A DNA stretch of 64,000 nt from Clostridia bacterium (GTDB lineage Bacteria > Bacillota > Clostridia > Oscillospirales > Acutalibacteraceae). The DNA is taken from NCBI GenBank assembly GCA_017435865.1, contig JAFSEF010000130.1, positions 85,067-149,066 of the forward strand, written 5' to 3'. Numbering within the stretch: position 1 is the stretch's first letter; each line of letters opens with the position of its first letter. A program made the translations under genes and the position numbers. This document shows, piece by piece, positions 1-64,000 of this stretch. Below the pieces are notes generated by a model, which saw nothing but the letters and a program-made list of their open reading frames with translations, ran no database searches and had not been told where the DNA came from.

Positions 1-962
1 GCACAAGAGGTATTGAACGTCTCGGCATTCCGCAGACATGGGACAACGACGGCCCGTCCAGCGTTAAGGGGCAGAACGGTCTTGTGTTTACCGACAGCGG
101 CACCGCGTACCCGTGTGAAACGGCACTCGCCTGCACATGGAACACGGACCTTGCTGAAAAAATGGGCATCGGTGCCGGTAAAGAAGCCCGCGACATGGGT
201 ACGGATATCTGGTATGCACCGGGCGTCAACATTCACCGCAATCCTGCCGGCGGCAGAAACTTTGAATACTTCTCGGAAGATCCTCTTCTTTCGGGCAACA
301 TGGCATCGGCTGTCATCAGCGGCTGCAACAAAGAAGGTCTTGTTGTGACCATCAAGCATTTTGTTCTCAATGACCAGGAATCCCACCGCGAAGGACTCTT
401 TACATGGGCAGACGAACAGGCAATGCGTGAAATCTATCTCAAGGCTTTTGAAATTCCGATTAAGGAAACCAAGTGCAAGGGTGTCATGTCCGCATTCAAC
501 CGCCTGGGCACGACATGGTGCGGTGCAAGCTCTCCTCTGCTGAAAGATGTTCTGCGTGGTGAATGGGGATTTGAAGGCTTTGTGGTGTCCGACTACTCGT
601 GGAACTTCACAGGCACAGGCTTTATGAGTCCCGTCATTGCGGTTTACAACGGCAATGATACCATGCTGACAGGTATATGGGCGGTGAATGTGATCTCTCA
701 CGTGATCGCCTGCAACAATGCATATGACCGCGATCCCATCGGTTTCGGCACGGCAATGCGTGAATCCTGCAAGAACCTGTGCATTGCCAAAATGCACACC
801 AAAGCATTCCTTGAACCTTATGAATATGACGGCTCCCTGATGGGTGCTTTGCAGAAGCCGTCCGAGTGGAACTTTGAATTCCCCTATGTATTCTCCCTGT
901 TCCGCTACCTGCTGAACAACCTGCTGAATATTCTGCTGTATATTGTCCGCCACATTCTCTGA
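1..962 (+). CDS. Glycoside hydrolase family 3 (beta-glucosidase-like), 5' end missing
   Basis: The gene enters from the left edge with its reading frame at base 3, so only the C-terminal part is present. It shows GH3 N-domain motifs: TWDNDGPS near the left edge, the KHF motif, and VVSDY with the likely nucleophile Asp at about 591-593. GH3 enzymes hydrolyse beta-glucosides, xylosides or related substrates. Only about 120 residues follow the nucleophile, too few for the usual C-terminal alpha/beta domain. That domain may lie upstream in reversed order, as known for some Ruminococcus and Butyrivibrio enzymes; this is inference. The protein ends in a very hydrophobic stretch (LLNNLLNILLYIVRHIL), unusual for a soluble GH3. 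Substrate is not deducible. Confidence 0.9.
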   Translation, partial: TRGIERLGIPQTWDNDGPSSVKGQNGLVFTDSGTAYPCETALACTWNTDLAEKMGIGAGKEARDMGTDIWYAPGVNIHRNPAGGRNFEYFSEDPLLSGNMASAVISGCNKEGLVVTIKHFVLNDQESHREGLFTWADEQAMREIYLKAFEIPIKETKCKGVMSAFNRLGTTWCGASSPLLKDVLRGEWGFEGFVVSDYSWNFTGTGFMSPVIAVYNGNDTMLTGIWAVNVISHVIACNNAYDRDPIGFGTAMRESCKNLCIAKMHTKAFLEPYEYDGSLMGALQKPSEWNFEFPYVFSLFRYLLNNLLNILLYIVRHIL

Positions 963-980
963 TAACATAATAAACCAAAA

Positions 981-1015
981 AGCTGTCCAGGGTCTGCCCG
1001 GACAGCTCCTTTTTT
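981..1015. terminator. Bidirectional intrinsic terminator between GH3 and MFS genes
   Basis: An AGCTGTCC/GGACAGCT stem is flanked by A's on the left and T's on the right. It lies between two convergent genes and can serve both. Confidence 0.85.
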
Positions 1016-1029
1016 ATGTTTGATTTCTT

Positions 1030-2415
1030 TTATGCAGCTTCGTTTTCTTCCACCTTGAATCCCTTTTTAATCAGGAAGAACAACGGGATAATCACAAATA
1101 CGGAAATCACAGCCGAATACAGGAACATACTGCTTGACGGCACAATGGTTTCGACTCCGTATTCGTTAAGATACGTCACGGCAGAGTTGCGGCAGGCAAG
1201 GTCACCCAACGCAGGACCGAGTACCATAGGAATGAGTACCGTAAAGATCATGCGGATGCCCTGGAACAAACCTGCTTTGCCTTCGGGAATAAAGTCCTTG
1301 ATGGCGGCGTTGAACTGAATACCCATCACAAGGTTGCCGAGCAGAGTCGGAACAACACCGATGAGTACCACATGAATGTTTGTGGTTGTGGACAACAGGA
1401 GCAGACCTGCGGTCATAAGAATAGCAGAGGGAATAAGACCTGCTGCCTTGTTTTTGGCGGACACTTTCAAAAGCGTTACCATGCCTGCAACAAGAACAAG
1501 AATGACAATGACCGCCGTTACGATCACGCTTGTTGTGATAAAGTTTTCGCCGCCGTTGTCGGGAATGACCACATACTGCAGATACACAAGCAGATACGGG
1601 AAGAAAACCTGATAAGCGACACTGGAAAATCCCACTGCAAGCAAGGTCAGATACAGTCGGGAATTGTCCTTGATAACAGAAGGCCTGAAACCGTAAAACA
1701 GATCTGCCCAGTAGCTTGATTTCGGTTCATTGGTTTCCTGCTTCCTTTCGGGGTTCTTGATGAGGAACAAGCCTGCTGCACCGCAGACGGCAACCACAAG
1801 TCCCAACACAAGGAAGAAGTTCTGATACGATACCGCACCCGACTGTGCGAGTGAACCGACACCCATGACCGTCACGACCGACAAAAAGCCGACAAAGGTC
1901 AGTGCCGTTTCCATGGTGGGTCTGATTTTCGGGGTGGTGATGTCCGTCAGCCAGGCATTGAATGCCGCATCGTTGCTCGTTGAGCCCATGAAGGTCATGA
2001 TAATATCCATCACAATGACGACCCAGACCGTGGCGGTGAGGATTTTTGCTTCATCGGTCAGCCCCAGAATGGCAGCGATGTTGTCGCGTGTGATGAAACC
2101 GAACGCAGCCGTTACAATACCCCACAGCAGATAGCCGACAGAAATAAACAGCTTGCGGTTTTTCATTTTGTCGCTGAGCGTACCCATGAGGAACGTAGTC
2201 AGCACCGCGGCAATCGCAGACAGTGCCACCATGCGGCTGATGGCTGTGGTGGGTGCCATGGAGCCTGCCATGGCCGCTTCGGAAGCGTTGGCATACACGG
2301 AATTGTACAGGAAGGTATTGAAATACATATTTTCAATGTTCCATGCAATACCGCCCATAAAACTGAAAAGACAGATGGTAAACCAGTTGAGCTTGGTGAG
2401 TTTTTCTTTGATCAT
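1030..2415 (-). CDS. Major facilitator superfamily transporter
   Basis: A 461-residue integral membrane protein with about 12 hydrophobic segments. After an early transmembrane segment it has an MFS motif A-like loop, GTLSDKMKNRK. A central hydrophilic loop (about residues 220-245, NPERKQETNEPKSS) separates the two halves. Overall character resembles the GPH/SLC45-like sugar-carrying MFS groups, but the substrate cannot be read from the sequence. The start ATG follows an AAAGAGG ribosome binding site. Neighbours (GH3, beta-helix protein, fucose isomerase) suggest uptake of a sugar or oligosaccharide; that is context inference only. Confidence 0.85.
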   Translation of the reverse strand: MIKEKLTKLNWFTICLFSFMGGIAWNIENMYFNTFLYNSVYANASEAAMAGSMAPTTAISRMVALSAIAAVLTTFLMGTLSDKMKNRKLFISVGYLLWGIVTAAFGFITRDNIAAILGLTDEAKILTATVWVVIVMDIIMTFMGSTSNDAAFNAWLTDITTPKIRPTMETALTFVGFLSVVTVMGVGSLAQSGAVSYQNFFLVLGLVVAVCGAAGLFLIKNPERKQETNEPKSSYWADLFYGFRPSVIKDNSRLYLTLLAVGFSSVAYQVFFPYLLVYLQYVVIPDNGGENFITTSVIVTAVIVILVLVAGMVTLLKVSAKNKAAGLIPSAILMTAGLLLLSTTTNIHVVLIGVVPTLLGNLVMGIQFNAAIKDFIPEGKAGLFQGIRMIFTVLIPMVLGPALGDLACRNSAVTYLNEYGVETIVPSSSMFLYSAVISVFVIIPLFFLIKKGFKVEENEAA

Positions 2416-2486
2416 CTTGTTATCCTCTTTCTTTTTGTCCGCGGAAGAAACCGCACAAAACGGCTTTCGCTGTTTTACAATCCGTT

Positions 2487-3404
2487 TTATTCATCCATGT
2501 GACCGATAAAGACATTGTTCTCTGCGGTCAGCGTAGTCGGATCGGGGTTTTCAACAAGGATACCGCGGTTCGGAGAATCGGGTTCGGTCGGTGCAAGGAA
2601 AACATTGTCACTCACATTTACATTCGTCACCTGCGGTCTGAAAATGATATAGCCGCGGCTTATGCCCCATATACCGGACGGACCGTCGAAAATATTATTG
2701 CGAATGGTAATGTTGTGGTGGTTGCAGTCCCCGTGGTGACCGATGGCAGGAAAACCTGCACACTTGAAAATGTTATCATGCATCACGATATTGCGGCAAA
2801 CGGTATCGTCCTTGCAAAAATCGATGAGTGTACCGTCACAGTCATAAACGGGGCCGTAAGAACCGTCGTGTGCAAGATCAAGCTGCACCTGTTCATTGTA
2901 AAGACCTTCATTGATTTCCGTGTAAGCAGGACCGTCGAACACACAATTGCGGATGGTAACATTTTCACTGCCGTTGATTTCGATGTAATGCCACCGCGAG
3001 CAGTGCAGAAAGCGGCAGTTTTCGATGACAATGTTGCTGCAGTGTACGGTGTTGACGAGGGTGGATTTTTCTGTGGTTTCGGCATTGCCGTCAAAAATAC
3101 CGCCCGAGATCACCACATCATGCGTGCCGCTGTAAGCATCCCAATCGGGTTCGGAGTAAGATGCAAGCAGGTATCTTGTGACAGGATCACTGTCTGTTCT
3201 GCGCAGCACAACCGCATTGTCCGAGAACTTCAGAGTCTGGTGAGAATAAAAAATGAGTGCACCCGATACAAGATACGTTCCGTCGGGAAAGTACACCGTA
3301 CCGCCTTCGCGGACAAGATCAATACATTCCTGCAGAGCCTTGGTATCATCGTGTTTGCCGTCACCAAAAACATTTTTGTTATGCCTTACATTTACGAATT
3401 GCAT
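2487..3404 (-). CDS. Right-handed beta-helix (pectate lyase 3-like) protein
   Basis: The 305-residue protein begins with the pattern typical of the pectate-lyase-3/GH28-like superfamily: GDGKHDDTKALQECID, then GGTVYFPDGTYLVSG. This is followed by repeated coils such as NIVIENCRF, NVTIRNCVFDG and NITIRNNIFDG. Such folds act as polysaccharide lyases, hydrolases or epimerases. There is no signal peptide, so it probably acts in the cytoplasm on imported oligosaccharides, consistent with the transporter downstream. The start has an AAGGAG ribosome binding site. Catalytic residues cannot be assigned with certainty and the substrate is unknown. Confidence 0.8.
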   Translation of the reverse strand: MQFVNVRHNKNVFGDGKHDDTKALQECIDLVREGGTVYFPDGTYLVSGALIFYSHQTLKFSDNAVVLRRTDSDPVTRYLLASYSEPDWDAYSGTHDVVISGGIFDGNAETTEKSTLVNTVHCSNIVIENCRFLHCSRWHYIEINGSENVTIRNCVFDGPAYTEINEGLYNEQVQLDLAHDGSYGPVYDCDGTLIDFCKDDTVCRNIVMHDNIFKCAGFPAIGHHGDCNHHNITIRNNIFDGPSGIWGISRGYIIFRPQVTNVNVSDNVFLAPTEPDSPNRGILVENPDPTTLTAENNVFIGHMDE

Positions 3405-3537
3405 ATTTCTTTTGCTCCTTTTTTCTGTATTTACAGATGGGGAAATCCCATCCTATTTCTTTCATCGGTTTGACCGGTTGTTTTTTATCCTGCCGGGCAG
3501 GCACTCTGCATTCTCTCTGTTCTTTCCGTTTTTTATT

Positions 3538-4413
3538 TTAAAACAGACGGATCTTTTTTGCAATCTGTTTTCCGTCTGCATACAGAAAACTGGCAGTTTT
3601 TCCGTCATACTCAGCAACGAATTTGTGCCCGTTGACATGTGCCTGCAAAGTGTGTGCAAATTCAGCAAAAGCAACGTATTCGTCATATACCCTGCCATCC
3701 ACAACAAGCTCGTTGGTACGTTTGATTCTGCGGTAAACAATTGTATGTCCGTAAGCTTCTGCCTGTGCCAGAATCCGTGCTTTTTCTTCACTGTCTGCAT
3801 AACGCAGAACTTTGGAATTACCGAAAGCATCTGTTTGCGGCACTTGTGTATCTTCTTCAGGAAAATCCTCATCTGCTTGTATGACAGCGGTTTCAGGTGT
3901 TTTTTTCCATTTATAATATAAGTACACCCCGTCAGCCAGCATGATAATCACCACAATGTGTATAATCAGGTCAAGAATACTGTCTTCCATGGAATCAAGC
4001 AAAAGAACCATGGCGACCGTATCAAGAACAAAAAACACCAATGCAAAAATCATTCCGCCGACTTTCATTTTGCGTGCAAACAGATAAGCAACCACATACA
4101 TCAGCACGCACACCGCCGCAACCGCAAACAAAACATACATGGTGGGTTTGTCAAGCACATCAGAGATTTCGAAACCCAACTCTGCATATGTTTCAGGCGG
4201 CAACAATCCGCCGAACAGCAGGGCGTACTGTGCACAAAGATACGGAATGAATGCCGAAAACAGGTAATTGCTGCCATTATCGACAGCAAGGAAAACAATG
4301 TTGACTGCTGTCAGAAAAACAATCAGCAGGATGTTATTGGTTAATTTCTTATAATTTGCCTCAGCTGCCAAACGAGGATTCTCGCTCGGTGCAGCCGCTT
4401 GCTTTTTTTTCAT
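3538..4413 (-). CDS. Unknown four-TM membrane protein with cytoplasmic C-terminal domain
   Basis: I do not recognise this 291-residue protein. A short Lys/Ala/Pro-rich N-terminus precedes four hydrophobic segments (about residues 27-45, 50-70, 93-112, 118-160). A linker rich in Glu/Asp/Pro/Thr follows, then a charged domain of about 100 residues (VLRYADSEEKARILAQAEAYG onward) with alternating strands and helices. The AAAGGAG ribosome binding site supports the start. It follows the GLUG lipoprotein gene by about 50 bases and may be cotranscribed with it. Confidence 0.7.
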   Translation of the reverse strand: MKKKQAAAPSENPRLAAEANYKKLTNNILLIVFLTAVNIVFLAVDNGSNYLFSAFIPYLCAQYALLFGGLLPPETYAELGFEISDVLDKPTMYVLFAVAAVCVLMYVVAYLFARKMKVGGMIFALVFFVLDTVAMVLLLDSMEDSILDLIIHIVVIIMLADGVYLYYKWKKTPETAVIQADEDFPEEDTQVPQTDAFGNSKVLRYADSEEKARILAQAEAYGHTIVYRRIKRTNELVVDGRVYDEYVAFAEFAHTLQAHVNGHKFVAEYDGKTASFLYADGKQIAKKIRLF

Positions 4414-4464
4414 ATTCCGCTCTCCTTTTTATAAGTATATTCAAATTACAAAAAACAGAAAAGA

Positions 4465-6570
4465 TTACTCTGCGTTGCCGATCTGTTTTTCAAATCCCGT
4501 GTCGGTGCAGGCATCGACATACACCGAGTATCCGTCTTCGGCACTTGTATTGCCGATGATGCCGCCAAAGAAATCCGTTATATTCTTTGCATCCGCATCC
4601 GTGACCGTAAGTGTGCCGCTGTTGGAGCAGCTCTGAATCTGCAGCACGCCATCTTCACGCTGTACATTGTCTGCATCGGCCTTGTCATTGTCTACCGTCA
4701 GCAGCAAACCGGCACCAACACGTCCGACAATACCGCCTGCAATACGGGAAACGGTCATAATTTCGGCTTCTTCGTCTTCCATACCGTCGGTCGGTGCATC
4801 AATATAAAGATTGCCTTCATTTGTGCAGGCCGAAAGGACAGTGTCAATGTCTTTCATGCCCCAGTTGCCGAGGATGCCGCCGACATAACCGTTCAGAGAC
4901 GTGACGGTGATCTCTGCAAAGTTGCTGCAATGATCGATGTACAATCCGGAACCTGCAGCTCTGCCCTGACCGATGGGTCTGTCCATGAAGGATACAATGC
5001 CGCCTGCACTCAGAGACGACTGCAATGCACCGTTGTTGATACATTCGCTGATTGTAACTTTGCAATGATCGGGTTCGCTGTTCATCATCCAATAGGCAAT
5101 CATACCGCCGCAATGCTGATCGGCGGAGACGAGTGCACCGTCGTTGACACAGGCAGTCACTGTCACCGTGCCTCTTTCACTGTTGAACTGGCCGATGATG
5201 CCGCCAACCGTATTTGCGTGTATATCGGCCTTGTTGTAACAGTTTTCAACAACAATATGTTCGTTATCGGCATAGGCTGCTTTGCAGTACATACGTCCGA
5301 TAATGCCGCCTGTGTATCTTCCGCCTGTTACATTGCCGTTGTTGGTGCAGTTGGAAATGGTGGTGCAGTATGTATTGTTATCAACAGAAATTTCACCGAC
5401 AATACCGCCTGCATACAGATTGCCGCTGACAATGCCGTTGTTTACGCAACTGCTGAGGGTTACACCGCGGCTCATTTCTTGTTCACCGCCAACAGATGAA
5501 ACAAATATTTTACCGACAATACCGCCTGCAATCAGCAGCGATTCTTCCGCAACATTTCCCTGCAGAATGCCGTTGTGTTGGGAATTGGTGACAGAACCGT
5601 CTCTCTGCACACCTGCAATACCGCCTGCTGCATCCACATTGTCTTTCAGATTGATGACACCCGTGCTTGTGCAGGTGTCAATTTTTGCCTGTGAACTGCC
5701 GACAATACCTCCGATGTAGGGAATTGCATCTTCTTTCACCTGGTTGATAATACCGCTGAACGTACAGTTGTTGATGCGGGAATAATCTTCATACAAAGTG
5801 TTGTCTTTATAATGTGTATAAAAACCGCCGACGGCCGTACCGACAACACCGCCGCAGGTTGCATCATAGTTGTCAATAACCGCATTGACAGTACAGTTGC
5901 TGACTTCAGCTTCGTTGGTCAGGCGGCCTGCAACAGCACCGACACTGCAGGAATACCCCGAAACGCTGATGTAGGAATCTGCGATGTTCACATTGCGGAT
6001 TGTGCCGCTGACGGTGTCAAACAAACCGTAGTTGTGGCGGACGGACTGTTCGGGTGAACCGCAGTTGGTATTGATATAAAGACCTGCAATGGTGTGTCCC
6101 TGTCTGTCAAAAACACCTTCAAATGCACCTGCCGTCTGCCCGATGGGTGTGAAAGCGTATGCAGGTGCTGTCTGATTCCATGTATCGGCATCCTGCGTAT
6201 CATTGAGAAAAATATCCGCCGTCAGCACATAATGTGCAGCAGCATAGTCAACAGTGGAACCGCTTGTTGCGACAATCATTTTTTCGTGCAGCAGCACAAG
6301 CTGTGCGGCATCTGCAATACGGAACGGATCTTCTTCTGTACCGTCACCGCCTGCAAAATCGTCTGCAGGTGTGATGTAAACAGGTTCTGCAATATCACGG
6401 AAGAGATATTCATACCCTGTGCTGTCCGTTGCATCTGCATCGGAACCGCTGATGAGTGCCCCGTCTGCGTTTTCAGACGGTTCGGTTATCGTGGTTGCAT
6501 CTGTGCCGCAGGCAGAAAGAAGGGTCATAAGCATAAAAACACAAATAAACCAACAAAATGTCTTTTTCAT
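4465..6570 (-). CDS. Lipoprotein with GLUG-type repeats
   Basis: A secreted lipoprotein of about 701 residues. The chosen ATG at 6570 has an AAAGGAG ribosome binding site and begins MKKTFCWF, followed by a hydrophobic stretch and the lipobox LLSAC. An acidic linker leads into FRIADAAQLVLLHEKM and then more than ten repeats of the form GGIVG...(N/D)CxNxGxI, typical of GLUG motifs in surface adhesins. The repeats predict a parallel beta-solenoid anchored to the membrane through the lipid-modified Cys. It lies 22 bases downstream of the DUF819 gene, so the two are likely one operon. The ligand is unknown. Confidence 0.85.
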   Translation of the reverse strand: MKKTFCWFICVFMLMTLLSACGTDATTITEPSENADGALISGSDADATDSTGYEYLFRDIAEPVYITPADDFAGGDGTEEDPFRIADAAQLVLLHEKMIVATSGSTVDYAAAHYVLTADIFLNDTQDADTWNQTAPAYAFTPIGQTAGAFEGVFDRQGHTIAGLYINTNCGSPEQSVRHNYGLFDTVSGTIRNVNIADSYISVSGYSCSVGAVAGRLTNEAEVSNCTVNAVIDNYDATCGGVVGTAVGGFYTHYKDNTLYEDYSRINNCTFSGIINQVKEDAIPYIGGIVGSSQAKIDTCTSTGVINLKDNVDAAGGIAGVQRDGSVTNSQHNGILQGNVAEESLLIAGGIVGKIFVSSVGGEQEMSRGVTLSSCVNNGIVSGNLYAGGIVGEISVDNNTYCTTISNCTNNGNVTGGRYTGGIIGRMYCKAAYADNEHIVVENCYNKADIHANTVGGIIGQFNSERGTVTVTACVNDGALVSADQHCGGMIAYWMMNSEPDHCKVTISECINNGALQSSLSAGGIVSFMDRPIGQGRAAGSGLYIDHCSNFAEITVTSLNGYVGGILGNWGMKDIDTVLSACTNEGNLYIDAPTDGMEDEEAEIMTVSRIAGGIVGRVGAGLLLTVDNDKADADNVQREDGVLQIQSCSNSGTLTVTDADAKNITDFFGGIIGNTSAEDGYSVYVDACTDTGFEKQIGNAE

Positions 6571-6592
6571 AAAAAATCTCCTTTGGATTTTA

Positions 6593-7987
6593 TTATAGTA
6601 AGCCATAAAGATAAAACACAAGCGTTCCCAGATAATTGCCCGCAGCATAGCCGACCACACCCGTTGCAAGTCCCGAAACAAGCAGACGGTTGTTGCCTAA
6701 AGAGGCGGCAACGGACGGCACAAACGGTGGTGAGCAAACTGCCGACACGGATGTGATGATAAAAGTATCCGTATCGATCCGACAAAGCTTGCTGAGTAAT
6801 GCGTGCAGCAGCAATCCTGCCGCAATGGAGACAAACACATAACAGAATATGGGCAGATTAAACTGCAACAAAGCCTTGAAATCGGCACTTGCGGCAACGG
6901 AAAAGCAGAAAATGTACATGATGTACATTCCGAGCTGAAAGCTCTTTTTCAGCCTGCGAATCCGCTCAACAAAGGACAACGCAACCGATATGGTGGTTAC
7001 ACTGAGCATCATCACCGTCATACCGAGGCTTGCCTCCCATTGCGACACAAGGAGATTGAGTGCGTACGATACACCAAACACGGCTGCCGACAAAGCGAAC
7101 GCCGCCAACAGATCGGGAACATTGCGTTTCTGCAGCAATTCCTTGTACGTGAAAATGCTTTCGTCCACGGTACTGCTGTTGATGTCAGCTGCCGACGGTG
7201 CATGGTCCGCATAGGGTCGCAGACGCATCACTTTGGTAAAAAAGGATCTGCCGACGGTGGACAGGAAGAAAATATACACCACCGACACCACAGAGTCATA
7301 GGTATTGAAAAGAATGTAGTCATTGTCCGCAATGCCGATGGAGCTGCGGATGGCTCCGAAATTGACCGTACCGCCCGTGTAAACCGCAACGGCACCTGCT
7401 GCAAAACGTGCAGAATCAGGCTCGGTGCTGCGGAAAATCAGGTGCAGCACAAAAGTGACAAGCATAACGGAAAAGCAGGCAAGCAGCATACACAGCATAC
7501 CCTTTTTTGCAACGCGGAAAAAGGTTCTGATATCAAGCGAAAAAAGAATCAGCGGCAAAGCAAGGCAAATTGTAATGCTCTGCAACAGCTTCAGCACACT
7601 GTCACCATCCTCGCTGTAAAGCGAAACATCCGTACTGTCAGCGGTATAAACAATCGCCTCGTTGAGGTCATTCACACAAGGCAATGTCACCACAGCCGTA
7701 TACCCGTTTTCTTCGTCAAGTGTCACACTCTGTACGGTGTTTCCGTTGTTGTCCCTGATGCCGACCGTCAGAGGTTGTGCTTCTTCCCCATTTACACAAA
7801 CGGTGAGTTTTACGGAAGACGGAGTGACAAAGGAAGACGGGAGTATCCCCGTGTTGCCGACAAGCATACCCGCAAAATAGCACAACAGAACAACACCGAT
7901 TTTTGCAAGCGGTTTGCACTTTGTGCAGGCAAAAATCAGCACCGCAGGCACCATTGCAAAAAAAAGAACACAAAAAACACTTGCCAC
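6593..7987 (-). CDS. DUF819 family integral membrane protein with extracytoplasmic insert
   Basis: A membrane protein of about 464 residues resembling the DUF819 (YjcL-like) family of uncharacterised transporter-like proteins. Family-like signatures are GGTVNFGAI in the middle and, at the C-terminus, VSAVCSPPFVPSVAASLG followed by GVVGYAAGNYLG. I chose the GTG start at 7987 because a perfect GGAGGTG ribosome binding site precedes it; upstream in-frame codons have none. Two N-terminal membrane segments are followed by about 80 polar residues that look like a small beta-sandwich outside the membrane. The lipoprotein gene follows closely. Function is unknown. Confidence 0.75.
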   Translation of the reverse strand: MASVFCVLFFAMVPAVLIFACTKCKPLAKIGVVLLCYFAGMLVGNTGILPSSFVTPSSVKLTVCVNGEEAQPLTVGIRDNNGNTVQSVTLDEENGYTAVVTLPCVNDLNEAIVYTADSTDVSLYSEDGDSVLKLLQSITICLALPLILFSLDIRTFFRVAKKGMLCMLLACFSVMLVTFVLHLIFRSTEPDSARFAAGAVAVYTGGTVNFGAIRSSIGIADNDYILFNTYDSVVSVVYIFFLSTVGRSFFTKVMRLRPYADHAPSAADINSSTVDESIFTYKELLQKRNVPDLLAAFALSAAVFGVSYALNLLVSQWEASLGMTVMMLSVTTISVALSFVERIRRLKKSFQLGMYIMYIFCFSVAASADFKALLQFNLPIFCYVFVSIAAGLLLHALLSKLCRIDTDTFIITSVSAVCSPPFVPSVAASLGNNRLLVSGLATGVVGYAAGNYLGTLVFYLYGLL

Positions 7988-8032
7988 CGTTTCACCTCCG
8001 TTGTACTTTTTTGAAATAATAGTCCGCATTTT

Positions 8033-8061
8033 ATTATAAAGCTTTTTTTTAAAAAAGACAA
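8033..8061 (-). promoter_or_regulatory. Sigma-A-like promoter for the DUF819-lipoprotein operon
   Basis: On the minus strand TTGTCT is followed by 17 bases and TATAAT, about 45 bases before the GTG start. Confidence 0.6.
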
Positions 8062-8220
8062 GATAAAAAGACTTCTTAAAACGAAAATGACACAAGAAAA
8101 CGGCTTCGCCGTAATGCGGCGACCGTTTTCGATTCGTCCATCTCCGAGCACGTGAAGTGTGCGTTCGCCAGGGACATACAATATTTTTTACTTTATGGAA
8201 ACGCAGTTTCCTATAAAGTG
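8062..8220. other. Hairpin-rich intergenic stretch without a gene
   Basis: No convincing coding frame is seen. There is a strong hairpin at 8097-8131 (GAAAACGG/CCGTTTTC arms with an inner CGCCG/CGGCG stem). A second hairpin at 8190-8219 has arms ACTTTATGGAAAC and GTTTCCTATAAAGT around GCA. The second may assist termination in either direction; the role of the first is unknown. Confidence 0.5.
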
Positions 8221-8252
8221 AAAAATCCCCGCAACACAATGTGTCACGGGGA
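8221..8252 (-). terminator. Intrinsic terminator of the fucose isomerase gene
   Basis: Read leftward, a TCCCCG/CGGGGA stem extended by GACAC/TGTGTT pairs is followed by TTTTTC. It sits 17 bases after the fucI stop. Confidence 0.8.
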
Positions 8253-8268
8253 CTGCATAAATCTTTTC

Positions 8269-10065
8269 TTATTTGTACATCGGGCCGTAAGCTTCACATG
8301 CACGGAAATCTGCACCTTCAAGATCCTTGGTGCCGAATGCGTTCCAGCAAGCGGGACGGAAGATCTTTTCGTCGGGCACGTTGTGCATGCTGACGGGGAT
8401 GCGAAGCATGGAGCAAAGGGTGATGATGTCTGCACCGATGTGGCCGTAGGAGATTGCGCCGTGGTTGGCACCCCAGTGGTTCATCAGGTCATAAGCACTT
8501 GCGAATGCAACGGAGTCATCGCAACGCGGAGCAAACCATGTGCAGGGCCATGTATAGTCGGTACGCTTCCAGATGGTGTCGGAAACATCGTCGGGCAGTG
8601 CAACGGTCCAGCCTTCACAGATCTGGATTGTGGGTCCAAGGCCCTTGACGAGGTTCAGACGGATCATGGTTGCGGGCATTTCAGCCTTGGTCAGGAAACG
8701 GGAAGAATATCCGCCGCCTCTGAAATAGCCGTTGTCGGCTGCGTTCCAGGTGGTGGCCTTGAGGATCTTTTCCATATCCTCTTCGGTCACATTGTACCAT
8801 TCCTTGATTTCGCCGTTGCCGTCAGCGTTCTTTGCTTCGCCGCAGGCGTCAAGGCAGCAAGCACCGGAGTTGATGAGGTGAATAAGACCGTTTGCATCCT
8901 TTGCATGACCTTCGATGTCATAACCGGTGACACGCTTGATGGATTCACCGTTCCAGCAGGTACGAACGTCGGCAAACATCTGCGGACGGTTGGTGAGCAG
9001 CTTCATGAACAGCATGGAAATGCCGTTGAGAACGTCGTTTTCGGTGGCAAGAATATACGGTTCACGGATGCCGTTCCAGTCAAAGGAAGTATTGAGCAGT
9101 GCTTCTGCAAAGTCTGCGTTGGGATAGAAGTCTGTCCACTGACGCTGCCCCTGGAAACCGGCAGCAATGGCGTTGTGGCCGACCATTTCTTCTTCACGGC
9201 CTGCAGGCAGGTTCTTGTTGCCGTTCATAAGGTCCTTGATGATGCACATCATCTTGACAACGAATTCCCAATCCTTTTCCTTCTGTTCGTCGGATTTTCT
9301 GACGAATTCGGGGTTCTTGTCGAAGCCTTCGGGACATTTTTCCTTTGTCCACTTCATGGCTCTCCGGAATTCTTCTTCGTCATAGATGCCTTCGGTCATG
9401 CGGCGGATGATTTCCACTTCGTCAACGGATTCAACACGCATACCGAGGTATTCTTCGAGGAAGTTGGGGTCGATGGAGGAACCTGCAATACCCATGCAGA
9501 TGGAACCGATCTGCAGGTAGCTCTTGCCACGCATGGTAGCGGCAGCAACAGCAGCCTTTGCAAAGCGAAGAAGCTTTTCTTCAACGTCTGCGGGAATGCG
9601 CATATCGTCAGCATCCACAACATCCTTGCCGTAAATGCCGAATGCGGGCAGACCCTTCTGTGCGTGTGCTGCAAGCACGGATGCAAGGTAAACAGCACCG
9701 GGTCTTTCGGTTGCGTTCAGGCCCCATACACCCTTGATGGTGTTGGGATCCATGTCCATGGTTTCCGAGCCGTAGCACCAGCAGGGAGTGACGGACAGAG
9801 TAATGTCAACGCCTTCTTTTTTGAATTTATCTGCACAAGCGGCAGCTTCTGCAACACGGCCGATGGTGGTGTCAGCAATGACAACGCGGACGGGTTCGCC
9901 GTTGGAGTAGCAAAGGTTTTCTTCAAACAGCTTTTTCGCTGCCTGTGCCATGCCCATGGTCTGGTCTTCAAGAGATTCGCGTACCTTCAGGGGGCCTCTG
10001 CGGCCGTCGATGACGGGGCGGATACCGATGACGGGATACGAACCGATGAGTCTGTTTTCTGCCAT
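8269..10065 (-). CDS. fucI: L-fucose isomerase
   Basis: A 598-residue protein matching FucI in length and motifs. FucI converts L-fucose to L-fuculose with Mn2+ and can also act on D-arabinose. Visible features are the N-terminal [17 protein letters not shown], the active-site stretch ATENDVLNG with the acidic metal/catalytic residues, [13 protein letters not shown], and the C-terminal [16 protein letters not shown] with a conserved His. The ATG at 10065 is preferred over one seven codons upstream because the AAAGGATG ribosome binding site fits it. It is transcribed alone between its own promoter and terminator. No fuculokinase or fuculose-phosphate aldolase gene is in the window. Confidence 0.95.
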
Positions 10066-10108
10066 AATGTATTTCCATCCTTTCAAAGAAAAAAATTCTT
10101 ACCTTTTT

Positions 10109-10137
10109 ATATTAACATACTGATTTGTTTTTTTCAA
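10109..10137 (-). promoter_or_regulatory. Promoter of fucI
   Basis: On the minus strand TTGAAA, 17 bases, TAATAT, about 45 bases before the start codon. Confidence 0.55.
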
Positions 10138-10254
10138 CAATGAAATCTGATTTTATAAACGGAAAACAAATATATTTCCTTTTTTTCTGAAAAGCGTTTG
10201 CACCGTCTTTTATAAATTACAGTTTATAAAATATGAGAAAAAAGAAAAAAGTTG

Positions 10255-10283
10255 TTGACATATTTGACAGAATTTATTAAAAT
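10255..10283 (+). promoter_or_regulatory. Promoter of the 41-codon gene and PHP gene
   Basis: A perfect TTGACA, 17-base spacer, then TAAAAT. It is 40 bases upstream of the ATG at 10324. Several TTTATAAA palindromes lie around it (10153, 10211, 10231, 10317). Confidence 0.65.
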
Positions 10284-10323
10284 ACATTTATACTTTTGTA
10301 TATTTTGAAAGGGGGCTTTATAA

Positions 10324-10449
10324 ATGCCTGAAATTGAATTGATTGACACCAATTTGTTCCTGCGTAACTTCATTGCAAAAATCAACTATCTGATGTATGA
10401 CATTGTCAAAAAGCTGAGTGCTGTGCTTCCTTTTCTGAAGCGTGCATAA
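10324..10449 (+). CDS. Small 41-residue amphipathic protein
   Basis: A short gene with a very strong AAAGGGGG ribosome binding site and a good promoter, which makes it more credible than a random frame. The product starts MPEIELIDTNLF and continues as one long amphipathic helix rich in Leu, Ile, Phe and Lys, ending LPFLKRA. It has no signal peptide or Cys. It lies 30 bases upstream of the PHP gene and is probably cotranscribed. Its composition resembles the hydrophobic or amphipathic tails of other proteins in this window. Function is unknown. Confidence 0.6.
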   Translation: MPEIELIDTNLFLRNFIAKINYLMYDIVKKLSAVLPFLKRA

Positions 10450-10479
10450 GACTTTTCTGTCCGAAAGGAGACATTACTT

Positions 10480-11877
10480 ATGAAAAATCTTTCCAAAAAA
10501 ATGCTCTGCGTGATGCTGAGCATTCTGCTTGCACTCCAGCTCGGTGCATTTTCCTTTGCCGTTGACAATGAGGAAGAAGATGTGATCGGTGAGCGTACCT
10601 ACAACATTTCGAGTCCCTATGACGGCATTGACTGGGACAACATCAATCAGTACAAAGCTTCGCTGCACTCGCATACCGATGCAAGTGATGCCGACCAGAC
10701 CATTGCCGAAAGCGTAAAAAGCCATTACGACCTCGGCTATCAGATTCTTGCCATCTCCGACCATGCGGTCATCGGTGTGCCGTGGGATCAGGTTCCTCAG
10801 ACCGTGCCGATTTACCGTTTCTTCAAATATTCCCGTACGGGAATGCGTGACCCTGTTGTTCTGAGTTCCGAAGAACGCGAACAGATCATCAACGGTACCT
10901 ACGAAAGTGCTGCCCGTGATGCTCTCGGCGAACAGCTCGGTTATGACCTCGGCGGCATGATGGAAGTCACGGGCGCCTGCGAAGCCAACGGAGCCACGCC
11001 CATCAACGACTGCCACATCAACACCTTCAACTGCCAATCCGTACAGGCCAAAATGGGCGTATACGGTGACTTTGAAACCGTTGTTGAAGACTGCGACAAA
11101 GAGGGCGGTTTCTCGTTCCTTGACCACGTGGGCGAATATGTCGGCCGCAATCCGGAAGATCAGGAACGTGTGTATGAGCCTTATTATGCAAACAAATTCG
11201 CAAACATTTTCCTGGATTATGAATCCTGTGTTGCTTTCGACGTCAACAGCACCCGTTATGACTCGCTGATCTGGGACGAAATTCTCAAGCTGACCGTTCC
11301 CAACGGCAGAAACGTACCCGGCATTGCATTCTCCGACTCACACGGTCTGGACGGCAACGACTGGGCGTTCACGATGATGCTCATGCCCGAACTGACCTAT
11401 GATGCTTTTGAGGCCTGTATGCGCAGCGGTGCATGGTTCTCTGTCGGCAGAGTGGATACTTTCTATCTCGGTGACGATTTTGACGGTCACGGCAACCTGC
11501 CGCCCGCAGTATCGAGAGTGGACGTCAATCAGGAAACCAACACCATCTCCTTTGAAGGCGGCGAATTTAACAACGTACAGTGGATTTCCGACGGCAAGAT
11601 CATTGCTGAAGGTGCAGACCTTACAAGCATTGACCTGAACGCTTATGAAGACGTGCTCGGCTGTTATGTCCGTTTCCAGATCACAGGCCCCGGCGGCATT
11701 CTGTATTCGCAGCCGTTCGTGACCATGGCTGAGGGTGTTGACTACCCCACCGACATTTACCTCACCTTTGACGTTTCCATGTTCCTGCGTCTGTTTGTTG
11801 ATATGTTCAACGCTACGTTCGGACACGGCATCATTGCAACCCTCATCAAAAAGGGTCTGTGGAACCACATCTGGTAA
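10480..11877 (+). CDS. Secreted PHP-domain metallohydrolase-like protein
   Basis: The 465-residue protein starts with a signal peptide (MKNLSKKMLCVMLS..., cleavage likely after SFA). It has PHP-domain metal-binding motifs: KASLHSHTDAS near residue 65, ISDHA near 90, FLDHVGEY near 210 and FSDSHG near 285. PHP domains typically hydrolyse phosphoesters with a trinuclear metal site. The C-terminus is a beta-rich domain, ending in a hydrophobic/amphipathic helix (MFLRLFVDMFNATFG, IKKGLWNHIW) that may anchor the exported protein. The AAAGGAG ribosome binding site fits the start. A target outside the cell is inferred; the substrate is unknown. Confidence 0.85.
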   Translation: MKNLSKKMLCVMLSILLALQLGAFSFAVDNEEEDVIGERTYNISSPYDGIDWDNINQYKASLHSHTDASDADQTIAESVKSHYDLGYQILAISDHAVIGVPWDQVPQTVPIYRFFKYSRTGMRDPVVLSSEEREQIINGTYESAARDALGEQLGYDLGGMMEVTGACEANGATPINDCHINTFNCQSVQAKMGVYGDFETVVEDCDKEGGFSFLDHVGEYVGRNPEDQERVYEPYYANKFANIFLDYESCVAFDVNSTRYDSLIWDEILKLTVPNGRNVPGIAFSDSHGLDGNDWAFTMMLMPELTYDAFEACMRSGAWFSVGRVDTFYLGDDFDGHGNLPPAVSRVDVNQETNTISFEGGEFNNVQWISDGKIIAEGADLTSIDLNAYEDVLGCYVRFQITGPGGILYSQPFVTMAEGVDYPTDIYLTFDVSMFLRLFVDMFNATFGHGIIATLIKKGLWNHIW

Positions 11878-11894
11878 TAAAAATCAATAAATTC

Positions 11895-11925
11895 GGGAGC
11901 TGCAGTGAAAGCAGCTCCCTTTTTT
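11895..11925. terminator. Terminator after the PHP gene
   Basis: A perfect 9-bp stem GGGAGCTGC/GCAGCTCCC followed by six T's. It lies between convergent genes and mainly serves the plus strand. Confidence 0.9.
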
Positions 11926-11931
11926 GTACTT

Positions 11932-12864
11932 TTATTCATACACAGCCGTCTGCAGGCGGGTGTATTCTTCTTCGGTAATCTCAATGACACCGCCGTGTTT
12001 GAACCCGTAAGGGAACGAAACAAGATCTGCTCTGCGTTCAAATTCCGCAACACCCGGTGTTTTGGAAATAAACGGCACATAGCCCATTTTTTCGCGTTCG
12101 CAACCGAAGAAATCAAGCATCAGCACCCATCTGCCGTCGGGAAGGATGTAAGACGTCGGACCTTCATAAGCACCTGCATTGCCGAAAGACTCCATGTACT
12201 TTTCAAATGCCTCGTCATGCTCAAACGGACCGTAGAGATTCTTTGAAGTTGCGTGCATATTCATGGGCGGATGATCGGAATTTTTGTAGAACAGGTGGTA
12301 TGTGTCGCCGATTTTTGTGATGTGAGAATCAAGGATTTCGTTGTCCTTGGTAAAATACATCTTCGGCTCCGAGAATGTTTCAAAATCCTTTGTCGTGCTG
12401 CAGAAAATGGACATATGCGTAAATTTGTCCTCAGCAAGCGTGGAGCCCCAATGGATAAGATATTCCTCGTTTTCTTCATCAAAGAAAATTTCAGGTGCCC
12501 ACAGGCAGCCGAAGTCATCACGCCCCATATGTATGAGCTTTTCTTCGGAGAAATGCACAAGGTCATCCGTTTTCCACATACGCAGGCACTTGCTGCCCGA
12601 GCTGTTGACTTTTTTCCAGTCAACATTGTGGTTTTCGTCCATGCGGTACACAATGCAAAGATCGGTTGTCAGCACAACAAAACCACCCGTATGCAGACGG
12701 ATGACGGTGATGTCGCGGCACCCCTTTTCACCGAGCTTTGCAGTCAGCACGGGATTTGCATTGTTGACAGCTTCCCAGTTAAATCCGTCACGGCTGACGG
12801 CAAAATAAACCTGTTCTCCGTCGGGAGTCAGTTTTTCTTTGAAGTGAGAAAAAAGATACGGCAT
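11932..12864 (-). CDS. GH43-like five-bladed beta-propeller protein
   Basis: A 310-residue protein with GH43/GH117-type features: SRDGFNW, LWAPEIFFDEENEEYLIHWGS, EILDSHITKIGDTYHLFYK, AYEGPTSYILPDGRWVLMLD. Such enzymes usually remove arabinose, xylose or galactose from oligosaccharides. The Glu in AYEGPTS is a plausible general acid and the Asp in LDSHI a plausible pKa modulator. No clear N-terminal general base is visible, so activity is uncertain. There is no signal peptide, so the location is cytoplasmic. The start ATG at 12864 has an AAAGGAG ribosome binding site and its own promoter; the open frame extending upstream of it is not coding. Confidence 0.8.
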   Translation of the reverse strand: MPYLFSHFKEKLTPDGEQVYFAVSRDGFNWEAVNNANPVLTAKLGEKGCRDITVIRLHTGGFVVLTTDLCIVYRMDENHNVDWKKVNSSGSKCLRMWKTDDLVHFSEEKLIHMGRDDFGCLWAPEIFFDEENEEYLIHWGSTLAEDKFTHMSIFCSTTKDFETFSEPKMYFTKDNEILDSHITKIGDTYHLFYKNSDHPPMNMHATSKNLYGPFEHDEAFEKYMESFGNAGAYEGPTSYILPDGRWVLMLDFFGCEREKMGYVPFISKTPGVAEFERRADLVSFPYGFKHGGVIEITEEEYTRLQTAVYE

Positions 12865-12919
12865 TGTGATGCTCCTTTCACGGTGTTTGCAGAACACTGT
12901 CAGAAACTGTTTTTCTTTA

Positions 12920-12948
12920 ATAATATCCTCATTTTCGCCCCCTGTCAA
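12920..12948 (-). promoter_or_regulatory. Promoter of the GH43-like gene
   Basis: On the minus strand TTGACA, 17 bases, TATTAT, about 55 bases before the start codon. Confidence 0.7.
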
Positions 12949-13042
12949 TGCCGTAAAAACAAAATATGATTCCGGAAAAGAAAAGAGAAAATAAATTATT
13001 TCATTTTTTGTCTGTTCTGAAAGAATGCTTTTACATATATTC

Positions 13043-13071
13043 TTGCTTTTTTTAAGGTTCGGTGCTATACT
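13043..13071 (+). promoter_or_regulatory. Promoter of the FAD oxidoreductase gene
   Basis: TTGCTT, 17 bases, TATACT, 33 bases upstream of the ATG at 13105. Confidence 0.6.
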
Positions 13072-13104
13072 AAAATAGAAATGATATGCCATTCGGAGGA
13101 AACT

Positions 13105-14511
13105 ATGAAAACAGATGTTGTTATTGTCGGAGCAGGTCCTGCGGGTATTTTTACAGCACTCGAAATGATCCGCAACGGCTGCAAAGACAAAATTGTACTG
13201 ATTGAAAAAGGTGCACCCATTGAAAAACGTCACTGCCCGAAGGACAAAACAAAGAAATGTGTTAACTGCAAACCCAACTGTCACATCACAACAGGTTTTT
13301 CGGGAGCAGGTGCATTTTCGGACGGCAAGCTGAGTCTGAGCTACGAAGTCGGCGGTGATCTGCCGAATCTGCTGGGTGAAGATTTCACACAGGATCTGAT
13401 CAATTATACCGATACCATTTATCTCGACTTCGGTGCCGATACACGCATTGAGGGTGTTTCCAATCCCGATGCCGTAAAAGACATCCGCAAAAGAGCCATC
13501 AAGGCAGGCTTGAAACTTGTTGACTGCCCGATCCGTCATCTCGGCACGGAAAAAGCACAACAGCTTTATTATGACATTGAAAAATATCTGCAGGAACACG
13601 GTGTTGAAATGTATTTCCAGCATGAATGCGTGACCTTGCTGCTCGATGACGAAAACGCTGTCTGCGAAGGTGTGCGTGTGTCGGACGGCAAACAGGAATT
13701 TGACATTTTTGCAAATCACACCGTCATTGCCGCAGGCAGACGCGGTGCAGACTGGCTCGAAAAAATTTGTGCCAGCCACAACATTGCCCATCAACCCGGC
13801 ACGGTTGACATCGGTGTGCGTGTGGAAGTGCGTAACGAAGTCATGGAAACGGTCAACGAAGTGCTGTATGAATCCAAACTCATCGGCTATCCGCAACCGT
13901 TCCGCAACAAGGTGCGTACATTCTGCCAGAACCCCGGCGGTTTTGTCAGCCAGGAAAACTACGACAACGGTCTTGCTGTTGTCAACGGCCATTCTTATAA
14001 AGAAAAGAAGAGCAGCAACACCAACCTTGCCATTCTGTGTTCGCACAACTTCTCGGTGCCGTTCAATCAGCCCATTGAATATGCACAGAAGGTCGGTGAG
14101 CTGACCAATATGCTCGCAAACGGTCACATTCTTGTGCAGCGTTTCGGTGACATTCTCGACGGCAAACGCACATGGGAAAAAGAATTGTCTTTCTCCAATG
14201 TCAAACCCACCCTGCCCGATGCCGTTGCAGGTGACATCACCGCCGCAATGCCCTACCGTTCGATGACAAACATCGTCAACTTCATTCACGCCATGGATGA
14301 AGTCGTTCCCGGTTTTGCAGCACATGAAACACTGCTGTATTCCCCTGAACTGAAGTTCTACTCCAACCGCATCCGCATGGACAAGAAGCTCAACACATCC
14401 GTCAGAGGTCTGTATTGTCTGGGTGATTCCAGCGGCTGGACAAGAGGTCTGATGATGGCATCCGCCATGGGCGTACATATGGGAAGAATTCTTGCAGGCG
14501 TTGCAGAATAA
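13105..14511 (+). CDS. FAD-dependent oxidoreductase (COG2509-type)
   Basis: A 468-residue flavoprotein. The N-terminus VVIVGAGPAGIFTALEM is the dinucleotide-binding Rossmann motif. A Cys-rich segment follows (CPKDKTKKCVNCKPNC, about residues 50-65), then FSGAGAFSDGKLS and the C-terminal YCLGDSSGWTRGLMMASAMG that closes the FAD site. This pattern fits the uncharacterised FAD-dependent dehydrogenase family common in Clostridia. The four Cys could hold a metal or act in redox; that is inference. The ATG at 13105 is chosen for its CGGAGGA ribosome binding site. Physiological substrate unknown. Confidence 0.85.
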   Translation: MKTDVVIVGAGPAGIFTALEMIRNGCKDKIVLIEKGAPIEKRHCPKDKTKKCVNCKPNCHITTGFSGAGAFSDGKLSLSYEVGGDLPNLLGEDFTQDLINYTDTIYLDFGADTRIEGVSNPDAVKDIRKRAIKAGLKLVDCPIRHLGTEKAQQLYYDIEKYLQEHGVEMYFQHECVTLLLDDENAVCEGVRVSDGKQEFDIFANHTVIAAGRRGADWLEKICASHNIAHQPGTVDIGVRVEVRNEVMETVNEVLYESKLIGYPQPFRNKVRTFCQNPGGFVSQENYDNGLAVVNGHSYKEKKSSNTNLAILCSHNFSVPFNQPIEYAQKVGELTNMLANGHILVQRFGDILDGKRTWEKELSFSNVKPTLPDAVAGDITAAMPYRSMTNIVNFIHAMDEVVPGFAAHETLLYSPELKFYSNRIRMDKKLNTSVRGLYCLGDSSGWTRGLMMASAMGVHMGRILAGVAE

Positions 14512-14550
14512 AATAAAGAAAAACACTTTTATCATACGGAGGTTTTCAAA

Positions 14551-15303
14551 ATGAAAAAACTGATTGCTGTTCTTATGACCCTTTTGCTCGTATGCAGCTT
14601 TGCTGCCTGCGGCGGTAACACGGAAGATGAAACAACCACACGTCCGACCGAAGAAGTGCTCAAAGAAGCTGCTGACACAGCCGCAGAGCTTGTTGAATTC
14701 AAAGCTGAACTTGATCCGCAGCTTGCCCTTGTCAACTCTGCAGACAACAATAACAAATTCTTTGACATTGCAGGCATGGTTGCTGCAGGTGCCCGTTTCG
14801 ACGCACTGCTTGCAGAACTTGATATGCAGGATGCAAACCTCACCGACGGTGATGCTTCCATTCCCTCTGCTGCCACAGCAAAAGAAGCTGCAGCACAGAC
14901 TGCTGAAATCAATGAAAAAATCAACACTGCTGCTGTCAAATACTGCAAACAGTTCAAAGTTGCTTTCCCCGATGCCGAACTTATCAAACTCTATTGTCTG
15001 ACCGTGTTCATGAGCGGTGAACCCAGCAACTTCTTTGCAGTCGAATACAACGACGGCGGTGAAGAAAACAAATTCGCTTACTCCATCAGCTCCTTCACTG
15101 CAGGCACACCCGAAGATGTGCTCACATCCGTACAGGCAAACCTCTTCATGGAAGCACCTGTTTCTTCCCGTGATGCCGTCAAAAACGCAAATGCAACGGT
15201 TGACACGGAAGCTGTGCTTGCAACAGCCGTTGAAGAACTTGCAGCCGAAAATCTCATTTCCGACGGCGATGCAGACGTTATCACCGACGGCGATGCAAAA
15301 TAA
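14551..15303 (+). CDS. Putative lipoprotein of unknown function
   Basis: A 250-residue protein with a lipoprotein signal: MKKLIAVLMTLLLVCSFAAC, with Cys20 as the lipidation site. The mature part is Ala/Glu/Asp-rich and mostly helical. It ends with a short repeat LISDGDADVITDGDAK, and SDGD/TDGD motifs recur. The ribosome binding site is CGGAGG. It follows the FAD oxidoreductase by 39 bases and probably shares its transcript, ending at a strong terminator. I do not recognise a family. Confidence 0.75.
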   Translation: MKKLIAVLMTLLLVCSFAACGGNTEDETTTRPTEEVLKEAADTAAELVEFKAELDPQLALVNSADNNNKFFDIAGMVAAGARFDALLAELDMQDANLTDGDASIPSAATAKEAAAQTAEINEKINTAAVKYCKQFKVAFPDAELIKLYCLTVFMSGEPSNFFAVEYNDGGEENKFAYSISSFTAGTPEDVLTSVQANLFMEAPVSSRDAVKNANATVDTEAVLATAVEELAAENLISDGDADVITDGDAK

Positions 15304-15320
15304 GACTAACAAAACGCTGA

Positions 15321-15354
15321 AAAGGATTGCCTTGGTCGGGCAATCCTTTTTTTT
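15321..15354 (+). terminator. Intrinsic terminator (AAAAGGATTGCC family)
   Basis: An AAAGGATTGCC stem pairs with GGCAATCCTTT and is followed by eight T's. It is one member of a near-identical hairpin family seen five times in the window. Confidence 0.9.
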
Positions 15355-15384
15355 CGGCTATCAATAAGTAAGCTCCTGTGATGC

Positions 15385-16395
15385 TCAGGTACGCAGCATT
15401 TGCAGAAGTGTCTGCACACGCAGGCAGGGTTCGTCGTAGGACAAGTCAAAAAAACGATCTCTGTTCACATCGCTGTACTCCATGGTTTTGGAATACATTT
15501 TGCTGTTGTCAACAAAGGCACAAAGACTGCTGTCATTGCCGCACAGCGTACGGATAAACAGTGTGGATACAACCGCAAATTTGACCTGCGGCAGCACTTC
15601 ACCGTCCACAGCACCCTGCAGAAAATACCGCCACAAAAAATAACGGCAAAGATTGACAAGAAACTGTTCCTGTTCTTTTGTCAGAGAATGCAGCGTTGCA
15701 GACGATGCCTGCAAAGTTCGCAGGTGTTGCGACCAGTTTTCATCGAACGGCTCAAAAGCAGCATACAATTCCACATACTGAAAAAAATCCACCTGTGAAT
15801 CTGCTGTAACACCGATTTCCCCAAACGGAACCTCCCCGTCAAGCTCTGTCTGCAAGGTGAGTGCCGATGTGAGCAGCTCCTGCAGTTTCCGTGCAAAACT
15901 GAGATCACCGTCATCCAGTATGGCAAACAACTTGTCACGTTCTGCAAGCATCTGTTCAAAAAAGACGGCATCCTCGCTTTCGGACGGTTCGTCTTCACAG
16001 TGTTTGCAGATGGTTTGCACGTGGTCGGTTGTCAGCACAAGACGTGCTGCTTCTTCGCAGGCAATTCCAAGACCGCCTTCCTTGCGGTCACCGAACCATG
16101 CAAAATACCGCGGATGGTCACGACAAATCTGACACAGGTGTTCTTCACCGCAATGACGGATGATTTCGCACAGATTTTTGTCGTCAAGCATCGGACAGCG
16201 TTCATTGACAAGCACAAAACAATCGTCTTCAGAAATGCTGCTGCGCAGTTTATCTCCGATCACAGCATCCGATGCACGGTACCTTGCAGCCGACTGCGGA
16301 TCGATCTGAATTTCCCAGCCGATACAGCAGTTATCGGTGCAAAGATCCGCCTTGCAGTGAAATTGTTCATAATAGGACGGTACATAAAAATCCAT
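15385..16395 (-). CDS. FliB-like (flagellin lysine-N-methylase family) Cys-rich protein
   Basis: The 336-residue protein has the N-terminal Cys pattern of the FliB/YkgJ-type family: FHCKADLCTDNCCIGWEIQ, then CPMLD, LCEI, LCQICRDHPRYF and a later CKHC. FliB proteins methylate lysines of flagellin in some bacteria, and the Cys cluster probably binds an Fe-S cluster or metal. No flagellar genes occur in the window, so the true target is open. Many Clostridia carry such genes away from flagellar loci. It is monocistronic or read from the CHAP gene through an attenuating hairpin. Confidence 0.8.
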   Translation of the reverse strand: MDFYVPSYYEQFHCKADLCTDNCCIGWEIQIDPQSAARYRASDAVIGDKLRSSISEDDCFVLVNERCPMLDDKNLCEIIRHCGEEHLCQICRDHPRYFAWFGDRKEGGLGIACEEAARLVLTTDHVQTICKHCEDEPSESEDAVFFEQMLAERDKLFAILDDGDLSFARKLQELLTSALTLQTELDGEVPFGEIGVTADSQVDFFQYVELYAAFEPFDENWSQHLRTLQASSATLHSLTKEQEQFLVNLCRYFLWRYFLQGAVDGEVLPQVKFAVVSTLFIRTLCGNDSSLCAFVDNSKMYSKTMEYSDVNRDRFFDLSYDEPCLRVQTLLQMLRT

Positions 16396-16432
16396 GATGT
16401 ATCCTCATTGTTTCCGTTGTATTGTTCCATTC

Positions 16433-16477
16433 AAAAAGCATCTGAATCTGCTTTTTCTGCAAATGTCAGATGCTTTT
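16433..16477. terminator. Bidirectional hairpin between CHAP-dockerin and FliB genes
   Basis: Arms AAAAAGCATCTGA and TCAGATGCTTTT surround a 20-base loop. It lies 52 bases after the CHAP stop and 38 bases before the FliB start, so FliB may depend on readthrough. Confidence 0.7.
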
Positions 16478-16529
16478 AAATTTTCAGTCGTTTCTTAACT
16501 TAATGGTATTGCCTCACGGGTGCTTTTTT

Positions 16530-17480
16530 TTAAAGCGTTTCAAGTCCGACAGCTGCTCGCAGAATCATTCTTGCTTCATCTGCCGTCAGTTCTCCGTCTG
16601 CGTTGAGATCGGCACGCTTCATCTGCTGTGCATCAATTGTTTCAAGTTCGACCGCAGCACGCAGCACAAGACGTGCATCTGCAGCAGTGACTTCACCGTC
16701 ACGGTCGCAGTCACCGGGGATGACCTGAGAAACAACGGGCTTCTTTTCGGGAGCACCTGTTTCATCTTCTTTTTCGGTCAGCTCCTTGAGTTCCTGACGG
16801 AATTTGTCGGGAGCATAGTTCACAAAAGCACCGAAACCGAGCACTGCCGTCAGAATTTTACCGGGTGCATTGGCAGACGTGAGGGTATAATTGGGAGATA
16901 CAATATACAAAGGTCTGTATTCTTTGCCGTCAGCGATTCTGTACACCAACTGGTCATTACGCTCCACAACCTTGTTGGCATAATTTGCATGAACATAATG
17001 TCCCTTGCCGTCAGCGATGGAAATATGTCCGAGGGTTTCACCGTTGTCATAGGAATAAAACAGCAGGTCTCCGCTTTTGGGTGTATAGTTATCCTGTGCG
17101 GTGTAAATGGTTGAGCCGTTGATTTCGCAAAGGTCAAACAGATAATCGACAGAACCCGACAGGCGGTTATATGCAAAACCGTATTCCACACCGGCCTTGT
17201 CCATACACCAGCACACAAACACGGCACACCATTCGACCCTTGTACAGTCATAACCGATGTCCGTTACGTCGGTCCACCATTCACCATAGACCGTACCGCC
17301 GAAAATGTCTTCCTTATAACCGACCTGACTTCTGGCAACACGGTAAATATCAGAAGCGATGTCACCTGTGAGCTGCGGAATGCGAAGCGGTGCTTCATAG
17401 GCTGCGGCAGGCAGCAATGTGCAGGCAGCCACAAGCAGGCAAATCAGCAGAGATATAATTTTTTTGACATTACTTTTCAT
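16530..17480 (-). CDS. Secreted CHAP-domain protein with dockerin
   Basis: A 316-residue exported protein. The signal peptide ends around AAAYE. The CHAP amidase/peptidase domain (about 35-195) has the putative catalytic Cys in VEWCAVFVCW and His in LGHISIADG. A linker rich in Glu/Lys/Pro leads to a C-terminal type I dockerin of two Ca2+-loop repeats, DCDRDGEVTAADAR and DLNADGELTADEAR, each followed by LRAAVxLE. CHAP enzymes cut peptidoglycan cross-bridges. The dockerin implies docking to a cohesin, but no cohesin gene is in the window. Lies directly downstream of a related larger protein, 20 bases apart. Confidence 0.9.
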   Translation of the reverse strand: MKSNVKKIISLLICLLVAACTLLPAAAYEAPLRIPQLTGDIASDIYRVARSQVGYKEDIFGGTVYGEWWTDVTDIGYDCTRVEWCAVFVCWCMDKAGVEYGFAYNRLSGSVDYLFDLCEINGSTIYTAQDNYTPKSGDLLFYSYDNGETLGHISIADGKGHYVHANYANKVVERNDQLVYRIADGKEYRPLYIVSPNYTLTSANAPGKILTAVLGFGAFVNYAPDKFRQELKELTEKEDETGAPEKKPVVSQVIPGDCDRDGEVTAADARLVLRAAVELETIDAQQMKRADLNADGELTADEARMILRAAVGLETL

Positions 17481-17500
17481 GCTATGAGCTCCAATCTGTT

Positions 17501-19261
17501 TTATTCGGCTTCGAGTGTGGATTTGCCGAGGGCAACACGATGAATTTCGCGTGCATCTGCGGCGGTGATGATTCCGTCACCATCCATGTCACCGACTACG
17601 GTCTGTGCAGAAGACAGCTGTTCCAGTTCGGCACTTGCAAGCAAAATGAGACGGGCATCACTTTCGGAAATCTCGCCGTCACCGTCCGTATCGGCGGTGG
17701 TAAGATTCACAACTCCCGGATTGTAATCGGTTTTATAGGTAGCCATGTTTTCATTGGCATCATAAACGGAAAGCACAACAGTGTATTCGACCTGCTCACC
17801 GAGATGATTGCCGTTGTCGGTCACGCAGGACAACGCTTCACCATTGATTTCGGCAGGAAACTGCATGGAAACTTCGTTGTCTTTTGTCTTTGTCACCACA
17901 TCCACGGTTGCCCTTGCGATACCGCTTTCATCGCTGACACTTGCAGTCAGTCTGAAACCGACCCCGGTAGGATCGCTGATGCGTACGTTGCTGACTGCAG
18001 GCGGCGTGGAGTCGGGAGTCGGCACACGCACTTTGATGTTATCATGCAAAGTCATGTTGTCTGCAAGGTCATACACATACAGCTGTGCCAGATAATTGCC
18101 GTAGCTGTCGCCATGTTCGGCAGAAGGAACGCGGATTGTCACTTTGCCGTCCTTGACTTCCCCTGTATGCCACACAACATCATCCGTTCCGTTTTCTTCC
18201 GTCCATGCGGTCACTTGTGTCTTGTAGACACGTATGTTGTCGGTTACATCCGCAGTAACGGTGAATCCTGTGTGGTCTTTTTCGGTGATTTTTACATTTT
18301 TGATCACAGGCGGCTCGCTGTCATCGGGAGGAATGACGGCCAAAAACTCTGAGAGTGACGTATTGTTCCCCAAGGGGTCGTATACGGTACATTCAATATA
18401 ATACTCACCGTATTCATCATTGTGGTCGGCCGCTTTGACGGCATAGGAAATCGTATTGCCGTTGACAATACCTGCTTCGAGAGTGATGTCATCCTGCCCG
18501 TTTTCAAGACTCCAGACGGCAAAGGTGGCTCTGGCAATGCCGACATTATCGCTTGCCATAACAACCATATCAAATCCGTCCGGTGTGACGTTGACTGCGC
18601 CGTATTCCGTAATGACGGGTGCTTCCCGGTCATTGGCTTCGGCAGCAGAACCGCGATAGTTCGGAGAAACATAGCAGGAAGGCGGATAGTCATACCCGTC
18701 AGCAAGGCGGTGCACAAGATTGCCTTCGACTTCGGTGACTGCACTTGCATAGTTCGCATGAATATAATGATTGTTACCGTCGGTAATGGCAACGTGATCA
18801 TAGCCCTGACCGCCGTAGGAATAAAAAACAAGGTCACCGCATTTTGGAGTGTAGTTGGAGTAATCATAAGTAACGGTAGCACCGCTGAGCTGCAAAGCAC
18901 TGAACATAATGTCAACAGATGCCGACAAGGTGCTGAAAACAATACCGCGCGGAATACCTGCGTGTTCGGCAGACCAGCAAACAAAGGAGCTGCACCAGTC
19001 AACATATGTAAAATCATAATACTGCCCCAGCAACAAAGAGTTCTGCGACATCCAGGCACCGTATGCGGTACCGCCTGCCCCGTCTTCGGTATAACCGACC
19101 TGACTTTTTGCGACAGCAACGATGTCAATGGCCTGGTTTCCCGTCAGTGCAGGCAGCGGATAGGTCTGTTCATAAGCCTGTGCGGGCACAAGACAAATAC
19201 CGCCTGCCAACAAGGCAGCACAAAGTAAAACGGATACAATTTTTCTGCAAATTTTCTTCAT
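17501..19261 (-). CDS. Secreted CHAP protein with three Ig-like repeats and dockerin
   Basis: A protein of about 586 residues. It has a signal peptide ending near AQAYE and a CHAP domain (about 35-200) with Cys in YVDWCSSFVCW and His in YDHVAITDG. Three tandem repeats of about 100 residues follow, each with APVI/PPVI/PPAVSNV starts and a SDNVGI/TDNIRV/SDESGI core, typical of bacterial GBS Bsp-like Ig domains. A C-terminal dockerin has loops DTDGDGEISESDAR and DMDGDGIITAADAR. The ATG at 19261 fits the GGTGAG ribosome binding site; a GTG two codons earlier is possible. It is likely the first gene of an operon with the smaller CHAP-dockerin gene. Confidence 0.9.
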   Translation of the reverse strand: MKKICRKIVSVLLCAALLAGGICLVPAQAYEQTYPLPALTGNQAIDIVAVAKSQVGYTEDGAGGTAYGAWMSQNSLLLGQYYDFTYVDWCSSFVCWSAEHAGIPRGIVFSTLSASVDIMFSALQLSGATVTYDYSNYTPKCGDLVFYSYGGQGYDHVAITDGNNHYIHANYASAVTEVEGNLVHRLADGYDYPPSCYVSPNYRGSAAEANDREAPVITEYGAVNVTPDGFDMVVMASDNVGIARATFAVWSLENGQDDITLEAGIVNGNTISYAVKAADHNDEYGEYYIECTVYDPLGNNTSLSEFLAVIPPDDSEPPVIKNVKITEKDHTGFTVTADVTDNIRVYKTQVTAWTEENGTDDVVWHTGEVKDGKVTIRVPSAEHGDSYGNYLAQLYVYDLADNMTLHDNIKVRVPTPDSTPPAVSNVRISDPTGVGFRLTASVSDESGIARATVDVVTKTKDNEVSMQFPAEINGEALSCVTDNGNHLGEQVEYTVVLSVYDANENMATYKTDYNPGVVNLTTADTDGDGEISESDARLILLASAELEQLSSAQTVVGDMDGDGIITAADAREIHRVALGKSTLEAE

Positions 19262-19382
19262 AATCACTCACCGGAAAGCGGTCAGACCGCAATTTTATCG
19301 GACAAGGGCATAATTATCTATGATAATCTTAATATATAATATAATAAAAGAAGGGTATTTGTCAAGTACAGACATAAAAAGG

Positions 19383-19413
19383 AAAAAAGGACTGCCGCGA
19401 AGCAATCCTTTTT
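19383..19413 (-). terminator. Terminator of the PC4/YdbC-like gene
   Basis: On the minus strand AAAAGGATTGC, a TTCG tetraloop, GCAGTCCTTTTTT. It belongs to the same hairpin family as four other terminators here. Confidence 0.85.
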
Positions 19414-19439
19414 GATCCCTTTTGTCAGGTTATGTTTCC

Positions 19440-19661
19440 TTACAGCTCAATGCCGTCAAGCAAAGCCTTGAGAGCCTTGATGTCATTGGCGGTGAGGGTA
19501 ATACCCTTACCCATCTTTTCATGTTCGGGGCCCCAGTCACGAATGTCGTACTTCGGTTCTTTGCCGTTCCAGCTGATGAGGTTGAGCTCCTTTGCCCAGC
19601 CGCCCGAACCTTCGGAAATAACACCAAGTTCCTTTACGATTTCGTATGTGAATTCAGGCAT
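19440..19661 (-). CDS. PC4/YdbC-like single-strand nucleic-acid-binding protein
   Basis: A 73-residue protein. The pattern FTYEIVKELGVISEGSGGWAKELNLISWNG followed by YDIRDWGPEHEKMGKGITL matches the bacterial YdbC/PC4-like family, small dimeric proteins that bind single-stranded DNA or RNA. The C-terminal TLTANDIKALKALL helix would form the dimer interface. It has an AAGGAG ribosome binding site, its own promoter and its own terminator, so it is a monocistronic unit. Precise role in the cell is unknown. Confidence 0.85.
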   Translation of the reverse strand: MPEFTYEIVKELGVISEGSGGWAKELNLISWNGKEPKYDIRDWGPEHEKMGKGITLTANDIKALKALLDGIEL

Positions 19662-19713
19662 ACAAATTTACTCCTTTCTTCCATTTCGGACAGCAATGCC
19701 CATGTTTATCATT

Positions 19714-19742
19714 ATAATATATTAAAAATAAATAAAAATCAA
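19714..19742 (-). promoter_or_regulatory. Promoter of the PC4/YdbC-like gene
   Basis: On the minus strand TTGATT, 17 bases, TATTAT, in an AT-rich stretch. Confidence 0.55.
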
Positions 19743-19843
19743 GAGTAAAAATAAAATTTTTTTATTATTTTTAATAGTATACATTTATATATATAAAGCT
19801 TTCTATGTTTTCTATAGAAAAATACGTCACTTTTACAAAAAAC

Positions 19844-19873
19844 TTGACAGGTATATTTGCATTGTTATATAAT
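19844..19873 (+). promoter_or_regulatory. Promoter of the NAGPA-dockerin gene
   Basis: Consensus TTGACA, 18 bases, consensus TATAAT, 42 bases upstream of the ATG. Confidence 0.75.
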
Positions 19874-19914
19874 AATTTTATTGTTTTCCATTTTTTCAAA
19901 TAAGAAGGTCCGTT

Positions 19915-21231
19915 ATGAAATATCCTGCAAAAAAACTGATTTGCATTATCTGTGCTGCAGTTCTGTCCTTTACCTGTGCAACACCTGCTTTTGCCGCAAT
20001 CAACGAATCCTTGCTCGGTGACGGTTTTTATGTAAACAAAGAAGAAGATTTCAAATATCAAAAATATACCCTTGCAAGCGGTGTGTATGAAGAACATTTT
20101 TATCTCAACAATGCTGCAGGGGATGCTCCGAAACGCTGCTTCGCGGTTGAAATTGACCTGCAGAACTCCAACAACTCCATCCTTGCCGGCTATAATGACG
20201 GCGACACGGATGAATGGAGTCTGCGTTCGGTACGCACACAGGCAAAAAACATGGCTGCCAAACACAATGTTTCCGTGGTGTGCTCCATCAACGGCGGTTT
20301 TTATGACACCTACACAGGGGAACCCTACGGTCTGCTTGTGATGTCGGGAAAACTTTGTCATACTCCCACTGGTAAACAGCCTTATTTTGCCATTCTTAAG
20401 AACGGCACTGCAGTAATCCGCGATGCGGGTGTCGGTACGGCTGATGTGGTTGAAGGCGTTGAAGGCGGTCAGCGATTGGTCAAAGGCGGAAAAAATGTTG
20501 CTCCTACGGCAAAACGTGAACCGCGGTGTGCTGTCGGTGTAAAAGCAGACGGCAAGGTCGTTTTCTTCGTCGGCGACGGCAGACAGCTCAAATCGGTCGG
20601 CCACACTTACACGGAACTTGCCAACATCATGATCGCTTTGGGTTGTGTGGAAGCCATTGAGATGGACGGCGGTGCTTCTGCAACCATGCTCACCCTTCGT
20701 CCGTCCGAAACAGCACTGACGCTGCACCACATTCCCAGTCTCGGGTATGAAAGACCGGTCAGTTCTTCCCTGCACGTTGCCGTAACGCCTGCTCCCACTG
20801 CAAGCAAAATCACAATCGGCAGCAGTGTAGATTTTGCAGATATCAACGGTACATCCATGATCAACATCACCGACAACACATCCGTCCGTGCAGCAAAAAC
20901 CGGTATTGCATTTTCCTATGCAAAAAACGCTGCAGGAAAGCTTGTACTCGCAGCAGCAACCCTTGCAACAGGCATGCAGCTTGTGCTTGAAAAAAGCGGC
21001 AAAATAGCGGATACAAAAACCGTCATAGTTCCCGGTGATACCGATTGCGACGGTACCATCTCCGCTGCCGATGCACGTATTGCATTGCGTGCTTCGGTCG
21101 GTCTGGAAACTATTTCAGATGCTGCTGCAGCAGCCGCTTCGGTGGACGGTTCCGACGGTATTTCCGCAGCCGATGCACGTCTGATACTCAGAGCTTCGGT
21201 CGCTCTTGAAAACAGCATCAAATGGCTGTAA
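19915..21231 (+). CDS. Secreted phosphodiester glycosidase (NAGPA-type) with dockerin
   Basis: A 438-residue exported protein with a signal peptide ending at AFAAIN. The central domain (about 70-285) resembles the NAGPA/DUF2233 family, which hydrolyses phosphodiester-linked N-acetylglucosamine or other exopolysaccharide/wall linkages. Motifs include VVCSINGGFYD, EPRCAVGV and EAIEMDGGASATML. A beta-rich spacer follows, then a dockerin. Its first loop, DTDCDGTISAADAR, is normal. The second, DGSDGISAADAR, lacks one residue of the Ca2+ loop and may not bind calcium. With the two CHAP proteins this makes three dockerin proteins in 5 kb. Confidence 0.9.
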   Translation: MKYPAKKLICIICAAVLSFTCATPAFAAINESLLGDGFYVNKEEDFKYQKYTLASGVYEEHFYLNNAAGDAPKRCFAVEIDLQNSNNSILAGYNDGDTDEWSLRSVRTQAKNMAAKHNVSVVCSINGGFYDTYTGEPYGLLVMSGKLCHTPTGKQPYFAILKNGTAVIRDAGVGTADVVEGVEGGQRLVKGGKNVAPTAKREPRCAVGVKADGKVVFFVGDGRQLKSVGHTYTELANIMIALGCVEAIEMDGGASATMLTLRPSETALTLHHIPSLGYERPVSSSLHVAVTPAPTASKITIGSSVDFADINGTSMINITDNTSVRAAKTGIAFSYAKNAAGKLVLAAATLATGMQLVLEKSGKIADTKTVIVPGDTDCDGTISAADARIALRASVGLETISDAAAAAASVDGSDGISAADARLILRASVALENSIKWL

Positions 21232-21244
21232 ACAAACAATCATA

Positions 21245-21288
21245 CAAAAAGGATTGCCCGTACAATGTACAACGGCAATCCTTTTTTT
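21245..21288. terminator. Bidirectional terminator (AAAAGGATTGCC family)
   Basis: AAAAAGGATTGCC pairs with GGCAATCCTTTTTTT around a GTACA-containing loop. It lies between convergent genes and can end both. Confidence 0.9.
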
Positions 21289-21291
21289 ATT

Positions 21292-22317
21292 TTATATGAT
21301 CTCCAACAGGGCTTTTACATCCTCTTCGGTGGTTGCCCATGAGGTTGCAAAGCGGATCACTGTGTGATTATCGTCCGCTTTTTCCCAAAAACCGCTGCAC
21401 ACGCGGGTGTTAAGCTCCTGCAGTTTGCGGTTTTCGACAACAACAAAAATCTGATTTGTGACCGTTTCGATAAAGAACGGATATCCTTTTTCACGCAAAC
21501 CCGCACGAAGCATCTGTGCAGTTCTGACAGCATTTGAACAGATGTCGAAATACAGGTTATCGGTAAAGAGGGTATCAAACTGTACACCGAGCAATCTGCC
21601 CTTGGCAAGCAATGCACCGTGCTGTTTTACGAGGGTAAAGAAATGGGCAGGTGCACCGTGACGCGGAAAGACAACCGCTTCACCGCAAAGAGCACCGCAT
21701 TTGGTGCCGCCGATATAGAACACATCACAAAGAGCAGCAATATCGGGCAAAGTCAGGTCGCTTTCGGGGCAGGCAATCGCATAACCGAGTCTTGCACCGT
21801 CCATAAACAGAGGAATGTTGTAGCTGCGGCAGATTTTGCTGATGTCTTCGAGTTCCTGTTTTGTGTACAGCGTGCCGTATTCGGTCGGATGAGAAATATA
21901 AACCATCCCCGGACGGATCATATGCTCACGGTTGTCGTCAGCATGGTATGTCTGCAATGCATCCGACAGCTCTGCGGCAAAAATTTTACCTTCATGCTGC
22001 GGCAACGGCAAAACCTTGATTCCGGCAGCTTCCACCGCACCTGCTTCGTGACCGTTGATGTGGCCCGTTACAGCAGCAAACACGCCCTCGTATTTGTACA
22101 GCATGGAATCAATGACCGTAGCATTTGCCTGCGTACCGCCGACAAGGAAAAAGATATCCGCATCGGGAGCATCACAGGCAGTGCGGATTTTTTCTTTTGC
22201 ACTTTCGCACCAGCAATCTGCTCCGTAACCGCTTTGGGCAACAAAATTGGTTTTTGCGAGTGCTTCGAGTATGGCAGGATGTGCTCCCTGAATATAATCA
22301 CTTTCAAAATGTAACAT
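21292..22317 (-). CDS. ltaE: Low-specificity L-threonine aldolase-like PLP enzyme
   Basis: A 341-residue fold-type I PLP enzyme. It has the family features FVAQSGYGAD near the N-terminus, GGTQANATV, HPTEYGTLY, FMDGARLGYA (PLP-pyridine Asp) and YIGGTKCGALCGEAVV (Schiff-base Lys). The enzyme splits threonine/allo-threonine to glycine and acetaldehyde. It is the last gene of the leftward operon DUF951-prfA-mnmE-ltaE, 21 bases after mnmE, with a GGAGG ribosome binding site. Substrate preference cannot be read from sequence. Confidence 0.9.
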   Translation of the reverse strand: MLHFESDYIQGAHPAILEALAKTNFVAQSGYGADCWCESAKEKIRTACDAPDADIFFLVGGTQANATVIDSMLYKYEGVFAAVTGHINGHEAGAVEAAGIKVLPLPQHEGKIFAAELSDALQTYHADDNREHMIRPGMVYISHPTEYGTLYTKQELEDISKICRSYNIPLFMDGARLGYAIACPESDLTLPDIAALCDVFYIGGTKCGALCGEAVVFPRHGAPAHFFTLVKQHGALLAKGRLLGVQFDTLFTDNLYFDICSNAVRTAQMLRAGLREKGYPFFIETVTNQIFVVVENRKLQELNTRVCSGFWEKADDNHTVIRFATSWATTEEDVKALLEII

Positions 22318-22338
22318 AACAGCCTCCGGGTTGTTTTT

Positions 22339-23700
22339 TTATTTTCCTACACAGAATTTTGCAAAGACTTCCGATACCACCGCATCCGAAACCTTCTGAC
22401 CGGTCAGTGCAAACAGGCATGACAACGCACTGTCAATGCACACACCGACCGCATCGAGTGTTTCACCGTCAGCAAGTGCACGACAGGCAAAACGAAGATG
22501 GTCAACCGCTTCCGTACAGCACTGCCGCTGCCGTTCACCGGCAAGTACCTCACCGTTGGCATCAAAACCTTCCGTACCCAGTACACGGGCAAGCAGTTGT
22601 GCAAACACCGCTGCACTGTCGGGATTTTTTGCGGAAATACTGCAACAGTGCGGGATGTATTTTGTAATTTCATCTTCTGAAAACGCAGGTTGCAGGTCAC
22701 TTTTGTTGATGATCGCAACAGCGGTGCGTTCCCGACATTTTTCGAGCAATGAATAATCCTCTTCATCCAACGGAACAGAGGAGTCAAAAACAGCAAGCAA
22801 TAACGCGGCTTCCTGCATTTTTTCGCGTGCCATGGCAACACCGATCTCTTCGACCGTGTCTGAGGTCACACGCAAACCTGCCGTATCGGCAAGTCGCAGC
22901 ACAATTTCACCCACGCGGACAGTTTCTTCAATAATATCACGTGTTGTACCTGCAATGGGTGTGACGATGGAACGCTGTCTTCCTGTCAGCAGGTTCATCA
23001 GTGTCGATTTTCCGACATTCGGTTTGCCGCAGATGACGGCAGCAATGCCCTCTGTCACGGCTTTTCCGCTGTCATAGCGGTCAATAAGCACCTGCAGTTT
23101 ATCTGCCTGCTCATTCAGCGTTGCAGCAAGTTCGGTTTCCGACACACCGGGCACATCTTCGTCGGGGTAATCCGTCCACACCGCAAGACCTGCCGCAGCG
23201 GTGGTTAGTGCATCGGCAACCGCGGCAACCGCACGGCTGACACTGCCCGACAACGTCGCTCTTGCGGCAGCAAGTGCCTGTTCTCCCTGCGCGGAAATGA
23301 CATTCATAACCGCTTCCGCTTCTGCAAGATCCATTCTGCCGTTGAGGAACGCACGTTTGGTGAACTCCCCTGCTTCGGCAGCCTGTGCACCTGCCGCCAT
23401 GACGGCACGCAGCAGACGTTTTGTGACATACAATCCGCCGTGACAACAGATTTCAGCGACGTTTTCGCCCGTATAGCTGTGCGGGGCACGATAAACCACG
23501 GTGACACCCTCATCGATTATGGTTTCACCGTCATGTATTTTTCCGTATGCAGCAGTATATCCCTTGTAATCTACAAGAGGTTTTCCGCTTACCGTTGCAA
23601 AAACGCGGTCAGCAACCGCGAGAGCATCTTCTCCCGAAATACGGACAATGGCAACACCCCCTGCTGCATTGGGGGTACATATTGCGGCAATGGTGGACAA
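22339..23700 (-). CDS. mnmE: tRNA modification GTPase MnmE
   Basis: The 453-residue MnmE partners with MnmG to put carboxymethylaminomethyl groups on U34 of certain tRNAs. The N-terminal folate-binding domain starts IAAICTPNAAGGVAIVRISG. The G domain has CGKPNVGKSTL, GTTRD and DTAGLR, and the C-terminus ends in the invariant-type FCVGK with the catalytic Cys. The start is TTG at 23700, supported by GGGAGGCG five bases upstream. mnmE normally sits next to mnmG near the origin; here it is 15 kb away, in an operon with prfA. Confidence 0.97.
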   Translation of the reverse strand: MSTIAAICTPNAAGGVAIVRISGEDALAVADRVFATVSGKPLVDYKGYTAAYGKIHDGETIIDEGVTVVYRAPHSYTGENVAEICCHGGLYVTKRLLRAVMAAGAQAAEAGEFTKRAFLNGRMDLAEAEAVMNVISAQGEQALAAARATLSGSVSRAVAAVADALTTAAAGLAVWTDYPDEDVPGVSETELAATLNEQADKLQVLIDRYDSGKAVTEGIAAVICGKPNVGKSTLMNLLTGRQRSIVTPIAGTTRDIIEETVRVGEIVLRLADTAGLRVTSDTVEEIGVAMAREKMQEAALLLAVFDSSVPLDEEDYSLLEKCRERTAVAIINKSDLQPAFSEDEITKYIPHCCSISAKNPDSAAVFAQLLARVLGTEGFDANGEVLAGERQRQCCTEAVDHLRFACRALADGETLDAVGVCIDSALSCLFALTGQKVSDAVVSEVFAKFCVGK

Positions 23701-23721
23701 AAAATCGCCTCCCGATGGAAT

Positions 23722-24804
23722 TTATTCTGCGTTCTCAGCCAGTTTGGCTGCTGTGTCGGCGGTGATGAGTGCATCGATCAGCTCATCCATGTCGCCGTTG
23801 AGAATGCTTTCGATCTTATATAATGTCAGTCCGATGCGATGATCGGTCACACGGTACTGATGGTAGTTGTAGGTTCGTATTTTTTCGCTGCGGTCACCCG
23901 AACCGACCATACCGCGGCGTTCACCTGCCTGTTTTTCTGCCTGTTTACGGCGTTCGTTTTCAAGCAGACGGCTTTTGAGCACCTTCATGGCCTTGTCTTT
24001 GTTTTTGTACTGGCTGCGTTCATCCTGACATTCCACCACAAGTCCGGTCGGAAGATGGGTTATGCGGATAGCGGATTCGGTTTTGTTGATATGCTGACCG
24101 CCTGCACCGCCTGCACGGAATGTGTCGATCTGCAGATCAGTGGGGTTGATGTCAATTTCAACATCCTCAGCTTCGGGCAACACGGCAACGGTTGCCGCAG
24201 AGGTGTGAATGCGGCCCTGTGTTTCGGTTTCGGGCACACGTTGCACACGATGCACACCGCTTTCGAACTTAAAACGCGAATATGCCCCGACGGCACTGAC
24301 CATCATGGTCACTTCCTTGTAGCCGCCAAGCTCTGTGGGAGTCGCATTGAGAATTTCGGTGCGATAACCTTTGCTTTGTGCATACATACTGTACATACGC
24401 AGCAGCGTACCTGCAAAAAGTGCACCTTCTTCACCGCCCGTACCTGCACGGATTTCTATGATAACATTGCGGTCATCATTGGGATCCCTCGGCAACAGCA
24501 AGACTTTGAGTTCCTGTTCGAGTGCTTCACAGGCAGCAAGTGCCGTTTCGTGTTCTTCAAAGACAAGGGCACGGAAATCTTTGTCAATGGTATCCGCAAG
24601 CAGTGCTTCGGTTTCGCGGACGGTTTCGTCATTGGACTGCCATTGTTCAAATTTTTCGGCAACAGGTGACAAACGCGACAATTCCTGCATGAGTTTCGTC
24701 GAGGTCTGAATATCGGATGCAACGGCAGGATCACAAAGTTCGGCTTCAATGTCTTTTCTTCGTTGTGCCGCTGCACAAAGGCGGTCATATAAAGATTTTT
24801 CCAT
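23722..24804 (-). CDS. prfA: Peptide chain release factor 1
   Basis: RF1 (360 residues) reads UAA and UAG and triggers peptide release at the ribosome. The GGQ motif lies in [28 protein letters not shown], quoted here as its segments FRAGGAGGQ and [23 protein letters not shown] is the typical start of the core. The C-terminus [15 protein letters not shown] is family-typical. The start lies 4 bases after the DUF951 stop, so translation is probably coupled. Confidence 0.97.
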
Positions 24805-24808
24805 GGTC

Positions 24809-25003
24809 TTATTCCACGCTTTCTGTCGGACGGTTGATTTTGCGGATTCCTTTTTCGGCTTTGGAACGGGGAATCATAATTTCATGTCCGCAGCCTGTGC
24901 ACCGCAATCTGAAATCCATCCCGACCCGCAGAACAAGAAATGTTTTTGTGCCGCAGGGATGGTTTTTTTTCATTTCCAGTATATCGTTGATGCGAACGTC
25001 CAT
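24809..25003 (-). CDS. DUF951 family small zinc-ribbon-like protein
   Basis: A 64-residue protein with the DUF951 pattern: [12 protein letters not shown], then WxV/[22 protein letters not shown] and a basic end. The Cys residues (HPCG and CTGC) could bind a metal. The family is widespread in Firmicutes, often beside ychF or rpsF and unstudied. It is the first gene of the prfA-mnmE-ltaE operon. Confidence 0.85.
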
Positions 25004-25109
25004 GTTTTCACCTTGTTTTTACAGTATTCAAAGACAGTATAGCATATTTTTACCGCAAGTTAAATACTTATTTATTACGAGTTTTATTTTTCCGAAAGGA
25101 AGCGATTGT

Positions 25110-26033
25110 ATGTTATTTCAGCCTGAGGGTAATCTTTTGAATACACAAGCCAACAAAGCAGCTCTGAGCAGTCTTGCTTCGCTGCGTGATGCCATGTATG
25201 CAGGCACTGTTCTGGAAGCAACGGCGGTCAAATGTGATGCACTGCACAATCTGCACGTGGATCTGGGGTGCATACGCGGTGTGATTCCGCGTGCACAGGG
25301 GGCATTGGGAATGGACGACGGCAGTGTCCGCGATATTGCTCTGATTTCCCGTGTCGGGAAAGCGGTCTGTTTCACGGTTTCGGACATCACAACAGACGAA
25401 TGCGGCGAACCTGTTGCACTGCTGTCACGCAAAAACGCACAACAGCTCTGTAAAGAGCAATACATAGCCTTTTTGCAGGCAGGTGACGTTGTAACGGTAC
25501 GGGTCACGCATTGTGAACCTTTTGGTGCGTTCTGTGATATCGGTGCAGGAGTGCCTGCATTGCTGCCCATCGATGCGGTTTCGGTTTCACGCATTCCGCA
25601 TCCGGGTGTGCGTTTTTATGCAGGACAGGAAATCCGCTGTATTGTACGCGGTTTTGACACTGAGGGCAGGGTGATTCTTACCCACAAGGAGCTGCTCGGT
25701 ACATGGGAAGAAAATGCCGCTCTGTTCAGTGCCGGTGAAACCGTATCCGGCATTGTGCGGTCAGTGGAAAATTACGGTATTTTCGTGGAGCTGACACCGA
25801 ATCTTGCAGGTCTTGCAGAATACACACCGCAGGCTCGGGCAGGTCAAAAGGCTGCCGTGTACATCAAAAGCATCCTGCCCGAAAAAATGAAAATCAAGCT
25901 CATCCTTGTGGATTGTTTTGATGAGAAGCCGACCCACACGGCACCGCGATATTTTTTTGACGGCAATCATATGCAGTCCTTTACCTACTCCCCTTCGGGA
26001 TGCGAAAAAACAATTATTACATCCTTTTCATAA
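25110..26033 (+). CDS. S1-domain RNA-binding protein (RpsA-like)
   Basis: A 307-residue protein with two or three S1/OB-fold repeats. The first (about 30-95) is degenerate (GTVLEATAVKCDALHNLHVDLGCIRGVIP). The second (about 115-190) is GDVVTVRVTHCEPFGAFCDIGAGVPALLP. The third (about 205-275) is GETVSGIVRSVENYGIFVELTPNLAGLAEY. Such proteins resemble clostridial short S1 homologs that bind mRNA. The ATG at 25110 has a GAAAGGA ribosome binding site; upstream in-frame codons lie in the divergent operon and are not used. The C-terminal 35 residues look unstructured. Confidence 0.85.
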   Translation: MLFQPEGNLLNTQANKAALSSLASLRDAMYAGTVLEATAVKCDALHNLHVDLGCIRGVIPRAQGALGMDDGSVRDIALISRVGKAVCFTVSDITTDECGEPVALLSRKNAQQLCKEQYIAFLQAGDVVTVRVTHCEPFGAFCDIGAGVPALLPIDAVSVSRIPHPGVRFYAGQEIRCIVRGFDTEGRVILTHKELLGTWEENAALFSAGETVSGIVRSVENYGIFVELTPNLAGLAEYTPQARAGQKAAVYIKSILPEKMKIKLILVDCFDEKPTHTAPRYFFDGNHMQSFTYSPSGCEKTIITSFS

Positions 26034-26054
26034 AGTTATTCTTGTTTTATCACG

Positions 26055-26085
26055 CAAAAAAACGGAGCTGTCTGTACAGCTCCGT
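26055..26085 (-). terminator. Terminator of the WG-type lipoprotein gene
   Basis: A 10-bp stem ACGGAGCTGT/ACAGCTCCGT is followed on the minus strand by seven T's. It may also weakly end the convergent S1 gene. Confidence 0.85.
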
Positions 26086-26101
26086 TCGTTGCTATTTGTG
26101 T

Positions 26102-27637
26102 TTATTTGATGGTGTATACATCATAGGAACCGTCAAGGGCTTCTGCATAAACAAGCAGGCCTTCGCCTTCGATTTCGATTACTTTATAATCGGAATAGTT
26201 CTTGAGTGCCACTTCACCGGTAACGGTATTGACAAGGTTTTCAGTGCCATTGGCACCATCTGTAGCAACATATACAACACCTGCGGAATAACCCTCAAGA
26301 GTAAAATCCTGATCCTTGACATTATAGTATTTGTAACCGCTGTCATCTTTGCGGCGGATGGTAAAGGAATACTCGTTGATTTCAAGATTTTCATTCTCCG
26401 CACCCTTGTAAAGGACAGTACCGTCGGTCTGAATCATGGTAAAGCCTTCGTAATTTTCAAGCATAAGGTACTTGCCGAAAATATCTTCATAATAAACATC
26501 GTCATAAGTACCTTCAATTAAAGAATTACCGTTGTAATCGAAGAGTTGTCCGTTTACAACAATCACATCACCGAACACTTCAACATCATATCTGCTTTCG
26601 ATTGAAAATTCCTTGGAAACTGCTTTGCCTTCGCCGTCAAGAATCACAAAAGTCATTCCGTCATTTTCTTCTCTGACGGCTGCAAAATGGCCGTTTTCAA
26701 GTCTTTCATAAGGGATATAACCATCCACTTCAAAGGAGAAAGCCTTGGTGTTGTCGGGATTGTAAACGATTCCCTTGTTGCCTTCTGCAACGAGCAGAGT
26801 ACCGTCTTCGAATACTTCAAATTCGCCCGTAACGGTTTCACCGTCTGCGTTTTTGATAACATAATCGTTAGCGGCTTCGTCAATGTATTCGATATAGCTG
26901 CCGTAGACATCAATATAATAAGCCTGCGTGCCGCTGACACCGGGTACCTTTGCACCCTTCAGGATGTCATAAACATACCAATTGCCTTTGAAGAAAGTAT
27001 CATCATCACTTGCAGTGATGGAGATCTGTCTGTCAGTGTAGTAAACAAGGGCATCGTCCTTGTTGTCGGTCTGTTCGGTAACCTCGCAAACCTTTACAAA
27101 ACGGTCGCTCAGAATGTCAATGGATGCATATTCCATGGGAACCACAAGCTGCAGATCATCATTCAGAAGACCGTTGCTGTTCAGGTCGGCAACACTCGTA
27201 ACGTCAGCATCTTTCTTCTGAGAAACAACAAAAAATGCATTGTAGTATTCTGCTTCAACGTTTGTATATACAGCTCCGGTATCTTTGGAACCGTCACGGG
27301 AGATAATGCCGTACATATCATTATCATCTTTGTAATAAGCACCGCCAAGCTCCTTGTAAAAGTAAGAGCCTTTGTTTTCAATGGTACCGAGCTTGTTGAC
27401 GACAAATTCGGAATCGTCAACGGAAGAAAGGCTGTTGTCCTCTTCTTTTACGGTTTCTTCGGTTTGGTCTTCCGTCGGAATGACATCAGCGATGGTCGGC
27501 ATTTCGACATCGGCTTCACCCGTAGGAGCAGCTTCATTGGTGGGGTCGGTTGTTGTGTTTTCTTTGCTGCAGCCTGCAAAAAGGGTCAATAGCATGAGCA
27601 TTGCAAGTACAATGGCTAAAAAACGTGTGTTTTTCAT
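26102..27637 (-). CDS. Lipoprotein with WG-like beta-repeats
   Basis: A 511-residue lipoprotein: MKNTRFLAIVLAMLMLLTLF then AGC at the lipobox. A Thr/Glu/Asp-rich linker of about 70 residues follows. The rest is a series of strands with repeated patterns such as YGIISRDGSKDTGAVY, YDVYYEDIFGKYLMLE and FTMIQTDGTVLYKG, similar to WG/KWG beta-propeller-like repeats. It probably sits on the outer face of the membrane. The gene has its own promoter and terminator. Function unknown. Confidence 0.8.
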   Translation of the reverse strand: MKNTRFLAIVLAMLMLLTLFAGCSKENTTTDPTNEAAPTGEADVEMPTIADVIPTEDQTEETVKEEDNSLSSVDDSEFVVNKLGTIENKGSYFYKELGGAYYKDDNDMYGIISRDGSKDTGAVYTNVEAEYYNAFFVVSQKKDADVTSVADLNSNGLLNDDLQLVVPMEYASIDILSDRFVKVCEVTEQTDNKDDALVYYTDRQISITASDDDTFFKGNWYVYDILKGAKVPGVSGTQAYYIDVYGSYIEYIDEAANDYVIKNADGETVTGEFEVFEDGTLLVAEGNKGIVYNPDNTKAFSFEVDGYIPYERLENGHFAAVREENDGMTFVILDGEGKAVSKEFSIESRYDVEVFGDVIVVNGQLFDYNGNSLIEGTYDDVYYEDIFGKYLMLENYEGFTMIQTDGTVLYKGAENENLEINEYSFTIRRKDDSGYKYYNVKDQDFTLEGYSAGVVYVATDGANGTENLVNTVTGEVALKNYSDYKVIEIEGEGLLVYAEALDGSYDVYTIK

Positions 27638-27667
27638 AGTATGATCTCCTTTCTTTGATCAAATTTC

Positions 27668-27696
27668 ATCATAGCACAACAAAAAAGTGTTGTCAA
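27668..27696 (-). promoter_or_regulatory. Promoter of the WG-type lipoprotein gene
   Basis: On the minus strand a consensus TTGACA, 17 bases, TATGAT. Confidence 0.75.
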
Positions 27697-27816
27697 TATT
27701 TATAAATAATTTAAGAAAACATGGCTACATTACCCATAGTCATGCACAAAGGCTGTTCTTATTTTTGTACATTCATACGGAAATTCCCCCTTACAGGAGG
27801 AAAAAACCTTTTTGTC

Positions 27817-27845
27817 TTGACTTACAGCTGTTTTTAGGGTATTAT
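27817..27845 (+). promoter_or_regulatory. Promoter of the Cys-rich repeat gene
   Basis: TTGACT, 17 bases, TATTAT, about 60 bases before the start codon. Confidence 0.65.
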
Positions 27846-27904
27846 ATATAATATAATAATATGTAAATAATAACTTTTATACTTATTTTATCCGGGAGGT
27901 CCTG

Positions 27905-30370
27905 ATGATGAAAAAAAGCATCGTTGCAATCCTTACCTTGTGTATTCTTGTGTCCACTTTTGTGTTTGCACTTCCTGCTCTTGCAGCAGAAGAGGAACAC
28001 ACCCATAAATATAATGCCAATGAAGAAAAGAGCATTGCTGCAACCTGCACCGTAAAGGGTGTGGAATATGCCGAATGCGAATGCGGCAAGGTGCAGCTTA
28101 CCATCAAACCTGCTACCGGCCACAAATTTAAAGAAGGCACAGACTGGGTTTTCGACAGTGCAAACAAACAGCACAAGAGAAACTGTGCAGACTGCGGTGA
28201 AGTTGTCGAAAATTGCGAATTCAGCACAGCCACCAATGATGCCACCTGTTCAAAAGAGGGCACTGTCAAATACACTTGCATGATCTGCAATGGTTCCTAT
28301 ACCGAAGAAAAGGCAACACTTGCCCATAATTACGACGACTACACACTGAACGAGGAAAAGACCGCACATACCCCAACAAAATGTTCTTTCTCTGATTGTA
28401 AAGCTGTTATCGAAAGTACAGAATGTGTTTTTGTCGAAGATACCAACACAGCAACCTGTACCGAAGCAGGCACAAAGACAAGCGTTTGTATCTGCGGCAA
28501 TACAAAAACAGAAGACTCCGCAGCTACAGGTCATATCCTTTCCAAATATTTTGAAAAAGACGGCAAACATTATGCCATCTGCACAAACACAAATTGCAAG
28601 AAAACCGTTGAAGGTGCATGTGAATACGAATACACCGCAAAAGACGGCAAACACATCGGCACCTGCAAGGTCTGCGGAACCAAAACCGCTGAAGCTGATT
28701 GTACAGTTGAAAAGTTCACGGTTGTTGAAGGCAAGCAGGAACACAAAGGTGAATGCACCGTATGTAAAAACGAAGTTGTCAAGGCTTGCGATATCAAGTG
28801 GACTGCTGACACAGCAGAAGGCAGCATGAAGCACACAGGTGAATGCTCTGTCTGTGCTGCCAAGTTTGAAGCAACCGATTGCAAAGCTACCGCTTTCACC
28901 GCTTCCGAAGACGGCAAAACCCACACCGCAAAGTGTGTCTGCGGCAGAGAAATCAGCCACGAAGCTGCTGTTGCTGCAGAATGGACCATTGATACCAAAG
29001 AAAACAAGCACAGCCGCATCTGCACAGCAGAAGGCTGCGATTACAAAGAAGAACACGAAGGCGATTTTGCAGCTTGGGAATATGTAAAAGCTGAAGCCGG
29101 TACTGAAGCTGCCGACAAGCACGCTGCAGAATGCAAAGTCTGCAAAACCCTTGTTTCTGCAGAATGCACTTTTGAATATGTTCCCTATGAAGCTGAAAAA
29201 GCTGATGCTGAAAACACTGTTATTCCCGTCAAGCAGCACCAGGCTGTCTGCACCGTTTGCAAAAATGCTAAGGATCCCGTAACCTGCGGCAGCAACGGTT
29301 ATAAAATGGATACCGAAAACGAAAAGAACAAAGCCGCAACCTGCACAGAACCCGGTTATCAGGTTTATGTCTGCTCCGATTGCAATCAGGAAATTCAGAC
29401 AAGCGATTCCGAAACACCTGCTACCGGTCACTCCAAGGCAAAGGATGCAAAGCCTGTTGAAGGCAAAACCGTTTCCGATAAGGACGGTCATGCATTGACC
29501 TATGTCTGTGACGTATGTAAGAAGGAATTTGCAGAAGAAAAAACAGCACACACATTCTCCGAAGTAAGTGCAGTTAAGGGCAAAAAGGAACATTCCAAAA
29601 AATGCACCGTCTGCGGTTATGAAGTAACCGAAGCCTGTACGGAAGAAGATATTCCCGCTGTTGCTCCCACCTGTTCCAAGGACGGTTCCAAGGACGGCAA
29701 ACAGTGCAAAGTCTGCAAGCAGGAACTTGTAAAACCCACCAAGGTTGACAAGGATGAAACCAAGCACGTTGTAGTTGAAGACAAAGCTGTTGCCGCTACC
29801 TGCTCCAAGGAAGGTCTTACCGCAGGTTCTCACTGCTCCGAATGCAACAAGGTTCTCAAAAAGCAGGAAAAAGTTGACAAACTCGGTCACACCGTAGTCA
29901 AGGATAAAGACATTGCTGCAACCTGCACCAAGGCAGGTAAAAAAGGCGGAAGCCATTGCTCGGTCTGCAACGAAGTGATTGAACTTCCTCTTGATATTGA
30001 AGCAAAGGGTCATGACTTCCAATTCTCACACTCCGATGCTACCTGCGACAAAGCCGGCAACTACTACTACAAGTGTTCCAAGTGCGGCGAAGAAACCAAG
30101 GCTGAAGGTCTGAAAGCTCCCGCCACCGGCAAACACAAGTTTGAACTTGTCAAATACGTCGAAGCCACTGCAGAAGAAGACGGCTACAAGCTGTACCAGT
30201 GTACCGCTACCGGCTGCAACCAGACCAAGACCATCAAGGTTGTTTACAATGTCAACACCGGTGCAAGTGCAGTGCTTGCAGGTGCTGCAGGTATGGTGCT
30301 TATGGCAGGTGCCGCATTCCTTGTAAGTCGCAACTGTAAGAAAAAGAACAACGAGGATACTGCTGCATAA
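27905..30370 (+). CDS. Cell-wall protein with about 20 CxxC-type repeats
   Basis: An 821-residue exported protein. It has a signal peptide (MKKSIVAILTLCILVSTFVF, cleavage near ALAAEE). About twenty tandem repeats of 35-45 residues follow, each with a zinc-ribbon-like pair such as CADCG, CKVCG, CTVCK, CSECN or CSKCG, and usually an ATC...G and GH/KH motif between. The C-terminus has a sortase-like layout: NVNTGA, a hydrophobic helix (AVLAGAAGMVLMAGAAFLV) and a basic tail RNCKKK. NVNTG would be a variant of the NPxTG class; this is inference. Two adjacent ATGs are possible, and the second (27908) has better spacing to GGGAGGT. Such repeats are common in gut Firmicutes, role unknown. Confidence 0.85.
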   Translation: MMKKSIVAILTLCILVSTFVFALPALAAEEEHTHKYNANEEKSIAATCTVKGVEYAECECGKVQLTIKPATGHKFKEGTDWVFDSANKQHKRNCADCGEVVENCEFSTATNDATCSKEGTVKYTCMICNGSYTEEKATLAHNYDDYTLNEEKTAHTPTKCSFSDCKAVIESTECVFVEDTNTATCTEAGTKTSVCICGNTKTEDSAATGHILSKYFEKDGKHYAICTNTNCKKTVEGACEYEYTAKDGKHIGTCKVCGTKTAEADCTVEKFTVVEGKQEHKGECTVCKNEVVKACDIKWTADTAEGSMKHTGECSVCAAKFEATDCKATAFTASEDGKTHTAKCVCGREISHEAAVAAEWTIDTKENKHSRICTAEGCDYKEEHEGDFAAWEYVKAEAGTEAADKHAAECKVCKTLVSAECTFEYVPYEAEKADAENTVIPVKQHQAVCTVCKNAKDPVTCGSNGYKMDTENEKNKAATCTEPGYQVYVCSDCNQEIQTSDSETPATGHSKAKDAKPVEGKTVSDKDGHALTYVCDVCKKEFAEEKTAHTFSEVSAVKGKKEHSKKCTVCGYEVTEACTEEDIPAVAPTCSKDGSKDGKQCKVCKQELVKPTKVDKDETKHVVVEDKAVAATCSKEGLTAGSHCSECNKVLKKQEKVDKLGHTVVKDKDIAATCTKAGKKGGSHCSVCNEVIELPLDIEAKGHDFQFSHSDATCDKAGNYYYKCSKCGEETKAEGLKAPATGKHKFELVKYVEATAEEDGYKLYQCTATGCNQTKTIKVVYNVNTGASAVLAGAAGMVLMAGAAFLVSRNCKKKNNEDTAA

Positions 30371-30403
30371 GTGCAACATTATAATATTATAATGTAATAG
30401 TAT

Positions 30404-30434
30404 AAGGGAACTGTTTCAGACAGTTCCCTTTTTG
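30404..30434 (+). terminator. Terminator of the Cys-rich repeat gene
   Basis: An AAGGGAACTGT/ACAGTTCCCTT stem followed by T's. Confidence 0.85.
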
Positions 30435-30493
30435 TTTACAAAATAGTATAGATTCGTTTCTGATTACGATATACGTCTGAATTTTTCTTTTTC

Positions 30494-30522
30494 TTGCATT
30501 CAGTACCTATCTGTGCTATGAT
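30494..30522 (+). promoter_or_regulatory. Promoter of the DUF4838 gene
   Basis: TTGCAT, 17 bases, TATGAT, 40 bases before the ATG at 30563. Confidence 0.65.
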
Positions 30523-30562
30523 AAATATAAGCAATTCCCGTGGGGAATTTCAGGAGGTTTTT

Positions 30563-32455
30563 ATGATGCAGATTTTCAAAGCCATTTTAGCCTTTTTTGA
30601 AGTGTTTCTTTTTTCTCTCGGCGTATTCCCTGTCAACACCGACATTGATTACGGCGGAACCGATTATGTACCGCCTGTAGTGGAAGAAGCACTCTACCTT
30701 GTTGAAGACGGAGAAAGCGACTTTTATATCGTCACCGCAGCAGACCCCGATGCCTGTATGCAGACTGCTGTCAGTGAACTGCAGACTTACATCGAAAAAA
30801 GCAGCGGTGCTTTGCTCCCCTATGTCACCGAAGACGAACTTCCGGAAGACGCAAATGCGATCTTCCTTGGTGACACAAACAAAGCTGCCACACTTCAGAA
30901 AGACATGGACAGCGTATTTGAAGACGGTTTTTGGCTGACAAGTGACGGCGAAAACTTCTTCATCCTCGGTGAAGACAATCGCGGAACACTTTACGGTGTT
31001 TATACGTTCCTTGAGGATTACCTTGGTGTACGTTGGTTTACACCGACCCTTGAGGTTGTGCCCGAAAATGAAGATGTTGTCATTGATAAGAATCTTGACC
31101 GTCTTGTTGAGCCCTCTTTTGCAGTACGCAGAAATTCCTGTGTCGGCTCTTCTGATGCTTACCGTGCAAAGATGAAAACCAATGTCAGCTTTTATTATGA
31201 AGCAGAAGAATACGGTGGAGCTATGCGTTTTGTTCTTTGGGACGTTACCCTTGACCGTCTTGTGCCCGATACTCTGTTTGCAGAACATCCCGAATACTTT
31301 GCAATGAATACCGACGGTACACGCACAACCGACCACGTGTGTCTGAGCCATCCTGACGTACTGAACATTGCAATTGAAAACGGCAGAAAATACATCGAAG
31401 AATGCACATACGGTGCTGACCACATCCACATCGGTCAGAAGGACAATTCTAATTACTGCCACTGTGAAAACTGTGAAGCTCTGTATGCTCAATACGGTGC
31501 CATCTCCGCACCGACCATTCTTTTCACCAATGCATTTGCAGATGCACTGGATGATGAATACCCCGATTTCACTTTCACTTTCTATTCTTACAACGAAACC
31601 GCAGCACCGCCCACAGATCTGTCGCTGCGTTGCAACGACAATGTTGTTCCCGTTCTTTGCGGTCTGCATCAGGCTTGCCGCAGCCATCCGCTGACCGAAT
31701 GCGGTGCCACTGACAGGCAGCAGACCGGTTTCGATGAATTCATGAACCTCTATGGCGACCATGAAGCCACTATAGCTGAGCAATTCAGAGTATGGGCAGA
31801 GATTTCGGAACGCAATTACATCTATGACTACACCATCAATTTCCTTTTCTCTGCACAGTTTTTCTCCAATTTTGAGACCATGCAGCCGACCATGCAGTAT
31901 ATGCACGACCTCGGCATAACCGGTTATGTATACAACTGCGGTGACGGTCATTCTGCAGCATTCAATGAGCTGCGTAACTACCTGCTTTGCAAGCTGCAGT
32001 GGGATGTCAACGCAGATGTTGAATACCATATGATCGACTTTATGAATGCTTATTACGGCGAAGCAGCAACACCTTACATCAAAGAAATTCTTGATATTCA
32101 GACCGCACAGATCAAAGCAACTGCCCATTCCTTTGACTTTGACTGGCATTATCAGTCGGGTTACTACCCCATCCACACTATTTTCAAACTTGATGCACTC
32201 TGGAACTTGGCTCTGAAAGCTGATATCACCGAAGAACAGCTCTTCAATGTTGAAATTGCAAGCTTGAGCTGGGAGTTTTTCAAAGCCAACCAGTTCCTTG
32301 GTGACTACTTCTTCCTGAATCCCATGCGTCTGCAAAAACAGGAATGGCTCTATGACGAACTCGATCGTCACGGTATTGACCGCGTTTCGTCCTTTTCTCT
32401 GATTCCTGAAAAAGAACACGTCAACTTCCTGCAAAGACCCATCAACTGGGAATAA
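30563..32455 (+). CDS. DUF4838 (GH67-related) protein
   Basis: A 630-residue protein. The first 150 residues look like the GH67/GH84-type N-terminal domain (SELQTYIEKSSGALLPYV, NAIFLGDT). Next comes GTLYGVYTFLEDYLGVRWFTP, typical of DUF4838 and alpha-glucuronidase relatives, and then a TIM-barrel-like part with HIGQKDNSNYCHCENC. DUF4838 proteins are thought to be glycosidases without a known substrate. The N-terminus (MMQIFKAILAFFEVFLFSLG) is a hydrophobic/amphipathic helix rather than a standard signal peptide. The ATG at 30563 fits the GGAGG site. Monocistronic. Confidence 0.85.
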   Translation: MMQIFKAILAFFEVFLFSLGVFPVNTDIDYGGTDYVPPVVEEALYLVEDGESDFYIVTAADPDACMQTAVSELQTYIEKSSGALLPYVTEDELPEDANAIFLGDTNKAATLQKDMDSVFEDGFWLTSDGENFFILGEDNRGTLYGVYTFLEDYLGVRWFTPTLEVVPENEDVVIDKNLDRLVEPSFAVRRNSCVGSSDAYRAKMKTNVSFYYEAEEYGGAMRFVLWDVTLDRLVPDTLFAEHPEYFAMNTDGTRTTDHVCLSHPDVLNIAIENGRKYIEECTYGADHIHIGQKDNSNYCHCENCEALYAQYGAISAPTILFTNAFADALDDEYPDFTFTFYSYNETAAPPTDLSLRCNDNVVPVLCGLHQACRSHPLTECGATDRQQTGFDEFMNLYGDHEATIAEQFRVWAEISERNYIYDYTINFLFSAQFFSNFETMQPTMQYMHDLGITGYVYNCGDGHSAAFNELRNYLLCKLQWDVNADVEYHMIDFMNAYYGEAATPYIKEILDIQTAQIKATAHSFDFDWHYQSGYYPIHTIFKLDALWNLALKADITEEQLFNVEIASLSWEFFKANQFLGDYFFLNPMRLQKQEWLYDELDRHGIDRVSSFSLIPEKEHVNFLQRPINWE

Positions 32456-32464
32456 TCTGACAAA

Positions 32465-32504
32465 AAAAAGACTTGCACTTCAGCTGAGGTGCAAGTCTTT
32501 TTTT
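32465..32504. terminator. Bidirectional terminator between DUF4838 and CHAP genes
   Basis: A long stem AAAGACTTGCAC/GTGCAAGTCTTT with A's on one side and T's on the other, between convergent genes. Confidence 0.9.
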
Positions 32505-32540
32505 CATTTCTATTATGTCTTTTCTCATTCCGGAAAATGG

Positions 32541-33200
32541 TTAAAAGAGATTCCGGAAGAAGTTAATAATCTTTTCAAAAAATGCACGCAGTTTGTCAAA
32601 GAAGTTCTGCGGTTTTTCTTCCGGTTGTTCGTAGCTTGGGTGGGAATAGCCCATCACAACGGCTTTTTCGCGGTCGATCGGGCGCAGACGCTCAATGACA
32701 TGGTCCTTGCCGTTGTAGTTTTCGTCCGAGGCATTGCCGCCGATGGTGTAAATGCAGGTTTTGCCGTTGTCATCGGTGAAATATCCGCTTTCGGACACGA
32801 ATTCCACATGGTGCGAAATGCCGGTGCCATCGGTGTCAAAAAACACGATGTCGCCTTTTTGCGGCACGTAATCGCTGTTTACGACATGGTACTCCCCTTT
32901 TGCCTTGTACCAATCCATCATGGAGGCACAGGTGGCACGCTTAGGGATGGCTGTATTCAGCAGACCGATCTGATCGGCACACCAGCCGAGAAACACCGCA
33001 CACCATGCAGCGTTGGACGGCACCCCGTAATACCATTCGTTGAACTTGTTGGAGCCGTTACCGTAGTAGCCGATTTCTGCTCTTGCAGTTTCGATGATTT
33101 CATCAGCGACCTGTTTATGTGTATTTATGCTTGCAGAAACATAAAAAATGCTACAAATGAATAAAATAACACATAATACAAAAGAAGTTACCTTTTTCAT
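32541..33200 (-). CDS. Secreted CHAP-domain protein with amphipathic tail
   Basis: A 219-residue protein with a signal peptide (MKKVTSFVLCVILFICSIFY, cleavage near VSAS). The CHAP domain has the putative catalytic Cys in NAAWCAVFLGWC and His in SHHVEFV. The last 20 residues, FFDKLRAFFEKIINFFRNLF, form a strikingly amphipathic Phe-rich helix, likely for membrane or surface attachment. Unlike the two CHAP proteins at 16.5-19.3 kb it has no dockerin. The ATG at 33200 has an AGGAG ribosome binding site. It lies just downstream of the serS terminator. Confidence 0.88.
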   Translation of the reverse strand: MKKVTSFVLCVILFICSIFYVSASINTHKQVADEIIETARAEIGYYGNGSNKFNEWYYGVPSNAAWCAVFLGWCADQIGLLNTAIPKRATCASMMDWYKAKGEYHVVNSDYVPQKGDIVFFDTDGTGISHHVEFVSESGYFTDDNGKTCIYTIGGNASDENYNGKDHVIERLRPIDREKAVVMGYSHPSYEQPEEKPQNFFDKLRAFFEKIINFFRNLF

Positions 33201-33219
33201 AATCAATCTCCTGTGTAGC

Positions 33220-33248
33220 AAAAGGACAGGGGGGGATTCCCTGTCCTG
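33220..33248 (-). terminator. Terminator after serS
   Basis: On the minus strand AGGACAGGG pairs with CCCTGTCCT, followed by TTTT. It ends the parA-parB-serS transcript. Confidence 0.8.
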
Positions 33249-33256
33249 TATTGTAT

Positions 33257-34543
33257 TTATTTTGTGGGGATGAGCTTTTCTTTGCCGCCCATGTAGGGAC
33301 GAAGTGCTTCGGGAATGCTGACAGTGCCGTCTGCATTGAGGTTGTTTTCAAGGAAAGCAATGAGCATTCTGGGCGGTGCAACAACGGTGTTGTTGAGAGT
33401 ATGCGGCAGGTAGTTGCCGTTTTCGCCCTTGACACGCATTTTCAGTCTTCTTGCCTGTGCATCACCGAGGTTGGAGCAGGAACCGACTTCAAAATACTTC
33501 TTCTGACGGGGACTCCATGCTTCAACGTCAATGGACTTGACCTTAAGATCTGCCAAGTCACCCGAGCAGCATTCAAGCGTACGAACGGGAATATCGAGCG
33601 AACGGAAGAGATCGACGGTGTTCTGCCACAGCTTGTTGAACCACATCGGGCTTTCTTCAGGCTTGCAAACAACAATCATTTCCTGCTTTTCAAACTGATG
33701 AATACGATAAACACCACGTTCTTCAATGCCGTGAGCACCTTTTTCCTTACGGAAACAAGGAGAATAACTTGTAAGAGTCTGCGGAAGCGTGTTTTCGGGG
33801 ATCATCTGATCGATGAATTTACCGATCATGGAGTGTTCACTGGTGCCGATGAGATAAAGGTCTTCGCCCTCAATTTTATACATCATTGCATCCATTTCAG
33901 CGAAGCTCATAACGCCTGTAACAACATTGGAACGGATCATAAAGGGCGGAATGCAATAGGTAAAGCCGCGGTCGATCATGAAATCTCTTGCGTAGCTGAT
34001 CACTGCAGAGTGCAGTCTTGCAATGTCGCCCATGAGGTAATAGAAACCGTTGCCTGCAACTCTGCCGGCAGCATCGATGTCAATACCGTTGAAAGTTTCC
34101 ATGATATCGGTGTGGTAAGGTACTTCAAAATCGGGTACAAGAGGTTCGCCGTACTTCTGTACTTCCACATTTTCGCTGTCATCCTTGCCGATCGGAACGG
34201 TAGGATCGATAATATTGGGAATTACCATCATAATCTGTGTGATGCGTTCGCTGAGTTCTGCTTCTTTTTTCTCAGCTTCTGCAAGTGCTGCAGACTGTTC
34301 GGTAACCTTTTTCTTCATTTCTTCGGCTTCTTCACGTTTGCCCTGTGCCATCAGACCACCGATCTGTTTGGAAAAACAGTTACGGTCAGCACGAAGTCCG
34401 TCTGCCTGCTGCTTGATCTGGCGGCTTTCGGCATCAAGTGCAATCACTTCATCAACAAGAGGAAGTTTGTCTTCCTGGAACTTATTACGGATGTTCTGCT
34501 TTACAATTTCAGGATTTTCTCTCAAAAAACGAATATCAATCAT
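33257..34543 (-). CDS. serS: Seryl-tRNA synthetase
   Basis: Class II aminoacyl-tRNA synthetase of 428 residues that charges tRNA-Ser. The N-terminal coiled-coil arm (about 25-105) is rich in Glu/Lys/Arg. Catalytic motif 2 lies in SPCFRKEKGAHGIEERGVYRIHQFEK, quoted as SPCFRKEKGAHG and RIHQFEK. Motif 3 is HTLNNTVVAPPRMLIAFLEN. It sits 26 bases after parB, an arrangement known from other Clostridia, and no T-box leader is present, so it depends on the par operon promoter. Confidence 0.97.
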   Translation of the reverse strand: MIDIRFLRENPEIVKQNIRNKFQEDKLPLVDEVIALDAESRQIKQQADGLRADRNCFSKQIGGLMAQGKREEAEEMKKKVTEQSAALAEAEKKEAELSERITQIMMVIPNIIDPTVPIGKDDSENVEVQKYGEPLVPDFEVPYHTDIMETFNGIDIDAAGRVAGNGFYYLMGDIARLHSAVISYARDFMIDRGFTYCIPPFMIRSNVVTGVMSFAEMDAMMYKIEGEDLYLIGTSEHSMIGKFIDQMIPENTLPQTLTSYSPCFRKEKGAHGIEERGVYRIHQFEKQEMIVVCKPEESPMWFNKLWQNTVDLFRSLDIPVRTLECCSGDLADLKVKSIDVEAWSPRQKKYFEVGSCSNLGDAQARRLKMRVKGENGNYLPHTLNNTVVAPPRMLIAFLENNLNADGTVSIPEALRPYMGGKEKLIPTK

Positions 34544-34569
34544 GGTATTTCTCCTTAATTTTCTCTCAA

Positions 34570-35430
34570 TTATTCTTCAAAAAGGGCTGCAAGCTTCTTC
34601 AGATCATCATCATCGAAGAACTCAAACTCAATTTTACCGCCGGTCTTCCCTGCTCCCTTGGAGGTGATTCTGACTTTTCTGCCAAGGGTTTGTGTCAATG
34701 CAAGCGAAACTTCACTGTGCCAATGCTTTACGGGTTCTTCTTTTTCTTCTTTGGGCGGTTTGTTGAGATTTTTGACAAGTTTTTCAGTCTCACGCACACT
34801 CAGACCTTTTTCGGATACGGTCAATGCAACATCATAGATCATATCCTTGTTTTCAAGACCCAACAGAGTTCTTGCGTGCCCTGCTGAAAGTGTACCATCT
34901 GAAACAAGTTCAATGCAATCGTCAGGCAACTGCAGCAAGCGAAGTGCATTTGCAACAGCAGGACGTGATTTGGAGAGTTGTTCGGCTGCTTCATTCTGTG
35001 TCAGACCGAAATCATCCATCAATCTGCGGATACCAATGGCTTCTTCCATCGGATTGAGGTCTTCACGCTGCAGATTTTCGATCAAAGCAACTGCGGCTGC
35101 TTCTTTATCATCAAGAACTTTAATAACAACGGGTACTCTTGTCAGACCTGCCATACGGGCAGCTCTCCAGCGACGTTCGCCTGCAACAATGCGATAAGAA
35201 CCATCTGACTGCGGACGAACAAGAATCGGCTGCAGAATACCGTGTGCAGCGATGCTTTCTGAGAGCTCTTGCAGGGCTTCGTCATCAAATTCTGTACGAG
35301 GTTGGCTGCGGTCAGGGTCAATATCACCGATCGGCAACATCGTTGTGCCTTCGGTAAGTGCATCTTCAGGTGCATTTTCAACAAAAAGCTGACTGATTCC
35401 CTTTCCGAGTCCGCCTTTTTTGGTTGCCAT
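34570..35430 (-). CDS. parB: Chromosome-partitioning protein ParB/Spo0J
   Basis: A 286-residue CTP-dependent clamp that loads on parS and spreads along DNA. GLGKGISQLF is the N-terminal ParA-stimulating motif. The CTPase boxes are SQPRTEFDDEAL, HGILQPILVR and AGERRWRAARMAG, followed by ENLQREDLNP. The helix-turn-helix is in LTQNEAAEQLSKSRPAVANALRLL, quoted as LTQNEAAEQL and SRPAVANALR. The C-terminal dimerisation part ends FFDDDDLKKLAALFEE. Three parS sites are present nearby. Confidence 0.97.
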   Translation of the reverse strand: MATKKGGLGKGISQLFVENAPEDALTEGTTMLPIGDIDPDRSQPRTEFDDEALQELSESIAAHGILQPILVRPQSDGSYRIVAGERRWRAARMAGLTRVPVVIKVLDDKEAAAVALIENLQREDLNPMEEAIGIRRLMDDFGLTQNEAAEQLSKSRPAVANALRLLQLPDDCIELVSDGTLSAGHARTLLGLENKDMIYDVALTVSEKGLSVRETEKLVKNLNKPPKEEKEEPVKHWHSEVSLALTQTLGRKVRITSKGAGKTGGKIEFEFFDDDDLKKLAALFEE

Positions 35431-35462
35431 AAAGGAAACCTCCTTTAAAAATGTTATAAATA

Positions 35463-36224
35463 TTATTGTTTGTCCAGAAATTCTTTTGCAAGGTCCATGT
35501 ATGCGACACTGCCTTTGGAGCTGCGATCGTAGTACATGACAGGCTGACCGAATGACGGAGCCTCTGAAAGACGGACATTACGCGGAATAACAGTGGTAAA
35601 TACCTTACGGGGGAAGAATTTTTTGACTTCTTCCACAACCTGCTGTGTCAGATTGAGTCTGCCGTCATACATTGTCAGCAGCACACCCTCAAGATCAATA
35701 TAGGGGTTATACAGACGTTTTATCTGTCTGACAGTCGCCATCAGCTGTGAAAGTCCTTCCAAAGCATAATATTCACACTGAATGGGTACCAGGAAGGTGT
35801 CCGATGCGGTCAGAGCATTGAGAGTGATGAGTCCCAATGAAGGCGGACAATCAAGGAAAATGTAGTCATATTTTTCCCATACACTCGCAAGAGCTTTCTT
35901 TAACAGGCTTTCTCTGCCCTCAATTTCAATAATTTCGATTTCTGCACCTGCAAGATTCATGTTTGAAGGCATCAGATCTATATTATCAAACTCAGTATGT
36001 ACAATTGCCTGTGCGGCAGTGCACTTCCCTGTCAGTACGTCATAGGATGAATGTTCAATTCCTCTTTTATTAATGCCAAAGCCGCTTGTGGAGTTCCCCT
36101 GCGGATCAATATCCACAAGAAGTGTCTTTTTGCCTTCAAGTCCGATGGCTGCGGCAAGGTTTACAGCGGTTGTGGTCTTCCCTACACCGCCTTTTTGGTT
36201 GAGGATGGATACTGTTTTTGCCAT
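35463..36224 (-). CDS. parA: Chromosome-partitioning ATPase ParA/Soj
   Basis: A 253-residue ParA-type ATPase. The deviant Walker A is NQKGGVGKTTTAVNLAA, Walker A' is DIDPQGNSTSG and Walker B is YDYIFLDCPPSLG. It dimerises on DNA with ATP and moves ParB-parS complexes; in spore formers it also controls DnaA activity. It is the first gene of the parA-parB-serS operon, with a promoter abutting a parS site. Confidence 0.97.
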   Translation of the reverse strand: MAKTVSILNQKGGVGKTTTAVNLAAAIGLEGKKTLLVDIDPQGNSTSGFGINKRGIEHSSYDVLTGKCTAAQAIVHTEFDNIDLMPSNMNLAGAEIEIIEIEGRESLLKKALASVWEKYDYIFLDCPPSLGLITLNALTASDTFLVPIQCEYYALEGLSQLMATVRQIKRLYNPYIDLEGVLLTMYDGRLNLTQQVVEEVKKFFPRKVFTTVIPRNVRLSEAPSFGQPVMYYDRSSKGSVAYMDLAKEFLDKQ

Positions 36225-36254
36225 AGAATCCTCCTTTTTTAATTTGTAAGTCCT

Positions 36255-36283
36255 ATTATATAGCAGTCAGACATAAAAATCAA
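36255..36283 (-). promoter_or_regulatory. Promoter of parA-parB-serS
   Basis: On the minus strand TTGATT, 17 bases, TATAAT. The -35 box lies 15 bases from a parS site, so ParB binding could affect transcription. Confidence 0.65.
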
Positions 36284-36298
36284 CTGTATTTGCAAAAA

Positions 36299-36314
36299 TG
36301 TTTCACGTGAAACA
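36299..36314. promoter_or_regulatory. parS: parS site 1
   Basis: Perfect palindrome TGTTTCACGTGAAACA, the parS consensus, directly upstream of the parA promoter. Confidence 0.95.
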
Positions 36315-36345
36315 TAGTTTTCTTAACCGGAAAACACAGTATAAA

Positions 36346-36361
36346 TGTTTCACGTGAAACA
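36346..36361. promoter_or_regulatory. parS: parS site 2
   Basis: Second perfect TGTTTCACGTGAAACA, 47 bases (start to start) from the first, between noc and parA. Confidence 0.95.
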
Positions 36362-36370
36362 TTTACAAAA

Positions 36371-36396
36371 GACAAACGACCGCTTTTTGAGCGGTC
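36371..36396 (-). terminator. Terminator of noc
   Basis: A GACCGCT/AGCGGTC stem followed on the minus strand by GTTTGTCTTTT, 41 bases after the noc stop. Confidence 0.7.
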
Positions 36397-36437
36397 GCTT
36401 GCCTTGTTGTGGATGAGGGGAAATGGTATAAAAGATA

Positions 36438-37226
36438 TTATGGAATATCTTTCGGGTGAGGTGATTTTGGAATCGTGACAGTATATATGATATAATCGTC
36501 AGTCTCCCTTTGTTGTGTTCCTGCTTCAATGCCTGCACTTCGCATAACATCAACAGCCTTGTTAAATGTATTCAGAAAGATTCTCAGATCTTTGAACACG
36601 ACCTTATTTTTAACAGTTTCCTTCGTTTGTTTAGCAGTCTTCCCTGCTATCTGTTCTTTATGAAGCATTGACATCAGACAGTTTTTCATATCATGAGTAT
36701 CATTGTAAACTAATAATTGTCTTGCACGACGTTCACTGATGTCATTTTCGACTATTATTTTGCGTAAGTCAACCGGAATACGAAGCAGTCGTAGCTTATT
36801 ACACACTGTCGGTTGTGTCTTGCCTAAACAAAACGCTGCTTCCTCCTGAGTCAGATGATGCACTTCAATCAAATTTTGTATCGCCTCTGCTTCTTCAAAA
36901 TAATGAAGATCGGCTCTTTGTATATTCTCAAGCAGCGCAAATACAGCACTTTCACGGTCATTTGCTTCCAATACAATACACGGAACTCTCTGTAGTCCTG
37001 CAAGCATTGCGGCTTTAAGTCGACGTTCACCTGAAATCAGTTCAACCTTCTCCCCTGTCTGTCGTACACACAGAGGTTGAAGGACACCGTTCTTTGCAAT
37101 CGATTGTGCAAGTCCCTGCAAGCGTTCTTCCTCAAAATGCTTTCGTGGTTGTGACGGATTGGGTGTGATTCTGCGTACATCGATCCAGAATACGCGGCTG
37201 ACCCGTATGCAACTTTCTTGTGCCAT
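36438..37226 (-). CDS. noc: ParB-family nucleoid occlusion protein (Noc-like)
   Basis: A 262-residue ParB paralog. ParB-type boxes are PNPSQPRKHFEEERL, NGVLQPLCVRQ, SGERRLKAAMLAG and ENIQRADLHYFEE, then a helix-turn-helix LTQEEAAFCLGKTQPTVCN. Position between rsmG and parA is that of noc in Bacillus, where the protein blocks septation over the nucleoid. I saw no Noc-binding site (TATTTCCCGGGAAATA) in the window, so assignment rests on synteny and family. The ATG at 37226 has a GGAG ribosome binding site. A large inverted repeat lies in its leader. Confidence 0.85.
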   Translation of the reverse strand: MAQESCIRVSRVFWIDVRRITPNPSQPRKHFEEERLQGLAQSIAKNGVLQPLCVRQTGEKVELISGERRLKAAMLAGLQRVPCIVLEANDRESAVFALLENIQRADLHYFEEAEAIQNLIEVHHLTQEEAAFCLGKTQPTVCNKLRLLRIPVDLRKIIVENDISERRARQLLVYNDTHDMKNCLMSMLHKEQIAGKTAKQTKETVKNKVVFKDLRIFLNTFNKAVDVMRSAGIEAGTQQRETDDYIIYTVTIPKSPHPKDIP

Positions 37227-37250
37227 TATAAACTCCGTGCAAAATAATAA

Positions 37251-37293
37251 GGTATATTGGTCGGACAAGCTTTCCTGACAAGACCAATATACC
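37251..37293. repeat. Perfect 12-bp inverted repeat between rsmG and noc
   Basis: Arms GGTATATTGGTC and GACCAATATACC are separated by 19 bases that contain a GACAAG direct repeat (the second copy overlaps the right arm). It may be an operator, or a terminator of mnmG-rsmG with the poor T-tract TTATTATTTT on the minus strand. Confidence 0.6.
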
Positions 37294-37351
37294 ATACTTT
37301 CATTGCAAATTTACACGAAATATGCAAACAGAATTATATTATATTTTAATG

Positions 37352-38062
37352 TTATAACGGTTTTTTACTGATTTGTGCCTGATTACGGGGATATTTTGTC
37401 GGAGTCTGCGATATTTTTTCAGCAACAACAATATGCCTTTGTGCTCCGTCTATGATTACTGATTCATTCTGCAATACTTTACCGCCTAAGTTTGCGATCG
37501 CTCCAAAACCGCGTTGTTGTTCGTCAGTTTCCAACTTTCCTTTCATGGGTGCAAACAATCCGTTGACCTTAACAAGGGGCATACAGTATTCAGAGAGTTG
37601 GTTGAGTTGTGCAACAGCACGTGCCGTTACAACATCAAACGTTTCGCGGTACTTCGGGTTTCTGCCAAGCTCTTCTGCTCTTGCAGTCAGAACTTCTGCT
37701 TCTAAACCAAGCTCACGCAATAAGAATCTGACAAAATCGAGTTTTTTATTGATAGAGTCCACCAATACAGCTTCTGATTTGGGTTCAGCACACAAAAGCA
37801 CTGCACCCGGAAAACCACCACCGGTACCGATATCAGCATAACGGATTCCCTGTCCGAGCTTTACAAACCTGAGCAACAGCAGGCTGTCAACGAAATGTTT
37901 CTTCACAATTTCATCGGGTTGCGTAATAGCAGTGAGGTTGACTTTTTGATTATAGTCAATCAGCAACGCTGCATAGGTATCCAGTCTGTCACAACATTCA
38001 TCTGTTATGCTCACACCAATATCTGCACAGGATTGCAACAGTAATTCTTTTGAAATGGTCAT
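37352..38062 (-). CDS. rsmG: 16S rRNA (guanine527-N7)-methyltransferase RsmG
   Basis: A 236-residue methyltransferase that modifies G527 of 16S rRNA with S-adenosylmethionine. It has VNLTAITQPDEIVKKHFVDSLLLL, quoted as NLTAI and KHFVDSLL, then the SAM-binding motif YADIGTGGGFPGAVLL and VTARAVAQLNQLSEYC. Lies 18 bases after mnmG in the same operon. Confidence 0.96.
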   Translation of the reverse strand: MTISKELLLQSCADIGVSITDECCDRLDTYAALLIDYNQKVNLTAITQPDEIVKKHFVDSLLLLRFVKLGQGIRYADIGTGGGFPGAVLLCAEPKSEAVLVDSINKKLDFVRFLLRELGLEAEVLTARAEELGRNPKYRETFDVVTARAVAQLNQLSEYCMPLVKVNGLFAPMKGKLETDEQQRGFGAIANLGGKVLQNESVIIDGAQRHIVVAEKISQTPTKYPRNQAQISKKPL

Positions 38063-38080
38063 TCTATCATCTCTTATAAA

Positions 38081-39949
38081 TTATGTATTATTTTTTGCAA
38101 GATAAATCATCAAAACAGATATATCCGCAGGACTTACACCCGAAATACGGGCAGCTTGTCCGATACTGCGAGGACGGATTTTTTGTAACTTTTCCCTTGC
38201 TTCCGTACGCAGGTTGATAATCTGTGTGTAGTCTATCTCATCAGGAATCAGTTTTTCTTCCAAGCGTTGCTGTTCACGGATTGCAGCATACTGACGTTTG
38301 ATATAACCTTCATATTTCAAATCAATTTCAACCTGCTCAAAAATTTCATAAGGAAGATCAGGTCGGGTCTTGTCGAATGCGGTCAGACATTCATAATTAA
38401 GCTGCGGTCTGCGGATCAGATCAGCAAGGTGTGCACCTGTGGTCATTGCAGATGTTTCACGTGAAACAAGTACCGCATTGAGTTCTTCATTGGGTGCCAA
38501 CACAACACTCTCAACACGTTCGCGTTCAGCAGCAATCAGTTCCTGTTTTTTAAGCAATGCATGATAGCGTTCTTCACTGATCAATCCTAACTGATAACCA
38601 CGTTCAGTCAGACGCAGGTCCGCATTGTCCTGTCTTAAAATCAATCGATATTCAGATCGACTTGTCATCATACGATACGGTTCATTACAACCTTTGGTAA
38701 CAAGATCGTCAATCAACGTTCCGATATAAGAAGACGAACGCTCAAGAATAAAAGGCTCTTTATTCAATATCTTGTGTGCGGCATTGATACCCGCTACAAG
38801 TCCTTGTGCTGCTGCTTCTTCATAACCGGATGAACCATTGAACTGACCTGCACCGAAAAGTCCGTCAAAATCAAGAAATTCAAGAGTCGGTTTCAGTGCA
38901 AGCGGATCTGTACAATCATACTCAATGGCATACGCATTACGCATAACCTGCACATTTTCGAGTCCCGGAATGGTACGCAAAAAAGCATCCTGCACATCAA
39001 CAGGCAGGGAAGATGAGAGACCCTGTAAATATAATTCCTGTGTATCAAGTCCACAGGGTTCAATAAAAATCTGATGTCTTTGTTTGTCAGCAAATCGGAC
39101 AATTTTATCTTCGATGCTCGGACAATAACGAGGACCGACACCTTCAATCATACCGCCAAACAGGGGAGACCGATGCAGATTTTCCAAGATGATGCGTTTG
39201 GTTTCTTCATTTGTATAGGTAACATGACAAACAGCTTTATTTTCAGGCAATTTCTTGTTTTCAAAAGAAAAAGGAACAATGCGTTCGTCACCTTCCTGCA
39301 CTTCCAAAGCAGAAAAATCAACCGAACGGCGATTGACTCTCGATGGCGTACCTGTTTTAAAACGACGAAGGGGAAGTTCCATCTCTTTGAGCGAATCCGA
39401 AAGACCGAGAGCAGGGAACATACCGTCCGGACCGCTGCTTCGTACATGTTCACCGACATAAATTTTACCGTCTAAGAAGGTACCGGTTGCAAGAATCACA
39501 CACTGTGCAAGATACACGCAACCGAGTTCGGTATGCATCTGCCATTGAGTATCATTCTTAACAAGTTTTACAACTTCTGCCTGTACAAGATCGAGATTTT
39601 CCTGCGACTCCATACAGTTTTTCATATACTTGCTGTAATCACGTCGATCAATCTGTGCACGCAGAGAATGTACCGCAGGACCTTTACCGACATTGAGCAT
39701 ACGTGATTGAATGAGAGTTGCATCCGCAGCTTTACCCATTTCACCGCCAAGAGCATCAATTTCACGAACAAGATGACCTTTGCTTGTGCCGCCGATGGAC
39801 GGATTACAAGGCATATTGCCGACCCAATCGAGGTTGATGGTAAAACAAATCGTACGGCAACCCAGACGGGCAGCCGCAAGAGCCGCTTCAATACCGGCAT
39901 GACCGGCACCGATGACAGCTACCTGATATTCTCCGGAAAAAAAGTCCAT
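38081..39949 (-). CDS. mnmG: tRNA uridine-5-carboxymethylaminomethyl synthase MnmG
   Basis: The 622-residue FAD protein works with MnmE on U34 of tRNAs. The N-terminal FAD motif is VAVIGAGHAGIEAALAAARLG (quoted as VIGAGHAGIEAA). It has the conserved CNPSIGGTSKGHLVREIDALGG (CNPSIGG part) and GPRYCPSIEDKIVRF (catalytic Cys). The C-terminal part ends with SGVSPADISVLMIYL, which interacts with MnmE. A parS site is embedded in the gene. GGAGG ribosome binding site and its own promoter. Confidence 0.97.
   Translation of the reverse strand: MDFFSGEYQVAVIGAGHAGIEAALAAARLGCRTICFTINLDWVGNMPCNPSIGGTSKGHLVREIDALGGEMGKAADATLIQSRMLNVGKGPAVHSLRAQIDRRDYSKYMKNCMESQENLDLVQAEVVKLVKNDTQWQMHTELGCVYLAQCVILATGTFLDGKIYVGEHVRSSGPDGMFPALGLSDSLKEMELPLRRFKTGTPSRVNRRSVDFSALEVQEGDERIVPFSFENKKLPENKAVCHVTYTNEETKRIILENLHRSPLFGGMIEGVGPRYCPSIEDKIVRFADKQRHQIFIEPCGLDTQELYLQGLSSSLPVDVQDAFLRTIPGLENVQVMRNAYAIEYDCTDPLALKPTLEFLDFDGLFGAGQFNGSSGYEEAAAQGLVAGINAAHKILNKEPFILERSSSYIGTLIDDLVTKGCNEPYRMMTSRSEYRLILRQDNADLRLTERGYQLGLISEERYHALLKKQELIAAERERVESVVLAPNEELNAVLVSRETSAMTTGAHLADLIRRPQLNYECLTAFDKTRPDLPYEIFEQVEIDLKYEGYIKRQYAAIREQQRLEEKLIPDEIDYTQIINLRTEAREKLQKIRPRSIGQAARISGVSPADISVLMIYLAKNNT
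38453..38468. promoter_or_regulatory. parS: parS site 3, inside mnmG
   Basis: A perfect TGTTTCACGTGAAACA inside the coding sequence, where it encodes V-S-R-E-T. It is 2.1 kb from the pair at 36.3 kb. Confidence 0.95.
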
Positions 39950-39979
39950 ACGAAACCTCCTGATAACTATACGACTAAT

Positions 39980-40008
39980 ATTATATCATTATTAATATAG
40001 GAATGCAA
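39980..40008 (-). promoter_or_regulatory. Promoter of mnmG-rsmG
   Basis: On the minus strand TTGCAT, 17 bases, consensus TATAAT, about 31 bases before the start codon. Confidence 0.75.
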
Positions 40009-40075
40009 GATGAAAAAACGGAACATAAAAGGGAAGGACAGCAATGTTCATCACATACAATGCTAAATAAAATCG

Positions 40076-40107
40076 AAAAAAGGATTGCCCTTTCGGACAA
40101 TCCTTTA
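40076..40107 (-). terminator. Terminator of the gyrB-gyrA-LCP transcript
   Basis: On the minus strand AAAGGATTGTCC, a GAAA loop, GGGCAATCCTTTTTT. It belongs to the recurrent hairpin family. Confidence 0.85.
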
Positions 40108-40132
40108 TTACAAATATTATAATGATCAGAAA

Positions 40133-41467
40133 TTAACCCACAGCTCCGGTATCTTCACCGGCATCTGTATCTTCTTCGTAACCATAATCATAATCATAAT
40201 CGTAATCATCTTCATCATCAGCGCCGACAAGATCATCAAGATTTGTTACTTCATCTTCATCAACTACAGGTTCGTCATCTGCTGCAGGTTCATCATTATC
40301 ATCAGCAGGAGCATCGGGAGTGGTAACAGGTTCATTCTTGGCTGCTTCGTCGTTGAAGAGTTTATTAACAGCAGAGATAACATCCAGAGAGGACAGACGA
40401 TTGGTGTTGAGACTGATGTTGGAAGTTGTGTAAAGACGTTTGTGAAGAGTCTGTGCTTCAACAGGAATATCAACGATCAGAATCCAGTCGCTGTCTTTAT
40501 ACTGCTGTGCATTGGCTTCGCCGGGGATGGTGAAAGCAACAACTGTGTATCCGCTCCAGCCGCCGAAAACAGTCTGCTTGAGAGCTGCAATCAGATCAGC
40601 ACCGCGAAGGTCGGTACGACAGGTTTCAGCAAGTACCTTGACAATATCAAGGCCATCCATAATGGAATAACCCTTGATTTCATTGATAACAGCAGCAAGG
40701 AGGTCTGCCTGTCTCTTGGAACGAACAGCTGTGCCGTCACGTTTTTCACGAAGAAGGCTGACTACGTGCTGACCGGTGAGTTTTGCACTGCCCATAGTCG
40801 GAACAACAACATTGAAATCCTTGTTGACCATGTCTGCAAGTTCCTGGCTGACACTGTAGGTAACACCGCCGACACCGTCAACAGCTTTTGCAAGCGTATC
40901 CATATTGAAAGTCATGTAATGGTCAATACGGATTTTGAAGTTGATTTCAATGGTTCTCTTGAGCATATCAATACCACCGTTTGCATAGGTAGCATTGAGC
41001 TTTGCATAAGTAGCACCTGCAAGAGATTCGATATAAACGAGCATATCTCTGTCAAAGTTAACAACATTGACAGTGTCACTGCCTTCGTTGACGCTTACAA
41101 GTGTAACAATATCAGCATTGCCGTAATTGGTCTGTTCGCTGCCGCCATCGGCACAAACAAGCAGATAGTTGGTGGCATTGCTTGCGAACATAAGAGAATC
41201 GTTATTGTTACCTGCCCATGTGCTGAGAATGTCGCTCAGGTCAGCCATTTCACGCAGTTCACTGAGGTAGTTCTTATTTTTTTCGTTGTTGCTGTCAACA
41301 ACACTGACAAAAGAAGGTGTAGTCTGTGCAGGTTTTTCTTCAGCTGTAAAAGTGCAGTTTGCGATCGTCACGCCGACAACGGCACATGCCAGAAGCAAAA
41401 CGGCAGCGACAACAGCAAAAATGATCAGGCCTTTGTTGGGAGCATTTTTAACTTTGATTTTTGACAT
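40133..41467 (-). CDS. LytR-CpsA-Psr (LCP) family wall-polymer ligase
   Basis: A 444-residue membrane-anchored protein. A short basic N-terminus precedes one transmembrane helix (about 14-36, LIIFAVVAAVLLLACAVVGV). The extracellular LCP domain (about 95-260) has NYLLVCADG, NADIVTLVSVNE, VVNFDRDMLVYI, KLNATYANGG and REKRDGTAVRSKRQADLL with the conserved Arg residues. LCP enzymes attach teichoic acids or glycopolymers to peptidoglycan. The C-terminal 70 residues are extremely acidic and end in a Asp-Tyr repeat coded by a hexanucleotide microsatellite. The start is only 4 bases from the gyrA stop, so it is in the gyr operon. Confidence 0.9.
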   Translation of the reverse strand: MSKIKVKNAPNKGLIIFAVVAAVLLLACAVVGVTIANCTFTAEEKPAQTTPSFVSVVDSNNEKNKNYLSELREMADLSDILSTWAGNNNDSLMFASNATNYLLVCADGGSEQTNYGNADIVTLVSVNEGSDTVNVVNFDRDMLVYIESLAGATYAKLNATYANGGIDMLKRTIEINFKIRIDHYMTFNMDTLAKAVDGVGGVTYSVSQELADMVNKDFNVVVPTMGSAKLTGQHVVSLLREKRDGTAVRSKRQADLLAAVINEIKGYSIMDGLDIVKVLAETCRTDLRGADLIAALKQTVFGGWSGYTVVAFTIPGEANAQQYKDSDWILIVDIPVEAQTLHKRLYTTSNISLNTNRLSSLDVISAVNKLFNDEAAKNEPVTTPDAPADDNDEPAADDEPVVDEDEVTNLDDLVGADDEDDYDYDYDYGYEEDTDAGEDTGAVG

Positions 41468-41471
41468 TTTT

Positions 41472-44012
41472 TTATTCCTCCTGTGCGGATTCGGTCGTTT
41501 CGGGAGTCGCAGAACCGGTTTCTTCTTCGGCTTCCGTTGCTTCTTCTTCCGATTTTTCTGTACTTGTAATTGTTACAACGCGTTCTTCGGGATTGACTTT
41601 CATCACACGTACGCCCTTACCGGGTCTTGCACATTCGCGGATATCCAGTGCAGGAATACGAATGATAATACCATCGGACGAAATAAGAATAATGTCTTCT
41701 TCATCCTGTACCACACGGATAGCGGCAACCGCACCGTAAGTATCCACATGGTAGTTGTTGGAGCCCTGACCGCCACGGCCCTGGATGTGGTAGTCGTCAA
41801 AGTCTGAACGTCTGCCGTATCCTGTTTCGCTGACGGTAAGCACCTTTCCTTCTCCTTCAAGGATTTCCATACCGACGACCCAGTCGTCTTCGTTCTTCAT
41901 CGTGATCGCCTTGACACCTCTTGCCGTTCTGCCGATGACACGGGCATCCTGTTCATTGAAGCGGATGGACTTGCCCATACGGGTAGCAACAAGAAGATCA
42001 TCTTCACCGCTTGTGAGTTTAACCCATGCAAGGTTATCTCCCTCATCAAGATTGATAGCGATGATACCTGTTTTACGGACATTGCGGAAGTCGGAAAGCG
42101 AGGTACGCTTGATAATACCCTTACGGGTTACCATGCAAAGGTACTTATCTTCGTCTTCGGGCTTGACACAAATCATTGCCGATACCCACTCATCTGCCTG
42201 AATCGGCAGAATGTTGACTACGTTCATACCCTTACCGGTACGGCTGCTTTCGGGAACTTCATAGCACTTTAATCTGTAAACTCTTCCCAGATTGGTGAAG
42301 AACATAATATGGTCATGTGTGCGGCAGGTAAACATGGTTTCCACCACGTCTTCCTCACGGCGGGTCATACCCGATACACCTCTGCCGCCGCGTTTCTGCT
42401 GACGGTAAGTATCAATGGGCTGACGCTTGATGTAACCCTTGCGGGTAAGAGTCATAACAACTGCTTCATCGGCAATAAGATCTTCAATATCCACTTCACC
42501 CGAAACATTGACAATTTCGGTACGGCGGTCATCACCGAATTTATTGCGGATTGCCATAGCCTCATCCTTGACAATGGAAAGAACAAGATCGTGAGAAGAC
42601 AGAACTTCGAGGAAGTATTTGATCTTTTCCTGCAAAGCTGCCATTTCGTCAACCAGTTTCTGTCTTTCAAGACCTGTCAACTGACCGAGTCTCATCTGCA
42701 CAATGTGTGTTGCCTGCACTTCGTCGAAACCGAATTTTTCCATCAGGCCTTCTTTACCTTCCTGAATGGACTTCGATGCACGCAACAGAGCAATGACTTC
42801 GTCAATGCAATCCAGTGCACGAAGAAGTGCTTCGAGAATGTGTGCTCTTTCCTGTGCTTTTCTGAGATCGTACTGCGTTCTGCGTACGATGATTTCGCAC
42901 TGGTGGTCTATGTAATGCTGCAGCATCTGCTTGAGGGTAAGTTCCTTGGGCTCGTTATTGACAAGTGCAAGGTTAATAATACCGTAGGAGACCTGCAACT
43001 GTGTGAGTTTGAAGAGCATATTGAGTACGACCTGCGGATTCGCATCTCTCTTGAGGTCGATAACCATACGCATACCGAGTCTGGACGAATAGTCATTGAC
43101 GTCGGAAATTCCTTCAATACGCTTGTCCTTGACAAGTTCTGCAATGGACTCAATGAGTCTTGCTTTATTGACCTGATAGGGAAGTTCCGTAACGATGATC
43201 TGATATCTGCCGTTCTTGGTTTCGGCAATTTCTGTTCTTGCACGGACAGCAATCTTGCCTCTGCCTGTAGCATACGCAGCACGGATACCGGCTCTGCCCA
43301 TGATAATACCGGCAGTGGGGAAGTCAGGTCCTTTGATGTGTTCCATCAGGTCCTCAAGCGTTGCATCGGGATTATCAATCAGGCAGCACATACCGTCAAT
43401 GACTTCTCTGAGGTTGTGCGGCGGAATATTGGTTGCCATACCGACGGCAATACCTGTGGATCCGTTGACAAGCAGATTCGGGAAACGGGAGGGAAGTACC
43501 GTCGGTTCTTTCAGACGGTCATCGTAGTTGCCCATGAAGTCAACGGTTTCCTTGTCGATATCAGTGAGCATTTCAAGCGAAAGCTTGCTCATTCTCGATT
43601 CTGTATATCTGTAAGCAGCAGCAGGGTCGCCGTCGATAGAACCGAAGTTACCGTGACCGTCAACAAGGATGTAACGCATTGAGAAAGTCTGTGCAAGACG
43701 TACCATGGCATCGTAAACGGAAGCGTCACCGTGCGGAAGGTAACGACCCAGCACCGAACCGACTGTATCGGCACACTTACGGTAAGCCTTGTCGGGGGTC
43801 AGGTTGTTTTCATACATTGTATAAAGAATTCTGCGGTGAACGGGTTTCAGACCGTCACGCACATCGGGAAGTGCACGGGACATGATAACCGACATGGAAT
43901 AATTCAGGAACGAAGTCCGCATTTCCTTGTTGATATCAACATCCACGACTTTACCCGTATTCACGGCAGCCTCATTTTCAGGGGGCTGACCTGTTCTGAT
44001 TTCGTCGTCCAT
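41472..44012 (-). CDS. gyrA: DNA gyrase subunit A
   Basis: The 846-residue GyrA cuts and rejoins DNA through a catalytic Tyr ([14 protein letters not shown]). The quinolone-resistance region reads [15 protein letters not shown]; Ala (codon 43722-43724) replaces Ser at the position equivalent to E. coli Ser83. The GyrA box [11 protein letters not shown] is present at about residue 540 and starts the beta-pinwheel, which marks it as gyrase rather than topoisomerase IV. An acidic tail ([15 protein letters not shown]...) ends the protein. Lies 27 bases after gyrB. Confidence 0.98.
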
Positions 44013-44039
44013 TCGTTGTGCTCCTGTTCTGGGGATTTT

Positions 44040-46076
44040 TTATATATCAAGATTATTTGCAAATTTGGCGTTGCGTTCAATAAATTCACGTCTGGGTGCG
44101 ACCTGATCGCCCATCAGAATCGAGAATACTTCGTCAGCTTCAATGGCATCTTCCATGGTCACACGAAGCATGGTACGGAAAGACGGATCCATTGTGGTTT
44201 CCCAAAGCTGTTCAGGGTCCATTTCACCAAGACCCTTGTAACGCTGGATATCACAGCTGCCGCCGAACTTTTCAATCAGTTCGTCACGCTGTTCATCCGA
44301 GAACGCATATTCAAACTTCTTACCCTTTGAAACTTTGAAAAGGGGAGGCTGTGCAATATAAACATAGCCGTGGTCAATCAGAGGACGCATATAGCGGAAG
44401 AAGAAAGTAAGCAACAGTGTTCTGATGTGCTGACCGTCAACGTCGGCGTCCGCCATGATAACAACTTTATGATAACGCAGCTTCTGAATATCAAAATCGT
44501 CACCGATACCCGTACCGAGTGCCAACACAACGGGCATGAGCTTATCGTTACCGATCACCTTGTCAAGTCTGCTCTTTTCGACGTTGAGCATTTTACCCCA
44601 CAGAGGAAGGATTGCCTGCGTGGTTCTGTCTCTGCCTTCCTTGGCAGAGCCGCCTGCAGAGTCACCCTCTACGATGTAAATTTCGGTGTTTTCGGGATTC
44701 TTGTCGGTACAGTATGCAAGCTTGCCGGGCAAAGAGTTGCTTTCGAGTGCAGATTTTCTTCTTGCGGCTTCTCTTGCTTTTCTGGCAGCTTCTCTTGCAC
44801 GCGATGCTTCGAGTGCTTTTGTAAAGATCGCTCTTGCAATGGACGGATTTTCTTCAAAATGGGTCATGAGCTTTTCATAAACCATCTTGCTGACCATGGG
44901 AGTAATGTCGGTATTACCGAGCTTGCCCTTGGTCTGTCCTTCAAACTGTGCATCGGTGAGCTTGACGGAGATAACGGCTGTCAGGCCTTCACGAACATCA
45001 TCACCGGACAGATTTTTATCTGCATCTTTAAGAATATTATATTTTCTGCCGTACTCGTTGAAAACACGGGTCAGAGCGGTCTTGAAACCGTTTTCATGTG
45101 CACCGCCGTCTTCGGTACGGACGTTGTTGGCATAAGAAAGAATGTTTTCGTTATAGCCGTCATTGTAAAGAAGTGCAATGTCGGCACTGCGATCACCCGA
45201 AACGGTATTAAAATGAATGGTATCCTCGTGCAGCTTCACAAGACCGCGGCTGTCATTGAGCCATTCAACGTATTCACGGATACCGCCTTCGGCACAGAAT
45301 TCCTTCGTGACAGGATTTTCCATGTCGCGGTAATCGGACAGCGTGATCTTAAGACCTGCTGTCAGATAACTCTGTTCACGGATACGGCGTTCAAGAATTT
45401 CGTAATCATAAACCGTTGTTTCGGTGAAAATCTGCGGATCTGCCTTGAATTCAATATATGTACCGGTCTTATCGGTTTCTCCGACGACCTCAAGATCCGT
45501 AACAATGTGACCGCGTTCAAAACGCTGACGATGCACTTTTCCGTGCTGGCTGACCTCGACTACAAAATATTCACTCAAGGCATTTACAACGGATGAACCG
45601 ACACCGTGCAAACCGCCCGATACCTTGTAACCGCTGCCGCCGAATTTACCGCCTGCGTGCAGAACGGTCAGAACAACCGTTACAGCAGGAAGTCCCTGTT
45701 CGGGTTTGATATCAACGGGAATACCACGGCCGTTGTCGCGTACGGTGATAATGTTGCCGGGAAGAATTTCGACATTGATTTCGGTACAGAAACCTGCAAG
45801 TGCTTCGTCGATGGAGTTATCGACAATTTCGTACACAAGATGGTGTAAACCTCTGGGACCCGTGCTGCCGATATACATACCCGGACGCATACGAACAGCT
45901 TCAAGTCCTTCCAGAACCTGGATCTGTTCGGCACCGTAGTCTGCAGAAACAGCAGTGTCCAGCTCGCCGTCAACATAACTGACAGCAGCTTCGGCATTCT
46001 TTTCGGCAATTTCAGCAGCGGAATTCATATCTTCCGCTTCCATTGTCTGTAAGTTTTCGTTTTCGGTGTTGTTCAT
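44040..46076 (-). CDS. gyrB: DNA gyrase subunit B
   Basis: The 678-residue ATPase subunit of gyrase. The GHKL ATPase has [28 protein letters not shown] and [15 protein letters not shown]. The TOPRIM domain has [37 protein letters not shown], and the C-terminal [18 protein letters not shown]. About 45 extra, acidic N-terminal residues precede the usual start; the CGGAGG site supports this long start. It heads gyrB-gyrA-LCP and follows remB. Confidence 0.98.
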
Positions 46077-46173
46077 AGTTCCTCCGTATACTTATGCGAA
46101 CCTTTTTTCAATACAAAGGGTAATAAAACAAAAGGGTCGCTTTGCTCCGAAATATATAAGACTTTGTTTTTGA

Positions 46174-46425
46174 TCAGTTGCGTATTCTGTGTATCAATGT
46201 ACTTGCCGCAACAGGGGAGAGATACACTTTGATTTCTCCTTTTTCACGCACAAGCAGAAAGGAACGCGGCAGCTCCGTCATGGAAACCACAACCGTTCTT
46301 TTTTCTTTTTCGGCAGTGTTGAGCATTTTGCGGCTGTGTGCGGAAACGGTCGCTGAGTCGGTATCAAAAACACCGACAATATCACTTGTCCGCAGAACTT
46401 TTTCGCCGCCTATGTGCAGGTACAT
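46174..46425 (-). CDS. remB: RemB/YaaB-like small regulator (DUF370-type)
   Basis: An 83-residue protein beginning MYLHIGGEKVLRTSDIVGVFD, the pattern of RemB (YaaB), a relative of the DNA-binding matrix regulator RemA. Synteny just upstream of gyrB agrees. The C-terminus (ELPRSFLLVREKGEIKVYLSPVAASTLIHR) is family-typical. AAGGAG ribosome binding site. Usually recF lies directly upstream of remB; here recF is elsewhere. Confidence 0.9.
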   Translation of the reverse strand: MYLHIGGEKVLRTSDIVGVFDTDSATVSAHSRKMLNTAEKEKRTVVVSMTELPRSFLLVREKGEIKVYLSPVAASTLIHRIRN

Positions 46426-46488
46426 TCAACTTTCTCCTTGTTCGGATTTATTTAAAACCGAACTTTGTTCTTTGTCATATTATCCGGA

Positions 46489-46535
46489 ATATTTTTGCAA
46501 AAACATACTTCATCCATATATTTTTGCAAAAATAC
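46489..46535. promoter_or_regulatory. Two identical palindromes upstream of remB-gyrB
   Basis: TTTTTGCAAAAA occurs at 46492-46503 and 46521-46532, 29 bases centre to centre (close to three helical turns). It lies in the 173-base gap between yaaA and remB, the expected regulatory region of the remB-gyrB operon. A GGAGGAG/CTCCTC hairpin lies nearby at about 46557-46576. Confidence 0.5.
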
Positions 46536-46598
46536 TCCTTTTTTACAGTGTCATGCAGAGGAGTTTATATCTCCTCCGCATACACTTTTATAACATTT

Positions 46599-46877
46599 TT
46601 ATTTTGCGTTTCTGATTACAAATGCATCTTTACCGCAACGGATTTCGTCTCCGTCAACAAGCTTTCTTCCGCGGATTGTGCAGCGTTCACCGTTGACAAA
46701 CACGCATTCTTCTTCGGTGATCATAATCTTTGCATGGCCGCCTGTCTGTGCAAGGTTGCAAAGTTTGAGTGCGGCATCAAGCTTTATAAAAGGAGTCGTT
46801 ATAAAAAGATCCTGCACCTTGATTTCGGCAACTTTTGCTTTTACGCGGATGACTTTCTTATTCTTGCTTTCGTTCAT
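46599..46877 (-). CDS. yaaA: S4-domain RNA-binding protein YaaA
   Basis: A 92-residue protein. The S4 domain covers TPFIKLDAALKLCNLAQTGGHAKIMI (quoted as IKLDAALKLCNLAQTGG) and VFVNGERCTIRGRKLVDGDEI. In Bacillus the homolog sits in dnaA-dnaN-yaaA-recF and is thought to aid ribosome assembly. It lies 15 bases after dnaN. Confidence 0.92.
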   Translation of the reverse strand: MNESKNKKVIRVKAKVAEIKVQDLFITTPFIKLDAALKLCNLAQTGGHAKIMITEEECVFVNGERCTIRGRKLVDGDEIRCGKDAFVIRNAK

Positions 46878-46892
46878 TATTATTTCAATCCT

Positions 46893-47996
46893 TTATTTCA
46901 GTCGTACGGGAAGAATCAGATACATAAAATGATCACCTTCCGTAGGAACAATCAGACAGGGAGAAACAGGACCGTTCAGGTCAATAAGAACTTCGTCTGC
47001 TTCACACGAACGCAGTGCATCCAGTACATAGCGGCTGTTAAAACCGATTTCGGTGGCTTTGCCGGTTACGGAAGTCTCCATACGATCGGTCGCACTTCCA
47101 AGTGCCGTAACAACGGACATACGGATGGAATCATCCGAGAAATTAAAACGAAGCGGACTTCTTGTTTTTTCCGAAACAATAACACTTGTTCTTTCAATAC
47201 AATCCATCAGTTCCCTTGTGTTGACTCTGACCGTCGTGGTCTTTGCTGTGGGAACAGCGGATTTATAATCAATAAATTCACCTTCCAGCAATCTTGAAAC
47301 AATATTGTAATTGCCGATGGAGAATATGATGTGACGCTTGCTCAGACGAATGGTAACAGGTTCATCATCGTCATTCAGCAGCTTGACAACTTCGTTAAGG
47401 GTCTTACTGGGAACAATAAAGGAAAATACTTTGCCGTTATAATCCACAAATTCCTTGCGAATTGCCATTCTGTACCCGTCAAGGGCAACCAGACGCAGCT
47501 CCCCGGGAGAAAATTCAAATTTGACGCCTCTGTGAACCGTTTTTGCTTCGTCAACAGATACGGCAAAAATGGTTTGCAGAATCATACTTCTGAGTACCTT
47601 GTTGGGAATGGTTATAACATTTTCATCACCGAGCTTCGGAAGTTCGGGATATTCAGCTGCATTCATACCCACAAGTGTGTATTCGACATTGCCGCTTTCT
47701 ATGGTGCAGATATTTTTAGGATTGATATCCAGTGTCATTCTTTCATCAGGCAGATGACGAAGAATATCAACAAGCATTTTTGCATTGATAACCGAGGCAC
47801 CTTCTTCTTCAATTCTTGTTTCAAAGGTGGTCGAAATACCGAGTTCAAGGTCATATCCGCACAATTCAATTCTGCCGTCGTCTGTGGTACGCATCAGAAT
47901 ACCGTCCAGCAGCGGCATGACCGCACGGGTAGGTACACAACGCTGTACATTCTGGCAGACCTGTGTAAGAACGGATGTGTTGCAAATGATTCTCAT
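46893..47996 (-). CDS. dnaN: DNA polymerase III beta subunit (sliding clamp)
   Basis: The 367-residue clamp that holds the replicative polymerase on DNA. It starts MRIICNTSVLTQVCQNVQRC with a GGGAGGA ribosome binding site at 47996; an upstream in-frame ATG has none and lies in the origin region. Family patterns include RTDDGRIELCGYDLELGI, VSVDEAKTVHRGVKFEF, ALDGYRMAIR and the C-terminal VPTEGDHFMYLILPVRLK (expected MPMRL-type end). Second gene of dnaA-dnaN-yaaA. Confidence 0.97.
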   Translation of the reverse strand: MRIICNTSVLTQVCQNVQRCVPTRAVMPLLDGILMRTTDDGRIELCGYDLELGISTTFETRIEEEGASVINAKMLVDILRHLPDERMTLDINPKNICTIESGNVEYTLVGMNAAEYPELPKLGDENVITIPNKVLRSMILQTIFAVSVDEAKTVHRGVKFEFSPGELRLVALDGYRMAIRKEFVDYNGKVFSFIVPSKTLNEVVKLLNDDDEPVTIRLSKRHIIFSIGNYNIVSRLLEGEFIDYKSAVPTAKTTTVRVNTRELMDCIERTSVIVSEKTRSPLRFNFSDDSIRMSVVTALGSATDRMETSVTGKATEIGFNSRYVLDALRSCEADEVLIDLNGPVSPCLIVPTEGDHFMYLILPVRLK

Positions 47997-48059
47997 AAGC
48001 TTCCTCCCATAGCAAACGCTTTTGATAAAACCAAAAAACGCAGTGCTGTGTGTATAAAT

Positions 48060-48260
48060 GGATAATAGGAATATATAGTAGTAGTAGTAGGGGGTGTCGA
48101 AAGTGTTGATAACTCTCTGCAAACCTTATTTCAAAGACTTCGCAGCCATTTTTTACCTGTCAAAACATTTTCGGACAAATTGTTGAAAACAAGGTGGTAA
48201 AAAATGGCTTTTGAATCTTTTGATACTTTCATTGTTGAAAGTTGATAAGTTGTTGAAAGA
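48060..48260. other. oriC: Candidate oriC unwinding region with DnaA-trios and DnaA boxes
   Basis: In the dnaA-dnaN gap five TAG trinucleotides (48077-48091) are followed by GGGG and, 14 bases on, the 9-mer TGTTGATAA (48104-48112; TTATCAACA on the other strand). Four related 9-mers follow at 48181, 48234, 48240 and 48251 (TGTTGA or AGTTGA cores). Trios, G/C block and box in this order match the B. subtilis unwinding element. To the left is AT-rich DNA. The region up to 48290 contains no gene. Confidence 0.8.
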
Positions 48261-48290
48261 ACAAGTCTTTTTTTTTCTCTTTTCAGAGCT

Positions 48291-49604
48291 TTAAAAATCA
48301 TTGTCTTCAATGTTTTTCATCAACTCATTGACAGATACTTTGAACTGGCCGTCGGTTTCCATTCTGTTTTCCACCTGTTTTACGGAATGGTGTACGGTAG
48401 CATGGTTTTTGCCGCCGAAGTAGCTGCCTATATTCTGCAGCGGAAGGTCTGTGCTTTCGCGGATGATGTACATAGCGACCTGTCTTGCTACGGAAATGTT
48501 GGCATTTCGTTTGTCACTCTTGATGTCATTAACGGAAACACCGTAATTGGAAGCGACTTCTTCAATGATATGTTCAATCGTCATGCCGATGGGTTTGCTG
48601 TCGGAAATCAGATCTTTGATCACATCCTGTGCAGCTTCAATGGTGGGATTGATGTTATGGAGCTGCTTGAGTGCATGCAGTTTTTTGACACTGCCTTCAA
48701 TCTGACGGATGTTGTTCTTGACTCGTTCGGCAATGTATTCAACAACCGAATCCGAAAGTTCAAGACCGAGATTCTGACTTTTTCTTCTGATGATTGCAAT
48801 TCTTGTATCGATATCGGGCGGCTGAATATCAGCAATCAGGCCCATTTCAAAACGTGTACGCAGACGATCGTCAAGGGTTTCCATTTTTCTGGGCGGACGG
48901 TCGGAAGTCAGAACAATCTGTTTTCCTGCGTTGGTCAGAGCATTGAAAGTGTGGAAAAATTCTTCCTGCGTTGAAATACGTGAACGGATAAACTGAATAT
49001 CGTCCACAAGAAGTGCATCGACATTGCGGTATTTCTGGTGGAACACTTCCGTGCTTTTTTCGGCAATGTGGTGAATGAGTTCGTTCGTGAATTCTTCACC
49101 GGTTGTATAAATGATGACCGCATTGGGATCTCTTTTTTTAAGTGCATTGCAGATTGCAAGCATGAGGTGGGTTTTGCCGAGACCGGATCTTCCGTAAATA
49201 AGAAGCGGATTGAATTCAACACCGGGGAAGTTGGCTACACGGTTACAGGCTGCATGTGCAAAACGGTTGGATGAGCCAACGATGAAATTGTCAAAAGTAA
49301 AACCGGACTGTGCATTGCCGTCGTTGCTTTCGGATTCTTCTTTCTGATTGTTGACGGGAAGATTGACAAGCACGTCAATTTCAACAGGAAAACCGAGAAC
49401 ATCCGTAAAAGCCTGCACAAGCACGGGCATGAATTTTTCAATGATTATATTACGTTTAAAGTCGGAATTGACCATCAGAACAGCCGTGTCATTTTCAAAA
49501 CGGACAGGTTCAATGGGAGCCAACCAAATGCTGTAAATAACGTTTGTTACTCTTTCCTGCAAAAGAGCACACACCGCTTTCCAGACATCTGCAAAAGAAT
49601 CCAT
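48291..49604 (-). CDS. dnaA: Chromosomal replication initiator DnaA
   Basis: A 437-residue AAA+ initiator. Domain I is at the N-terminus (residues 1-75) and the linker is short and polar (NQKEESESNDGNAQ). Walker A is IYGRSGLGKTHLM at about residue 140, Walker B LLVDDIQFI, sensor regions TSDRPPRKM and RLRTRFEMGL. Domain IV has the signature GSYFGGKNHATVHHSV. The box-contact residues Asp-His-Thr of E. coli DnaA are Asn-His-Ala here. The ATG at 49604 is chosen because GGAGG lies directly before it, overlapping a second in-frame ATG four codons upstream. Confidence 0.98.
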   Translation of the reverse strand: MDSFADVWKAVCALLQERVTNVIYSIWLAPIEPVRFENDTAVLMVNSDFKRNIIIEKFMPVLVQAFTDVLGFPVEIDVLVNLPVNNQKEESESNDGNAQSGFTFDNFIVGSSNRFAHAACNRVANFPGVEFNPLLIYGRSGLGKTHLMLAICNALKKRDPNAVIIYTTGEEFTNELIHHIAEKSTEVFHQKYRNVDALLVDDIQFIRSRISTQEEFFHTFNALTNAGKQIVLTSDRPPRKMETLDDRLRTRFEMGLIADIQPPDIDTRIAIIRRKSQNLGLELSDSVVEYIAERVKNNIRQIEGSVKKLHALKQLHNINPTIEAAQDVIKDLISDSKPIGMTIEHIIEEVASNYGVSVNDIKSDKRNANISVARQVAMYIIRESTDLPLQNIGSYFGGKNHATVHHSVKQVENRMETDGQFKVSVNELMKNIEDNDF

Positions 49605-49638
49605 AGAGTCCTCCATTAAATTATTGTGAATCTAATTT

Positions 49639-49667
49639 ATATTATCATAATAACTACAAATTTTCAA
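49639..49667 (-). promoter_or_regulatory. Promoter of dnaA
   Basis: On the minus strand TTGAAA, 17 bases, TAATAT. The remaining AT-rich dnaA-hom gap (49605-49874) shows no DnaA box of either form. Confidence 0.55.
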
Positions 49668-49780
49668 GTACTAAATATATAAATAATTATAAATACAGTA
49701 ATTATATCACTTATTTTTAGTAATTTATTAGTTAATACATCCTCATCAGATTGTTGTAATCTTCATTTTTAATTTTACTA

Positions 49781-49809
49781 TTTACTTTTTTCTTATGATA
49801 GTGTAAAAT
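49781..49809 (+). promoter_or_regulatory. Candidate promoter of hom-recF
   Basis: TTTACT, 17 bases, TAAAAT, 65 bases upstream of the hom start. AT richness makes this a weak call. Confidence 0.4.
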
Positions 49810-49874
49810 AAATAGAAAATATAAAATAGCCAAAGAATATCATTTTTTGGATAAAGAACAGGAGTATTATTCTT

Positions 49875-51116
49875 ATGTATATTGCAGTCATGGGTTGCGG
49901 CGTTGTAGGCAGCGGCGTCGTTGAACTGATTGAAAAGAACGGTAAACAGATTGCCGCAAAAACAGGTGCCGATTTTGTGGATGTAAAATACATCCTTGAT
50001 CTGCGTGATTTTCCGGATCGTCCTTATGCAGACAAAGTGGTGCATGATGTCAACATCATTCTCAACGATCCCGAAGTTGAAATTGTTGTCGAAACCATGG
50101 GCGGTCTGACCGTTGCTTACAATTTTGTTTCAAAATGTCTGCAGGCAGGCAAAAGTGTTGTGACTTCCAACAAAGAACTTGTTGCAGCAAGAGGATATGA
50201 TCTTTTGCAGCTTGCCAAAGAAAATTCTGTCAGCTTCCTGTTTGAAGCATCCGTATGCGGCGGTATTCCTGCCATTCATCCGCTTGCCGATTGCCTCGGT
50301 GCAAACGAAATCAGTGAAGTTGCCGGTATTCTCAACGGTACAACCAACTTCATTCTCACAAAGATGATCCGCGAAAATATGTCCTTTGCAACAGCTTTGA
50401 AGCAGGCACAGGAAAACGGTTATGCAGAAGCAGACCCCACCGCAGACGTTGAAGGACTTGATGCCTGCCGCAAGATCTGTATTCTTGCTTCTCTTGCTTA
50501 CGGAACACACGTTTCCCCCGTGGAAGTGCATACCGAAGGCATTACCAAAATCACTCTCGAAGACGTGGAATATGCTGAAGACAATGATTGTGTCATCAAA
50601 CTTCTCGGCAGAGCAAAGATTGTTGAGGATGATAAGATTTTCATCATGGTCAGCCCCGCACTGGTCAAAAAGACTTCTCCGCTGTCAAGCGTTGACGATG
50701 TTTTCAATGCATTGTTTGTACGCGGTGATGCTGTCGGTGATGTCATGTTCTACGGCAGAGGTGCAGGCAAATTCCCGACCGCAAGTGCTGTTGTTGCAGA
50801 CGTTATGGATTGTATCCGTCTGGGTAAAAATACCAAAATCGGTTACGGTTGGGGACCCCATGCAGATTGCCGCATAGCTGACTATAAGCAGATGCCGACC
50901 TGCCTTTATATCCGCGGTTTTGCAAAAGACAGAAAAGCTGCAGAAGTGGACCTTCGCGAAGGCTTCGGTTCCATCCGTATTCTCAACCGCAAGGATGCTC
51001 CCGAAAACGAAATTGCTTTCCTTACCCCCGTTATGACCGAGGGTGAGCTGCGTGAAATTCTTCTCAATACAAAGAGCTTTGCGGAAGCTTCCGTTATCCG
51101 CGTAACCGATTATTGA
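49875..51116 (+). CDS. hom: Homoserine dehydrogenase
   Basis: A 413-residue NAD(P)-dependent enzyme that reduces aspartate semialdehyde to homoserine in threonine/methionine synthesis. The Rossmann motif is VMGCGVVGSGVVELI. Next come VETMGG, SVVTSNKELVA (catalytic region), FEASVCGGIPAI and GILNGTTNFIL, the family signature. The C-terminal 60 residues are ACT-like, suggesting feedback by threonine. A long spacing (10 bases) separates AGGAG from the ATG. recF follows after 16 bases. Confidence 0.96.
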   Translation: MYIAVMGCGVVGSGVVELIEKNGKQIAAKTGADFVDVKYILDLRDFPDRPYADKVVHDVNIILNDPEVEIVVETMGGLTVAYNFVSKCLQAGKSVVTSNKELVAARGYDLLQLAKENSVSFLFEASVCGGIPAIHPLADCLGANEISEVAGILNGTTNFILTKMIRENMSFATALKQAQENGYAEADPTADVEGLDACRKICILASLAYGTHVSPVEVHTEGITKITLEDVEYAEDNDCVIKLLGRAKIVEDDKIFIMVSPALVKKTSPLSSVDDVFNALFVRGDAVGDVMFYGRGAGKFPTASAVVADVMDCIRLGKNTKIGYGWGPHADCRIADYKQMPTCLYIRGFAKDRKAAEVDLREGFGSIRILNRKDAPENEIAFLTPVMTEGELREILLNTKSFAEASVIRVTDY

Positions 51117-51132
51117 TTGAATTCTTCTTTTT

Positions 51133-52206
51133 ATGTATATAAACAAACTTTCCGTGACCGGTTTCCGCAACCTGTCCGACATTGAACTTGAACCCGATGC
51201 AGGTGTGAATATCATCTACGGTGAAAATGCACAGGGGAAGACCAACCTGCTTGAAAATATATGGTTGTTTTCGGGGATGAAGTCATTCCGCGGAGCAAAG
51301 GATGCCGAACTTGTCGGGTTCGGTAAGGATTTCGCACGGACTGAAATGCATTTTTTTGCCGCTGACCGTGATCAAAAAGCGGTACTGACCATACAAGGAA
51401 GCCGCAAAGCAACGCTCAACGGTGTTGCACTTTCTTCACCTGCAAAGCTGATGGGGAAGTGTAATATGGCGGTTTTTTCGCCTGCCTTTTTATCTCTTGT
51501 ACAGGCAGGTCCGTCCGAACGCAGACGTTTTCTGGACACGGCATTGTGTCAGCTCAGACCCTCTTATGCAGAGCTTCTCAGCCGCTATAACCGTGCACTC
51601 AGACAACGCAATTCTCTGTTGGGTGATCTGTTCGGGCATCCCGAATTGCAGGAACTTCTGGATGTATGGGATGAAAATCTCAGCATTGCGGGAGATGCCC
51701 TTATACAAGCAAGAAAAGAGTATCTTTCTTTGCTTTCACCGGCTGCCGAAGCCGTCTATGACGGACTTTCCGGTTCGCGTGAAAAACTGAAACTGACCTA
51801 TATTCAGAAAACATCTTCCGATGAAAAACCTCTGTTGCAGCTTCTCAAAGAGCACAGAAGGGAAGATCTTTTTAATAAAACAACTTCTTTCGGTCCGCAC
51901 AGGGACGACATGGGAATCAATGTCAATGACGTTGCAGCCAGAACATACGGTTCACAGGGACAGCAGCGTTCATGTGCCATTGCCCTCAAACTTGCCGAGG
52001 CACAGATTTTAAAAGAAAAAACAAATGAACAGCCTGTGATTCTGCTTGATGACGTTATGAGCGAACTTGATGCAGGCAGACAGGATTATATACTCAATCA
52101 CCTCGAAGACAGACAGGTATTCATTACCTGTTGTGATCCTGCACCTATTTTAAGATTGTGCAAAGGAAAAACATTTAATGTTAAAAACGGAAACATTAAA
52201 ATATAA
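51133..52206 (+). CDS. recF: DNA replication and repair protein RecF
   Basis: A 357-residue SMC-like ATPase that helps load RecA at gaps. Walker A is IIYGENAQGKTNLLE, the signature motif is TYGSQGQQRSCAIALKLAEA and Walker B is PVILLDDVMSELDAGRQ. No Shine-Dalgarno sequence precedes the ATG, so translation probably depends on hom. In most Firmicutes recF lies between yaaA and remB; here it is on the opposite strand on the other side of dnaA. Confidence 0.96.
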   Translation: MYINKLSVTGFRNLSDIELEPDAGVNIIYGENAQGKTNLLENIWLFSGMKSFRGAKDAELVGFGKDFARTEMHFFAADRDQKAVLTIQGSRKATLNGVALSSPAKLMGKCNMAVFSPAFLSLVQAGPSERRRFLDTALCQLRPSYAELLSRYNRALRQRNSLLGDLFGHPELQELLDVWDENLSIAGDALIQARKEYLSLLSPAAEAVYDGLSGSREKLKLTYIQKTSSDEKPLLQLLKEHRREDLFNKTTSFGPHRDDMGINVNDVAARTYGSQGQQRSCAIALKLAEAQILKEKTNEQPVILLDDVMSELDAGRQDYILNHLEDRQVFITCCDPAPILRLCKGKTFNVKNGNIKI

Positions 52207-52229
52207 GGCTTTTAAAAGGTGTGAAAACA

Positions 52230-53540
52230 ATGAAAAAAAGACTCGGCAGATTCGTCCGCAGCGGTCCGCCCGAAGCCGAAAAATTTGATCTGCACAAGCC
52301 TGCCATTTATCAGAACAAACTGATTCTGAAATATGGCGGTTGGCCGTATCTGGAGCTTCGCAAGCTTCTGACACGTTCACAAGTAAAAAAGGTGAGAATG
52401 GAAGGCCTTGAACCGCCTTATATCATTGTCTGCAATCACAACGCTTTTATTGATTTTTATGTCATGGCCGCCTCGCTGAAACCGCACACGGGTGTGTATC
52501 CTGCAGCTGTTGATGATTTTATCGGCAGAGAACTGTTCATCCGCTGTACAGGCTGTGTTCCCAAACGTAAATATACATCTGATCTGAATACGGTTCTGCA
52601 ATGCAAAAAAGCTCTCAATGACGGTCAGAATTTCGGTATTTATGCAGAAGCACGTTATTCACTCTGCGGTGTGACGGAGCTGGATGCCCTGACAGACTCC
52701 CTCGGACAGCTCATCAAAATGATGGGTGTGCCCTGTGTGACCTACAAGAACATGGGACATCATATTTATGATCCGTTCTGGGGAAATCACATTCCGCGTT
52801 TTCCGCGTCGTGTGGAAGCTGTGTTCACGCAGCTTTTTACCGCTGAGGAAATCAAAGAAGCATCTGTTGACGAAATCAATGCTAAAATACGTGAAGCCAT
52901 TTATAATGATGACTGGCGTTGGCAGAGTGAAAACCGCATTCCCGTCCGTCGTTGGAACCGTGCGGAAGGTCTGCACAAGCCGCTTTATATGTGTCCTGCC
53001 TGCAAAACGGAATACAAAATGGATTCTCACCATGCTACCTTATTCTGTAAAGCCTGCGGAAAAAAATGGAAACTCAATTATTACGGTGAGCTGGAAGCAG
53101 AAAACGGTAACACCGAATTCAAATTTCCGTCTGACTGGTATTTGTGGGAAAAACAGGAAGTCGAAAAAGAAGTCAACGAAGGAAGATATCATTTTGAGTG
53201 TGACTGTTATGTCAACGACCTGCCCAATGCAAAAGGATTTGTTCGTCTCGGCAATGGCAGAATGGTGCATGATATGACAGGTTTCCACGTGGATGGTGTT
53301 CGTGATTATGACGGTGAACCGTTCAGTATGTATATTGATTCTTCGTTGCAAAACAGTGTGCACGTGGAATATAAGTACCGTTTTGGCGGCAAAAAAGACT
53401 GTATCGACCTCAATACCATGAAAGATACGTGGTATGTGTTCCCGACCGGCTGTGATTTTTCCGTTACAAAAGTCACCTTTGCTACGGAAGCAATTTACAA
53501 AAAGATCTGGAAAGAAAAAAACGTACAGAAAAAAAAGTAA
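52230..53540 (+). CDS. PlsC-like acyltransferase with zinc ribbon
   Basis: A protein of about 436 residues. The N-terminal half has phospholipid/glycerol acyltransferase motifs: IIVCNHNAFIDFYVMA (H-x4-D) and IYAEARYSLCG in place of the PEGxRS motif, then PCVTYKNMGHH. Residues about 250-280 form a zinc ribbon (MCPACKTEYKMD, FCKACGKKW). The C-terminal 150 residues are beta-rich with no family I recognise. Acyl donor and acceptor are unknown. The ATG at 52230 is spaced well from AAAAGGTG. It follows recF by 23 bases and is likely in its transcript. Confidence 0.8.
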   Translation: MKKRLGRFVRSGPPEAEKFDLHKPAIYQNKLILKYGGWPYLELRKLLTRSQVKKVRMEGLEPPYIIVCNHNAFIDFYVMAASLKPHTGVYPAAVDDFIGRELFIRCTGCVPKRKYTSDLNTVLQCKKALNDGQNFGIYAEARYSLCGVTELDALTDSLGQLIKMMGVPCVTYKNMGHHIYDPFWGNHIPRFPRRVEAVFTQLFTAEEIKEASVDEINAKIREAIYNDDWRWQSENRIPVRRWNRAEGLHKPLYMCPACKTEYKMDSHHATLFCKACGKKWKLNYYGELEAENGNTEFKFPSDWYLWEKQEVEKEVNEGRYHFECDCYVNDLPNAKGFVRLGNGRMVHDMTGFHVDGVRDYDGEPFSMYIDSSLQNSVHVEYKYRFGGKKDCIDLNTMKDTWYVFPTGCDFSVTKVTFATEAIYKKIWKEKNVQKKK

Positions 53541-53550
53541 GTAAACAACG

Positions 53551-53578
53551 AAAACCGTCCTCGTCAGGGCGGTTTTTT
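53551..53578 (+). terminator. Terminator after the acyltransferase gene
   Basis: An AAAACCG-CCT/AGG-CGGTTTT stem with a CGTC loop and six T's. It ends the hom-recF-acyltransferase transcript. Confidence 0.85.
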
Positions 53579-53621
53579 CATTCTTGTTTTTTTGTTTTAC
53601 AGTATGCAGCAGCGTTCTGTC

Positions 53622-53650
53622 TTGACATTATCTGTGTAAAAATGTATACT
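53622..53650 (+). promoter_or_regulatory. Promoter of the TM2-FemAB operon
   Basis: Consensus TTGACA, 17 bases, TATACT, 47 bases upstream of the ATG. Confidence 0.75.
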
Positions 53651-53697
53651 GATTTATGTATGATTAAAAATAAGTATCAGTTAAGGAGGTCGGTTGT

Positions 53698-54111
53698 ATG
53701 AATTATTGTCCTAACTGCGGTACCGCCATGACGGACGGACAGAGATTCTGTACCAACTGCGGTTATTCCGCTACCGCAAATCAGACGTATCAGCAACAAC
53801 AATATCAGCAGCCCAATCAACAATATAATCAGCAGAACTATCAGCAATACAATCAGCCCAATACACAGCCGCCTTATAATCAGGCAAACGCTGTCTGCAG
53901 TCCGAAGTCGCGTCTGGCTGCCATTCTGCTGGCTGCTTTTGTGGGTTATTTCGGTGTGCACCGTTTTTATGTCGGCAAAATCGGAACAGGCATTGTCTGG
54001 GTGCTTACGTTTGGTTGTTTCGGTATCGGTGTTCTTGTTGATATTATTATGATCGCCTGCGGATCGTTCACCGACAATGACGGACTTCCCGTAACCGACT
54101 GGCAGATTTAA
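53698..54111 (+). CDS. Zinc-ribbon and TM2-domain membrane protein
   Basis: A 137-residue protein. A zinc ribbon occupies residues 1-25 (YCPNCGTAM, FCTNCGYSA). A Gln/Asn/Tyr-rich low-complexity linker (about 30-63) follows. The TM2 domain begins KSRLAAILLAAFVGYFGVHRFYVGKIGTG (quoted as LAAFVGYFGVHRFYVGK), giving two membrane helices. TM2 proteins are widespread with little known function. Very strong AAGGAGG site. It precedes the FemAB gene by 11 bases. Confidence 0.9.
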   Translation: MNYCPNCGTAMTDGQRFCTNCGYSATANQTYQQQQYQQPNQQYNQQNYQQYNQPNTQPPYNQANAVCSPKSRLAAILLAAFVGYFGVHRFYVGKIGTGIVWVLTFGCFGIGVLVDIIMIACGSFTDNDGLPVTDWQI

Positions 54112-54122
54112 AGGAGATAAAA

Positions 54123-55367
54123 ATGTATACTTTCAAGGAAAATATAAACCAACAGGATTTTGAAAATTTTGCTGCATCTTACAGCTGTGCTCCCATTCAG
54201 CAGACACTTGCCTGGCCGAAACTCAAGAGCAACTGGAAGAGTGTTTTCTGCGGTGTTTATAAAGACGATGTTCTTTGCGGTGCAGCTCTTGTTCTTATCC
54301 GTAACCTGTTGCCGGGCTTTTCAACCGCTTACTGCCCCCGCGGACCGCTGCTTGATTATTCGGACGAAGAAGCTGTCAAAGCTTTCACTGACGGAGCAAG
54401 AGAACTTTGCAAAAAGCACGGTGCTTATGAGCTGCTTGTGGATCCGCTGATTCCCTATGGTCTTACCCTGCCCAATATTGACGAAAAAAATTATTATAAC
54501 CCCTACAACATTGAACAGGGGCAGAAACAGCATGAAACGCTTGTCAAGGCAGGTTTCAGACACGGAGGATTCGGTAAATCCCTGCATGATACCCTGCAGC
54601 CGCGTTTCAACGCCATGATTCCTCTTTGCAATGCCGACGGTGAACCTCTGTCTGCACAGGCACTCAAAAAGAATCTGCCGTCCAGAATGCGTACCTATTT
54701 CGGCGGTTTCCGTGATGCACGCGGATTGTATTGCGAAAAAGCGGAACTGACGGACGAAAACTTCAAACTCTTTGAAACCGTTCTGCAGAAAACCGAAGAA
54801 AGACAGAATATTTCTCTTCGCAATGCCGCTTACTTCAAGCAGCTCTGTGAAGCATTCGGTGAAGGCAATGCAGAAATTTATTTCCAGAGATGCAACGTGA
54901 ATGTTTATCTCAAAACGTTGCGTGACCGTCTTGCCAAAGAACCCGAAAATGCAGAAAAAATCAACGAACAAATTGCCGAAGCCGAAAAGGTCATTGCTGA
55001 AGACGGCGAAGTCATAACCCTTGCAGCCGTGCTGACCGTATTCCCTCCCAATAAGGACGGTATCCGCATTGCAGAATACCTCTACGGTGGTACGGACCTG
55101 AGCCGCTTTGCACCCTTCCGTGCAATGCCCGGACTGCTCTTTGATCAGTGCCTGATCTGTATCGAACGCGGTGTACATTACCTGAATCTCGGCGGCCTGG
55201 CAGGTACTTTTGACGATGGTCTGTTCAATTTCAAAAATCACTTCAACCCCATGTTCCTTGAATATGCAGGTGAGTTTACACTGGTGATCGATCCTTTGAA
55301 ATACAACATTATGACCAAGGCTATGCCGACCCTTAAAAAGGTGTACAGAAAGATTTTTGCAAGATAA
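54123..55367 (+). CDS. FemABX-family peptidoglycan aminoacyltransferase
   Basis: A 414-residue FemAB-like enzyme with two GNAT-type halves. It has APIQQTLAWPKLKSNW, FSTAYCPRGPLLDYSD, KNLPSRMRTYFGGFRDARG, a helical coiled-coil arm (about 265-300) and YLYGGTDLSRFAPFRAMPGLLF, then YLNLGGLAGTFDDGLFNFK. These enzymes add amino acids from tRNA to lipid II to make peptidoglycan cross-bridges. AAAGGAG ribosome binding site. The bridge amino acid is not deducible. Confidence 0.92.
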   Translation: MYTFKENINQQDFENFAASYSCAPIQQTLAWPKLKSNWKSVFCGVYKDDVLCGAALVLIRNLLPGFSTAYCPRGPLLDYSDEEAVKAFTDGARELCKKHGAYELLVDPLIPYGLTLPNIDEKNYYNPYNIEQGQKQHETLVKAGFRHGGFGKSLHDTLQPRFNAMIPLCNADGEPLSAQALKKNLPSRMRTYFGGFRDARGLYCEKAELTDENFKLFETVLQKTEERQNISLRNAAYFKQLCEAFGEGNAEIYFQRCNVNVYLKTLRDRLAKEPENAEKINEQIAEAEKVIAEDGEVITLAAVLTVFPPNKDGIRIAEYLYGGTDLSRFAPFRAMPGLLFDQCLICIERGVHYLNLGGLAGTFDDGLFNFKNHFNPMFLEYAGEFTLVIDPLKYNIMTKAMPTLKKVYRKIFAR

Positions 55368-55404
55368 TTTTCTGCACGGAAATGGTTACAACATTGTTTC
55401 TTTT

Positions 55405-55434
55405 TTGTAACCGTTCTTCTATTTACTTTATAAT
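55405..55434 (+). promoter_or_regulatory. Candidate promoter of a small RNA
   Basis: TTGTAA, 18 bases, consensus TATAAT, placed after the FemAB stop and about 80 bases before a terminator. Confidence 0.4.
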
Positions 55435-55440
55435 ATCGTT

Positions 55441-55538
55441 GGTATATAATGAAGTCAAAAGAAAGTAGTTTTTTTATACGATCTTCCAACTTCAAATCCC
55501 AACAGAAGAAGCCCTGTCATTGCCGGACAGGGTTTTTT
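55441..55538 (+). ncRNA. Candidate small RNA of about 98 nt, or FemAB 3' UTR
   Basis: Begins just after the TATAAT box and ends at a strong terminator hairpin at 55512-55538 (CCCTGTC/GACAGGG then six T's). No convincing protein fits inside. It could equally be the processed 3' end of the FemAB transcript. Confidence 0.35.
55512..55538 (+). terminator. Terminator downstream of FemAB
   Basis: A CCCTGTC/GACAGGG stem with a seven-base loop and six T's. Confidence 0.85.
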
Positions 55539-55545
55539 CATTGTC

Positions 55546-55579
55546 AAAAAAAGGATTGTCCGTGTGGACAATCCTTTTT
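55546..55579 (-). terminator. Terminator of glyA (AAAAGGATTG family)
   Basis: On the minus strand AAAAAGGATTGTCC, ACAC loop, GGACAATCCTTTTTTT; perfectly self-complementary arms. Confidence 0.9.
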
Positions 55580-55592
55580 GATAAAACTCTTC

Positions 55593-56843
55593 TTATTTGT
55601 AAAGCGGGAACTGTTCGCAGATGGAACAAACTTCGTTGCGGATGTCTTCTGCACTGTTTTCGAAATCGGTTGCACAGCGGAAGATAAAGTCAGCAATGCG
55701 TTCCATTTCTTTTTCGCCGAAACCTCTGGTTGTGACGGCAGGTGTACCGAAACGCACACCGCTTGTGATGGTGGGCTTCTGCGGGTCATTGGGGATGGCA
55801 TTCTTGTTGGCGGTGATGAAACAGGCATCAAGACGCTGCTCAAGTTCCTTACCGGTGACGTTCAGGGAACGAAGGTCGGTGAGAATGAGGTGATTGTCCG
55901 TGCCGCCCGAAACCATGTCAATACCCTTTTCGGTAAATGCCTTTGCAAGAGTGGCAGCATTGGTGATGATTTTGTGCTGGTAGGTTTTGAATTCGGGCTT
56001 GAGAGCTTCACCAAAACATACAGCCTTGGCAGCAATAATGTGCATCAGCGGGCCGCCCTGTGTGCCGGGGAAAATACCCTTGTTGATCTTGGGAAGAAGT
56101 TCTTCCTTGCAAAGAATCAGACCGCCACGGGGACCTCTGAGGGTTTTGTGTGTGGTTGTGGTAACAACATCTGCATACGGAACGGGAGAGGGATGTTCAC
56201 CTGCAGCAACAAGACCTGCAATGTGAGCCATATCGACCATGAAGTATGCACCGATTTCCTTTGCAATTCCGGAAAGACGTGCAAAGTCGATGGTTCTTGC
56301 ATAAGCGGAAGCACCTGCAAGCAGGAGTTTCGGTTTGTGTTCTTTTGCAAGACGTTCCACTTCGTCATAATCAATGAAACCGTTGTCGTTGACACCGTAG
56401 GAAATGAAGTTGTAATACATACCCGAAGCATTGATCTTCATGCCGTGGGTCAGGTGACCGCCTGCATCAAGAGCCATACCGAGCACCGTGTCACCCGGCT
56501 GCAGAAGACCTGCGTAAACAGCAAGGTTTGCCTGTGCACCGGAATGAGGCTGCACGTTGGCAGCTTCTGCACCGAAGAGCTGCTTTGCACGTTCAATGGC
56601 AATTTCTTCGGTTTTATCAACACATTCGCAACCGCCGTAATAACGCTTTGCGATGTAACCTTCAGCATATTTATTGGTAAGTACACTGCTCATTGCAGCC
56701 ATAACGGCAGGAGATGCAATGTTTTCAGAAGCAATGAGTTCAATGTTTCTGCGTTGTCTGTTGAGTTCAAGATTGACGGCATCCGCAACCGCAGGATCAT
56801 AAGCGGCAAGGTAAGCGCCGGCATCAAAAAAATCAGCGTACAT
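55593..56843 (-). CDS. glyA: Serine hydroxymethyltransferase
   Basis: A 416-residue PLP enzyme that converts serine and tetrahydrofolate to glycine and methylene-THF. Hallmarks are [59 protein letters not shown] and [15 protein letters not shown] with the PLP Lys. It is one of few genes right of dnaA that read leftward, toward the origin. It is monocistronic with its own promoter and terminator. Confidence 0.98.
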
Positions 56844-56877
56844 AATAATTCCCCTTTGTTTTTAACATATCTTTAAT

Positions 56878-56906
56878 AGTGTATCATTTTTTTGATTCTT
56901 TTTCAA
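56878..56906 (-). promoter_or_regulatory. Promoter of glyA
   Basis: On the minus strand TTGAAA, 17 bases, TACACT, about 35 bases before the start codon. Confidence 0.5.
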
Positions 56907-56994
56907 GTGTTTTGTTATATTTGTTTTTTGATGTTTTTTCGGTTTTTGTGACACGCAGACAACACGAAACTTTGCTCTCGTCAGGCAATGGTTA

Positions 56995-57187
56995 TTTTCA
57001 ACAAAATTCACAGTTTTTTCAAGGATTTTTCTACTCCAAACTGTATAACAGGGTCTTGACATACAACTATGTGTAATTGTTAAAATATTAACAATACACC
57101 CCTGTTGATAACCTTTTTTTTGAAAACTTACGGTCAAAAAAGGCTTTTGAGGTGGAGTTGTCAACATTTTCAACAGGGTTATCAACA
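56995..57187. other. Second cluster of DnaA-box-like 9-mers
   Basis: In a 516-base gap without genes (56844-57359), five 9-mers of the type TTNTCAACA occur: 56995, 57103 (reverse), 57158, 57167 and 57179. The last three are almost contiguous. TTATCAACA is the same 9-mer found beside the DnaA-trios. A TTGTTAAAATATTAACAA palindrome lies at 57077-57094. A TTGACA at 57055 and TATAAT at 57219 are possible promoter parts for the next gene. Confidence 0.55.
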
Positions 57188-57359
57188 ATTTTTGTTCAAA
57201 ACTTGTGTATACAAACAGTATAATTGTATTTACTTTTTCATTGTTCTTCTTGCACAACAAAAAGTATACAAAATAACGGGAATATTTACTGCGTTTCGGT
57301 AAAAAATGAAATTGCAGGGAAGAAAGCATTGCCCGAAACATAAAAAAGGAGATTGCCAT

Positions 57360-57635
57360 ATGATAAAAGGGGTTAACCGACAGGTTGTTGAAGTCAGCCA
57401 CACCGACAGTATCTATTTTGAAAAGGTTTTGTTTTTTGTCAGACCCGAATATTACGGAATGAGTGAAAACAAGCTCAAAGAAAAAGCAGATGCCGTTCTT
57501 TGTGAACAGACAAAGCCTGCCCCGAACCGTGAAAAAAAGAACCGTAAAAACGGATTCCGCTATTTGATTGCTGCCTGCGGCGGTGCAGCTGTTTCGGCAA
57601 TTGCAGGCTTGGTTTTACAATTGATTTTTCAGTGA
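57360..57635 (+). CDS. Small protein with C-terminal transmembrane helix
   Basis: A 91-residue protein of unknown family. The N-terminal 50 residues are a compact charged domain (VEVSHTDSIYFEKVLFFVRPEYYGMSENKL..., quoted as VEVSHTDSIYFEKVLFFV). A basic linker NREKKNRKNG and a C-terminal membrane helix (YLIAACGGAAVSAIAGLVLQL) follow, so the N-terminus faces the cytoplasm. The ATG at 57360 has a strong AAAGGAG site. It lies next to the DnaA-box-like cluster and ends at its own terminator. Confidence 0.7.
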   Translation: MIKGVNRQVVEVSHTDSIYFEKVLFFVRPEYYGMSENKLKEKADAVLCEQTKPAPNREKKNRKNGFRYLIAACGGAAVSAIAGLVLQLIFQ

Positions 57636-57663
57636 TAATTGATATATGTTACAACAAAGAGCA

Positions 57664-57701
57664 GAGGGGTACCTGTCATGGACGGGTTCTCCTTTTTTTT
57701 T
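57664..57701 (+). terminator. Terminator after the small membrane protein gene
   Basis: An imperfect stem GAGGGGTACCTGTC/GACGGGTTCTC with an ATG loop and nine T's or more. Confidence 0.75.
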
Positions 57702-57755
57702 CAGACGGCAGCAAAATGATATAGATTATACATATATTGTATTTAAAATGCATTC

Positions 57756-57784
57756 TTGTAAAACACCATATCATATGTTATAAT
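57756..57784 (+). promoter_or_regulatory. Promoter of the Sua5-CoaE gene
   Basis: TTGTAA, 17 bases, consensus TATAAT, 37 bases upstream of the ATG. Confidence 0.65.
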
Positions 57785-57821
57785 TTATAATAGAAAAATA
57801 TGCGTAAACAAGAGTGATAAC

Positions 57822-59432
57822 ATGAATACTGAATTTTTTGATCTGCGTGATCCGCAGCAAAATCCTGCAGCCGTGCAGCGTGTCGGTGCGTTGCTGCGTG
57901 CAGGTGAAGTTGTTGCCATCCCCACCGAAACCGTTTATGGCCTTGCAGCAAATGCGTATGATGCAGCTGCTGTTGAAAAAATATTTGCCGCCAAGGGTAG
58001 ACCGCAGGACAATCCTCTGATTGTTCACATTGCCTATGTGCAGGAATTGTTTGATCTGGCAGCAGTTGTTCCGACAGCGGCATTGCGGCTTGCCGAACGC
58101 TTCTGGCCCGGACCGCTTACCATCATTCTTCCAAAAAAAGATTGCATACCCGATGCTGTCAGCGGCGGTCTTGATACCGTTGCTGTGCGTATGCCTTCTC
58201 ACAAAGCAGCGTCGGCTGTAATCCGTGCGGCAGGTGTACCGCTTGCAGCTCCCAGTGCCAATATTTCGGGTTTTCCGAGTCCGACAGAAATGCGTCATGT
58301 AGCCGACGATATGGACGGCAGAATTGCAGCCGTGTGTGACGGCGGCAGTTGTGAATTCGGTGTGGAAAGCACCGTGCTGACTCTGGCAACACCCGTACCG
58401 CGTTTGTTGCGACCGGGTGCCGTAACCAAAGAACAGCTTGAAAGTGTGCTCGGCGAAGTGCTTGTAGACAATGCCGTTCTGCATCCGCTGACCGCAGGGC
58501 AGACAGCAGCATCCCCGGGAATGAAGTACCGTCATTATGCACCCAAGGCTGAAATCACCGTTGTACGCGGCGATGCAAAAGCTTTTGCCGCTGTTATGAA
58601 TGAGCATCCCGATGCATTTGCACTGTGTTTTGAAGAGGATAAGCATTTATATAAAAACTGCGTGACATTCGGCAGCGAATCCGATCCCTTTTCACAGACC
58701 CATCGTCTGTTTGATGCACTGCGTGAACTTGACGAACAGGGTGCCGAAACCGTATTTGCACGTGATCCGTCTCCAGAAGGAGTCGGTCTTGCCGTGTGCA
58801 ACCGTCTGTACCGTGCTGCAGGATTCCGTTTTATCAACCGCCGCGGGACCATTGTCGGAATCACAGGCACAACGGGTGCAGGCAAAAGCACATTGACAAA
58901 ACTGTTTGCCGACCGCGGATTCTTTCCTGTGGATGCCGACAAAATCGCACGCGAAATCACCGAAAAAGGATCTCCTGTCCTGCAAGAGCTTGCCGACACT
59001 TTCGGTGCGGAGATTCTTTTGCCCGACGGCACTCTCAACCGCAAAGAACTGGCAGCACGTGCGTTTGCCGACAGTGAACAGACGAAAAAGCTCAACGATA
59101 TAACCCATCCTGCCATTCTGCAAAAAATCCGCCTGCTTGCAAATGAAAAAAGCAGCGACGGCGTACACGTGGTCATGGATGTGCCGCTGTTGTTTGAATG
59201 CGGCATGGATGTGTTGTGTGATTATACCGTACATATCACCGCCGATCATGATACGCGACTGAAACGACTTCGCAAGCGTGACGGTCTTTCCGACGAAGCC
59301 ATCGAAAAGCGGATGGCAGCACAGCACACAGAGGAGTATTTCACGGCCCGCAGCACATTTGTGGTTGTCAATAACGATGCAAGTGACCTCAATGAACAGT
59401 TTGAGGAAATCCTCCACAGTATTTCTCAGTAA
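57822..59432 (+). CDS. Fusion of threonylcarbamoyl-AMP synthase (Sua5) and dephospho-CoA kinase (CoaE)
   Basis: A 536-residue two-enzyme protein. Residues 1-205 are the YrdC domain (IPTETVYGLAANA, KGRPQDNPLIVHI, FWPGPLTIIL, APSANISG), which makes threonylcarbamoyl-AMP for t6A in tRNA. Residues about 230-340 are the Sua5 C-terminal domain (SPGMKYRHYAPKAEITV). From about residue 345 a complete CoaE follows: GITGTTGAGKSTLTKLFADRG P-loop, VDADKIAREI, HPAILQKI, VMDVPLLFECGMD, RLRKRDGLSDE. CoaE makes CoA from dephospho-CoA and ATP. No stop, frameshift or ribosome binding site separates them at about 58840. Heads the sulP-hydrolase gene group. Confidence 0.93.
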   Translation: MNTEFFDLRDPQQNPAAVQRVGALLRAGEVVAIPTETVYGLAANAYDAAAVEKIFAAKGRPQDNPLIVHIAYVQELFDLAAVVPTAALRLAERFWPGPLTIILPKKDCIPDAVSGGLDTVAVRMPSHKAASAVIRAAGVPLAAPSANISGFPSPTEMRHVADDMDGRIAAVCDGGSCEFGVESTVLTLATPVPRLLRPGAVTKEQLESVLGEVLVDNAVLHPLTAGQTAASPGMKYRHYAPKAEITVVRGDAKAFAAVMNEHPDAFALCFEEDKHLYKNCVTFGSESDPFSQTHRLFDALRELDEQGAETVFARDPSPEGVGLAVCNRLYRAAGFRFINRRGTIVGITGTTGAGKSTLTKLFADRGFFPVDADKIAREITEKGSPVLQELADTFGAEILLPDGTLNRKELAARAFADSEQTKKLNDITHPAILQKIRLLANEKSSDGVHVVMDVPLLFECGMDVLCDYTVHITADHDTRLKRLRKRDGLSDEAIEKRMAAQHTEEYFTARSTFVVVNNDASDLNEQFEEILHSISQ

Positions 59433-59490
59433 ATAATATTGCTTTTGATGAACAATAATACAGGTCAATGAAAACAAAGGAAAACAGTTT

Positions 59491-61143
59491 ATGAAAACTT
59501 TTCAACCAAAACTTTTTACCACTTTCAAAAACTACTCTGCAAAGCAGCTTGTCAATGATCTCGTTGCAGGTGTCATTGTAGCCATCATTGCTTTGCCTCT
59601 TTCCATTGCACTTGCCATTGCTTCGGGTGTGTCTCCCGAACAGGGACTTTATACCGCTATCATTGCAGGTTTTGCCATTTCTTTGTTCGGCGGCAGTAAG
59701 GTTAATATTTCGGGTCCCACCGCTGCTTTTGCAACCATAGTCGCCGGAGTTGTTGCCACACAAGGCATTTCGGGACTTGTACTTGCAACACTGCTGGCAG
59801 GTCTGTTTCTGATCATCATGGGTGTCTGCCGTCTCGGCTCACTCATTAAATACATACCCCTGACCATTACAACCGGATTCACAGCCGGTATCGCCGTGAC
59901 GATTGTCATCGGACAGATCAAGGATTTTATGGGACTCACCTTTGCACCGGGTACCCATGCGGTGGAAACGGCTGAAAAAGTCACTGCCATTGCAAAATCC
60001 ATCGGTACAGTGAATGTACAGGCTGTTCTTGTCGGTGTGATTGCCATGGCAATTCTCATTCTTTGGCCGATGCTCGGCAAATGCAGCAAGCTCGGAGTTT
60101 TTGCACGCATCTGCGGAAAGATTCCCCCGAGCATCATTGCTGTAATTGTCGGTATTCTGCTTTCTCAGTTTTCTCCCTTGCAGGTCAATACCATCGGGAC
60201 GCTGTATCCGGATCTTTCGAGTGCATTTCCGATTCCCTCTTTGCCGGAGTTCAGCCTTGACACGGTTGTTGCCGTTCTGCCCGATGCCGTCACCATTGCT
60301 GTGCTTGCTGCAATTGAATCCCTGCTGTCTTGTGTTGTTTCTGACGGAATGATCGGTGATCGTCACAACTCCAACACGGAACTCATAGCCCAGGGTGTCG
60401 GCAACATCTGCTCCGGTCTGTTCGGCGGCATTCCTGCCACGGGTGCCATTGCCCGTACGGCAGCCAACGTCAAAAACGGCGGCAGAAGTCCCGTCAGCGG
60501 TATGGTGCACGCGGTTGTGCTGCTTGCTTTTCTTCTTGTACTTATGCCCCTTGCCAAGATGATCCCCATGCCTGTCATTGCTGCCATCCTGTTCATGGTG
60601 GCATATAACATGAGTGAATGGCGGCATTTTGTACATATCTGCAAAACCTCACCCAAGAGCGATATCCTTGTTATGGTGCTGACCTTTGTACTGACGGTTG
60701 CGTTCGACCTTGTGGTTGCCATTGCGGTTGGTCTTGTGCTGGCTGTTGTGTTGTTTATGAAACGCATGGGCGACGTCACCCACGTACGCCGTTGGGAAAG
60801 CCGCGAAGAAAACGGCAAGCTCATTCCTGCACACACTGTTGTATATGAAATCCACGGCCCGATGTTCTTTGCAGACAGCGACAAGTTCCGTGATTTTGAA
60901 GTGAATGATGATACAGAAACACTGATTGTCCGTATGGGTAACGTCGCAACGGTCGATGCAACCGCTATGAAGCGTATTGAAGAACTGCACGCAATGTGTA
61001 ACGAAAAGAACATCACGCTTTTGCTCTCACACGTCAATGAACATCCGATGAAGGTGTTAAAAAAAGCAGGCTTCTATGATGCTCTCGGTGCGGATCATTT
61101 TCCTGCCACCGTGGAAGAAGCATTGCAGATGGCAAAACGCTGA
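59491..61143 (+). CDS. SulP-family anion transporter with STAS domain
   Basis: A 550-residue SLC26/SulP protein. It has an N-terminal amphipathic helix, then NDLVAGVIVAIIALPLSIALAIASGVSPEQGLY, quoted as VAGVIVAIIALPLSIALA, GSKVNISGPTAAF and IPATGAIARTAANVKNGGRSPVSG (quoted as IPATGAIARTAANV). About 12-14 membrane segments are present. A C-terminal cytoplasmic STAS domain occupies about 430-550 (YEIHGPMFFADSDKFRDF, VATVDATAMKRIEELH). Substrates in the family include sulfate, bicarbonate and other anions; this one is not assignable. Confidence 0.93.
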   Translation: MKTFQPKLFTTFKNYSAKQLVNDLVAGVIVAIIALPLSIALAIASGVSPEQGLYTAIIAGFAISLFGGSKVNISGPTAAFATIVAGVVATQGISGLVLATLLAGLFLIIMGVCRLGSLIKYIPLTITTGFTAGIAVTIVIGQIKDFMGLTFAPGTHAVETAEKVTAIAKSIGTVNVQAVLVGVIAMAILILWPMLGKCSKLGVFARICGKIPPSIIAVIVGILLSQFSPLQVNTIGTLYPDLSSAFPIPSLPEFSLDTVVAVLPDAVTIAVLAAIESLLSCVVSDGMIGDRHNSNTELIAQGVGNICSGLFGGIPATGAIARTAANVKNGGRSPVSGMVHAVVLLAFLLVLMPLAKMIPMPVIAAILFMVAYNMSEWRHFVHICKTSPKSDILVMVLTFVLTVAFDLVVAIAVGLVLAVVLFMKRMGDVTHVRRWESREENGKLIPAHTVVYEIHGPMFFADSDKFRDFEVNDDTETLIVRMGNVATVDATAMKRIEELHAMCNEKNITLLLSHVNEHPMKVLKKAGFYDALGADHFPATVEEALQMAKR

Positions 61144-61169
61144 ATCTTTTTTAAAGGAGAAGAGAAAAA

Positions 61170-62807
61170 ATGAAAAACGAAAGCAGAAAAGCCACGGCTC
61201 CCATTGTTTTCGTAACGGGAATCGGGCAGACATGGTCCTCTTTGCGGCATGACCCCGATCACCGTTGGAATCTGTTTCCCGGTGACAGCGAAGTTTTGTT
61301 TTACAACTATCCAAAAGGTGGCAAAAGGCGTATTGCATCTTTTGCACTGCGTGCACTGCAGACAGCTCTGACCGGCAATGATGCCGTACAGAAGAAACAC
61401 ATTGATGCCGTTATGCAGGATCTTTTGCGTTGGTGCTCGGTGGATGACAACGGGAATCTGCCTGAAGAAGTAGATGTACGTATTTACGGAGCACGTTCGT
61501 TTGAAGAACTCAGCAAAGTAGACTTTGCAACAGGCAAACCAACCGACGATGAAAGCAAAAGTCTGCTGCAACGCATTTATGTTGATATTCCGTGCCGTGA
61601 ACTGGCAGCGGAGTACGGCAGAGAAAATATGTACTGCTTCAACTATTCCACTTTTTCCGATTTATATGCCGATGCTGACAAGCTGCACACTATGTTGCAG
61701 CAGGTCATTGAAGATCAGAAAGATAAAACAGGAGCCAAGCAGGTCATTCTTGTTCCCATGAGCATGGGTGCAACGGTTGTCAGTGCGTATCTCGATAAAT
61801 ATTACACCGATGACGGTTGCACAGGCGATAACCTTGTGCAGAAAGTCATATCGGTGGTCGGTGCATGGGACGGCAGCGACGGTCTTGCCGATCTACTATC
61901 CTGCAACGGCGGTGCAGACTGGGATAAAAAATTCTATGACACCATGCTGCGTGATGCACTTGATAATGATATATTATATAAATGTATATCTCTTATAGAC
62001 CGTAAAGCCGTCAACGGTCTGCTCGTAAAACTTGTGGACGGTCTGCTTGATAATCTGCTGTTGAACATCAGTACCTTTATGGCACTCATCCCCAAAAACC
62101 GTTTTGCAGGACTTGAACAAAAACTCTTCGGCGGAAACCGTAGTCATACCGTCAGAAGATATGAAACCGTCAAAACCGAAGCGTATCGTTACCATGCAGC
62201 ACAGTGCAATCTGCAAAACAGAATGTATTCGCTGCGTGACAAATGCGGCATACAGTTTTATTTTATTGCAGGCTATAACATCACCTTCGGCGGCGTGAAA
62301 TCGGATTTCGGTTTCCTGAATCTTTTTGACAGTGCCGACAAAACCAATTCCGACTCGGTCATTCAGATCGAATCCACCGTTCCGGGTACCCGTTGGACCA
62401 AATGCGGCACCACACTGACAGCCAACCCCGACAGCCGTTTGTCACCCGATCAGACAATCGATGCCGCAACGGCATGGTTCCCCGATACAAGCTGGTATTT
62501 TGAGGGGCAGGAACATGAACTCGGTACAAACAACACGGCTCTGAAACTGATTGTAAGTATTGCGACGGGGGATGTTGCCGACGTAAACGATCCGCGTTTT
62601 CCGCAGTTCAATCAGTCGCGTGATATCCGAAAAGCAATGAAATATCTTGCAAAAGCAGAAAAAGAGCTGCTTGATGATTGCAGCGACGAAAAAAAAGAAA
62701 AAATCCGCAAAGCAGTCGCTGATGTACGCACAATGCTTGAAAGTACAATCAATAACCGTAAAGAGGATGACAAAAAAGTGGAAGTCCTCAAGGAACTGGT
62801 AGACTGA
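61170..62807 (+). CDS. Alpha/beta hydrolase-like (lipase/LCAT-type) protein
   Basis: A 545-residue protein without signal peptide. Start IVFVTGIGQTWSSL fits the first strand and oxyanion loop of a lipase fold, and VILVPMSMGATVVSAYL contains an S-x-G nucleophile elbow. ISVVGAWDGSDG would be the following strand. His and Asp of a triad cannot be assigned. The last 90 residues are a charged coiled coil (AMKYLAKAEKELLDD, KKEKIRKAVADV). It lies 26 bases after sulP with an AAAGGAG site. The substrate is unknown; LCAT-like acyltransferase is an alternative. Confidence 0.7.
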   Translation: MKNESRKATAPIVFVTGIGQTWSSLRHDPDHRWNLFPGDSEVLFYNYPKGGKRRIASFALRALQTALTGNDAVQKKHIDAVMQDLLRWCSVDDNGNLPEEVDVRIYGARSFEELSKVDFATGKPTDDESKSLLQRIYVDIPCRELAAEYGRENMYCFNYSTFSDLYADADKLHTMLQQVIEDQKDKTGAKQVILVPMSMGATVVSAYLDKYYTDDGCTGDNLVQKVISVVGAWDGSDGLADLLSCNGGADWDKKFYDTMLRDALDNDILYKCISLIDRKAVNGLLVKLVDGLLDNLLLNISTFMALIPKNRFAGLEQKLFGGNRSHTVRRYETVKTEAYRYHAAQCNLQNRMYSLRDKCGIQFYFIAGYNITFGGVKSDFGFLNLFDSADKTNSDSVIQIESTVPGTRWTKCGTTLTANPDSRLSPDQTIDAATAWFPDTSWYFEGQEHELGTNNTALKLIVSIATGDVADVNDPRFPQFNQSRDIRKAMKYLAKAEKELLDDCSDEKKEKIRKAVADVRTMLESTINNRKEDDKKVEVLKELVD

Positions 62808-62814
62808 ACAGAAC

Positions 62815-62843
62815 AAAAAAGCATCCGATGAGGATGCTTTTTT
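62815..62843. terminator. Bidirectional terminator between hydrolase and sleB-like genes
   Basis: A GCATCC/GGATGC stem flanked by six A's and six T's between convergent genes. Confidence 0.9.
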
Positions 62844-62853
62844 CAATATCCGA

Positions 62854-63558
62854 TCAAGCACAGAACACATGATTGCCGATGGTCGCAATGATCGGCCTGG
62901 ATCGGATCCAGTTACTTTGTGCGGTTTTTGGATTGTAATAATAGATCGCACCGCCCGAGGGATCCCAACCGTTGATCGCGTCCTGTGCAGCTTTCTGTGA
63001 AGTTGCATTTGGGGCCACATTCCAGTTGCTGTCCTTGACAGCGGAAAAAGCACCGCTCTGATAAATAACACCGGAGATAGAGTCGGGGAAAGATCCGTGT
63101 TCCACGCGGTTGAGCACAACGGCACCAACCGCAACCTGTCCCGTGTAACTTTCGCCGCGTGCTTCTGCAGCAATCAGCTTTGCAAGGAGATACACATCAT
63201 TGGAAGAGTAGGTGCCGCCCGACGAGCCGCCAAGTCCTAAATATAATAATGTTTTGGGACCTGCTATGCCGTCCGCCGTAATTCCGCAGTTGCGTTGGAA
63301 AGCTTTGACGGCACTCTGGGTACGTGCTCCGTATATTCCGTCCACCTTGTGGGAATAATATCCGAGTTCCTTGAGCTTATTCTGTATTTTGCGAACTTCT
63401 TCACCTCGCGAACCGAGTTTTGATAAAGCATCCGAATTTTCTTTTTCATTATATATAGAGAAATATTCTCCGCTTACAAAAACACAGCCTGAAAGGACTA
63501 TGCAAAGACAGACCAAAGCAGCTGTCAGATGACGAATTTTGATTTGTTTCAATTTCAT
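62854..63558 (-). CDS. Spore-cortex-lytic-type cell wall hydrolase (SleB-like)
   Basis: A 234-residue exported protein. It has a hydrophobic signal with a lipobox-like LSGC. A peptidoglycan-binding domain covers about 45-105 (LGSRGEEVRKIQNKLKELGYY, VDGIYGARTQSAVKAFQ, GIAGPKTLLYL). The Hydrolase_2 domain covers about 120-234 (LLAKLIAAEARGESYTGQVAVGAVVLNRV, quoted as LAKLIAAEARGES; then FPDSISGVIYQSGAFSAV and IGNHVFCA). This matches SleB/CwlJ enzymes that degrade spore cortex during germination, which suggests a spore-former. It could also be a vegetative wall hydrolase. Confidence 0.88.
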   Translation of the reverse strand: MKLKQIKIRHLTAALVCLCIVLSGCVFVSGEYFSIYNEKENSDALSKLGSRGEEVRKIQNKLKELGYYSHKVDGIYGARTQSAVKAFQRNCGITADGIAGPKTLLYLGLGGSSGGTYSSNDVYLLAKLIAAEARGESYTGQVAVGAVVLNRVEHGSFPDSISGVIYQSGAFSAVKDSNWNVAPNATSQKAAQDAINGWDPSGGAIYYYNPKTAQSNWIRSRPIIATIGNHVFCA

Positions 63559-63723
63559 GCATTTGTGCTCCCTGTTTATTGATTCTGTCTAAATTGTTCC
63601 ACGTTCATATGTGCAATATGCAATATAAAAGTTACCTCTTGTGGTTAAATTGACCAAAAACAACAAGATATTGTATACGTCAAAAAAACTTCAAAAAAAG
63701 ATGAAAAAAGTTTAAAAAAAGGC

Positions 63724-63752
63724 TTGACAAATGCTCAAAAAAGGTGTATAAC
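63724..63752 (+). promoter_or_regulatory. rRNA-type promoter P1
   Basis: Consensus TTGACA, 17 bases, TATAAC, preceded by A-tracts (63680-63720) that resemble an UP element. No gene is seen between 63559 and 64000. Confidence 0.75.
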
Positions 63753-63892
63753 AAGTGAGCACTGAACAACACAGACAAACGCGAGAGCGAAGGGAACCTG
63801 AGCAGCAACTGCAGGCGCAGGAAGACAGCGAACAGGAAGCCGGAGCGAAAAGAGAGTATGAAAAAAACTTTTAAAAAAGTTAAAAAAAGTAC

Positions 63893-63921
63893 TTGACAAA
63901 CGCGAGAAGATGTGGTAATAT
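63893..63921 (+). promoter_or_regulatory. rRNA-type promoter P2
   Basis: Consensus TTGACA, 17 bases, TAATAT, with A-tracts at 63860-63890. It lies 169 bases downstream of P1. Confidence 0.8.
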
Positions 63922-63927
63922 AGTCAG

Positions 63928-64000
63928 GCACTCGCGAGAGAGGCACAGAGCTGAACGAAGCGAGAACGGACCTTGAAAATTAAACAACGACTGAAAAAGA
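63928..64000 (+). other. Leader of a probable rRNA operon
   Basis: The leader contains CTCGCGAG and GACCTTGAAAATTAAACAAC, a phrase common just before 16S rRNA genes in Clostridia. The rRNA gene itself would begin beyond the window, so this is inferred. Confidence 0.6.

Follow-up and report, generated by a model that had tools for sequence, protein, structure and literature searches.

A basal unwinding system with an unusual DnaA-box spelling between dnaA and dnaN of a Clostridia bacterium

The gap between dnaA and dnaN in a draft Clostridia genome contains two abutting DnaA-like boxes, a 4-bp GC block and five perfect DnaA-trios, flanked by AT-rich DNA. By sequence criteria this element is a confirmed and ordinary basal unwinding system (BUS), written in a less ordinary box dialect, and it is very probably the site where the chromosome opens for copying. 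Its main box breaks with the usual consensus at position 6, a deviation that is the rule across the genus, and the recognition helix of DnaA is changed; neither feature appeared in the first-pass annotation of this DNA. The box shift apparently runs in step with the change in the protein that reads the boxes. Drawing on sequence, location, spacing, strand, conservation, the skew minimum, box statistics and DnaA residues, we are highly confident in the joint reading of the element as the BUS of the chromosome's oriC, in which boxes with a shifted docking code would anchor trio melting.

The window, meaning the whole 64,000-nucleotide stretch analysed, is part of contig C120 of the draft genome. 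Leftward reading frames encode dnaA (48291–49616, minus strand; 441 amino acids) and dnaN (46893–47996, minus strand; 367 amino acids), and the neighbouring homoserine dehydrogenase and recF genes run rightwards. The dnaA–dnaN gap spans 294 bases (47997–48290). On its plus strand, five TAG trinucleotides, which read as 3'-GAT-5' trios, occupy 48076–48090; the first-pass annotation had recognised the run but set it one base too far right, at 48077–48091. GGGG (48091–48094), TGTCGAAAG (48095–48103) and TGTTGATAA (48104–48112) follow to the right. The coding strand of the two genes accordingly reads TTATCAACA, CTTTCGACA, CCCC, five CTA and TATATATTCC. GGGG and a box had been described correctly, but the short spacer placed between them is itself a weak second DnaA-like box, CTTTCGACA (48095–48103, minus strand, G at position 6), identified by the genus scorer and by alignment. 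It abuts the upstream box, TTATCAACA (48104–48112, minus strand, A at position 6; scans and alignment), whose edge lies 13 nt from the first trio, giving the order box, box, 4 nt, trios. The DNA beyond the trios (48050–48075) is AT-rich, as had been reported, and is a candidate unwinding element.

Boxes with A or G at position 6 (A6, G6) also occur nearer to dnaA. The box count located GTTTTGACA (G6, 48158–48166), TTTTCAACA (A6, 48181–48189) and two copies of CTTTCAACA (A6, 48233–48241 and 48251–48259), all on the minus strand, giving six such boxes on the dnaA strand, four A6 and two G6. The boxes at 48158–48166 and 48181–48189 are enclosed by an inverted repeat (48133–48157 and 48196–48220) with 25-nt arms that are 80% complementary and 38 nt apart; within the arms, the 13 bases GCCATTTTTTACC are perfect except for register.

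The mechanism and order of the BUS have been described (PMC6669920), and the definition in PMC8287927, which found it in 1755 of 2070 origins, gives a box-to-trio spacer that peaks at 10–13 bp and reaches at most 16 bp. Where a BUS is expected to hold at least three trios (3'-NAN-5', GAT preferred), five perfect ones are present here. A box should lie within 16 bp of them, and TTATCAACA, one mismatch from TTATCCACA, lies 13 nt away; a tandem second box with at most four mismatches and then about 4 bp of GC are represented by CTTTCGACA, three mismatches from TTATCCACA, and by CCCC. The boxes face dnaA and the trios face dnaN, as in B. subtilis, C. difficile and 20 of 23 congeners. The element resembles the incC origin of B. 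subtilis in its location between dnaA and dnaN, its box-box-GC-trios-AT order, its strand and its trio sequence, which is 5'-CTACTATTACTTCTACTA-3' in B. subtilis (PMC6669920, PMC8287927, PMC10201434); the GC motif is described for B. subtilis in PMC8235120. The order, polarity and location claimed at first pass are thus borne out. It differs from incC in that its boxes carry A or G, not C, at position 6 and its five trios are all perfect. C. difficile oriC2 likewise has trios, 5'-CACCTACTACTATTACTACTATGA-3', between dnaA and dnaN; there, DnaA-dependent melting beside the trios was detected with P1 nuclease (PMC7561715).

Along the 149,066-base contig, cumulative G−C declines for 133 kb, bottoms out at window position 48039, 37 bases from the trios, and climbs again over the remaining 16 kb. 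The curve covers a single contig of the draft, with about 16 kb to the right of the origin. The GC-skew check proposed at first pass therefore puts the minimum beside the element, consistent with a chromosome origin. Together with conservation in the genus, this contig minimum supports the earlier suggestion that replication opens here.

Firmicutes origins may be bipartite, with a box cluster (oriC1) upstream of dnaA in addition to oriC2. B. subtilis has two box regions (PMC8235120), unlike the window, in which the 258 bases upstream of dnaA (49617–49874) contain no match to NTWTNNACA. In the genus as a whole, the 300 bp upstream of dnaA hold 7 A6 boxes and 6 with C at position 6 (C6), compared with 106 A6 and 7 C6 before dnaN, while 28 Firmicutes of the usual type have 40 A6 and 103 C6 upstream of dnaA. 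Having found no recognisable boxes upstream of dnaA in the window, we rejected a bipartite arrangement, and the origin looks one-part; a second cluster farther away, or too diverged to recognise, may still exist. These 258 bases, which separate dnaA from homoserine dehydrogenase, are extremely AT-rich, with a GC fraction of 0.17.

A run of five TAG trinucleotides could in principle be a microsatellite, produced in an intergenic gap by chance or slippage and with no role in replication. Slippage does generate trinucleotide runs, and the trios are often imperfect in relatives, since three of 23 congeners lack the block and 12 of 23 fail a strict box–trio pattern. This pattern was defined as NTWTN[ACG]ACA and, 3–16 nt further on, a block that opens with CTA and has CTA in at least three of five trinucleotides. 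Its only match on either strand of the 149,066-base contig is the element, and 30 dinucleotide shuffles of the contig gave none. The TAG run itself occurs once in the draft genome (3,106,240 bases, 133 contigs, 84.81% complete), and its backwards control has no match in the same draft.

Conservation tells further against a microsatellite. Of 26 genomes in the genus set, 23 were usable: G019 and G024 lack dnaN on the contig that carries dnaA, and G020 has only a dnaA fragment. A looser scorer detected box-box-spacer-trio blocks in 20 of these 23 intergenic regions and none in L010, L023 and L025. Under the strict pattern, 11 of the 23 regions matched on the coding strand; the opposite strand gave 0 of 23, and 50 shuffles gave none. 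The same one-strandedness was seen in 75 named loci among the matches listed (33 coding, 0 other) and in 98 family loci (43 coding, 1 other). Box, spacing and trios are retained in congeners whose DnaA is only 48–62% identical, and the interval between the second box and the trios is 4 nt in 13 of 20 blocks, 5 nt in three and another length in four. Compared with G003, G004 and G005, the best-conserved 40-bp window of the intergenic region is the element (identity 0.90–0.93; 0.55–0.73 elsewhere), and 48067–48117 aligns to G004 with 86.8% identity within dnaA/dnaN DNA of about 67%. In the four-way alignment both boxes are conserved, as are the two outermost trios at each end. The conservation check suggested at first pass thus came out in favour of box and trios, with the reservation that in some relatives the GC block is not GC-rich (for example aaca or tacc). 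Given the single occurrence in 3.1 Mb, the uniqueness of the pattern, the fixed spacing on one strand and the adjoining skew minimum, the microsatellite explanation is already contradicted, and we regard it as extremely improbable.

The boxes of this origin differ from the classical DnaA box TTWTNCACA, which has C at position 6. To describe this across the genus, NTWTNXACA was counted on both strands within the 500 bases that precede dnaN, with the mean of shuffled sequences as expectation. The 23 genus origins contain 106 A6 boxes (9.4 expected), 21 G6 (3.1), 7 C6 (4.2) and 7 with T (5.8); A6 and G6 are enriched and C6 is at chance level. Among 28 Firmicutes whose recognition helix is of the usual type (Pro423, RDHTTV), the same count gave 101 C6 (3.6 expected) and 20 A6 (6.3). 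The genus A6/G6 boxes lie on the dnaA strand in 118 of 127 cases, and on the opposite strand in 9. Within the 20 genus blocks, position 6 of the first box is A in 15, G in five and C in none, and that of the second is A in 11, G in seven and C in two.

The intergenic region does hold one textbook-like box, TTATACACA (48049–48057, minus strand), its single zero-mismatch match to TTATNCACA. This leaves room for a different reading, in which the origin is genuine and TTATACACA is the main docking site of DnaA, the A6/G6 motifs being, for example, repressor sites. That box, however, lies on the wrong, dnaN side of the trios, where it may be a chance match, and TTATCCACA occurs 16 times in the whole genome against 21 for its backwards control. 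With C6 boxes at chance in the genus, and with an A6/G6 motif occupying the first-box register ahead of the trios in each of the 20 blocks, we rejected TTATACACA as the main docking site; it is an unlikely candidate. The A6/G6 boxes are the favoured docking sites.

Other lineages also have their own box spelling: TTTTCCACA in cyanobacteria, AAACCTACCACC in Thermotoga maritima and TYATTCACN in H. pylori (PMC10225481, PMC8235120). These 9-mers retain C6, whereas here C6 is lost and Asp433 of DnaA has become Asn. A single TTATCAACA box is described on the linear chromosome of Cyanothece (PMC4674748), not as a rule of the lineage. No paper on an A6/G6 spelling in this family turned up among the open-access papers searched.

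The residues of DnaA that contact bases are 399, 423, 432–435 and 438–439, with Asp433 highly conserved (PMC5043019, PMC8235120). With E. coli numbering transferred through the RDHT motif, as in PMC7561715, the comparison with B. subtilis shows that in the window DnaA Pro423 is replaced by Gln, Arg432 by Lys, Asp433 by Asn, Thr435 by Ala and Ile438 by His, and that Arg399, His434 and His439 are retained. Its recognition helix reads GGKNHATVHH instead of GGRDHTTVIH. C. difficile, by comparison, has the E. coli box-reading residues and a second cluster, oriC1 (PMC7561715), and the window has neither. A precedent is found in Epsilonproteobacteria, where box specificity has been proposed to track changes in helix 5; there, variation falls on residues 435 and 438–439 and spares the Asp-His pair (PMC5043019), whereas here residue 433 itself changes. 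The residues aligned with Ile190 and Arg264 of B. subtilis are Ile and Arg (positions counted by hand on the alignment), and the Walker-A motif GLGKTH and the Arg aligned with R264 are invariant in 22 DnaA rows. The protein thus has what the trio mechanism needs. Among the matches listed, the closest named DnaA (60%) belongs to a metagenome-assembled genome labelled Oscillospiraceae bacterium Nc350_bin166, and is identical to that of family member G033. One draft of the same genus, G024, carries a second DnaA (L028, G024:C331) that is 38% identical, with a usual GGKDHSTV helix and TTATCCACA sites alongside; it is probably contamination of the draft.

The relation between residue 433 and box position 6 was followed in a larger sample. 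A contig search with the single DnaA returned no relatives, and a second, built on the genus alignment, contributed the best 80 of 590 loci. Of 150 family genomes 146 matched, and 109 new loci were taken (29 with the search plus 80), 98 of them with dnaN downstream. The combined set comprises 214 loci with dnaA, 196 of which have dnaN downstream; removing five identical DnaA rows for the trees left 191, and residue 433 is D, N, T, K or S in 167 of these. The residue tallies still include the five duplicates. Outside the genus, 66 loci with Asp433 have 194 A6 boxes (29.8 expected), 88 C6 (12.1) and 6 G6 (8.3), and 14 loci with Asn, Thr, Lys or Ser433 have 54 A6 (7.4), 4 C6 (2.7) and 11 G6 (1.7). 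The 19 loci with His433 have 66 A6 (8.9), 24 C6 (3.2) and 4 G6 (2.5).

Across the 191 rows, C6 tends to disappear and G6 to appear together with the loss of Asp433. Row-wise Fisher tests gave 2.3e-7 for any G6 and 6.1e-7 for no C6, and 0.006 and 0.0005, respectively, outside the genus. Eight independent pairs on supported branches pointed in the same direction (2.9 versus 0.2 for G6; 3.7 versus 1.0 for no C6), without significance at this number (median p 0.25 and 0.375). Pagel tests of dependence on residue 433 gave p 4e-4 (G6), 9e-4 (no C6) and 7e-6 (both); they are post hoc, because the two traits were picked after the counts were known. They were run with our own code on a FastTree tree built from DnaA with the final 95 residues trimmed off and a single Planococcus row as root, as three of 12 comparisons. 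The others included position 432 (p 0.016, 0.064 and 0.005), position 435 (p 0.007, 0.012 and 0.24) and position 434, where no p fell under 0.15. An earlier count, of 'A-only' boxes by residue, had shown a row-wise association, with no significance by independent pairs. Against the link, three congeners that keep Asp433 (KDHSTV) likewise have A6 boxes (18, with 2 C6 and no G6), and five loci (L072, L084, L147, L184 and L224) have lost it and still have C6 boxes. Asp433 is thus not required for A6, and the cleaner signal is the gain of G6 and loss of C6 where Asp433 is absent.

From this co-variation we infer that residue 433 helps to set the base at position 6. Tentatively, and at somewhat less than an even chance, the code would pair Asp433 with C or A, and Asn, Thr, Lys or Ser433 with A or G, C being lost. 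C and A both present an amino group in the major groove, which may be the chemical reason for the Asp433 preference; the contact of Asp433 described in PMC8235120 is at box position 7, not 6. The shift could instead be real and owe nothing to a changed code, having arisen by AT-rich drift with relaxed affinity while residue 433 changed for unrelated reasons. The enrichment of A6 in other genera that keep Asp433 speaks for such drift, as does the lack of significance in the independent pairs, but drift fails to account for G6, which is in excess in the genus and in the 14 loci with a changed residue and falls below expectation in the 66 loci with Asp433; the Pagel tests also oppose it. We consider drift a serious possibility, though distinctly short of even.

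The genes around the origin differ in their divergence. Against G003, G004 and G005, identity is 93–94% for GyrB, 87–92% for Hom and 76% for RecF, but 65–67% for DnaN and 61–62% for DnaA, while G003 and G004 compared with each other give 92, 92, 78, 89 and 88% for GyrB, Hom, RecF, DnaN and DnaA. The dnaA–origin–dnaN block (46893–49616) may have been replaced by transfer, or may have changed fast. In the tree the window DnaA falls just outside G003–G005 with weak support, and an AU test of its union with them (p 0.29) did not reject the union.

By analogy with B. subtilis and other work, a sequence of binding, filament formation, melting and helicase loading can be proposed. DnaA would dock on double-stranded DNA at the abutting boxes (48104–48112 and 48095–48103), fixing direction and register, with the docking code shifted by A (or G) in place of C at position 6 and the recognition helix changed alongside. 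A DnaA-ATP filament would then extend onto the plus strand, with each TAG (3'-GAT-5') trio taking one subunit, stretching that strand and melting 48076–48090 and the AT-rich flank towards dnaN. The four further same-strand boxes between dnaA and dnaN may feed or strengthen the complex. Helicase loading would follow melting. Another contig (L241, G000:C77, 985–3144) encodes a DnaD-type protein of 388 residues with two PF07261 (DnaB_2) matches, adjoined by a 328-residue frame with the P-loop GETGLGKTH, which by this motif looks like a helicase loader of the DnaI/DnaC type.

For the trios, the element adds one more clean comparative case in which trio opening is kept while the remaining origin drifts: the boxes, the recognition helix of DnaA and the upstream half of the origin have all moved, and the register of box, box, 4 nt and trios has stayed. 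If the box shift is true, this DnaA should prefer, among TTATCAACA, TTATCGACA, TTATCCACA and TTATCTACA, the A6 site and then the G6 site, with C6 weak. If residue 433 sets position 6, DnaA boxes would be predictable from the DnaA sequence, origins could be found in many uncultured relatives with boxes unlike TTATNCACA, and the co-evolution of an essential protein with its DNA site could be tested by a single in vitro swap. Searches with TTATCCACA would then under-read these origins. Should the code hold, the family would offer natural swaps of DnaA–oriC specificity with trio unwinding untouched, because the line at residue 433 has been crossed several times (10 changes on the tree).
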